Both the position numbers and the translations under genes were made by a program. The notes beneath the pieces are model-generated. The model ran no database searches, was not told where the DNA came from, and worked only from the letters and a program-made list of their open reading frames with translations. DNA of 37,960 nucleotides from Planctomycetota bacterium (lineage in GTDB: Bacteria > Planctomycetota > Planctomycetia > Pirellulales > Pirellulaceae): assembly GCA_027619595.1 (NCBI GenBank), contig JAQCHP010000037.1, positions 1 to 37,960 of the forward strand, written 5' to 3'. Of this stretch, positions 1 to 37,960 are shown one piece after another (positions within the stretch are counted from its first letter, which is position 1; every line of letters begins with the position of its first letter).

Positions 1-315
1 ACGCAGTTTGGAATCAGGCCGGCGAATCGGGGTTATGCTCGGTTATTGTGGCTCATATTGCCGGAATGACCGACCATTTCTGTCTTCGGCAGTATGAAAA
101 AATTGTAGGGTAGCAGCCGTGGAATTGGCTGTTTGCCGTGTTCCGTCGGGTATTCGACTAGCCGCTGCAACGTCCCGGATGTTAGTATGGAGGAGCGCGG
201 CTGTCTCGGGTGTGGTGACCAGGACCGCCGATGCAGTTCCCCGAATGGTTGGGATAGATCGTACGGTGCGGTTTGCGTTCCTGGGCCTCGAATCACATTT
301 TACGTGGATCAGATT
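1..315. other. Leading non-coding stretch
   Basis: No gene is convincing here. A reading frame continuous with the downstream PIN-TRAM gene is open from a TTG at 133, but its first 61 codons have no family character and the recognisable protein begins at the ATG at 316. I take the stretch as the 5' region of that gene. No clear promoter hexamers, hairpin terminator or RNA gene were recognised. Confidence 0.5.
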
Positions 316-1365
316 ATGGGACTTACAGTCTTACGAAGCGCATTTCTTCTCGTAGCGGCAGGGCTGGGGGTCTATCTCGTGACTCCGGGTGTGATTCCCG
401 GAATGAATCCGGCGCCTGCTTGGCTCGTCTACGTCGTGCTGGGGGTCGCGATGCTTACAATTGGCGTGGACGTGGCTTTTCCCAGAAAGCGAATTGAAGT
501 GGTCTCCGCAGTCTTCTTTGGCTTATTGATCGGTTTGTTGCTTACGAACGTGGTCAATATGGCGTTATCTCCCTACCTCGTTTCGCCAAAATATGCCAAC
601 GCAGTGCAGCTCACGTTAGGGATCGTATTGTGTTACGCCTGTATTAGCTTACTTATACAAACCAAAGATGACATTCGATTTATCATTCCGTATGTGGAAT
701 TTGCCAAAGACATGAAGAGTATCAAACCGCTTGTGTTGGACACCAGCTGTGTGATTGATGGACGCATCGCGGACGTAATGGAAACTAAACTGCTGGACAA
801 TCCTCTGATTATGCCGCGGTTCGTTTTGCAAGAGTTGCAAAACATTGCAGACAGCGGTGACCGATTGCGGCGAGGTCGAGGTCGGCGAGGGCTCGATATT
901 CTAAACAAGCTGCGCAACAGTCCTGACGTTGATTTTCAGATTTTTGACCGAGAATTGCCAGGAATGGATGGGCTGCCGGTTGACATGAAGTTAGTGTTGC
1001 TGGCAAAACATCTCGACGGAAAGCTCGTCACCGGGGACTATAACCTCAACAAAGTGGCCCAACTCCACAACGTTCACGTGTTGAATCTCAACGATCTATC
1101 CAACGCTCTGAAGCCACTTCATTTACCAGGTGAGCATCTGGCAGTGTTGATCGTAAAAGCCGGCGAGGGGGAAGGCCAAGGCGTGGGATACTTGGACGAC
1201 GGCACAATGATCGTAGTCGAAGGCGGAAGATCCTACCTGCAGCAAGTCGTCCAAATCGGTGTGACAAGCGTACTTCAGACAAGTGCGGGGAGGATGATTT
1301 TCGGGCGGTTTGAAGGGGTCGCGAGTACTCCTCGACACGCACATGTGGAATCGACGACAGCTTGA
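316..1365 (+). CDS. Membrane-anchored PIN-TRAM domain protein (YacL-like)
   Basis: This 349-residue protein has about four hydrophobic segments in its first 115 residues, then a PIN nuclease domain starting at the LVLDTSCVIDGRI motif with a later acidic TGDYNLN motif. A C-terminal TRAM domain (about residues 275-330, GEGEGQGVGYLDDGTMIVVEGG) is the usual RNA-binding module of this family. The order TM-PIN-TRAM matches Bacillus YacL and the widespread 'PIN/TRAM domain protein' family. The PIN acidic residues are kept, so a metal-dependent ribonuclease at the membrane is plausible, but its substrate is unknown. I chose the ATG at 316 because upstream codons look non-coding. It converges on the aminotransferase gene, with 46 bases between the stop codons. 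Confidence 0.85.
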   Translation: MGLTVLRSAFLLVAAGLGVYLVTPGVIPGMNPAPAWLVYVVLGVAMLTIGVDVAFPRKRIEVVSAVFFGLLIGLLLTNVVNMALSPYLVSPKYANAVQLTLGIVLCYACISLLIQTKDDIRFIIPYVEFAKDMKSIKPLVLDTSCVIDGRIADVMETKLLDNPLIMPRFVLQELQNIADSGDRLRRGRGRRGLDILNKLRNSPDVDFQIFDRELPGMDGLPVDMKLVLLAKHLDGKLVTGDYNLNKVAQLHNVHVLNLNDLSNALKPLHLPGEHLAVLIVKAGEGEGQGVGYLDDGTMIVVEGGRSYLQQVVQIGVTSVLQTSAGRMIFGRFEGVASTPRHAHVESTTA

Positions 1366-1411
1366 GACCGTCAGCGCCTCCGCCAGACCGCATTTTAATT
1401 GACCGTTCGGG

Positions 1412-2332
1412 CTAGGCAACTCGAGACCGAAACCGATACGCTTGGTCCTGAAGATTGAGGCCTACATGTTCGCCCCATTTCTGCAGTAGTTGTACTCCCA
1501 TGGGGCCGGGTGAACCCGTACCGATTGGTTGTCCGTTCAATCGAGTGACGGGCAAGATGCAGGGAGACGTGCTGCAAAGAAAAAATTCATTGGCGCGAAA
1601 CAGTTCTTCGGGACGCATCGGGCGATCGACAAAGGGGATGTCAAGTTCCATGGCCAATTCGCGCACAAAGGCCAAACTGATCCCGGGCAAAGTCTTTTCT
1701 TGAGGTGGCGCCACCAGCCCTGTCCCGGCGAAATAGGCAAAAACATTGGCCGTTGACGCTTCCGAAACCCATCCGGCTTGGTCCAAAAGAAGTGCCCTCG
1801 CACCGGCATCCTTTTGACTCGCTTCACGATCAGCCAGAAAATAGTGCATGCGACTGCGGCACTTTAGCTCAGCTGGCCAGCATGTTTCCGGTACCTGACA
1901 CACGTCAACGATTACCATGCGCTGACCCGTAGTATACTTGTCTGCCCACGAATGGAACGCCAAGGGGTAGGTATGCATTCCAACCAGGGGCTTTCCAGTC
2001 TCGCCGAACGCCGCATACGGTCCCGGCGTTACAAAGATCGACAACCCCAGGTCGTCAGCGGGATCGATCGTTGAGTGATTAATCGCTACCAATCGCGTCG
2101 CTGCGTCCATTAAGTCGGTGGCGGAATATTCGGTCTTCACACCGACAATCGACATGGAATTTTGCAGTCTTGCCACGTGCTGTTCAATTCGAAAAATCCG
2201 TCCACCGAACGTACGTAGCTGTTCAGCGACCGTTAGGCCCTGCATGAAACCTGCGTCGGTGGCAGGAATCAAAACTTGATTGGCGTCAATCCATTCGCCA
2301 TTGAGGAACGCTTTCGGACAGTTGATAGTCAA
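1412..2332 (-). CDS. Aminotransferase class IV (branched-chain / D-amino-acid aminotransferase-like)
   Basis: A PLP-dependent fold-type IV transaminase of about 306 residues. The N-terminal AFLNGEWI...TDAGFMQGLTVAEQLRT block, the ELKCRSRMHYFLADREA block with the expected PLP lysine, and the late GISLAFVRELA and NEFFLCSTS blocks are characteristic. Members act as branched-chain or D-amino-acid aminotransferases or as 4-amino-4-deoxychorismate lyase, and sequence reading alone does not decide which. I place the start at a TTG at 2332, preceded by GGAG with 8 bases of spacing, because the family homology starts just there. An in-frame GTG at 2398 would add 22 residues and lacks a ribosome site. 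It is the last gene of the two-component operon, 78 bases after the kinase stop, which may be incidental. Confidence 0.85.
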   Translation of the reverse strand: MTINCPKAFLNGEWIDANQVLIPATDAGFMQGLTVAEQLRTFGGRIFRIEQHVARLQNSMSIVGVKTEYSATDLMDAATRLVAINHSTIDPADDLGLSIFVTPGPYAAFGETGKPLVGMHTYPLAFHSWADKYTTGQRMVIVDVCQVPETCWPAELKCRSRMHYFLADREASQKDAGARALLLDQAGWVSEASTANVFAYFAGTGLVAPPQEKTLPGISLAFVRELAMELDIPFVDRPMRPEELFRANEFFLCSTSPCILPVTRLNGQPIGTGSPGPMGVQLLQKWGEHVGLNLQDQAYRFRSRVA

Positions 2333-2410
2333 GCAAGGTGCTCCGAGGCGCGGATGGGTACGAGTAGCGGGTAAGAGGAACGAGTTGCATGATGGCACAT
2401 TAGGGGACGA

Positions 2411-3592
2411 TCAGCAATCCGATTTGTCCGTCGCACGTTCTGCAGCGCGTAGGTGGATCCGAAACGTGCTACCGACTCGCGGGATACTCTGTACCGACAT
2501 CCGGGCATGATTATGTTCCAAAATCGATGTCGTGATGGCGAGTCCCAGTCCGAGGCCATCGGTCTTCGTTGTATAAAGTGGTTCTGCTACTCGTTGGACC
2601 TCTGCCGTCGTCAGGCCCACCCCCGAGTCGATAATCGAAATTGTAATCTCTTGTTCGTGTGCCGTGTAGCAGATTTCGATTCGAATGGAACCGCCAAGCG
2701 GCATGGCGTCTCTGGCATTGCGAATTAGGTTGCGTAGGGCGATGCGAATCTGGGAACCGTCGGCTACTGCCGGTGGGATTCCATCTTCGCATTGCAAGGA
2801 GATGTTGTGATGGGGACAGATTTCTGTAGTGCGAATCGACTCGCGTACACAAGCCACTACATCAAAATTGTGTAAGGAAGGTGCTGGCATTTTCGCATAG
2901 TTCGTCAGAGCCGATACAACCTCGTTGGCCAAATTGGCCTGGCGATCAATCCGGTCGAGATGCTCGATCAGCTTTTCAGGAGGAATCTCCTGGGAACGCA
3001 ATAAGAAGTACGCAGATGTTTTAATCGCATTGAGAGGATTACGAATTTCGTGCGCTATACCACCCGCCACTCGACCCAAGGTCGCTAACCGCTCCTGCGA
3101 CACCAAGTCAGCTTGCGCCTGATGTAACGCCTGAGTTCTTTCGGCCACTCGATTTTCCAACTCGGCATTTAATTGGCTGAGTTGCTTTTCATATTCGCGT
3201 CGCTGCGTAATGTCGCGCAGCAATCCCGTAAAATATCTTTGCTTGCCGATCGTCCATTCACTTATAGACAGCTCCAGTGGAAAATGACTACCATCTTTGC
3301 GTCGTCCGTATACTTCACGGCCAATTCCAATAATCTTTCGTTCACCAGTGCGCAGATAATTGCTTATATAGGAATCATGCTCTCGCCGTTCCTTGCCATC
3401 CATGAGCATGTTTACGTTATTGCCGATCAATTCCTCGGCACGGTAGCCGAAGATTCGCTCGGTCGCTGGATTCGCACTGCAGATGATCCCCTGTACGTCG
3501 ATGGTGACAATTCCGTCGATGGCAGTTTGTAAAATGGCTTGCAGGGCGGAGTCGTTGTCAGCCGAATGCGGAAACTGGGAATGGGTCGCCAT
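2411..3592 (-). CDS. FixL-like PAS sensor histidine kinase (putative haem/O2 sensor)
   Basis: A 393-residue soluble kinase with a PAS domain (about 13-133), a short coiled coil (135-165), a HisKA domain with H-box HEIRNPLNAI (His181), an N-box (LRNLIRNARDAM) and HATPase G-boxes (DSGVGL, GLGLGLAI). The PAS domain is strikingly FixL-like: EHDSYISNY, KIIGIGR, GRRKDG, FPLELSI and FTGLLRDIT. Aligned from memory to Bradyrhizobium FixL, His72 falls on the haem ligand His200, Arg92 on distal Arg220, Ile87 on Ile215, Leu108 on Leu236 and Ile110 on Ile238, with identical spacing. Arg206 and His214 are replaced by Asn78 and Lys86. No transmembrane segment is present. It lies 23 bases after the upstream kinase gene in the same operon as an NtrC-type regulator, which is the likely phosphorylation target. 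Haem binding is inferred. Confidence 0.9.
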   Translation of the reverse strand: MATHSQFPHSADNDSALQAILQTAIDGIVTIDVQGIICSANPATERIFGYRAEELIGNNVNMLMDGKERREHDSYISNYLRTGERKIIGIGREVYGRRKDGSHFPLELSISEWTIGKQRYFTGLLRDITQRREYEKQLSQLNAELENRVAERTQALHQAQADLVSQERLATLGRVAGGIAHEIRNPLNAIKTSAYFLLRSQEIPPEKLIEHLDRIDRQANLANEVVSALTNYAKMPAPSLHNFDVVACVRESIRTTEICPHHNISLQCEDGIPPAVADGSQIRIALRNLIRNARDAMPLGGSIRIEICYTAHEQEITISIIDSGVGLTTAEVQRVAEPLYTTKTDGLGLGLAITTSILEHNHARMSVQSIPRVGSTFRIHLRAAERATDKSDC

Positions 3593-3615
3593 GACGTGAA
3601 CTGCACAGTGTTTGA

Positions 3616-4737
3616 TTAGGTATTGATTGATACGGGTGACACGTGTCGCGACGGCGGGTGTTGGCTAAGCGGCAATACAATCTCAAATTCGGCACCGGAT
3701 GCTGGATGAGGAACGCAGACGATGGACCCCTCGTGTGCCTCGACAATACGTTGTGCAATCGCTAATCCCAGCCCAGTACCGCTGGGACGAGTAGTGTAAA
3801 AGGGTTGAAAAAGATGTGGTTGCTGTTCGGCGGAAATCCCAGGGCCATTGTCACGGATTTGAAGGACGATTTGATGGCCTACCGTACGACAGGCGATGTC
3901 GATCCGAACCGGATCTGGGGTTACCGCCAGAGAATTTTCGAACAGGTTCCGGAAAACCTGTTGAAGACGAGTCGCATCAACGCTGGCGATATCCGTACTG
4001 GATTTGTGACGTTGTTTTTCGATCAGTTTCGCATCACGGCTTTTTCTTTCGGGCTCCAAGGACTCCCAAGCCCGTCGCCAAACGGTGCCCAATGAGCATT
4101 CCGCGCGGTCGAGTTGGATGGGGGCGGCGTAGGAACGAACCTCTTCCAGCAGTCCCCGCAGGTCGATCGCCGCCTTCTCGATCCTCCGTAGGTCGTCAAG
4201 TCCCTGGGAATTGGTACCTAAATCAAGTTCTAACAGTTCCACTCCCGCTTGGATCCGTTGCAAGGCGTTGCGGCTTTCGTGGGCTAACGCTGCCATCGTT
4301 TGACCAATCGTGGCTAATCGTTCCGATTGCAATGCTCTTTGCTGAGCGTCCACTAAGTCGGTCACATCTAAACCGATGGATAAAACAGATTGAATCTGTC
4401 CGGCAGGATCGCGCAAGAGGGTATTGGACCAACGGATTTGACGCAAGCGGCCAAACCGCGTTCGAATCGGATTGAGCACTCCGCGCGATTCCGAGAACTG
4501 AATCGTGCGGTTAAAGACGCTTCGAACCCAAGACTGGTCTTCCTCCGGCAAAAATGTAGAAAACCAACAGGTGCCAATGACGTCACTTAATGGGTAGCCA
4601 CTAAGTTCTTCTAGGAAACGGTTGTAGCGTACGATATTTCCGTTGGGAGCTAGGACCAAGATGATCGCCTCGGACGTGTCCAAAACTCGGTCGGCGAATG
4701 CCCTCTCTGCCGATAACTCTTGTTCGGCGAATCGCAT
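3616..4737 (-). CDS. PAS sensor histidine kinase; probably the C-terminal part of a receiver-kinase hybrid
   Basis: A kinase of 373 residues if started at the ATG at 4737. It has a PAS domain (about 15-130), an H-box HESRNALQ (His153), an N-box (FRNLFENSLAV) and G-boxes (RDNGPGI, GTGLGLAI). Its PAS domain lacks the FixL haem residues. The frame is open further up to a GTG at 4800, but those codons overlap and oppose the clear receiver reading of the neighbour. The helix EQELSAERAFADRVLDTSEA looks like the usual receiver-to-PAS linker, and planctomycetes commonly encode REC-PAS-kinase hybrids with exactly this H-box type. From the receiver start (5107) to this stop is 1492 bases, one base more than a multiple of three, so one extra base could have split a single 496-residue protein. 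Confidence 0.82.
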   Translation of the reverse strand: MRFAEQELSAERAFADRVLDTSEAIILVLAPNGNIVRYNRFLEELSGYPLSDVIGTCWFSTFLPEEDQSWVRSVFNRTIQFSESRGVLNPIRTRFGRLRQIRWSNTLLRDPAGQIQSVLSIGLDVTDLVDAQQRALQSERLATIGQTMAALAHESRNALQRIQAGVELLELDLGTNSQGLDDLRRIEKAAIDLRGLLEEVRSYAAPIQLDRAECSLGTVWRRAWESLEPERKSRDAKLIEKQRHKSSTDIASVDATRLQQVFRNLFENSLAVTPDPVRIDIACRTVGHQIVLQIRDNGPGISAEQQPHLFQPFYTTRPSGTGLGLAIAQRIVEAHEGSIVCVPHPASGAEFEIVLPLSQHPPSRHVSPVSINT

Positions 4738-5107
4738 GCAAACTCGCCAGCAAACCTTCGGGATTGATTGGCTTGATGAGGTAGTCCGCGACACGCTCAC
4801 GCAAAGCCTGAATCGAACTGTCGAGATCCGCGTAGGCAGTAACCACGACGATATCCATTTGCGATGCGATTTGCTTTAATTGTGGGATCCACGTTTCAGC
4901 CCGTCCGTCGGGCAGATTGCGGTCGATTATGAGCACATCGATTTTGGGCCATTCGGCGTGCTGGAGGGCCTCTGCGATCGAGGAGTAAAGAGCTACCACA
5001 TGGCCGTCCATGCGCAAAATGTCGCCCAGATTTGCCCGCGTATCCTGGTCATCTTCGATGACCAGGAGGTACAGCGAGTTCGTGGCAGAGTTAGGTTCTG
5101 GGGCCAT
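4601..5107 (-). CDS. Response regulator receiver domain; probably the N-terminal part of a receiver-kinase hybrid
   Basis: The first 124 residues form a complete CheY-like receiver: acidic pair Asp19-Asp20 region (VIEDDQD), phosphoacceptor Asp62 (LIIDRNLPDG), Thr90 (VVVTAYAD) and Lys112 (YLIKPINP). The remaining 44 residues (from about 129) are Arg/Gly/Pro-rich with no family resemblance and read through the coding region of the kinase in the wrong frame. They are therefore probably not genuine. It starts 17 bases after the NtrC-type regulator stop. Either the receiver ends in an odd tail and is translated separately, or it is joined to the kinase at 3616-4737 by a +1 shift near 4690-4735. 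Confidence 0.8.
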   Translation of the reverse strand: MAPEPNSATNSLYLLVIEDDQDTRANLGDILRMDGHVVALYSSIAEALQHAEWPKIDVLIIDRNLPDGRAETWIPQLKQIASQMDIVVVTAYADLDSSIQALRERVADYLIKPINPEGLLASLHAIRRTRVIGREGIRRPSFGHVRGDHLGPSSQRKYRTLQPFPRRT

Positions 5108-5124
5108 CCAAGGGGGCCTGTTCT

Positions 5125-6519
5125 CTAGGAGACCACACGGACATCTCCGTCAGGACTGCTATTCGAGTCATCGACGATACCGTATTTTTCTAATAGACGA
5201 TACAGCGTCCGTCGGCCGATGCCGAGTGCCCGTGCCGTACGTGCCTTATTCCGCTGGTTCCTCTGATAGACCTGCTCGACGTGGGTGCGGTTGACAGCTT
5301 CTAAGTCGAACTTTCCACCAGTGATCACCTGAGGTGATTCTCGCGATTGTTGTACGATCTCAGGCGGAAGGTTGACGGACGATATCCGATCGTCGTCGGC
5401 GAGTACCTTGGCCCTTTCGATGGCATTTTGTAATTGTCGTACGTTTCCGGGCCAACTGTAACGCTCAAGTATTGGAATGACGTCGTCGTCGATCTGCCAC
5501 GTATTTCCCAGAAAATGCCGGACCAGTGCCGGTATGTCCCCCTCGCGGTCGCGAAGCGGTGGTAGCGTGATCGTCAGAACGTTAATCCGGTAGTACAGGT
5601 CCTCGCGAAAACGCCCTTCGCGTACTTCTTTTTGCAGGTCGCGATTGGTAGCCGCTATCAGCCGAACCTTTACCCGTCGCTCCTTGACCGAGCCAACTCG
5701 GCGCATCGATCCGTCCTCCAGGACCCGCAATAACTTTGCTTGAAGTGAACCTTCTAACTCTCCCATCTCGTCGATAAACAGCGTGCCACCGTCAGCAACC
5801 TCAAACAACCCTTGTTTCATCGCCACGGCCCCTGTAAAGGACCCCTTCTCGTGGCCAAACAGTTCACTCTCCAACAACGTGGCGGGGAGTGCCGCACAAT
5901 TGATTACCACAAGAGGATTTTCGGCCAGTGGGCTCACGCGGTGCAGGGCCCTCGCGACAAGCTCTTTGCCCGTGCCACTTTCCCCTTGAATCAAGATCGG
6001 TTGCGCCGACGCTCCCAGCCTCTGAATGAGCCGACACACCTCTTGCATGGGTGGCGACGAACCGATCATTGCCGGAACATCCAGTTGCTGCTGTTTGATG
6101 ACCGCCCGGAACTGTTGGTTTTCCTTCCGCAGCTGACGAGATTCACACGCCTTTTGGATTAAACACTCCAGGTCCTTCAGTCGAATCGGTTTGGCTAAGA
6201 ACTCTCTGGCACCCAATTTCATGGCTTCCACCGCGGTCTCAATCGTTCCCTGCCCTGTCAGTATGACGACCTCGGCACAGATTTCGTGTTCTCGGATTTT
6301 CGACAAGAGATCGAGTCCCGAGATACCCGGCATCATCATGTCCAGTAAAATTACGTCGAAGGCGCGCATTTGCAGCATCGCCAACGCATCTTCCCCACGC
6401 GCTGCGTCAGACACGTGAAATCCACGGCGGGAAAAATACCGTACCATCTCGTCCCGCAACTCGTCATCGTCATCGACGATCAGGATATCAACGGGATCGC
6501 GAACCAATTCGACAGTCAT
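5125..6519 (-). CDS. NtrC-family sigma54-dependent response regulator
   Basis: A 464-residue activator with three domains. The receiver (1-120) has acidic residues near 16-19, phosphoacceptor Asp60 (VILLDMMMPG), Thr88 and Lys110. The AAA+ domain (about 148-385) has Walker A GESGTGKE (179-186), a GSFTGA sigma54-contact loop (226-231, the Ser variant of GAFTGA), Walker B GTLFIDEMGEL and WPGNVRQLQN. The Fis-type helix-turn-helix at the end is NKARTARALGIGRRTLYRLLEKYGI. It would hydrolyse ATP to open sigma54-RNA polymerase promoters after phosphorylation. The start ATG has a GAGGTG ribosome site. It heads the operon with a receiver, two kinases and an aminotransferase, and its own promoter candidate (6594-6579) is of sigma54 type. 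Confidence 0.95.
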   Translation of the reverse strand: MTVELVRDPVDILIVDDDDELRDEMVRYFSRRGFHVSDAARGEDALAMLQMRAFDVILLDMMMPGISGLDLLSKIREHEICAEVVILTGQGTIETAVEAMKLGAREFLAKPIRLKDLECLIQKACESRQLRKENQQFRAVIKQQQLDVPAMIGSSPPMQEVCRLIQRLGASAQPILIQGESGTGKELVARALHRVSPLAENPLVVINCAALPATLLESELFGHEKGSFTGAVAMKQGLFEVADGGTLFIDEMGELEGSLQAKLLRVLEDGSMRRVGSVKERRVKVRLIAATNRDLQKEVREGRFREDLYYRINVLTITLPPLRDREGDIPALVRHFLGNTWQIDDDVIPILERYSWPGNVRQLQNAIERAKVLADDDRISSVNLPPEIVQQSRESPQVITGGKFDLEAVNRTHVEQVYQRNQRNKARTARALGIGRRTLYRLLEKYGIVDDSNSSPDGDVRVVS

Positions 6520-6578
6520 ACGTTCACCTCGATTGCCTACCCAAAATCAGGGGCGTGACCCCGATGGCCGACCATTAC

Positions 6579-6594
6579 AGCAAGCGGCATACCA
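6579..6594 (-). promoter_or_regulatory. Candidate sigma54 (-24/-12) promoter of the two-component operon
   Basis: Read on the minus strand the sequence is TGGTATGCCGCTTGCT. Against the consensus TGGCACRNNNNTTGCW the invariant GG and GC are present with 10 bases between them, and TTGCT is perfect; two positions of the -24 element differ. The predicted start is about 50 bases before the ATG at 6519. An NtrC-type gene under a sigma54 promoter would allow autoregulation. Confidence 0.6.
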
Positions 6595-6871
6595 CGCAGC
6601 GCCGTACTGAACCACAACTCGATCCACTTTTCCCCGGCGGCCAAGTCACCCCACTCGGGACGGAGTGGAAAGACCGGTTACCTTGGGGAGCGTCGGCTTG
6701 GCTGCGAACCGTACGAGGGTTCGATCCGTCCCAGTAGGATACCTGCTTCGCCGGGGATGGGGGAGCTGTTCGGGACGCGCTAGGTGTGCGAATTGGCACA
6801 TTAAGGTCGGGAGGGAGAGCCTTGTCATGGCGAGCAATCAACGGTTCCCGTTCCAAAGATTTGTCCAATTG

Positions 6872-6887
6872 CGGCATTCGATTTGCT
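6872..6887 (+). promoter_or_regulatory. Candidate sigma54 (-24/-12) promoter of the first usp gene
   Basis: The sequence CGGCATTCGATTTGCT has GG and GC exactly 10 bases apart, a GGCAT -24 core and a perfect TTGCT -12 element. Position 1 and the purine of the consensus TGGCAYR are not matched. The predicted start lies near 6898, giving a leader of about 50 bases to the ATG at 6949. Confidence 0.6.
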
Positions 6888-6948
6888 GTTCCGAGAAAGA
6901 GTTCGGTGTTCGGTATCGCTGGAGTTTCCTTAATATGGAGCGTTATTT

Positions 6949-7392
6949 ATGGCCTCCCATCGCATTCTTTGCCCGGTCGACTTCTCGGCGCACAGTAAGG
7001 TCGCGATTCAATACGCGTCTTGCTTAGCCAAGTCGCTAAACGCCAAGATCTACTTCTTGCACGTTGCCGAAATTGTCCCCGCGTTCGAGGCGGGATATTG
7101 CGGCGCTGTGCCCTCGGTCGCTGATTTGGATTCGGAAGAACAGGAACTGCTGCAAGTTAAGCCCTCAGAACCGGGACTTGAATATGAACACTTCTCGATG
7201 GTTGGTCATCCGGCCGAGGTGATTCTCGAGTTCGCCAAGGCTCATGATATCAACTTGATCGTCCTGGGGACACACGGCCGTACCGGCGTCTTGCGGCTGG
7301 TCATGGGCTCAGTCGCCGAAATGGTAGTCCGGCGCGCCGATTGTCCCGTCATGACCGTGAAGCAGCCCGCGAGTGTCCGGGCTTGCCCTTAG
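6949..7392 (+). CDS. Universal stress protein (UspA family)
   Basis: A single-domain Usp of 147 residues, the normal family length. It opens with HRILCPVDFSAHS (the first strand and nucleotide-binding Asp) and carries the ATP-binding signature GTHGRTGVLRLVMGSVAE, fitting the G-x2-G-x9-G-S/T pattern of ATP-binding Usps. Such proteins are induced by starvation, respiratory block or low oxygen in many bacteria. The ATG has a GGAG site 8 bases upstream. A sigma54-type promoter at 6872-6887 is its likely control point and would tie it to the NtrC-type regulator encoded divergently. It converges on a second usp gene 39 bases away. Confidence 0.92.
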   Translation: MASHRILCPVDFSAHSKVAIQYASCLAKSLNAKIYFLHVAEIVPAFEAGYCGAVPSVADLDSEEQELLQVKPSEPGLEYEHFSMVGHPAEVILEFAKAHDINLIVLGTHGRTGVLRLVMGSVAEMVVRRADCPVMTVKQPASVRACP

Positions 7393-7431
7393 CGGGTACG
7401 TTTTCGCCGTTAGAGCTCAATACGATCGGTA

Positions 7432-7875
7432 TCATTTGGCCTTCTTCTTGAGCACCAGCACTGGGCAGAGTGCGTGCCGGACCACCCGTTCCGCCACGGA
7501 CCCCATGATCACACGACTCAAGCCGGTGCGCCCATGCGAAGGGATAACGATAATTCCTGCCTCGACCTCCTCTGCCAAGTCGACGATGATTGTGCCAGGA
7601 TCGCCCACACCAATATCGATGTGTATATTTTCAACGTCCACACCATGCTCTTTTAGCGTCTTTTCCACGGAGGTTCGAGCGTGATCTTTACGTCGCTCAT
7701 CGTCCACCGTCTCCCAAATCACTCCGGGGTCTGTCGCCGTCAAGTGAGGAATCACATGGAGCACATGAATGTCGCCCGATTTGGTTGCCAGTTGGCATGC
7801 CATTTCCACGGACGAAATCGACTCGCTCGAAAAATCGAATGGTGCAACGATGCGGCGGTTTTCAAACCAATTCAT
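7432..7875 (-). CDS. Universal stress protein (UspA family)
   Basis: A 147-residue Usp domain starting MNWFENRRIVAPFDFS and carrying the nucleotide-binding signature SHGRTGLSRVIMGSVAE. I chose the ATG at 7875. The frame is open to 8019, but those extra 48 codons cover the promoter region and show no homology. The product differs clearly from the convergent Usp at 6949, so this is not a recent duplication. A perfect sigma54 consensus sits 118-133 bases upstream on the same strand, leaving a leader of about 105 bases. It is divergent from the D-lactate dehydrogenase gene, consistent with a role in anaerobic or energy stress. Confidence 0.92.
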   Translation of the reverse strand: MNWFENRRIVAPFDFSSESISSVEMACQLATKSGDIHVLHVIPHLTATDPGVIWETVDDERRKDHARTSVEKTLKEHGVDVENIHIDIGVGDPGTIIVDLAEEVEAGIIVIPSHGRTGLSRVIMGSVAERVVRHALCPVLVLKKKAK

Positions 7876-7992
7876 GAGATGGATCCTTTTCTTGATGACG
7901 TGAAGGGCCGCCCTGCCTCCAGCGTGTTGCCAAGGCGGGGCGACGGATAGTATTGCCGGTACATCAAATCGTCTCGGGGTAAAATAGTTTGT

Positions 7993-8008
7993 TGCAAGCA
8001 GCGTGCCA
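7993..8008 (-). promoter_or_regulatory. Perfect-consensus sigma54 (-24/-12) promoter of the second usp gene
   Basis: Read on the minus strand the sequence is TGGCACGCTGCTTGCA, matching every defined position of TGGCACRNNNNTTGCW. The predicted start is near 7981. It lies in the 237-base gap between divergent usp and ldhA-like genes and faces usp. A small dyad ATTGA-GG-TCAAT (8009-8020) abuts the -24 element. Confidence 0.8.
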
Positions 8009-8043
8009 ATTGAGGTCAATCGCCATATTCCCGTACGATGCTA

Positions 8044-8082
8044 ACCAGTATAATCGAGGTGCCCGCCGACGATCGTACTGGT
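8044..8082 (+). promoter_or_regulatory. Candidate promoter/operator of the D-lactate dehydrogenase gene
   Basis: A perfect -10 hexamer TATAAT occurs at 8049-8054, without a good -35. It overlaps the left arm of an inverted repeat, ACCAGTA (8044-8050) and TACTGGT (8076-8082), separated by 25 bases. The arrangement resembles a sigma70-type core promoter overlapped by a dyad operator. It could equally serve as an upstream activator site for the sigma54 promoter at 8008-7993. Confidence 0.35.
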
Positions 8083-8112
8083 CAACCCTAGTTCGAGGAA
8101 TGAATCTTTTCC

Positions 8113-9123
8113 ATGCGCATCGCTGTCTTTGGCACCAAGCCCTACGATCGGACCTTTTTCGAAGAAGCGAACGGAGCGTATCACCACGAACTTGTTTTTC
8201 TAGAGCCCCGTTTGTCCCCGGAGACTGCCATTCTGGCCAAGGACAGCCCCGCAGTCTGCCTGTTTGTCAATGACGACGGCAGTGAAGCGACCTTGAAAGT
8301 ATTGGCGGAAAACGGTGTTCGCCTATTGGCTTTGCGTTGCGCAGGTTTCAACAACGTTGACATGCAAGCAGCGCAGCGGCTTCATTTGCGCGTTGTTCGG
8401 GTACCGGCGTATTCGCCATACGCTGTGGCGGAGCATACGGTAGCGCTCATGTTGGCATTAAATCGTCAGATCCATCGGGCACACCAGCGTGTCCGAGATG
8501 GCAATTTTTCGTTGCAAGGGTTACTGGGCTTCGATATGCACGGGCGGACCGTTGGCATTATTGGCACGGGGGCCATCGGCGCCACCGTAGCAACCATCTT
8601 GCACGGTTTCGGCTGTCAAATCTTGGCTTGCGACAAGCGGGAAAACGGACGAATTGTCGAACTTGGTGGCCATTATGTCGATTTTGCGAGAATCTGGCGT
8701 GATTCGGATATTATTACGTTGCACTGTCCTTTGACTCCCGAGACAAAATATTTGGTGAATGCCGACACGATTGAGCACATGCGGAGGGGTGTCATGTTGA
8801 TCAACACCAGTCGCGGAGCGGTGGTCGACACGCGGGCTGTTTTGGCCGGGCTCAAGTCGGGAAAAATCGGCAGTTTGGGACTGGATGTCTACGAGGAAGA
8901 AGCGGATCTTTTTTTTGAGGACTTGTCAGAGCACGGTATCGACGACGACCTCTTGGCGCGACTTACCACGTTTCCGAACGTCTTGATCACCGGACACCAG
9001 GCGTTTTTTACACGGGAGGCGTTGCAGCAAATAGCCGCCACAACTTTGGCCAATGTCGCAAGCCTCCAGTCGACTGGCACATGTGGCAACGAAATTCATC
9101 TTGAACCATTCCCGCGTCCATAA
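8113..9123 (+). CDS. ldhA: D-lactate dehydrogenase / D-2-hydroxyacid dehydrogenase (LdhA-like)
   Basis: A 336-residue NAD-dependent D-2-hydroxyacid dehydrogenase. The Rossmann motif is GTGAIG (151-156), the substrate-binding Arg lies in NTSRGAVVD (Arg234), a conserved acidic residue lies in DVYEEEAD (about 259-265), and the catalytic His is His295 in the motif TGHQAFFT. That last motif, with the early RCAGFNNVD block, is typical of fermentative D-lactate dehydrogenases such as E. coli LdhA, which reduce pyruvate to D-lactate and regenerate NAD. It is followed after 18 bases by a pyruvate-decarboxylase-like gene, so both probably share a transcript and compete for pyruvate. Its ATG follows a CGAGGAATGAATC leader with a weak ribosome site. 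Confidence 0.9.
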
Positions 9124-9141
9124 AGCAGGTGACTTGTCGCA

Positions 9142-10803
9142 ATGAATTCTTCTCTCACGACCGACCAACCCCTGTCCATCGGCCAATACCTAATCCAACG
9201 CTTACACGACTTCGGCATCCGCGACGTATTTGGCATTCCCGGTGATTACATCCTGCAATTCTATACGATGCTTGAGCAAAGTCCGCTCCGTGTGATCGGT
9301 ACAACTCGAGAAGACTGCGCCGGGTTTGCAGCGGATGCCTACGCACGCGTGCATGGAATGGGAGCCGTCTGTGTAACCTATTGCGTCGGAGGCCTCAGTA
9401 TTTGTAATTCGGTCGCAGGTGCCTATGCCGAGAAGTCTCCCCTTGTGGTGATCAGTGGAGCTCCTGGTTTGCGGGAACGAACGAATAGTCCCTTGTTGCA
9501 TCACATGGTGAGAGACTTTCGCACGCAGCTCGATGTGATGGAAAAACTATGTGTCACGTGTACAGACCTTTCCGATCCTACGACCGCGTTCCGAGAGATT
9601 GATCGTGTTTTGGATACCTGCGCTAGAATCAAGCGGCCGGTATTCATCGAAATTCCACGGGACATGGTCGACGTCGTCCCTCAAAGCGGACACGCTTACC
9701 AACATATCGTTCACGCTACTGATCCGGCTGCAATGATCGAAGCGGTGGACGAAGCTTGCCACTTGTTGCAGAATGCGAAAAAGCCACTGATTCTGGCAGG
9801 CATCGAAATCCATCGGTTCGGTTTGCAGGATCAATTGTTGGAGTTGGCGGAAAAGTTGCAGATCCCCATTGCCACCACGCTCTTGGGAAAGAGCGTTATT
9901 GGCGAAACCCACCCTCTGTTTGCCGGCATTTACGAAGGGGCAATGGGACGCGATGCCGTGACGCGATTTGTCGAGGAAAGTGACTGCGTGCTGGTGCTAG
10001 GCGCCTTCATGACGGACATTAATCTCGGAATTTTTACGGCCAATTTGGATCCGGCTCGGTGTATCTATGCCACCAGCGAGAAGTTGCGGATCCGACATCA
10101 TCACTATCACGACGTCGTGTTGGGCGATTTTATCCAGGCGATTTCCGCACGGCGCCCTGTGCTTCCTGTCCGATCCCTCCCCGAATCGATTCAAGCACAT
10201 CCGCCTCACTACAAAATGGTACCGGATGCTCCCATTCAAATCATTCGCTTAGTTGCCAGATTGAATCAACAGTTGGATGAATCTACGGTAGTCATAGCCG
10301 ACATTGGTGACTCGCTATTTGCTGCTACGGAGCTCGTCATCCATGCTCGGACCGAATTTCTGAGCCCCGCCTACTACACGTCGATGGGCTTTTCTGTGCC
10401 GGCCGCCTTAGGTGTGCAGGTGGCGCGGCCTGAAGCGCGCGTGGTTGTTATTTGCGGGGACGGAGCGTTTCAAATGACTGGTATGGAACTGTCAAACATG
10501 GTGCGCCACGGCTTCGACCCCATCGTGATCGTGCTTGACAATGGCGGATACGGTACCGAACGTATGCTGCACGACGGGACATGGAAATTCAACGATATTC
10601 ACCCATGGCGCTACCATGCGCTACCCCAGTTGCTCGGCGGCGGTCGTGGTTACGAAGTGCGCACCGAGCAGGAATTCGACGTTGCGCTGACGGACGCGTG
10701 GGCCAATCGCCGAGAGCCCAGCATCCTGCATGTCTATCTGTCGCCCCATGACCATAGCCAACCGTTACAAAGGTTGGCCGAAAGGTTAGGCAAACACGTT
10801 TAG
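9142..10803 (+). CDS. Thiamine-diphosphate 2-oxoacid decarboxylase (pyruvate/indolepyruvate decarboxylase-like)
   Basis: A 553-residue ThDP enzyme of the decarboxylase type. It has the conserved cofactor-activating Glu57 ([16 protein letters not shown]), the paired histidines His120-His121 (SPLLHHMV) that mark pyruvate and indolepyruvate decarboxylases, and the C-terminal ThDP/Mg motif [15 protein letters not shown] ending in LDNGGYGTE. It would convert a 2-oxoacid, probably pyruvate, to an aldehyde and CO2, the first step of ethanol formation. No alcohol dehydrogenase gene is in the window. Coupling with the LdhA-like gene supports pyruvate rather than indolepyruvate as substrate, but specificity cannot be read from the sequence with certainty. 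Confidence 0.85.
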
Positions 10804-10958
10804 ACCAGCGGAGCCAATCAAGATTGCATTTGCGCGAGTTATTGGGCTTGTTGGAATGTAACCGTTTACGGCCGGTCCGGGCGTTGGAAAGCCCCCGCTG
10901 TCCGAGCCTCAAAACAAATGGGCTAGTAAAGTGCTGGGTCAACACACGCGACTCAGCC

Positions 10959-11996
10959 TCAGGCCGATTCGGCCGCTGTGGCGGTCAGGATGACGCCAGT
11001 ACCAGGCCGAGCGGAAAACTCGCATATTCCTCGATTCACGCGGACTCCGTCGGCAATGTCGGTCGCTAAGAGTGCCGCCCCATCGATATCCGCATAGTCT
11101 ACCCACGGCAATAGTTGTGCGATCGCAGAGATGCCGACGGTCGATTCGGTCATGCAGCCAATCATGGTCTGCAATCCAAGCTCGCGAGCTTCTTGGAGCA
11201 TTCGCCGCGCAGGTGTGATGCCCCCGCACTTCACCGCCTTGACGTTGACGCCGTGAAAAAATCCCTGGCATCGGCGGACATCTGCCGGTAGGACGCAACT
11301 TTCGTCAGCAATAATTGGTAATGCAGACTCGGCGAAGACCTTGCGCATTCCATCCCAATTGTGGGCAGGCAAAGGTTGTTCAATAAACTCCACGCCCAGT
11401 TCCTTAAAGGATCTGGACATTTCGACCGCCTGGTCGGGTTCCCACGCGCAGTTGGCATCTACACGAAAGACGGCGTCTGTTTGTTCTCTTAGCGCACGTA
11501 CGAGTTGCAAATCATCGCTTGTGCCAAGTTTAATTTTATAGATCGGCCAACCTGGTGCTGCGCGCAATTTCGACACCATCTTATCAGGTGTGTCAATGCC
11601 AATGGTGTAGCTGCTCTTGGCGGGGCGATCCAGCGAATCTCCCCATCGCTGATACACTCGCTTGCCAGCGAGGCGTCCGGCTAAGTCCTGCGCGGCTTGA
11701 TCGAGAGCGCACTGTGCAAATGGGCAATTCGCTAGTGCAGGATGGACTTGATCCCATAATCGTTCCGGGTCGGTCGCCAGCGTGTCGTCAAGTTGGCTCC
11801 GTATACCGTCCAATGCCGAGGCCATCGCACTCCACGTTGCATTGTAATAATCGTTGGTTGTTGCCTCGCCAAAGCCAGATTGCCCAGCATATCGCAACTC
11901 CGCGATCAGAGTCTCTTGCACATCTACGGACCCGCGAGAGATGGTAAACACATGTTCCAGCTTAAGGAAATGTCGATGCAAACGAAGTTCCAGCAT
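10959..11996 (-). CDS. Enolase-superfamily racemase/epimerase (dipeptide epimerase / DgcA-like)
   Basis: A 345-residue member of the muconate-lactonizing subgroup of the enolase superfamily. The acid/base KxK motif is Lys154-Ile-Lys156, metal ligands are Asp180 (VDANCAW), Glu206 (FIEQP) and Asp231 (IADES), and a second catalytic lysine lies in NVKAVKCGG (253/256). The set is that of L-Ala-D/L-Glu epimerases and of DgcA, reported as an N-acetyl-D-glutamate racemase. It is encoded 73 bases after a DUF1611 gene, the family of DgcN. The pairing favours D-glutamate metabolism, possibly recycling of peptidoglycan amino acids. A plain dipeptide epimerase is the alternative. Confidence 0.85.
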   Translation of the reverse strand: MLELRLHRHFLKLEHVFTISRGSVDVQETLIAELRYAGQSGFGEATTNDYYNATWSAMASALDGIRSQLDDTLATDPERLWDQVHPALANCPFAQCALDQAAQDLAGRLAGKRVYQRWGDSLDRPAKSSYTIGIDTPDKMVSKLRAAPGWPIYKIKLGTSDDLQLVRALREQTDAVFRVDANCAWEPDQAVEMSRSFKELGVEFIEQPLPAHNWDGMRKVFAESALPIIADESCVLPADVRRCQGFFHGVNVKAVKCGGITPARRMLQEARELGLQTMIGCMTESTVGISAIAQLLPWVDYADIDGAALLATDIADGVRVNRGICEFSARPGTGVILTATAAESA

Positions 11997-12069
11997 TTGC
12001 CACCCTACCGGGAAAAGATCGAGTTACCACTCAAACCGTTGAAACTATGCGAGTCAGCAGCAGCCATTC

Positions 12070-13116
12070 CTACGCGGGTTGGGCGTTAAACTTATCGCGA
12101 GCACTTAGAATTGCATTTATTAGTTCGTCCGACCCATGGCGGAATACGTCGCAAACGGGAAGGTTCAATTCTTTCGAGACGCGTTTCCGTTCTTCATCGG
12201 CCTCCGCCACAGTGACGCGACGGCTATTCATGGCAACACCCACTACCGGGCATGGCCGCCAAATGCCTCCCATGGTCTCAAACATTTCGCGGATAGTCTT
12301 CAAGGGAGGAATTGGAACGTTGTCGAGCCCCGTAACATGGGTGCGTCCGACCTCATAGACAAGAATCATTACGTGCGGGAAACAACCATGCAAAAGACTC
12401 AAGGTAACGCCGGAATACGACGGATGTACTAGGCTCCCCTGTCCTTCCACGACGACGAACTCACGATGTTGATTCTCCTTAACCATCGATTCGGCAGCGC
12501 CGGCGACGAAATCGGATACTAACGCGTCGATCGGGAGCCCGTCCCCTTCGATCATAATGCCGGTTTGGCCGGTAGCAATGAATTTTGCATCATGGCCGCG
12601 TGCTTCCAACGCGCGAGTTAGTTCGACGCCAGCAACCATTTTCCCCACACTACAATCGTGTCCCACGGTATGGACGCGAAAACATTTGTCAGTGAGTCCC
12701 TGACGGCGAGAAACTTTGCGGAAACTGGATCGGCGTACATCGTGCAACTGGGAACCGCTGGCACGCGCGGCCGCGGAGAACTCGGGATCGTCCTGCAGGA
12801 AGTCATGCAAGCCCGACGCCACATTCATCCCGCGTCGGATCGCCTCCAGGATCGTGGCACGCCAGGCGGGTGGAATATTCCCTCCGGGGGGTGCGATTCC
12901 AATCAAGAGCGTGTCGGCCTGCGGAGCATCCGCCAGTTTTGAAACGACCGGAAGGTCTCCTCCCACACCCAAGAGTTGTTGAGACGTACTGCCCGCTTGG
13001 GTCGAATCGAGTAGCGCAACTACATCATCGGGCTGATAGCGAATGACGCACGACGCCGTCTTGGCGGTATGTGGATTCGTGTGCCCCTCGGTAAGAATCA
13101 CTGCGCGACGTGCCAT
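12070..13116 (-). CDS. DUF1611 family protein (DgcN-like)
   Basis: A 348-residue DUF1611 protein. The N-terminal domain has RRAVILTEGH and IGIAPPGGNIPP; the C-terminal domain is P-loop-like, with the TVGHDCSVGKM motif at its start and a VVEGQGSLVHPSYSGV motif later. DUF1611 includes DgcN, reported as a D-glutamate N-acetyltransferase working with the racemase DgcA. The adjacent epimerase gene fits that pair. I started at the ATG at 13116, which has GGAG 10 bases upstream; a TTG at 13131 has no ribosome site. Function is by family and context, not by recognisable catalytic residues. Confidence 0.8.
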   Translation of the reverse strand: MARRAVILTEGHTNPHTAKTASCVIRYQPDDVVALLDSTQAGSTSQQLLGVGGDLPVVSKLADAPQADTLLIGIAPPGGNIPPAWRATILEAIRRGMNVASGLHDFLQDDPEFSAAARASGSQLHDVRRSSFRKVSRRQGLTDKCFRVHTVGHDCSVGKMVAGVELTRALEARGHDAKFIATGQTGIMIEGDGLPIDALVSDFVAGAAESMVKENQHREFVVVEGQGSLVHPSYSGVTLSLLHGCFPHVMILVYEVGRTHVTGLDNVPIPPLKTIREMFETMGGIWRPCPVVGVAMNSRRVTVAEADEERKRVSKELNLPVCDVFRHGSDELINAILSARDKFNAQPA

Positions 13117-13231
13117 CGACGATTGCTCCAACTAATGAGGGAATGTGAGGGAAATTTCAGACAAAACGATAGTAGCATGCGTCGCGACGCTTCTCTAGAG
13201 TGGGACGGTCGTTGGAGCCACCCGGGAGTAC

Positions 13232-16048
13232 TCACTTTTTGGCCGGCGGAGCAAGGTGAATCGTCGGGACCGGCAGGCGTACGATTTCCGGACCGAAGTC
13301 GCTGTGGGCCGCCGACGTTTCCCGGCGTTCCGTCAAGCCAGGACTTGAGGTAGCCGAAGCTTGGACGATGAGTCGGGGAAAACTCGATGCCCGAGTGGCG
13401 TCGTCGGACGCCGGCAGCGGTGGCGTGGACAGTATCGCGGGCAGTGGCGTGGGTAGTGGCACGGGAATTTCTTCCGCCAGCCGTTCTTCCAAAATGGGCC
13501 CTGGATCAATCCACCGACCCGACTCGTCGAGCTGCATCGTACCCAGGTGAAAGTCAAGGCTGCGACGGAGCACTTCGTGGCTTACCCAGACCGTTAAGAA
13601 ATCGTTTTGGACACTCAAGAGGTCCGTGAGAGCGCTCACTAGATCGCGCGCTGTGGTAGCCCCAAACGAGAACTCTTGATTGGGTCGCGGTGGTTCCTGC
13701 AGCCGGAGCCGTGTCAATTCTACTTGCGTTATCGCAACTTGCACCGCCGCTCGACGTAATTCAAAATTCATCTGGTTGACACGTATCGTACGCAGTGAGC
13801 TACGCAAGCCGGCCGCTACTTCGTCCTGGTATCGGTAGTAACGCCGGCGTGCGCGTTGATATTCAATTAACGCTTGTCGGTACGTATTTCTTTCCGAAAG
13901 TCGAGTAATCGGCGAATCAAACTGGATGCCGACCCGCAATCGACCCGTTGTGTCCCGAAAACGAAAGGGGTTGTTGCCGACATTGGATATGTCGCCACTG
14001 AATACGAGGTCGAGGTCACTCTCCAAATCGTCGGCGTGGAACTCGATCAGCCGCCAGACGTCCACCAGGGCGGCGCGTGCATTCATCCAATCGAGTCGAT
14101 ATTGCCGCGCGGTTTCAAGTGCATCCTTCCAATCCAACTGGATGGGCACAAGTTTCAAACTTTCGGTTCTTGCCCTTGCTTGTGTCAACGCCAAGTCGAG
14201 CGAGTTGCTGGTCAATATCGTCAGCTCGTTGGGTAACTCGCGGAGGACGCTTTGTGAAGTCTCTTGCGCCGGCGCCTTTTCGGACAACCAGCTGTCCCGC
14301 AGGTCGGCGAGTCGTTGGTCAAGTCCGATCAATCGATTTTTTTGGTCCCGCAGTCTGGCCAGAGTCGCCTGTAAGATCTCGCTAAGTTCTTCTGGCATCT
14401 GTTGCAACTCGTCTTCTGCCACGAGTTGAGAAGAACTCAGTTCCGTGTTTCCCAGTTCGTCATCATCGGACAATTGTCGACGCAACGCTTGCCATTGGTC
14501 GCGTCGATCGGGAATCGACTTTCGTAACCGTTCGATGTCGGACTCGGCTCGTGCGGCAAGTTTCGTCTCTAGCTGATCTCGCAGCGATTCCGCTTTCGTC
14601 AGCCACTGCCGCAATTCGCCCAAGAGTTCTTGAGGTGGTCGTTCGGTGTCAAGAGTTTCCGGGGTGGCCCGCTCGGGTCTTTCCAGATCGCGAGGAGTGA
14701 GTTGGGCAAGGATGCGACCGACTTGCTCTTGGATTTGGGTAAGCTCGTTTTGCAACGGTACTGTGGCCGGATCGATGAGATCAAATCCGTCCAACAAGGG
14801 ATCGGAAATTTCCAGGGGAACGTGCGGGGGAAGACCGAGGTTGAGCTTGAACGTATCCAATCGCGTAAAATAGGAGGCGTGTAAACTGAGTAAACGACTC
14901 TCGGCGTTAAAGAGCGCTTGGCGGGCCTGCTCCATCTGTAAATAGTCAATGCGGCCCGCTTCGAAAAATGCCTGCAATTGCGCTAAACTGCTGCGAAGTG
15001 ACGCAATATTGGCTTCCTGATTGCGTATGTTCAGTCGAGCTTGCAGTAGGCCCAGGAAACCATTTGCTTCCCCGACGCCCGAGAAACCGTTCAACGAACC
15101 TAGCGTAATTCCACCGCGGGACGGGCCTGTATCCGGATTCAGTCCAGCGAAAACCTGTAAGTAAAATCCGCTGCGGAATCTCTCCATTTGCCGCACATTT
15201 GCCAACAAGGTCCGCTCGGAATACGTCAGTCCCTCAAGTATCCGGTCGCGGCCGGCCGTTCTAAGTAGCGGTTGGATCAGGCTGAAATCCATGAGCGTGC
15301 GCGGATCGTATTCGTTAGGGCCCGCAAATTGCCAGACCAACGAGTTGGCAAACCCCACCAGAAGCTCCGCGCCGGTTGAGGAAAACTTCCGCATCTGCAC
15401 GCCGCGTGATCCGGGAAACGTCGAAAGGTTCAGTACGCTGCTTGACTCGCCGTCGCCACTCCGCAGCCTTCCATCCGCTGTGTACGTCGTAGAATATCCA
15501 GCAAAAAATTGATGATCAAATCGAAAACGTTCAAAGCTCACATCCAGTGCCGAAAGGTAAAGTTCTTCCAGTTGCTGTTGATACACCGGGGAGTGGAGCA
15601 ATGCCAGCGACAATGCACCGTCAGCGTTGAGTACGACCTTGTTCTGTTCGTTCGTAGGCAAGTAAGACTGCCAATTCGCGTTTTCCACCGCAAACGTATC
15701 GCCGTTAGCATGCCAGCGCGGGTATCCCTTCTTGCCGTCGACACAATGCATGAACTGGTGCGACCCTGGATCGTCCGGCGGCATCGGCGGACAGTCGAGC
15801 GAAAACGGGTCATACATTCGCGACTGCGGATCAGTAGCGATCGTGAAATTCTTGAGCGGCCAATTCGTAGCGGCCTGCTTTTCCGCAATCAGGCGGTACG
15901 CATCGCGGTCTGCTTGCGATCGATAGAAGGCTCGGCTGCAACCACAATTCAATAGCAGCAAGCACGTCGCTAAACGTAAGCCGCTCCAGGCACCACGAGG
16001 AAGGCCTCGCCGGGGCGTTCGAGTTGGGGATGGAATTGAAAATGCCAT
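13232..16048 (-). CDS. TolC-family outer-membrane efflux protein with large coiled-coil insertion
   Basis: About 938 residues, roughly twice the usual TolC length. The N-terminus has arginines, a hydrophobic stretch and LNCGCS, a lipobox-like site around Cys35/Cys37, followed by FYRSQADRDAY, a planctomycete-type opening. Paired outer-membrane-factor repeats can be seen (NADGALSLALLHSPVYQQQLEE near 141; DYLQMEQARQALFNAESRLL near 368; SLDLALTQARA near 616; LTRLRLQ near the end). Between about 430 and 615 lies an unusual Glu/Arg/Gln-rich region predicted to be coiled coil. The C-terminal 100 residues are Pro/Ala-rich. I chose the ATG at 16048; a GTG at 16069 is possible. No pump or adaptor gene is adjacent, so the substrate is unknown. 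Confidence 0.8.
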   Translation of the reverse strand: MAFSIPSPTRTPRRGLPRGAWSGLRLATCLLLLNCGCSRAFYRSQADRDAYRLIAEKQAATNWPLKNFTIATDPQSRMYDPFSLDCPPMPPDDPGSHQFMHCVDGKKGYPRWHANGDTFAVENANWQSYLPTNEQNKVVLNADGALSLALLHSPVYQQQLEELYLSALDVSFERFRFDHQFFAGYSTTYTADGRLRSGDGESSSVLNLSTFPGSRGVQMRKFSSTGAELLVGFANSLVWQFAGPNEYDPRTLMDFSLIQPLLRTAGRDRILEGLTYSERTLLANVRQMERFRSGFYLQVFAGLNPDTGPSRGGITLGSLNGFSGVGEANGFLGLLQARLNIRNQEANIASLRSSLAQLQAFFEAGRIDYLQMEQARQALFNAESRLLSLHASYFTRLDTFKLNLGLPPHVPLEISDPLLDGFDLIDPATVPLQNELTQIQEQVGRILAQLTPRDLERPERATPETLDTERPPQELLGELRQWLTKAESLRDQLETKLAARAESDIERLRKSIPDRRDQWQALRRQLSDDDELGNTELSSSQLVAEDELQQMPEELSEILQATLARLRDQKNRLIGLDQRLADLRDSWLSEKAPAQETSQSVLRELPNELTILTSNSLDLALTQARARTESLKLVPIQLDWKDALETARQYRLDWMNARAALVDVWRLIEFHADDLESDLDLVFSGDISNVGNNPFRFRDTTGRLRVGIQFDSPITRLSERNTYRQALIEYQRARRRYYRYQDEVAAGLRSSLRTIRVNQMNFELRRAAVQVAITQVELTRLRLQEPPRPNQEFSFGATTARDLVSALTDLLSVQNDFLTVWVSHEVLRRSLDFHLGTMQLDESGRWIDPGPILEERLAEEIPVPLPTPLPAILSTPPLPASDDATRASSFPRLIVQASATSSPGLTERRETSAAHSDFGPEIVRLPVPTIHLAPPAKK

Positions 16049-16487
16049 TGGATCCCGCACATGGAACACTACACGGAAATCTCTGCGTCCCAGCTTCAGT
16101 CAAAGGGCAGTTTGCTCAGGTCCACGACACGACCTAGCTCCCGACACGCAGCCAGGATTCGGGTTGGGGGCCCCGAATCTGTTCGGATCCGAACTGGAGC
16201 CGTTCTTGCCCCTTTTATCCCTATCGGCAGAATAATCGCTACGGCTTCAGTTTGTTTCTTTCTGGCGGAGCGGCCCTGTGTGCTGTAAGGTATTGTTTTG
16301 TAAAGGTTTACGGTGTTTTGCTGCCAGTGGCGCAAGTTGACGTTAAAGTCTTCCTGGTTTATCCTGCAAGGGATGCTCGCGAGGTCATGCTGTGCCGGCC
16401 CCTCCTGAAATCTGAGGGACCGTCCGGGAAGCGAGTGTCGACGCCGTAAGTTTGCACGATTGGTCAACGGGTGGTTAGGAGCAGGGC
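16049..16487. other. Intergenic region between divergent tolC-like and coiled-coil membrane protein genes
   Basis: This 439-base gap must contain promoters for both divergent genes, but I recognise no strong hexamers, no sigma54 pattern and no clear hairpin. Open frames crossing it (for example 16096-16608 on the minus strand) are low-complexity, Arg/Pro/Thr-rich and without family resemblance. Confidence 0.5.
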
Positions 16488-17975
16488 ATGGTCCTTTGGA
16501 TCGTTCTGGGCATACTGTTGTTGTTCTTTGGGTTCGCGGCGTACAAGAGCGCGGAAATCTGGAATGCAGCGCACATTGCGCTGGCTGCGGGTATCTTCGT
16601 GCTGGCATTGGTATTTATTTTTCTTGCTGCTGCTAACTTGCGTACGCGTTTGGCTTGGATGAAGCACGTGGAAACTCTGACCACGAAGGCCGAACAGGCG
16701 GAACTTAAAACGACCGAGCTGAGTACTTCGATTCGCAGGTCCACGGAAGAGTTGGACAGGAACATCCAATTGCGTGGCCAAGTGTGGCGGAATCTAGCGG
16801 CCGTTACAGCCGAGGGGCAAGGCTTTGTCTTGAATTCCGCGGCTTGGGGTGACGCAAGTTGGCGGCGTTTCGGCTTGGAAGAAGATTCGAACGAGCCCCC
16901 ACCGGTTGAGGCAGATGACGCAGCTAGCGGTGCGACTCCGAAAGCCGAGCCCGCAACGACGTCTCGGCCAACTGGACTGCAAACGCAAACGATCGTGTTT
17001 GCGTTTGCGGAAGCTCCTATTCACCTATCGTTTCTTCCCGAGCCACTCCGGCTGCCGATTCAAGAATTGCTACTGCGAGATTCCTCCATCGTCGAAAAAG
17101 ACGTTCGAGCAGTGCTTCGAATTCCGTTTGCCTATCTCGGTGAGTTTCGTATTGCCGAGGTCGACGGCAGCAAAGTCGTAGTGCATCCGACCGCGCCGCT
17201 CAGCGAGACTCAACTGGCGGTGATCAAGACCGGCTCCCCCTGGACCCTCTACGATACAATGCCCCGCGACGCTCAAGATGTTTTTGAGGGAGCCAAACCA
17301 GAGCAATTGCAAGCACTCTTTATGGCGATGACCAACGCAGCGCCGGACCAGATTGCCCCGCTGGTGGAAGAGTACTTGCGAGACCGCCAAGACGCTCAAC
17401 CGGCCGATCTGCCGGAACGACGATGGGCCGAAATAAAATTCGTAAAGGAACGTACTTTTGAGGTCGATGTTCCTGCCGAAGGTGAGTCCGCTCTGCCCGA
17501 TAAGCCGTTCGATGTGAGTGGTCGTGCTCGTGATTCGAACTTGAGACAGGGGACCGATGGTCCGGCGACCGTACAGCCGGAACAGACCGGGATTTTCGAT
17601 TCCGTTACGGCGAAGGTCCTCATCGATTCCGGCGTAGCACAGCCGGTGCGCGAAGTATTCGTTCGCCACCTACGTGACTACGCCTATGATTTCCGCAGTA
17701 AGAACCTTGGGCTCAGCGCACTTCAAGATCGCATGTCGGTCATTCAACGCAATCTGGAAGTTTTTAAACAGTCTCAAGTAACCGTCGAACAACAGATTGA
17801 ATATCGAACGCAAGAGCGAGATAAGCTGAACGGAGATTTACGCGGTTTCGATCAAGAACGGAAGGTGTTGACAGCCTACCTTGCTCAACTGGAAGCCCGC
17901 ATCGCGGAATTGCGCCAGACACTGAAGACGCTGTACCTCAATAATCAGCGCGCCGTGCAGGGGATGTCCGGCTAG
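16488..17975 (+). CDS. Hypothetical membrane protein with coiled coils
   Basis: I do not recognise a named family. The 495-residue product begins with two hydrophobic helices (about 2-20 and 30-50), followed by a predicted coiled coil (about 58-95), a Pro/Ala/Thr-rich linker (about 130-165), a globular central region of about 190 residues, and a second long coiled coil from about 405 to 490 (SVIQRNLEVFKQ, EQQIEYRTQERDKL, LEARIAELRQTLKTL). This suggests a membrane-anchored structural or scaffolding protein with its bulk on one face of the membrane. The ATG has an AGGAG site at 7 bases. It stands alone, divergent from the tolC-like gene and convergent with a rhomboid gene. Confidence 0.75.
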   Translation: MVLWIVLGILLLFFGFAAYKSAEIWNAAHIALAAGIFVLALVFIFLAAANLRTRLAWMKHVETLTTKAEQAELKTTELSTSIRRSTEELDRNIQLRGQVWRNLAAVTAEGQGFVLNSAAWGDASWRRFGLEEDSNEPPPVEADDAASGATPKAEPATTSRPTGLQTQTIVFAFAEAPIHLSFLPEPLRLPIQELLLRDSSIVEKDVRAVLRIPFAYLGEFRIAEVDGSKVVVHPTAPLSETQLAVIKTGSPWTLYDTMPRDAQDVFEGAKPEQLQALFMAMTNAAPDQIAPLVEEYLRDRQDAQPADLPERRWAEIKFVKERTFEVDVPAEGESALPDKPFDVSGRARDSNLRQGTDGPATVQPEQTGIFDSVTAKVLIDSGVAQPVREVFVRHLRDYAYDFRSKNLGLSALQDRMSVIQRNLEVFKQSQVTVEQQIEYRTQERDKLNGDLRGFDQERKVLTAYLAQLEARIAELRQTLKTLYLNNQRAVQGMSG

Positions 17976-17981
17976 TCTAGA

Positions 17982-18019
17982 TGCCGCCATGCAGTCCCGC
18001 TGCTGCCATGAAGTCCCGC
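17982..18019. repeat. Two-copy 19-base tandem repeat
   Basis: TGCCGCCATGCAGTCCCGC is followed directly by TGCTGCCATGAAGTCCCGC; the copies differ at two positions. The repeat lies in the 79-base gap between two convergent genes and looks like a local duplication with no evident function. Confidence 0.8.
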
Positions 18020-18054
18020 AGACGATTGGCATTTTGACGCAGCGGAGGCGGACG

Positions 18055-18918
18055 CTATTGGCGTTGTTCACGCACCTGCCGACTGTAAGACTCGAGGATC
18101 CGCCGCTCACGTGGCGTGAGGCTTGACTCACCATCGCGATGGAGCTTCTCCAAAATGCGGTCGGCGTCGACTGCCAGTCGGTCGACTTCTTCACTTCCCC
18201 GGTAAACTTTGAGTCGTCTGCCCGTCGCCCAGCCGCGGAGGGGTGTTGTGATGCGGGATAGGAAGCGGTCCCCGCTCGTCCCGTAAAAGAAGTAGATGAA
18301 GCCGCATGCCGCTCCCACCAAGTGCACTAAATACGCCACGTTTTGCCGTGGACTCACAACTCCACTGATGTCCATGAGCACATAAGCGACACCCACGACC
18401 CACGCTGGAGCCGGAAACAGCATCATGATGAACAAACGCCGATGGGGAAAATTTAAACAAAACAAAGCAAAAATCGAGACGACCGCTCCCGAAGCTCCCA
18501 ACATGGCTGCCCCTTGCGGGTCACCACCGGCATTCTTGACGATGAAGTAGGTAGAGAACGTCCAAATGACGCTCCCCATGAGCAGAGCGAAGAGATACAC
18601 CTGAAGGAACCTTGGACCGCCATATACCGATTCGACTTCCCGACCGAACATGTAAAGCATGAACATATTAAAAAATATGTGTTGCCAATTCGTTGGATCG
18701 TGCGCAAACCCGCATGTGAGAAACTTCCACCACAATGCCGGACGCATGGCCACATCGGCCGTGACAACCAACCAGCTGTCTAAGTCGAAAAAGACCATCG
18801 CCAAAAATACAACGGCATTGAGCAAGATTAACTTGCCCACCATGGTCTTTGGCGCGGCGAGTTGTACCCCGGGACGCGGAGAATCATCGCGGTAATACGG
18901 CCGATCGTAGATCCCCAT
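18055..18918 (-). CDS. Rhomboid family intramembrane serine protease
   Basis: A 287-residue polytopic membrane protein. The catalytic serine is Ser143 in MLGASGAVV, the partner histidine is His199 in LVHLVGAACGF, and the HxxxN element is His80-IFF-Asn84. About six hydrophobic segments lie between residues 27 and 215, followed by a charged cytoplasmic tail of about 70 residues ending LTPRERRILESYSRQVREQRQ. Rhomboids cut membrane-spanning substrates inside the bilayer; the substrate here is unknown. I chose the ATG at 18918 because planctomycete homologues begin MGIYDR-YYRD; a GTG at 18924 would add two residues. It is transcribed toward the coiled-coil protein gene and stands alone. Confidence 0.92.
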   Translation of the reverse strand: MGIYDRPYYRDDSPRPGVQLAAPKTMVGKLILLNAVVFLAMVFFDLDSWLVVTADVAMRPALWWKFLTCGFAHDPTNWQHIFFNMFMLYMFGREVESVYGGPRFLQVYLFALLMGSVIWTFSTYFIVKNAGGDPQGAAMLGASGAVVSIFALFCLNFPHRRLFIMMLFPAPAWVVGVAYVLMDISGVVSPRQNVAYLVHLVGAACGFIYFFYGTSGDRFLSRITTPLRGWATGRRLKVYRGSEEVDRLAVDADRILEKLHRDGESSLTPRERRILESYSRQVREQRQ

Positions 18919-19072
18919 AGACACTCATGAATTCGAAGGGAAATTGCTGTTTACTTACTTCCAAGAGGGCTCCGTGAAGGCAGCTGGCGGAATTAATTGA
19001 CCGACAACCCCTCCCGAAGGATATCGCACGGTGTAAATTCCGAACAGGGTGGTCGAACCGAGGATGGCGGGT

Positions 19073-21454
19073 CTACTGCTGCATGGCAAAATGCACGAAA
19101 TTGATTCCAAGTTTTACGGCGTCTTCGGTCGCATATCCTTCACATTCGATTGACGGATGGTTTTCCCATGCGCAGCTCAAATCCAGCGGCGAGAAGAGAA
19201 CCACCATTCGTCCCCCCCGCTCTACGGCCTCGCACGTCGGAACCTCTTCGACGGTCACGCTTCGGAGGGGTTCGTCCTGCGCGACGCGCGCTGTCGGATG
19301 GCGAACCTTAGCACGCGTTACGTCAAATCCATCAAAACCAGCGAACTCACCCGAAAACAACGGGTGACTGGCTGGTACCGCATGGAGCCGTGCTTCTGGG
19401 AATATGTGGGACATCTCGGTTCGGAACGATGCGGAAAACTCCTGACTGGCACAAATGGCATTGGCAATCAGGAAGCCACCCTTGTCCAAATAGTTCCGAA
19501 TTGCCTGGCGTTGCTCACTAGTCCACTCGAACGAACGTCGTCCGTGGACAAAGATGATCGGCAAGTCTTTCAATTGAGCGTCGTTAGGTTCTATTAGGGG
19601 CGTTTCGAGACGGACAGCGACTTCGGCGTAGTCGCGCAGTTTCAGCAGGAGGTTCCCGACGGCTGCCGCTGCCTCGTGGCTCCCCCCAGAATGCCGCAAT
19701 TGCGCCACACGTAGGGCGTCCGGGATCGTAGGAACGTCCGATTTCGGGTTGGGTACGTTGATTCGGTCCAGTTTGTCCCGCAATTGTCGGTTCGTGGCAT
19801 AGGCAAGAACGTTCGTTCCCATCGCGAGGCCTCCCAGCACCTTTTCGCGAGCGTCCGCGGGTAAATCATCGAGGAGACGTTGATTCCCCAACTGCCATAG
19901 GCACGACAAATCTTCTGGGCAATACACAACACCCGTTCGACAACAGGCGTCGAGCCCATACAAAGGTCGGATCTGGTTGTCCGGAACCGTCTGCTCGGCG
20001 TACCAAATCGGGTGGTCTGATTCCAGGAATCGTAGGCGGGTCTCGGGAAAGAGTTCCTGCATCAGTTGGCGGAAGTCCTTGTCGAATCCCTTTCCGCCAC
20101 AGCAAGCGTTGGCAAAAACAAAGCCCCCACCGACAACGTAATTTCGTAAATTCTGTTTCTGGGCGGAAGTCAGCTGCAATCCGTCCCTACCACAAAGAAA
20201 CAGAACCGGAGACTGGAGCAAATCCTCGACCGTAGCCGCCTTGATATCAATGTTCTGCCATGTCATGTCTTGATGCCAACGTCGTTCCACGTGTTGGGTC
20301 AAGTTGGCAAGATCGTGTTGATGGTGGTTCGTGTCTTCCGATTCGTCCGAGACTAGTTTCGAAATCAGAATCGGACGACGCCCCTTTGACAGAAACAGGA
20401 TCGCGAAGGACGTGCCAATGATGTCGTTCTCAACATCTTCCCCTTTCCAGCTGCCATTGAGTGGGTCCTGTCGCGCAAGGATCCGGCTGGTCCCCTCACG
20501 ATACCAGTCGTGATCCCCAATGAATCGCCGCCCCGACATTCTGCCCACGCGTTCTACGCCGTACATGTAGTAGAAGTACCAGCCTAACCCGCCGGCTCCA
20601 CCATCTCCGGGATTCTTTTGGACCGAAAAGTGTCGCGCCAGCCAATCAAAACCTCGTTCAATCTCAGGGTGTTGTTCCAAGACGCCGCAGCATTGCATGC
20701 TACCTTGCGCGTCGACTGTGGCTGTTCCTTTTTCGAGTTCCCCGTGTGCAATAATCAACGATGCGATTCCGGCGCACGTCATGCTGCCGGACGGACCGTA
20801 CTGAGGCGAGTCCGAATACTTCCAGCTACCGTCGGGAAGCTGTAGTCGCTGCCAGTAGTCCTGTGCGAGCCGCCATGTTCGATCCTCTACGGAGATCCCG
20901 TTTCGTTCCGCCTCGTGCAATGCCATGAGCGCGTATTGTGTATTGGATGGATCATGACTATCGGGATTGGGATTGCGTCCATAATTCCAGCCCCCCTTCC
21001 CTTTGCCCGTCGTAATTTGCGTCGATTGGAGTTGGGCCACCAACCCTTGGAGACGAGGCAAGTCCTTGCGCGGTTCTGCCGCACAGTAGACGAGGATGTG
21101 CAAAGCAAGCGCGTACGTTTGTGACTCTGGATCGGTTTCTCGCAAGAAGTCAAGCGCTTTGGTAACGGCGCGGTCGCGGGGTGTGTACCCACTGCTCATC
21201 AAGGCCAGCGCAGCAAGAGCCGTTGCGCCACCGGGTTGATTCGTACGCTCGTAGTCCCGCCAGCTTCCGTCGTTTTTTTGGATCGACAACAGGTAGCCCG
21301 CACCACGTTGAATTGCGATTCGAACTTTCTCGGGTGACAGTTGGTCGTCCGCGCGGCAAACGTAGGGACAACCGTAGGCTAGAAGGATAGCCATGAGTCC
21401 AATCACCCCATTGCCGGGACTTGCTGGTCGTGAAAAAGCACCTATCCTTCGCAT
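19073..21454 (-). CDS. Secreted terpene-cyclase-like toroid protein with two DUF4159 domains
   Basis: A 793-residue exported protein. A signal sequence (about 1-36, hydrophobic GVIGLMAILLAYGC) precedes an alpha/alpha-toroid of squalene-cyclase/prenyltransferase type (about 45-365), with repeats such as NDGSWRDYE, LPDGSWKYSD and LNGSWKGEDV. Two tandem DUF4159 domains follow (about 390-590 and 600-790). The domains correspond position by position: SPVLFLCGRDGLQLT with LPIIFVHGRRSFEWT, and NYVVGGGFVFANACCG with NYLDKGGFLIANAICA. No cyclase DxDD motif is visible, so an enzyme role is unlikely and a binding role more so. It is divergent from the MoxR-DUF58-BatA-VWA operon, a common planctomycete association. 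Confidence 0.85.
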   Translation of the reverse strand: MRRIGAFSRPASPGNGVIGLMAILLAYGCPYVCRADDQLSPEKVRIAIQRGAGYLLSIQKNDGSWRDYERTNQPGGATALAALALMSSGYTPRDRAVTKALDFLRETDPESQTYALALHILVYCAAEPRKDLPRLQGLVAQLQSTQITTGKGKGGWNYGRNPNPDSHDPSNTQYALMALHEAERNGISVEDRTWRLAQDYWQRLQLPDGSWKYSDSPQYGPSGSMTCAGIASLIIAHGELEKGTATVDAQGSMQCCGVLEQHPEIERGFDWLARHFSVQKNPGDGGAGGLGWYFYYMYGVERVGRMSGRRFIGDHDWYREGTSRILARQDPLNGSWKGEDVENDIIGTSFAILFLSKGRRPILISKLVSDESEDTNHHQHDLANLTQHVERRWHQDMTWQNIDIKAATVEDLLQSPVLFLCGRDGLQLTSAQKQNLRNYVVGGGFVFANACCGGKGFDKDFRQLMQELFPETRLRFLESDHPIWYAEQTVPDNQIRPLYGLDACCRTGVVYCPEDLSCLWQLGNQRLLDDLPADAREKVLGGLAMGTNVLAYATNRQLRDKLDRINVPNPKSDVPTIPDALRVAQLRHSGGSHEAAAAVGNLLLKLRDYAEVAVRLETPLIEPNDAQLKDLPIIFVHGRRSFEWTSEQRQAIRNYLDKGGFLIANAICASQEFSASFRTEMSHIFPEARLHAVPASHPLFSGEFAGFDGFDVTRAKVRHPTARVAQDEPLRSVTVEEVPTCEAVERGGRMVVLFSPLDLSCAWENHPSIECEGYATEDAVKLGINFVHFAMQQ

Positions 21455-21565
21455 GTTATCTTATCTCGTTCATCGGATTCGCGTTGCTGACTCGGGCCGT
21501 GGCCGATAGAATTCTACTGATTCTCAGGTGGCAAGATCCAGTTCGGCGGAGGAATTTCCAATATC

Positions 21566-22606
21566 GTGGCGACAAAACAACGTAGCCTAGGAGAGGTACT
21601 GCAGGAATTCCGCCAGCATCGTCTCTTATTGCAGCAGGAATTGCAAAAAGTAATTATCGGTCAAGACGAGGTGATCGAACAGGTACTCGCAGCTATTTTT
21701 ACGCGCGGGCATTGCTTGCTGGAAGGCGTTCCAGGTTTGGCAAAAACACTGCTCGTAAGCACTTTGGCCCGCATTTTGGACGTTGGGTTCAAACGCATCC
21801 AGTTCACGCCGGACCTCATGCCATCCGATATTACCGGCACAAATGTCCTGGAAGAAGACGAGGCCGGTCGTCGCATATTTCGGTTCGTCGAGGGGCCGGT
21901 GTTTACCAATGTTCTGTTGGCCGATGAAATCAACCGCACGCCTCCCAAGACACAATCGGCGTTACTTCAGGCCATGCAAGAGCGACAGGTTACGGTTGGT
22001 CGCGAGACCTATGATCTCCCCGACCCTTTTTTCACGATCGCCACCCAAAATCCAATTGAACAGGAGGGTACGTATCCCCTGCCTGAAGCCCAGCTCGATC
22101 GATTCATGTTTAACATCAAGATCGGCTATCCGACGGCGGACGAAGAAGAAAAGATCCTGACGCTCACGACGCGTCAAGAGAAAGCCGAAGTTCGCAAGAT
22201 CTTGTCTGCTCGCTCGATCGTGAACCTGCAAAAGTTGGTGGGAAGTGTGGCCGTCAGCGAGTTTGTGATCCGTTACGTAGCCCAACTCGTGCGGGCTACG
22301 CGCCCCCAAGATTCTGCCGCTCCGCAATTTGTGCAGGATCTCGTTGAATGGGGCGCGGGTCCGAGGGCTGGCCAATTCTTGATTCATGGTGGCAAGGCAA
22401 TGGCCGCCATGGAGGGCCGATTTTCCGTCGGAATTGAACATATTCAAAAGGTCGCGATTCCTGTGTTGCGTCATCGAGTGAGCGCGAACTTTCAGGCCCA
22501 AGCCGAGGGACTCTCCACGGACGATATCGTGCGTCGGCTCTTGAAAGAAGTGCCACAACCCGACATCCCCAAGTACGATATCCCCCCTCCCGCTCCCAGC
22601 GTCTGA
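21566..22606 (+). CDS. MoxR family AAA+ ATPase
   Basis: A 346-residue MoxR-type ATPase. Walker A is GVPGLAKT (54-61), Walker B is VLLADEINRTPPKTQSALL, sensor 1 is ATQNPIEQEGTYPLPEAQLDRF, and the C-terminal lid is present. MoxR ATPases act as chaperones that mature or activate complexes, typically with DUF58 and VWA partners. It starts with GTG preceded by a GGAGG somewhat far upstream (about 13 bases), and is followed after 10 bases by DUF58, then by BatA-like and VWA genes, forming one operon. Confidence 0.93.
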   Translation: MATKQRSLGEVLQEFRQHRLLLQQELQKVIIGQDEVIEQVLAAIFTRGHCLLEGVPGLAKTLLVSTLARILDVGFKRIQFTPDLMPSDITGTNVLEEDEAGRRIFRFVEGPVFTNVLLADEINRTPPKTQSALLQAMQERQVTVGRETYDLPDPFFTIATQNPIEQEGTYPLPEAQLDRFMFNIKIGYPTADEEEKILTLTTRQEKAEVRKILSARSIVNLQKLVGSVAVSEFVIRYVAQLVRATRPQDSAAPQFVQDLVEWGAGPRAGQFLIHGGKAMAAMEGRFSVGIEHIQKVAIPVLRHRVSANFQAQAEGLSTDDIVRRLLKEVPQPDIPKYDIPPPAPSV

Positions 22607-22616
22607 AGGGGAGAGT

Positions 22617-23510
22617 ATGTCGGTTGAACGTTATCTAAAACCCGAGGTTGTACGCCAAATCGCACGACTCGATTTGCGCGCCAAATTCCTGGTGAAAGGC
22701 TTTTTGCACGGCCTGCACGCCAGTCCCTTTCACGGATTCTCGGTTGAATTCAGTGAACATCGTCGCTACGCGCCAGGTGACGACCCACATGATATCGATT
22801 GGACCGTATTCGCCAAAACGGAAAAATACTACGTCAAAAAGTTTGAAGCCGAAACGAACATGACAGGCTATATTGCCGTCGATAAGAGCGAGTCGATGGC
22901 GTACACCTATCGCCAGGATTTCAGCAAGTTTCAGTATGCGATTTCTCTGGCCGCCGCATTGACCTACCTGATGATTGGTCAGCAAGACCCCGTCGGTTTG
23001 GTCACCTTTGACGATCGGATCCGACAGAGCCTTCCGCCGCGGTCCAAACGAACGCATCTAGGCCATGTACTTACGCTCTTGGCGCGATTGCAGCCGGCGG
23101 GGCGCACCGATGTGGCATATTGCATCAATCAACTCGCGGCGATGCTCAAACATCATAGCCTTGTCATTTTCATGACCGACCTATTGGCAGATCCACAGCC
23201 AATTCTTAGCGCGTTGCGTCGCCTTCGGCACGGCGGGCATGATGTGATACTCTTTCACATATTAGATGAGGCGGAGGTCTATTTTCCCTTCGATGGCCAA
23301 ATGGAGTTTGAAGATTCTGAAACAGGCGAGCGGCTCGAAGTCGACTCCAGCGGTTATCGGACATCCTATCGAGATCAAGTCTCTGCCTTCCGAGACGATT
23401 ACCAAAAGGAGTGTTTGCAAGTGGGTGTCGACTACGTACCCTTGGACACGAGCATGGCCTTCGACAAGGCACTATTGGAGTACCTGCACAGCCGACAGTC
23501 TCGATTTTAG
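22617..23510 (+). CDS. DUF58 domain protein (MoxR partner)
   Basis: A 297-residue soluble protein with the DUF58 signature around residues 43-75 (EFSEHRRYAPGDDPHDIDW) followed by a VWA-like fold beginning YIAVDKSESM, whose DxSxS metal-site pattern is altered to DKSES. DUF58 proteins occur next to MoxR in most bacteria and are thought to be clients or adaptors. The ATG has a GGGGAG site and lies 10 bases after moxR. The next gene begins 34 bases downstream. Confidence 0.92.
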   Translation: MSVERYLKPEVVRQIARLDLRAKFLVKGFLHGLHASPFHGFSVEFSEHRRYAPGDDPHDIDWTVFAKTEKYYVKKFEAETNMTGYIAVDKSESMAYTYRQDFSKFQYAISLAAALTYLMIGQQDPVGLVTFDDRIRQSLPPRSKRTHLGHVLTLLARLQPAGRTDVAYCINQLAAMLKHHSLVIFMTDLLADPQPILSALRRLRHGGHDVILFHILDEAEVYFPFDGQMEFEDSETGERLEVDSSGYRTSYRDQVSAFRDDYQKECLQVGVDYVPLDTSMAFDKALLEYLHSRQSRF

Positions 23511-23544
23511 TCTAGGTCCGTCGTCGTCAAGGAAAGTAGGTTCC

Positions 23545-25926
23545 ATGCTACCTGTGGAGTTTCTGCATCAAACGCTGCTGATCGCGGGGGGCTTGGCGCT
23601 TTCAATTCCCGTCGCTCTGCACTTGTTGACACGTCGGAAACCCTTGCGAATGCGGTTTCCTGCCGTACGTTTCCTGCAGCAGAAGCAGGCACAGACGCAT
23701 CGGCAACTTCAAATTCGACACTGGTTGTTGCTCATGCTGCGATGCTTATTGCTGGGACTGCTGGCGCTGTTATTGTCCCGGCCTCGGGTGGCGACTTCTG
23801 CCAGTGGGATTAGTTTCCTGGTCTTGGTGGTAGTTTGCCTTTGTGTAGCGGCAGGAGGGTTGGCGGCCCTTCTACTTTGGGGTGAACGGCAGGGACGCGC
23901 TCTTACGATCGGCACGATAGCGATGCTTGGAGTTGCGGTCCTGATCACTGGACTCGTGTACGGATTCGGCTCGCAGCGCGGTGCCCTCTGGAGGGATGAG
24001 GAAGAACCGGTCGCGGCTGCAATTGTAGTCGACACCGCTCCGTACATGGACTACCTACATGCCAGTGAAACTCGACTACAACTTGCACAGAAGATGGCGG
24101 CCGAGTTGCTGTCCCAGTTTCCGGCAGGGAGTGAAATCGGGATTGTTGATTCTCATGGCCCCGTCGGCCTGCTATCCCCCGAAAAAGGCAGCGTCGAGCG
24201 AACACTTAAGGGTCTCCGACTGGCCCACTTTGCCAGACCCGTTCGCGAACTTGTGAAACACGGCATAACCATGGTGACAAGTTCACAATTGTCCGCCAAG
24301 GAACTTTACCTGTTCAGTGATCTCGGCTCGCTAGCCTGGGATCAAACCAATCCACAGCTTTGGGACTCCGTGCGCGAGGAATCGCGGTCGTTGTCGATCC
24401 AAGTATTGGACGTGGGAATTCAAGAACGAGTCAACGTCGCGCTGAATCCTGTGCGACTTGTCCCCGAAGTCGTTTCCGCGGGGCAAACAGTACAAGTAGT
24501 CGTCGATGTGGAGCAGTTAGGTCCGGCGCGTGATGTGCAGCTAGAACTGGCTTTAGAACAGCCGCAGGCCGATTTGCCGGTTGTTATTGATGGGCAGGTG
24601 CGAGTGCCAACACTCATCGGTCGCGATCTACGCACGGTATCGCTCGACGCCAATGGATCGTCTACGGTATCGTTTGAGCTTAAGGGACTGCCTCAAGGCA
24701 CGCATCATGGTGTGGTTCGACTGCGTGATCTCGAAGACGGACTGGCCGGCGATAATCTCCGCTATTTCAGTCTGCTGGTGCGCAACAATCGACGCATTCT
24801 GTTGGTGAGCTGGGACGTTGCAGCGCGGGATACTATGGACCGCTTGTTGTTGGCCGCGGGATTCGGCTGCGATGTGGTCGATGCAGCGCAATTGGAATCC
24901 GTGGACGACTCCAGCTACGATGCTATGTGTTGGATCGATCCGCCTCCTTTGCCACCAGCGGTTTGGCGAAAAGCGACGAAGTTTGTCGAACGCGGGGGAG
25001 GCATTTTGATTGCCTTGGGGCCGCGTGCGCGTCCACCCGAGCAGTTTTCTTCGCAGGCAGCACTTGCATTGACGCCAGCCGCCAATGTGCGAGTTTGGAA
25101 CGCCGTCGATCCGTTGGCTCTACAAGTCACGGACGTATCCCACCGAGCACTGGCATGGGTCGAGCCCCATCGGTCAGTCATCCCTTGGTCTGCATTTCCG
25201 GTGTTTCAACATTGGTATGTCGGCAGCCTACAGCCCGATAGCCAAATCGTGGCCACCTACAATCAGGGTCAACCCGCCATTCTGGACCGCGCTGTGGGAA
25301 AAGGACATGTCGTAATGCTTACGACACCCCTGGGACAGTCGCAACACGACCGCACGGAAATCGCCTGGAACCGTTTACTGCTAGGTGAAAACGATGACTG
25401 GCCGACCTTCACTCTGGTCGTGGAATTGTTCGAATACCTGACCGACTCCACATCCAATCAATCCAACTTCATGGCGGGCGAGTCCGTGCGGCTTGCCTGG
25501 AAGAACGCACCAGAGAGTGCGGTTTATCAACTGTTCACTCCCGATGATACCTGGCAATCGCTGACAGCAGAAAACGATGGCAGTGTACGACTTCCTTTCG
25601 TCGAAGTGCCTGGCGTTTATCGACTCAAGTCCTTGTTGCCGGATTCGTCGCACCACGGATTTTCCATCAATCTGTCCGGTCCCGCTACCCAACTTGCTCG
25701 AAGCGAGCCAGAAGAACTGGTAGATGGTTTGCAACTTGCCGATTGGCAGTTCTCGCGCGCGATACCAGAATTGCGGAGAAATGTGCGATTGCGAGGTAGC
25801 TATGAGGCCTACGCTCCATTGCTTGTGTTGCTTGCCGTGGTGCTCGCGTGCGAGCACGTTGCGGCGAACCGATTTTATGCCGTTCGTGGAGAATCGTTAG
25901 GTAGCAGCGAAGGGATTTCGCTATGA
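23545..25926 (+). CDS. BatA-like membrane protein with N-terminal aerotolerance domain
   Basis: A 793-residue membrane protein. The BatA N-terminal domain is seen at the start: a membrane helix ending in LHLLTRRKPLRMRFPAVRFL, then a second helix around 60-78, with further helices near 90-145. The large middle part has a VWA-like segment without an intact metal site (VVDTAPYMDYL, ELYLFSDLGS) and a Rossmann-like segment with VERGGGILIALGP. The final membrane helix is about 755-775. The ATG at 23545 was chosen over the longer open frame because the BatA signature begins there. Its stop overlaps the next start by four bases (ATGA), indicating translational coupling. Confidence 0.88.
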   Translation: MLPVEFLHQTLLIAGGLALSIPVALHLLTRRKPLRMRFPAVRFLQQKQAQTHRQLQIRHWLLLMLRCLLLGLLALLLSRPRVATSASGISFLVLVVVCLCVAAGGLAALLLWGERQGRALTIGTIAMLGVAVLITGLVYGFGSQRGALWRDEEEPVAAAIVVDTAPYMDYLHASETRLQLAQKMAAELLSQFPAGSEIGIVDSHGPVGLLSPEKGSVERTLKGLRLAHFARPVRELVKHGITMVTSSQLSAKELYLFSDLGSLAWDQTNPQLWDSVREESRSLSIQVLDVGIQERVNVALNPVRLVPEVVSAGQTVQVVVDVEQLGPARDVQLELALEQPQADLPVVIDGQVRVPTLIGRDLRTVSLDANGSSTVSFELKGLPQGTHHGVVRLRDLEDGLAGDNLRYFSLLVRNNRRILLVSWDVAARDTMDRLLLAAGFGCDVVDAAQLESVDDSSYDAMCWIDPPPLPPAVWRKATKFVERGGGILIALGPRARPPEQFSSQAALALTPAANVRVWNAVDPLALQVTDVSHRALAWVEPHRSVIPWSAFPVFQHWYVGSLQPDSQIVATYNQGQPAILDRAVGKGHVVMLTTPLGQSQHDRTEIAWNRLLLGENDDWPTFTLVVELFEYLTDSTSNQSNFMAGESVRLAWKNAPESAVYQLFTPDDTWQSLTAENDGSVRLPFVEVPGVYRLKSLLPDSSHHGFSINLSGPATQLARSEPEELVDGLQLADWQFSRAIPELRRNVRLRGSYEAYAPLLVLLAVVLACEHVAANRFYAVRGESLGSSEGISL

Positions 25927-28211
25927 GTGCCTGGCATCTGCAGCCCATTTTTGACCAATACTTGGCTGTATTGTCGATTGCTATTTTGCTGATAGGCACT
26001 ATGTGGTTTGTGCGGCCACAATCGGTCGGGGTGACCGCCAGACGGTCGCGGGTACTTTTTACATTGCGTGCGGTCGTCATAGCCGTTTTGTTGCTGCTAG
26101 CGGTTCGACCTGTGATCGTGCGGACGCGAATTCGCCCAGGTGAACAATTGATAGTGTTCCTCGTCGATATTTCGCGGAGCATGACTATCGCCGACGAAAA
26201 TAACGGTGCAACTCGTTGGAAAGCCTTGATGGGGTGCCTGGACAAAGTACGTTCCATGGTCGAGAACCTTCCGAGCGAAACAAGCGTCCGCACAATTTTG
26301 TTTTCCGGCGAATCGCAACAGCCGTCTCCAGGACTCGTGCCGCTGGACAAAATTCAACCGTCGGGTAAACAGTCCGATCTCGGAGGCGCACTGCAGAGCG
26401 TCATGGAGGGACTTTCCGGTGTTGAGTTACGTGCAATTTTTATGCTGTCCGACGGAGCTCAGCACGCCGTTCGACCTGTAGCGGACGCCGAACGAATGGC
26501 GAGCGACTTGGCACGCCGAAATACCGCCTTGATTGCAGTACCGTTCGGTCGTGGAAGAGATGAAACTCAGTCTCGTGATGTTTCGGTCGATTCATGGCCT
26601 GAAACCGCCACCGTCTTTGCCAAGAATCAGCTTGCAGTCGTGGCCGGCTTGCGAATTGTCGGGTATCCCGGACACGGCATTCCTGTACATGCTACTTTGC
26701 AGCGAAACGACGAACCGCCGCAAAGTGTTGAAACACGTACGGCTACGCTTAATCCTGACTCCGATCATGTGGACATAAAATTTCATGTACGTGTTGATGA
26801 GCCGGGCGAATATGAACTCGTTGTGCAGGCCGAACCACAGGACGGAGAACTCATTACGACCAATAATCGCCAGGTCTGCTTTCTGCGGGTGCAAGAAGGC
26901 GGACTCAGCGCGATTTACATTGAGGGAAATCCGCTGCGACAGGAATTTCAAGGACTGGTGCGAAGTTGGCGAGAATCTCCTGACATTGAGTTAGATCCCA
27001 TCGTGTTGTCCCGTCGCAGACGCGACAAGTGGCCGCTACCCTTGCCACCCAAAAAATATGATGTTTATGTTCTGGGCGATATCGAAGCTTCGGCTTTGGA
27101 CCCGAGTTGGATCGATCAAATGCGGATTCATGTCGAACAAGGGAGCGGTCTCTTAGCGATCGGCGGCTTTCACACGATGGGACCAGGGAATTATGCAGAT
27201 ACTCCGCTGAAGGATATGTTGCCAATTCAAATGAATAGCCTTGAACGTCAACCTTCGCAGGCCGATGCAGCAATCCGTCGAGACATTCAAGTTCCAGGTG
27301 AGTTGTTTATGGTGCCCCAAAGAGTGCATCCTTTGTTGCAAATCTCCGAGGATGAGGATTCGTCGGCTGCGTGGAAAAGACTACCTCCGTTGGACGGAGC
27401 CTTGCGATGGTCGGGACTTAAGCCGGACGCGATCCTATTGGCCGCCTCGCAACAACCGGAGGCGCACCCACTGTTGGTTGCTGGACAATACGGGGAAGGA
27501 CACGTCGTCGCATTTGCCGGATTTTCGACCTGGCGCTGGCAGACACGCGGATTCGCAGAACAACATCGTCGATTTTGGCGTCAAGTCTTGTTGTGGCTTG
27601 CCCAGCGTAACGAATTGCCGGAGTCGCAGTTAAAACTCAAGCTAAACCGGCGCCGCGTGGATGTGGGTGAAGAAGTGCTCGCGGAAATCGAATGGGTCCA
27701 CTCGGTGCAACAGCTTGGAACGCCAGGTATTCTACCGGAACTTGCCGCAGAAGTACGAGTTGCAAGTCAATCAACGAAGATCGATCCAATTCCTGCGACA
27801 GCACCAAACGAAAAGGTTCCTCCAGTTTGGTCGGCCAAACTTCCTTCCGTTTCGGCCGGAATGCACGAACTGACGGTAACTGCGTCAAAAGACGGACAGC
27901 TGTTGGAGAGCGCACAGGTAAAATATCTTGTTGTGGACCGAGACTTGGAACTCGAAGATCCGGCGGCTAATCCATCCTTCTTGGAGAGATTGGCAAGGCA
28001 CACGCATTTAAGCGGAGGGAAAGTGATTGCGCCCGAACAGTTGTCGGAGACGCTACTTGAGTTGACAAACACGCCACCAATTCGTGAGTCGGAAGTTGTT
28101 GATCGTCGCCAGCTGGGTGATCGAACGATTGACGCATGGGTCGCCTTCCTTGTCAGTGCTGCGTGTTTGACTGTCGAATGGTATCTACGAAAGAAATGGG
28201 GCATGGTCTAA
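25923..28211 (+). CDS. VWA / glutamine-amidotransferase-like membrane protein
   Basis: A 762-residue membrane protein. Two N-terminal helices (about 14-30 and 46-66) precede a VWA domain with an intact MIDAS start, DISRS (Asp82-Ser84-Ser86), and a later FMLSDGAQHA. A class I glutamine-amidotransferase-like fold follows (YVLGDIEAS, LLAIGGFHTMGPG), which probably is not catalytic. The C-terminal anchor is at about 735-755 (AWVAFLVSAACLTVEWYL). With MoxR, DUF58 and the BatA-like protein it should form a membrane-bound complex exposing VWA domains. Its role in planctomycetes is unknown. It is the last gene of the operon, with a hairpin terminator 22 bases downstream. Confidence 0.88.
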   Translation: MSAWHLQPIFDQYLAVLSIAILLIGTMWFVRPQSVGVTARRSRVLFTLRAVVIAVLLLLAVRPVIVRTRIRPGEQLIVFLVDISRSMTIADENNGATRWKALMGCLDKVRSMVENLPSETSVRTILFSGESQQPSPGLVPLDKIQPSGKQSDLGGALQSVMEGLSGVELRAIFMLSDGAQHAVRPVADAERMASDLARRNTALIAVPFGRGRDETQSRDVSVDSWPETATVFAKNQLAVVAGLRIVGYPGHGIPVHATLQRNDEPPQSVETRTATLNPDSDHVDIKFHVRVDEPGEYELVVQAEPQDGELITTNNRQVCFLRVQEGGLSAIYIEGNPLRQEFQGLVRSWRESPDIELDPIVLSRRRRDKWPLPLPPKKYDVYVLGDIEASALDPSWIDQMRIHVEQGSGLLAIGGFHTMGPGNYADTPLKDMLPIQMNSLERQPSQADAAIRRDIQVPGELFMVPQRVHPLLQISEDEDSSAAWKRLPPLDGALRWSGLKPDAILLAASQQPEAHPLLVAGQYGEGHVVAFAGFSTWRWQTRGFAEQHRRFWRQVLLWLAQRNELPESQLKLKLNRRRVDVGEEVLAEIEWVHSVQQLGTPGILPELAAEVRVASQSTKIDPIPATAPNEKVPPVWSAKLPSVSAGMHELTVTASKDGQLLESAQVKYLVVDRDLELEDPAANPSFLERLARHTHLSGGKVIAPEQLSETLLELTNTPPIRESEVVDRRQLGDRTIDAWVAFLVSAACLTVEWYLRKKWGMV

Positions 28212-28233
28212 GCATCGCAGCAAACGAAAAAAC

Positions 28234-28262
28234 CCCGCCCGAGGATTATTCCCTCGGGCGGG
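28234..28262 (-). terminator. Intrinsic terminator for the Cys-rich gene (possibly bidirectional)
   Basis: A perfect 11-base-pair stem, CCCGCCCGAGG and CCTCGGGCGGG, encloses a 7-base loop. On the minus strand it is followed by G then six T (A-run at 28227-28232), a classic Rho-independent terminator for the gene at 28295-29044. On the plus strand no T-run follows, but the stem may still help end the VWA operon. Confidence 0.85.
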
Positions 28263-28294
28263 TCTCGGGATCAATTCCTTCCGACGGTAGTTTC

Positions 28295-29044
28295 TTAGCC
28301 GCGGACGACTGTACGAGCACTTGCATTCATGATGCGAAGCTTGCCCGGTACTTTGGCCGACGGATCAACAGCAGGTGCAGGAGGCATTGCATCGCCGTGG
28401 CCAGCTGCAGGTGACGGGGCACCGGCAGAGCTACCACAACCAGCCGAGCATCCAGCTGCACATCCGTTGTCGCAACCGCAAGCTGGGTCAGCAGCACAGC
28501 CACTGTCACAGCTTCGCTTGCAGCGGTTGCCGAGCAAACGCTTCAGTAAGCCTTCGCGGCAGCACTTGGTTGAGCAGCAGGTGGGAGCCGAGCAGCAAGC
28601 AGCAGCCGAGCATCCTGCATCACAACCGCAAGCTGGATCAGCAGCACAACCATTGTCACAACCGTTGTCGCAACCGCAGGCTGGGTCAGCAGCACAGCCA
28701 CTGTCGCAGCAGGCTGCTGTTGCGCAACTCTTCTTGCAACGATTTCCCAACAGCCGCTTCAGCAATTCGCCTTTGCAGCAACGAGTTGTGGCACAAGATC
28801 CACAAGCAGGTGCACAGCCGCTGTCGCCCCCGCAAGCGGGGGCAGCAGCACAGCCATTATCGCATCCACAACCTGGGTCAACGGCACAGCCGCTATCACA
28901 TCCACAGGCTGGGGCAGCCGATGCACAGCCATTGCTGCAGCATCCACCAACACCCAACATGCGATCAAGCAGCTCAAGTCCGAAGCTCTGCGTACACACG
29001 CTCGCAGACAGCACGATGGTTCCAGCAAGGACGTTCCATTTCAT
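28295..29044 (-). CDS. Secreted cysteine-rich modular repeat protein
   Basis: A 249-residue protein with a signal peptide (about 1-22, cleavage likely after SFG) and 42 cysteines in all, about 17 percent of residues. Three amphipathic modules appear: LELLDRMLGVGGCC (24-36), ELLKRLLGNRCKKSC (93-107) and GLLKRLLGNRCKRSC (165-179). They are separated by repeats of the type CDSGCAADPACGCDNGC. A Pro/Ala tail and a basic C-terminus (KLRIMNASARTVVRG) end the protein. The ATG at 29044 has an AGGAG site; the upstream-open frame is not coding-like. The function is unknown; a disulfide-knit envelope component or metal binder is possible. A strong terminator follows, so it is probably monocistronic and well expressed. 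Confidence 0.82.
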   Translation of the reverse strand: MKWNVLAGTIVLSASVCTQSFGLELLDRMLGVGGCCSNGCASAAPACGCDSGCAVDPGCGCDNGCAAAPACGGDSGCAPACGSCATTRCCKGELLKRLLGNRCKKSCATAACCDSGCAADPACGCDNGCDNGCAADPACGCDAGCSAAACCSAPTCCSTKCCREGLLKRLLGNRCKRSCDSGCAADPACGCDNGCAAGCSAGCGSSAGAPSPAAGHGDAMPPAPAVDPSAKVPGKLRIMNASARTVVRG

Positions 29045-29628
29045 CGACCGTAATCTCCTAAATAAGGGGAAACTGCAGGCAGACTCTGCCGTAACCGGCA
29101 TGCCGCTCACACCAATATTTTTTCGTGCCACGCTATGGCTGTTCGGATTTACCGTCGGGACGATCCGTCGGGCAAAGTGGACACAAGGTAGGAATCGGGG
29201 TGGGCTACAGGCAGGTAAGGCTAGGGTAGGGAGTATGCCGCATTTCACTCCGTGTAACTTGCACCATGGACCGTCTCGAGTCATTCCATGACTCGAAAGT
29301 GTTACGGGCGGTCCAAAGTACGTTATGTCGTGGTGCGAATCGAGGTCTCGTTCGACACACGGCACCTTAGTTTCGTCATGCGACACCAACCATATCGTCC
29401 TCACACATCAATCCGCTTGAACCTTCCAGAAAGAATTTCTGCGAAAGGACTTACGTCGATGAAGGTCCCGGTTTTAGCGGAAGTAATGAACGGCTAAACT
29501 TGTTCGATTGGGCCAACCTGCACGTCACGGGAAGCCATCATTAACGAGTAATGCTAGCATTGGGTCGGCCCAACTCTTTCCAGCGGACGAATATCACCAG
29601 CTCGAATTTCGGAACAAGGAGATTATCG
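29045..29628. other. Divergent regulatory region with nested palindromes
   Basis: This 584-base gap separates the Cys-rich gene (leftward) and the receiver-like gene (rightward). It holds a nested inverted repeat at 29267-29315, the 10-base palindrome ATGCTAGCAT (29551-29560 region) and TTGGG-TCGG-CCCAA close by. Short open frames such as 29288-29497 have no ribosome site or family character. No sigma54 pattern was found. Confidence 0.5.
29267..29315. promoter_or_regulatory. Nested inverted repeat, possible operator or RNA hairpin
   Basis: An inner perfect dyad TCGAGTCAT-TCC-ATGACTCGA (29276-29296, 9-base arms) is enclosed by a second pair TGGACCG (29267-29273) and CGGTCCA (29309-29315). There is no T-run, so it is not a typical terminator. 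The inner 21-base dyad has the form of a binding site for a dimeric regulator. Confidence 0.5.
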
Positions 29629-29997
29629 ATGAAGCGAGTTCTCGACGTGGGTAACTGCTCAGCTGATCACGCAACGATACGGGATGTGGTTGAAACGCAT
29701 TGTGATGCGAAGGTCGACTCAGCCGACAACCTTGCACAGACGATGGTCAAACTCACTACAGAAACCTACGACCTCGTACTCGTAAATCGAATCATGGATC
29801 GCGATGGCAGTTCCGGGCTGGAAATCATCAATACCATCAAACAGGACGATCGGTTTCGTGAGGTCCCCGTGATGCTGATTACGAACTACGACGAATACCA
29901 ACAGAAGGCGATCGCAGCTGGCGCGGTGCGGGGATTCGGCAAGTCCTCTGTCGATAGTAACGAGACCGCCCGACTTCTGAAATCACATCTCACCTGA
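29629..29997 (+). CDS. Stand-alone pseudo-receiver (degenerate response regulator)
   Basis: A 122-residue CheY-like fold without output domain. It starts MKRVLDVGNCSADHATI, where the acidic pair of a receiver should be; Gly7-Asn8 occupy it. The phosphoacceptor position in DLVLVNRIMDRDG is Asn53 instead of Asp, while Thr85 (VMLITNY) and Lys105 (GFGKSS) remain. It therefore probably cannot be phosphorylated and may act as a constitutive or ligand-controlled adaptor. I recall closely similar planctomycete proteins with the same opening, so the change seems to be a family trait rather than decay. The ATG has an AGGAG site; the frame upstream to 29551 is not coding-like. Confidence 0.85.
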   Translation: MKRVLDVGNCSADHATIRDVVETHCDAKVDSADNLAQTMVKLTTETYDLVLVNRIMDRDGSSGLEIINTIKQDDRFREVPVMLITNYDEYQQKAIAAGAVRGFGKSSVDSNETARLLKSHLT

Positions 29998-30030
29998 AAT
30001 CGCATCGGACTAAGAAGGTTGCACCGGCAA

Positions 30031-30124
30031 GATAACACTGGCCAGGTAAACCAGATAACGATAACACTGGCCAGATAACCCAGATAACACTGGCCAGATA
30101 CCACGGTCCAGATACCACGGTCCA
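30031..30124. repeat. Degenerate short tandem repeats
   Basis: Imperfect units based on GATAACACTGGCCAG plus ATAACCCA occur at 30031-30053, 30060-30082 and 30083-30110, with a partial GATAAC at 30054 and a derived 14-base unit GATACCACGGTCCA twice at the end (30097-30110, 30111-30124). The array fills the gap between two convergent genes. TGGCCA inside each unit is itself palindromic. Confidence 0.8.
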
Positions 30125-30136
30125 GACAAACCTGCA

Positions 30137-30448
30137 CTAGGCGGTGATTTCTTCTTTGATTTTTTGTACGAAGTGTTGCACCTTGCCCGATTTCGAGAGT
30201 TCCTCGGCCTTCTTTTCTGCAGCGTCCTTCTGGTCAAAAGCAAAAAGAGCGACTCGTTTTAGGGATTGATTAAAAACTCCCCAAAATAACTTCTTGCGAA
30301 TCTCTACGGGGACTTTAGCCCGTGAGGTTTTTCGAGGTGCAGCTTTCTTTTTTTCTGCGGCAGGCTTCTTTTTTTCGATCGCTTCTACAGCGTCCGCTTC
30401 AGCGCGCAATTCTCGAATGTTCTTCAGACCACTTTTGGCGCGTGCCAT
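30137..30448 (-). CDS. Small Lys/Ala-rich basic protein, conserved in planctomycetes
   Basis: A 103-residue protein with two parts. The N-terminal half is low-complexity and Lys/Ala/Glu-rich (EKKKPAAEKKKAAPRK), reminiscent of histone-H1-like tails. The C-terminal half is compact: KLFWGVFNQSLKRVALFAFDQ, then AEKKAEELSKSGKVQHFVQKIKEEI. I recall a recurrent planctomycete family with a WGVFN...KRVA core, without known function. A nucleic-acid-binding role is suggested only by charge. It begins at an ATG at 30448 with a weak AGAAG site and converges on the pseudo-receiver gene. Confidence 0.75.
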   Translation of the reverse strand: MARAKSGLKNIRELRAEADAVEAIEKKKPAAEKKKAAPRKTSRAKVPVEIRKKLFWGVFNQSLKRVALFAFDQKDAAEKKAEELSKSGKVQHFVQKIKEEITA

Positions 30449-31460
30449 CGATTCTTCTCACTCTTTTTGTTTTTGGCGCAGTACCAACCGTATGCCCACT
30501 CCAAACGCAGGCCCCTCCAACAACAGTAGGCCCCTTTAGCAACAGGAGTCCCAGACAATGGAGAAAGGGCTAGGGTGCCACCCGGCTTTACCCTAACCCC
30601 TCTAAGATATCCGACGGACCAATCGGGTGCCATGGGAGTCGTGGAATTTTTGGCCAGGCAACCCATTCCGCACCCGTGTGCCAACGGAAGCAAGTGGCAA
30701 GCCTGTGAAACCCACTGTAAGCCCACCCAAAGGTGCGGCGGCGCTCCATTGCACGGCCGACTGTGCGCAGGAATGCCAAAGCCGCCCAGGCCATTCATCG
30801 AATCCCCCGCCACAGTTCGCCATAGCCAGGATTTTACAGTCCGGCACGTCAATTGCTCCGGTCGTACTGCTCTGGACCGTGCCACTCTGCACAAACGGGC
30901 CCGATTACAAAGGTGTCGGATGAAGCTTTACGATGGTCTTACTCAGGCCGCAAGCCAATCGCGGACGCGATCTTTGCGGGAAATTTGGTTTGAATTCGAG
31001 ACATGGGAAAGGTCTCGCAATTTCAGTGATGATCCTAGCCGACCAGCTAAACAAGCACTCGACTCGATCATCCTCCTGAATTGGACGATGCAGTGACAAC
31101 GTGGATACAATTTCGAGCCAAAGAAAGTGGCGAAGGTTCCGATCTCACTGGTTTCTGAGTCGGAGCTATGGAAGAATCTCATGTCTGGCTGACGCGATCG
31201 CCCCAATAAAGCCCAATCCTTCCCCTTGCCATGCTAGTGGGTGACGGTTGCCGTTCCACCGACTGTGCGGTTCCGCAGTCTGTGCGGTTCGCATTTCTCC
31301 AACCAACCTGTGCTTCAGGGCCCTCTTGAGGCCCGTTTGTAGGGTTGGCGACCAGTAGGTATGCTCTTGTTCATCGACTTTTCAGCGGATTGCCCGATTG
31401 CAGTCGGTTGTAACGCAGTCGACGCGTCCTCCCAACCAACGAATTTGCAATGAGAGCAAC
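30449..31460. other. One-kilobase stretch without a convincing gene
   Basis: Open frames in both directions (longest 30575-31096 plus) have Cys/Pro/Arg-rich, family-less translations. Visible structures are an 11-base direct repeat CTGTGCGGTTC at 31263 and 31280, an imperfect dyad GACTGTGCGG-TT-CCGCAGTC (31261-31280), and a small hairpin GGGCC-N7-GGCCC near 31319-31336. No tRNA, RNase P, tmRNA or SRP RNA signature was found. The right end must hold the ftsH promoter. The middle may be a decayed gene or a dispersed repeat. Confidence 0.5.
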
Positions 31461-33500
31461 ATGAGCAAGATTCCGGCTCCTAAGCCAAGGCCACCGCACC
31501 TTTCCAAGAGACCTGCAGGCGGATTCAATTGGCAGGTTCTTTGGTGGTATATTCCGACAACTTTATTGCTGCTATGGATTTGGCAAGATTTGTTTGCCGC
31601 TGTTACGATTCGAACAATTTCGTACAGCGAATTCAAGGAACACGTTGAACGGAGCGAGGTCGAAGAATGTAAAATTGGCGATGAGCAAATAGTTGGTTCA
31701 ATTGTTCTGCAGTCGGCCAACGAGAAGCCCGTGGAATCGACTTCGGAAACAGTGTCGTCAAACAAAACGGTCGATCGTGCTACCACCAAAGAATCGATTG
31801 GCGAGGATGAGAGAAAAGTCGATGGAACCGACAAATCTGACAACAAGACAGATAAGTTCTTGTTCCGTGTGGTACGAGTTGATGATCCCAAGTTGGTCGA
31901 GCACTTAGAGAAGGCTGGCGTCAAATTCGTTGGAGTGCGTCCCAGCTTGTTGTCTCAGTTCTTGTTGTCTTGGATCCTGCCGATTGGAATCATGTTTCTG
32001 TTGTGGACGATGTTGTCACGGCGATTGGGCTCCGCTGGCCAAGCTGTGATGAATATTGGAAAAAGTAAAGCGACCCTAGTGGCTGATCAGGACACGGGTG
32101 TCAACTTCGGCGACGTGGCCGGCTGCGACGAAGCGAAATTTGAATTGCAGGAAGTCGTCGACTTTTTGCAAAATCCTGATCGCTATACCCAATTGGGCGC
32201 AAAGATCCCTAAAGGGGTTCTGCTGGTTGGCCCTCCCGGAACTGGAAAGACGTTGCTTGCTCGCGCTGTGGCTGGCGAAGCGAAAGTTCCTTTTTTCTCA
32301 CTTAGCGGCAGTGATTTTGTGGAGATGTTCGTGGGTGTCGGCGCATCGCGTGTTCGTGATCTATTCGATCAGGCGACAAAGAATGCCCCTTGCATAATAT
32401 TCATCGACGAGCTGGATGCAATTGGCCGCCAACGCGGTGTGCACGTCGGAGCCGTCAACGATGAGCGTGAACAAACTTTGAACCAGCTGCTCGTCGAAAT
32501 GGATGGGTTTGAAGCAAATGTTGGTGTCATTTTACTAGCGGCTACGAATCGTCCAGAAGTGCTCGATCGTGCACTACTGCGCCCCGGTCGATTTGACCGC
32601 CAGATCGTCGTGGATGCGCCTGACCTCGCCGGGCGCCTTGCAATTCTAAAAGTACATTCTCGCAATAAGCCCTTGGACGCGGACGTTGAATTGCGCAAGA
32701 TTGCGCAAGGGACTCCTGGAATGTCGGGGGCCGATTTAGCAAATGTGCTCAATGAGGCCGCATTGCTTAGTGCACGTCACGACGGCAAGGTGATTAAGCA
32801 AAAGGATATCGAGGACGCCGTTGAGAAGGTAATTGCCGGGCCGGAACGACGAAGTCGATTGTTGGGCACGGTCGAAAAGAAACGCGTAGCATTTCATGAG
32901 GTGGGGCACGCTTTGGTGGCTGCCTACAGTCCCCATTCCGACCCAGTCCATAAGATCAGCATCGTGCCACGTGGACGGGCTGCGCTCGGATACACACTTC
33001 ACCTCCCTTCCGGTGAACAGTTTCTGTTAACACGGTCAGAGATTATTGATCGCCTTAAGGGTCTGTTAGGCGGGAGAGCCGCGGAACAGGTCGTCTATGG
33101 AGAAGTTAGTACGGGTGCTGAAAATGACCTGGAACGGGCCACCGCGATGGCCCGTCAGATGGTGTGTATGTATGGAATGAGTGAAAAAATCGGTTTGATC
33201 CATTGTGCGCGTCGTGAGAGTATGTTCATGCCCGATCAGGGTGGGGCACTTGATTGTAGTGATGCGACCGCCAATGCTATTGACATCGAAGTTCGGCAAA
33301 TACTCGACGCTGCTTATCAAGATGCTCAACAAATCTTGGTTAGCCATCGTGATCAGTTGGACGCAATCGCGAACGAACTCTTAGAAAAAGAGACCCTCGA
33401 TAGCGCCGCCTTCCGGTCGTTTCTTACCCAAGACCACACAGCAGATAGGCTTGGCGACACGGTTGCAGGCAACTTAGGCGAGCAAACCGGTGACGACTGA
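31461..33500 (+). CDS. ftsH: ATP-dependent zinc metalloprotease FtsH
   Basis: A 679-residue membrane AAA+ protease. Two membrane helices flank an extracytoplasmic region (about 25-45 and 165-190), and that region includes a Ser/Thr/Lys/Asp-rich stretch (about 95-135) that looks like a linker insertion. The AAA+ domain has Walker A GPPGTGKT (about 257), Walker [12 protein letters not shown] and the second region of homology [17 protein letters not shown]. The zinc site HEVGH is at about 479, with the third ligand in the later acidic [14 protein letters not shown] block. It degrades misfolded membrane and some cytosolic proteins. The ATG at 31461 was chosen over an open frame from 31398. Its last 27 bases overlap the convergent DUF1501 gene. 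Confidence 0.95.
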
Positions 33501-34961
33501 GGCACCGGTCACCTCTGGATCGGTCAGGCGTTCGGCACGGCCGCTATGCACATACGAAAGTTGCGTGTGATCGATTCCCATTTGCCAAAGTAGGGTCGCG
33601 TGGAGGTCATGGCAGCTCACTCGATTCTGAACGGCGGCGTATCCGAACTCATCGGTCGCGCCATAGACGAATCCTTTCTGGAAACCGCCACCAGCGATCA
33701 AGAGCGTAAACGCGTGCCGGTTATGGTCGCGTCCCGATCCGTTCTGGGAAATTGGCAACCGACCGAATTCGCCTGCCCAGATCACGACGGTGTTCTCCAA
33801 AAGTCCACGGTTCTTAAGATCCGTAATCAGTCCAGCGCTCGGCTGATCGATCTGCGGACTGAGGGACTCCATGCGAGACTTTAGATTTCCATGATGGTCC
33901 CACGGGCCTGCGCCGTCTTTTTTCTGCGGTGGAAGAATATGTACGAAGCGAACCCCCGATTCCACCAAGCGCCGCGCCATGAGGCACCGCATGCCGTAGT
34001 CGTGCGTTACATCCCGGTCAATCCCGTACAGCTTCTGCGTGGCGGACGTTTCGTCCGACAAATCGAGGACCTTGTCAGCACGTTTCTGCATGCGTGCTGC
34101 AAGTTCGTAATTCAAGATTCGCGTCTCAAGTTCGGAGTCATTGGGATATAAAGACTGACGATGCCTATTGAGCCGGTGGAGCAACAGCAGATTGTGAGTG
34201 GGGATCAAGTCGTTCACGACCTGAGGCGAATGTAAATTGAGAATCGGAGTGCCTCGTGTCTGTACTTCGGTGCCCCGATACAGCGGCGGCAGCCATCCGT
34301 TGTCCCAATTCGTAACTCCGCCATCGGCGTAGCCGTCGGGATCACGAAGAACAATGTATGCCGGCAAGTCCTGGTTTTCGCTGCCCAGGCCGTAGCTAAT
34401 CCATGCGCCAAGCGTCGGGCGCCCTGAAAGAATGCTGCCAGTATTCAAGAATCGCATCGCTTGAGGATGATTATTGTTTTCACTGAACATCGAACGAACC
34501 ATACACATATCATCCGCCACGGATGCGAGGTGTGGTACCATGTTAGAGAATTCCATTCCACATTCGCCGTTCCGCTGGAACTGGAACGGGCTTGCCATGA
34601 GCCTGTTTTCTTGGCTGCCGGGCTGAAACGATTCAAACTTGCTCGAATAGATCTCGCCATCGCGACGCTGCAATTCGGGCTTGGGATCGAACAGGTCCAT
34701 TTGGCTTGGACCTCCAGTTTGCATCAACATGATGACGGAGGTAGCGCGTGCGGCACGGTGTCCCGGTTGTGCACTCAAGTCCCGTGACGGATTGGTAATG
34801 GCTGCCCGTGCATCGCTCGCCAGAAGTCCATCTTGCTGTAGCAGATAGGTCAGCGCTAGGCTGCCCAGTCCCAATCCGGAATCCCGCAGCACAGATCTTC
34901 GCGAAAGAGGCTCGGAGGTATACTGCCGGGCAAATTGTGCGTGCCGTTCGGGTCGGTTCAT
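33474..34961 (-). CDS. DUF1501 family exported protein (sulfatase-fold relative)
   Basis: A 495-residue protein with a twin-arginine-type signal, SRRSVLRDSGLGLGSLALTYLL (about 20-41). The body is typical of DUF1501: MLMQTGGPSQMDLFDPKP, the NNHPQAMRFLNTGS block, HDYGMRCLMARRLVESGVRFVH and VVIWAGEFGRLPISQNGSGRDHN. DUF1501 is related to the alkaline phosphatase/sulfatase fold, but its reaction is unknown. In planctomycetes it is almost always paired with a DUF1549/DUF1553 protein, as here, where it starts 20 bases after that gene ends. The pair is thought to belong to the envelope or polymer degradation machinery. Confidence 0.93.
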   Translation of the reverse strand: MNRPERHAQFARQYTSEPLSRRSVLRDSGLGLGSLALTYLLQQDGLLASDARAAITNPSRDLSAQPGHRAARATSVIMLMQTGGPSQMDLFDPKPELQRRDGEIYSSKFESFQPGSQENRLMASPFQFQRNGECGMEFSNMVPHLASVADDMCMVRSMFSENNNHPQAMRFLNTGSILSGRPTLGAWISYGLGSENQDLPAYIVLRDPDGYADGGVTNWDNGWLPPLYRGTEVQTRGTPILNLHSPQVVNDLIPTHNLLLLHRLNRHRQSLYPNDSELETRILNYELAARMQKRADKVLDLSDETSATQKLYGIDRDVTHDYGMRCLMARRLVESGVRFVHILPPQKKDGAGPWDHHGNLKSRMESLSPQIDQPSAGLITDLKNRGLLENTVVIWAGEFGRLPISQNGSGRDHNRHAFTLLIAGGGFQKGFVYGATDEFGYAAVQNRVSCHDLHATLLWQMGIDHTQLSYVHSGRAERLTDPEVTGASVVTGLLA

Positions 34962-34981
34962 GCAAAAGCCTCCTCAGATTT

Positions 34982-37378
34982 CTACTCGGCGCACAGGAAT
35001 TCACTTGTGTTCAGTAAAGTGTGACATAGATCGATCATCGCACGCCGTTCCGCGACTGACGGACTTGTATGCTCCACTTCAATATACAACTGCCGCTTTT
35101 GTTGTAATGCCTCCAGGCAAGTGGTAGCCTCCCAGGCATCGGGTTTTCGGGAAAGGGATAGCTGAAAGGCGTAGTCAATCCGTTCTGTGTCGGATGAAGT
35201 CGAGTTGCGGACACGCTCTGCCAACCGCTCCGATACTTCGATCACCATCCTGTCGTTGAGCATAGCCAATGCCTGAAGTGGCACGGCCGAGCCATCACGT
35301 CGCGCGCAGGTTGTGGCGATACTCGGTTGGTCAAATACCGAAAGCAGCGAATGGTGGTAGGCTCGGCGGGACACGAGATACACGGAACGACGCCAAGCGT
35401 CCGCGGGCTTTGCCAGCTTTTCCACGTTGATATCGACTCGGCCGTCGGGGCTGGTTTTGAGTAGCACGGGCGGTCCACCCATCGAACGATCGAGTTTTCC
35501 GCTGACGTCCAAGAGAACGTCGCGAATTACTTCGGACTCGAGTCGGCGGAGCGGCATCCGCCAATAGAGTCGATTCTCGGGGTCAATTTCGCGGGGATTC
35601 GGACGGGGTTCGGCGTCTAATTGCGATGACGACTGCCGATAAACAGTGGAGGTCATCATGAGTCGTATCAGGGGTTTAATATGCCAGCGGCGGTTTTGAA
35701 ATTCGAGGGCTAGATAATCCAAGAGTTCGGGATGGATTGGAGGTGTTCCCTGTACGCCAAAATCCGCATCTGTCGAAGCCAATCCGTTGCCGAAAAGATG
35801 CATCCAGATGCGGTTCGCCATGACGCGAGACACGAGCGCTGACGCGCGTGTGTTACGAGTTGTAAGCCATTGCGCCAAAGCAGTGCGTCGACCACTTGTC
35901 GATTCTAGCTTCGGAGGAGTCATTGTTGCCAGATTCGGGTGGTCGCACAAAACCTGGACGTATCCGGGTGAAATTTCGTGGCCAGGGTTTTCATGTTGCC
36001 CATCAAGAAACAAGTACGTAGATGGTGGGGGCCCGACGTCGAACAGTGCTTGGATCTTGTTCCAGCTACGATGTCGGTTGGAAGCGGTTTTGATTTCGTG
36101 CTGATTTTTGGCCAAGAGATCCTTCTCGACCGGACTCATGGCCATATCAATCTCGGCATCGGTGACCGTGAGAATGGTTGCGAACTTATTGACAATCGCT
36201 TTTTGAGCTGAGTCTCTCGTCTTCTTGTCCGTGTTCCAAGCCGCCCGGGTCTCGGACCGCAATAATTCCGGCACATTGAGCAATTTTTCCTCGAAGAGCC
36301 GCGTTCGGTAAGGTTCCCGCAGGGCCGCAACTTGCTTGTTAAGATCGATAACTTGGTTGTCAATTGCGACGTTCTGTTTTCGGATTTCTTCGGCCTCGCT
36401 CAGAGGTATATCGGGCAGCGTTCGATCATCAAGTTCTTTGCTCCACGACACTGCTGGCTTCCAGGAATCGGGGTTGTAGGCAGGCGTGAAGATTGCCATG
36501 AGGCGATAGTAATCTTCCTGCAGAATTGGGTCGAATTTGTGGTCGTGACATCGCGCACAGTTGACCGTCAAACCCAACAGCCCTTTGCCGACGATTTCAA
36601 CGGTGTCATTCAGCACTTCATAAAAATTGGTTGGTATGTTACTCACCGGCTCCGTTGTTTGGTCGCGCGCCGTGCGAAGATATCCCGTCGCGATGAGGCG
36701 TCGCATGGTTTCCGGTCGCATTACATCGGATGTGCGCCAGTTGTCGATTTCATCACCGGCCAATTGTTCAAGTAGAAATTGATCGTAGGGTACATCGTCA
36801 TTAAAGCATTGAATAACGTAGTCCCGATAGCGCCACTTTCCTTCGGTCAGGGCCAAATCATTGGGGTTCCCATCGAACCCTACAGTGTCAGCGTAACCTG
36901 CCACGTCGAGCCAATGCCGCCCCCAGCGTTCACCAAAATGGGGTGATGCCATCAGTCGGTCAATGAGTCGCTCATAGGCACCATCTGCAGTATCCGAAAG
37001 AAATTCTTTGCGTTCGTCGGGAGATGGTGGAAGTCCCGTCAGGTCCAAATAGGCGCGACGCATGAGAGTAACTTTGTCTGCGTCCGGGCTAAATTCAAGT
37101 CCGTTCGATTCCAGTTTGTCTAGGATGAACGCGTCAATTGGATTGCGCAGTCTGTCGGGATTGCGAACAGTTGGCATCGCAGAGGAATCTAGCAAGCGAA
37201 AAGACCAGTGGTCTTGTTCGCGGACGGCGGTCTGCTTTGCAAAGTTCTCTGAAGATGCGGCACTCGGGCCCGCAACTTCCCGGCCAATTGCGCCCGAAAC
37301 CGTAGCGAGTTGAATAGCTAAAACTGGCAGCCATGCGGCAAGTCCAAACCACAGCACCCATCTATTGGGAACGTGCAT
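34982..37378 (-). CDS. DUF1549/DUF1553 domain protein (planctomycete cytochrome-like family)
   Basis: A 798-residue exported protein. A signal helix (about 6-30, WVLWFGLAAWLPVLAIQL) is followed by DUF1549 (about 70-270: NPIDAFILDKL, RRAYLDLTGLPPSP, RLMASPHFGERWGRHWLD) containing the CxxCH site NCARCHDHKFDPI. DUF1553 follows (about 500-760: RTALAQWLTTRNTRASALVSR, MANRIWMHLFG, TPPIHPELLDYLA). The separate N-terminal cytochrome-c domain seen in many relatives is absent, so this is the shorter version. The ATG at 37378 has an AAGGAA site; upstream frame to 37507 is not coding-like. It heads a two-gene operon with DUF1501. Confidence 0.93.
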   Translation of the reverse strand: MHVPNRWVLWFGLAAWLPVLAIQLATVSGAIGREVAGPSAASSENFAKQTAVREQDHWSFRLLDSSAMPTVRNPDRLRNPIDAFILDKLESNGLEFSPDADKVTLMRRAYLDLTGLPPSPDERKEFLSDTADGAYERLIDRLMASPHFGERWGRHWLDVAGYADTVGFDGNPNDLALTEGKWRYRDYVIQCFNDDVPYDQFLLEQLAGDEIDNWRTSDVMRPETMRRLIATGYLRTARDQTTEPVSNIPTNFYEVLNDTVEIVGKGLLGLTVNCARCHDHKFDPILQEDYYRLMAIFTPAYNPDSWKPAVSWSKELDDRTLPDIPLSEAEEIRKQNVAIDNQVIDLNKQVAALREPYRTRLFEEKLLNVPELLRSETRAAWNTDKKTRDSAQKAIVNKFATILTVTDAEIDMAMSPVEKDLLAKNQHEIKTASNRHRSWNKIQALFDVGPPPSTYLFLDGQHENPGHEISPGYVQVLCDHPNLATMTPPKLESTSGRRTALAQWLTTRNTRASALVSRVMANRIWMHLFGNGLASTDADFGVQGTPPIHPELLDYLALEFQNRRWHIKPLIRLMMTSTVYRQSSSQLDAEPRPNPREIDPENRLYWRMPLRRLESEVIRDVLLDVSGKLDRSMGGPPVLLKTSPDGRVDINVEKLAKPADAWRRSVYLVSRRAYHHSLLSVFDQPSIATTCARRDGSAVPLQALAMLNDRMVIEVSERLAERVRNSTSSDTERIDYAFQLSLSRKPDAWEATTCLEALQQKRQLYIEVEHTSPSVAERRAMIDLCHTLLNTSEFLCAE

Positions 37379-37795
37379 GTTTGGGTTCCTTACATCAGGG
37401 GAGTGAGACGCAGTAACCAAAAGGCGGGGTTTGACGAAGCGATCTGGGGCAGCGACTTGAGGCTGCCGCCCCCTCCCCATTGTGCGGCATCGATCAGTAG
37501 GTTTCAAGTGAGTCGCAGGGGGAAACCGTTTACCGACGAAGCGCCATTTTGGTCATCAGACAGAGGAAGCCGTCGCGGACTTCCACCGCCAGCGCACGAA
37601 ACTTGCCCCTATTCTTTCCTGACTTTCCAACCAGTGGCAACCTCGCGGGAAGACGAACCTGGCGACAATTTTTCCAGAATTCCTACGTGTTGATGTTCGC
37701 TTCGCGACATCTCTGGCGTCTTAGTGATCAAGGAGAGATAGGCGACCCGTCGGACACGGTCTCGGCTTGGTTGCATACGAGGTTCGCCTTCCTTC

Positions 37796-37821
37796 CGTCG
37801 CGTTGGACGTTCCACGCGACG
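37796..37821. repeat. Perfect 8-bp hairpin upstream of RAYT
   Basis: CGTCGCGT and ACGCGACG form a perfect stem around a 10-base loop. It ends 51 bases before the transposase start and could be part of a REP/BIME-type element or an operator. Confidence 0.55.
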
Positions 37822-37832
37822 AACGGATCCCA

Positions 37833-37849
37833 GTAGCCGATGGTCGGCT
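37833..37849. repeat. REP-like element: GTAG followed by a palindrome
   Basis: GTAG at 37833-37836 runs directly into AGCCGA-TGG-TCGGCT (37835-37849). Known REP sequences mobilised by RAYT transposases consist of a conserved GTAG-type tetranucleotide 5' of an imperfect palindrome, and this sits 23 bases upstream of a RAYT start. Assignment needs further copies elsewhere in the genome. Confidence 0.45.
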
Positions 37850-37872
37850 CATCACAGCGAAGGGAAAGTGCT

Positions 37873-37960
37873 ATGGCAACGCCTCGAAAAGATGTCTTTG
37901 ATCCGCATGTCGTCGGGATATATCACTGCATGACCCGCTGCGTACGGCAGCTCTTCTTGA
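37873..37960 (+). CDS. REP-associated tyrosine transposase (RAYT, Y1 family), 5' fragment
   Basis: The window ends 29 codons into this gene. The visible N-terminus, MATPRKDVFDPHVVGIYHC followed by MTRCVRQLFL, matches the opening of planctomycete IS200-like/RAYT transposases, whose first strand typically reads 'YHCxxRCVRRxFL'. The catalytic HUH motif and tyrosine would lie beyond the edge. The ATG follows GAAGGGAAAGTGCT, an acceptable ribosome site. REP-like hairpins stand just upstream. It is an incomplete gene because of the window edge, with no sign of damage in the part seen. Confidence 0.75.
   Translation, partial: MATPRKDVFDPHVVGIYHCMTRCVRQLFL

Follow-up and report, generated by a model that had tools for sequence, protein, structure and literature searches.

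The hybrid histidine kinases have been surveyed in general (outlined in PMC4558063), and one of the closest described systems is the NmpS locus of Myxococcus xanthus. As the parts of PMC6211767 that deal with this locus describe it, NmpS is a kinase with an N-terminal receiver that phosphorylates an NtrC-like regulator, and its kinase activity is proposed to be held off once another kinase phosphorylates its receiver. The same account places at the locus a partner kinase, NmpU, with a protoglobin domain, and a double-receiver protein, NmpT (PMC6211767). Described in this way, the locus resembles the one reported here in bringing together a hybrid kinase with an N-terminal receiver, an NtrC-like regulator and a second kinase (PMC6211767). 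The NmpS gene is intact, whereas the gene reported here is not, and the comparison is one of description (PMC6211767).

Nearer in sequence are the fused kinases of other planctomycetes, including those of Stieleria sedimenti (L032), Planctomycetes bacterium TBK1r (L033), Rhodopirellula sallentina (L034) and R. baltica BR-MGV (L036). These proteins have the same REC-PAS-HisKA-HATPase order and 50-53% identity in the kinase, and a homologue of the kinase gene that follows here is present at L032-L034 but not at L036. All four are single open reading frames (ORFs), in contrast to the two frames, 14 nt short, that are described below. A search of the literature by title found no title on such a split between receiver and kinase.

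The locus lies in a window of 37,960 nucleotides, the whole stretch of DNA that was analysed, from a planctomycete genome of 5.18 Mb in 281 contigs. Its features are as follows.

5125-6519, minus strand: NtrC-type response regulator with REC, sigma-54 AAA+ and Fis HTH domains
5107-4601, minus strand: receiver ORF of 168 aa, family-like to about residue 123, the remaining 45 residues lying outside the family frame
4738-4720, minus strand: junction within the receiver-to-PAS helix, 19 nt as against 33 nt in fused relatives with the usual spacing
4737-3616, minus strand, ATG at 4737: kinase ORF of 373 aa with the end of the linker helix, PAS, HisKA and HATPase
2411-3592, minus strand: second PAS-HisKA-HATPase kinase, just downstream of the kinase ORF

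Only 17 nt separate the end of the NtrC-type regulator from the start of the receiver ORF. The regulator and the second kinase flank the split pair, a feature shared with multi-kinase pathways of the NmpRSTU type. Pfam matches in the second kinase are to PAS, HisKA and HATPase, with no globin. Near the regulator gene are also two convergent genes for universal stress proteins (6949-7392, plus strand; 7432-8019, minus strand). The receiver and the kinase do not share one reading frame. An earlier note on this DNA had given 1,492 bases (3x497+1) from the receiver start to the kinase stop, a kinase frame that is +1 relative to the receiver frame, and an overlap of 137 bases; all three values were recovered when the ORFs were read and measured again, the overlap running from an ATG at 4737 to the receiver stop.

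The catalytic motifs of a hybrid kinase are present in both halves. The receiver ORF matches Response_reg at 70.2 bits and the kinase frame matches HATPase_c (91.5 bits), PAS_4 (38.9 bits) and PAS (33.8 bits). The HisKA match is 24.1 bits, just below the cut-off of 26.9; every residue of HESRNALQR other than the L is invariant across an eight-row alignment. The hallmarks of a receiver are an acidic pair, a phospho-acceptor D, and a T and a K, and here the set is complete, with E18, D19 and D20, D62, T90 and K112. Numbered from the ATG at 4737, the kinase motifs are HESRN at 153, NLFENS at 264, DNGPGI at 296 and GTGLGLA at 320. At the domain level, the two frames hold the receiver residues, a PAS domain, a HisKA domain with its H, and an HATPase domain with its N and G boxes.

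Loss of conserved residues was measured in a leave-one-out test with 34 relatives. Near-invariant sites are altered at 2 of 19 positions in the receiver (G105R and R120L, the latter adjoining the break) and at 2 of 63 in the kinase. Two or more such departures also occur in 3 of the 34 relatives for the receiver and in 11 of the 34 for the kinase, which places the window within the range of intact relatives. The terminal branch of the window receiver is the fourth longest of 35, and that of the kinase falls outside the eight longest. That the halves are without visible decay suggests that the break is recent, that the halves are still in use, or that the break is absent from the organism. No Shine-Dalgarno-like site was found before the ATG at 4737 (duplex energy -3.5; random median -3.1), and therefore separate translation of the kinase remains putative; the receiver start likewise has no clear site (-2.9).

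With the window's own genome counted in each case, a kinase query matches 85 of 98 relatives at E 1e-20. At 1e-60, a kinase profile has matches in 145 of 241 family genomes and a profile of fused proteins in 171 of 397 class genomes, many of these last matches covering only the kinase part. Matches to the fused profile that contain the receiver start at position 1-7, and the window match starts at 124, in an open frame of 419 codons. Among the 60 solved chains listed of the 227 matched, none was covered over the whole profile. The named loci are the best 80 of 524 confirmed, and all 80 are titled as planctomycetes except L041 and L099, which are titled only 'bacterium'; Fuerstiella and Schlesneria are planctomycete genera. 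Among the relatives found, the closest agree with the window at about 54% of kinase residues. Directly after the fused gene, 8 of these best 80 of 524 loci have a homologue of the second kinase (L032-L035, L038, L039, L044 and L050), which supports, but does not prove, orthology with the window pair. Four of the eight (L034, L038, L039 and L050) also have an NtrC-type homologue upstream, placed on the opposite strand, unlike in the window, and at other close loci of the same best 80, such as L036 and L037, neither neighbour homologue was found.

To place the split within the family, 158 loci were fetched from other genomes, of which 135 are distinct and have a kinase match at E 1e-30. The receiver is in the stop-to-stop ORF of the kinase at 71 of the 135, and at 63 it is absent within 1,500 nt upstream, some of these loci being truncated by contig ends. 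At one locus (L176) it is a separate, non-overlapping ORF in the kinase's own frame, and at none of the 135 is there a receiver ORF in a frame other than that of the kinase. Therefore, the claim of the earlier note that the two frames are a split hybrid kinase, common in planctomycetes in its fused form, is borne out, and orthologues with the same two overlapping frames, which by its own account would refute it, were not found among the 135. To seek split pairs, 20 kinases, mostly with short open frames, were also fetched; among them L164 is cut by a contig end and has little upstream DNA, and L176 is the sole case of a separate receiver ORF. In L176 (genome G217) the receiver is at 802-1203 and the kinase at 1231-2340, and the open frames are 27 nt apart, counting stop codons. 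It is a natural unfused arrangement of receiver and PAS kinase in a more distant relative, with a weak receiver match (E 2.6e-6).

The place and the size of the break follow from the spacing between conserved residues. The receiver K and a V on the PAS side are 34 codons (102 nt) apart in 36 of 38 hand-picked relatives, 35 codons apart in one and 41 in one; the 34-codon value was measured in L036 and in L120, L123 and L131, which are apparently the same genes as L032-L034. In the window it is 88 nt instead of the usual 102. A broader set gives the same result. Seventy distinct relatives passed the receiver score, of which 60 could be mapped to a conserved asparagine position in the PAS domain and 10 were excluded. 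The distance from the K to this asparagine is 55 codons in 50 of the 60, 56 in two, 62 in two and at least 176 in six, the last with an insertion of at least 121 codons that is probably an extra domain. Spacing below 55 codons was found in none of the 60 mapped relatives, and the window, at 88 + 63 = 151 nt, is 14 below the 165 nt of the common form.

The last family codon in the receiver frame is at 4741-4739 (LLASL, about residue 123), and family character resumes in the kinase frame with the E codon at 4719-4717. Therefore, the break is within the 19 bases at 4738-4720. Comparison with the family moves the loss of receiver character from residue 129, the value of the earlier note, to about residue 123, and alignment with relatives bears out its reading of SAERAFADRVLDTSEA as the linker-to-PAS sequence of the family. 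A single-base change at AGAGAGGGC (4708-4700, minus strand), its example, is rejected, given that the family-like part of the kinase frame already begins upstream of this place. Nor is a single-base cause supported, since one dropped base would leave the helix five residues short, a length seen in none of the 60 relatives, while the region is in fact 14 nt short against the family. A homopolymer error was also considered and rejected, as 4681-4760 has a single run of at least four bases, the AAAA at 4682, and the junction does not include it.

The fused relative L003 was modelled with AlphaFold (mean pLDDT 84.2, pTM 0.45). A single predicted helix at 110-143 runs from the end of the receiver to PAS, with pLDDT of 74-88 over 111-140. 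K106 and V140 (106 + 34) bound the measured stretch in this protein, and the affected codons correspond to about 118-128, within the modelled helix. A loss of five residues would be expected to break the heptad register of this joining helix.

The 14-nt deficit could have arisen in one event or in two. A linker profile was built from 33 distinct relatives and used to score the possibilities. One 14-nt gap gives a best score of 44.3 bits (marginal 39.5), one extra base with a 15-nt gap gives 52.2 bits (marginal 42.2), and one base dropped without a gap gives 20.0 bits. A single 14-nt deletion accounts for both frame and length, and it is preferred over two events. The two-step course, in which the linker became five codons shorter in frame and one base was then gained near 4738-4736, by mutation or sequencing error, scores 2.8 bits higher in the marginal and 7.9 bits higher in the best placement, and the RFAEQ that it leaves in the kinase frame resembles the family RIAE(K/R/Q) at linker positions 13-17. 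It requires a second event, however, and an intermediate with the shorter spacing has no counterpart in the 60 mapped relatives, where the small changes are only of +1 codon (two) and +7 codons (two); we regard it as unlikely. The single-base shift of the earlier note survives as a possible second of two events, in the form of a gain, and is not supported as the sole cause.

Whether the deletion belongs to the organism or to its assembly is a separate matter. A fault of assembly or a minority strain variant, with the dominant source genome intact, has a substantial though lesser chance of being correct and is compatible with the loss of 14 bases as read here. The genome is a draft in 281 contigs, and the split is shared by none of the 135 relatives. 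A loss of 14 bases is not typical of base-calling error; a collapsed or minority variant is a possible source. On the other side, few credible frameshift-like places were met when the window and 20 further stretches, 265 kb of the same assembly, were scanned. Of the six frameshift-like calls that a coding-potential HMM made in the 265 kb, four proved to be ordinary gene ends, one, at 33447 in the window, is a single-base effect, and one (L156) is a possible case; this HMM is insensitive, having failed to call the receiver as coding and missed the break under study. Two candidates, the window and L151, came from a codon-usage scan. The 151 candidates of a phased Markov scan were too numerous to believe, and that scan was set aside. 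In L156, near 4285 on the minus strand, the coding potential moves to another frame 115 nt ahead of the stop of the upstream ORF, a possible second case; in L151, near 3850 on the minus strand, codon usage switches frame 32 codons before the stop.

The two frames might instead be a product of natural fission, such that overlapping frames now yield the receiver and the PAS kinase as two proteins, the kinase from the ATG at 4737, and the signal passes in trans. The catalytic motifs kept in both halves, the lack of any excess loss of conserved residues and the in-frame ATG at the break are consistent with fission, as is the separate receiver gene just before the PAS kinase in L176. The ORFs of that more distant relative do not overlap, however, and its receiver is weakly matched. 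In the window a ribosome-binding site is not apparent, two near-invariant receiver residues are changed, with R120L next to the break, and a receiver in another frame occurs at none of the 135 distinct loci, which rejects the overlapping split as a shared arrangement. Fission is improbable; were it true, the kinase would be freed from its receiver helix. Programmed +1 frameshifting, which would yield a fused protein from frames that do differ by +1 and overlap, is very improbable. The two-frame arrangement is conserved in none of the 135 relatives, and the product helix would be five residues short. The receiver frame stays open for 45 codons beyond the junction, so that no stop codon marks a +1 site. 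We know of no bacterial +1 site that resembles this junction.

The explanation that we hold to be probable is that the ancestor of this locus was an intact hybrid kinase with an N-terminal receiver, and that this assembly lacks about 14 bases of the sequence encoding the helix between receiver and PAS. The ancestral gene would have encoded REC, a long helix, PAS, HisKA and HATPase, as in the rest of the planctomycete family, and the loss would have been one deletion. Past the break, the receiver frame continues for 45 non-family residues and then stops, and the kinase frame, with an ATG at 4737, retains PAS, HisKA and HATPase. If translated, the kinase half would be without the receiver signal through the helix. 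By analogy with NmpS, as the account in PMC6211767 presents it, the uncontrolled kinase half may act on the NtrC-type regulator next to it, which is its likely partner. This explanation covers the sequence as assembled, whether the organism itself carries the deletion or only its assembly does.

The locus looks like one disrupted copy in a known family, an ordinary gene disruption rather than a new kind of gene. The comparison illustrates the use of spacing that is conserved across a family, which tells a loss of 14 bases from a single-base error where frame arithmetic alone cannot. It also indicates that the receiver-to-PAS helix of these kinases is near constant in length, with the small departures among the 60 mapped relatives being of one codon or of seven, one heptad. 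Given a similar cast of neighbours, the intact planctomycete kinases could work as NmpS does, and a real split would deprive the kinase half of this NmpS-like control by its receiver. If the deletion is real and fixed, the locus would be a natural experiment that uncouples a kinase from the receiver controlling it.
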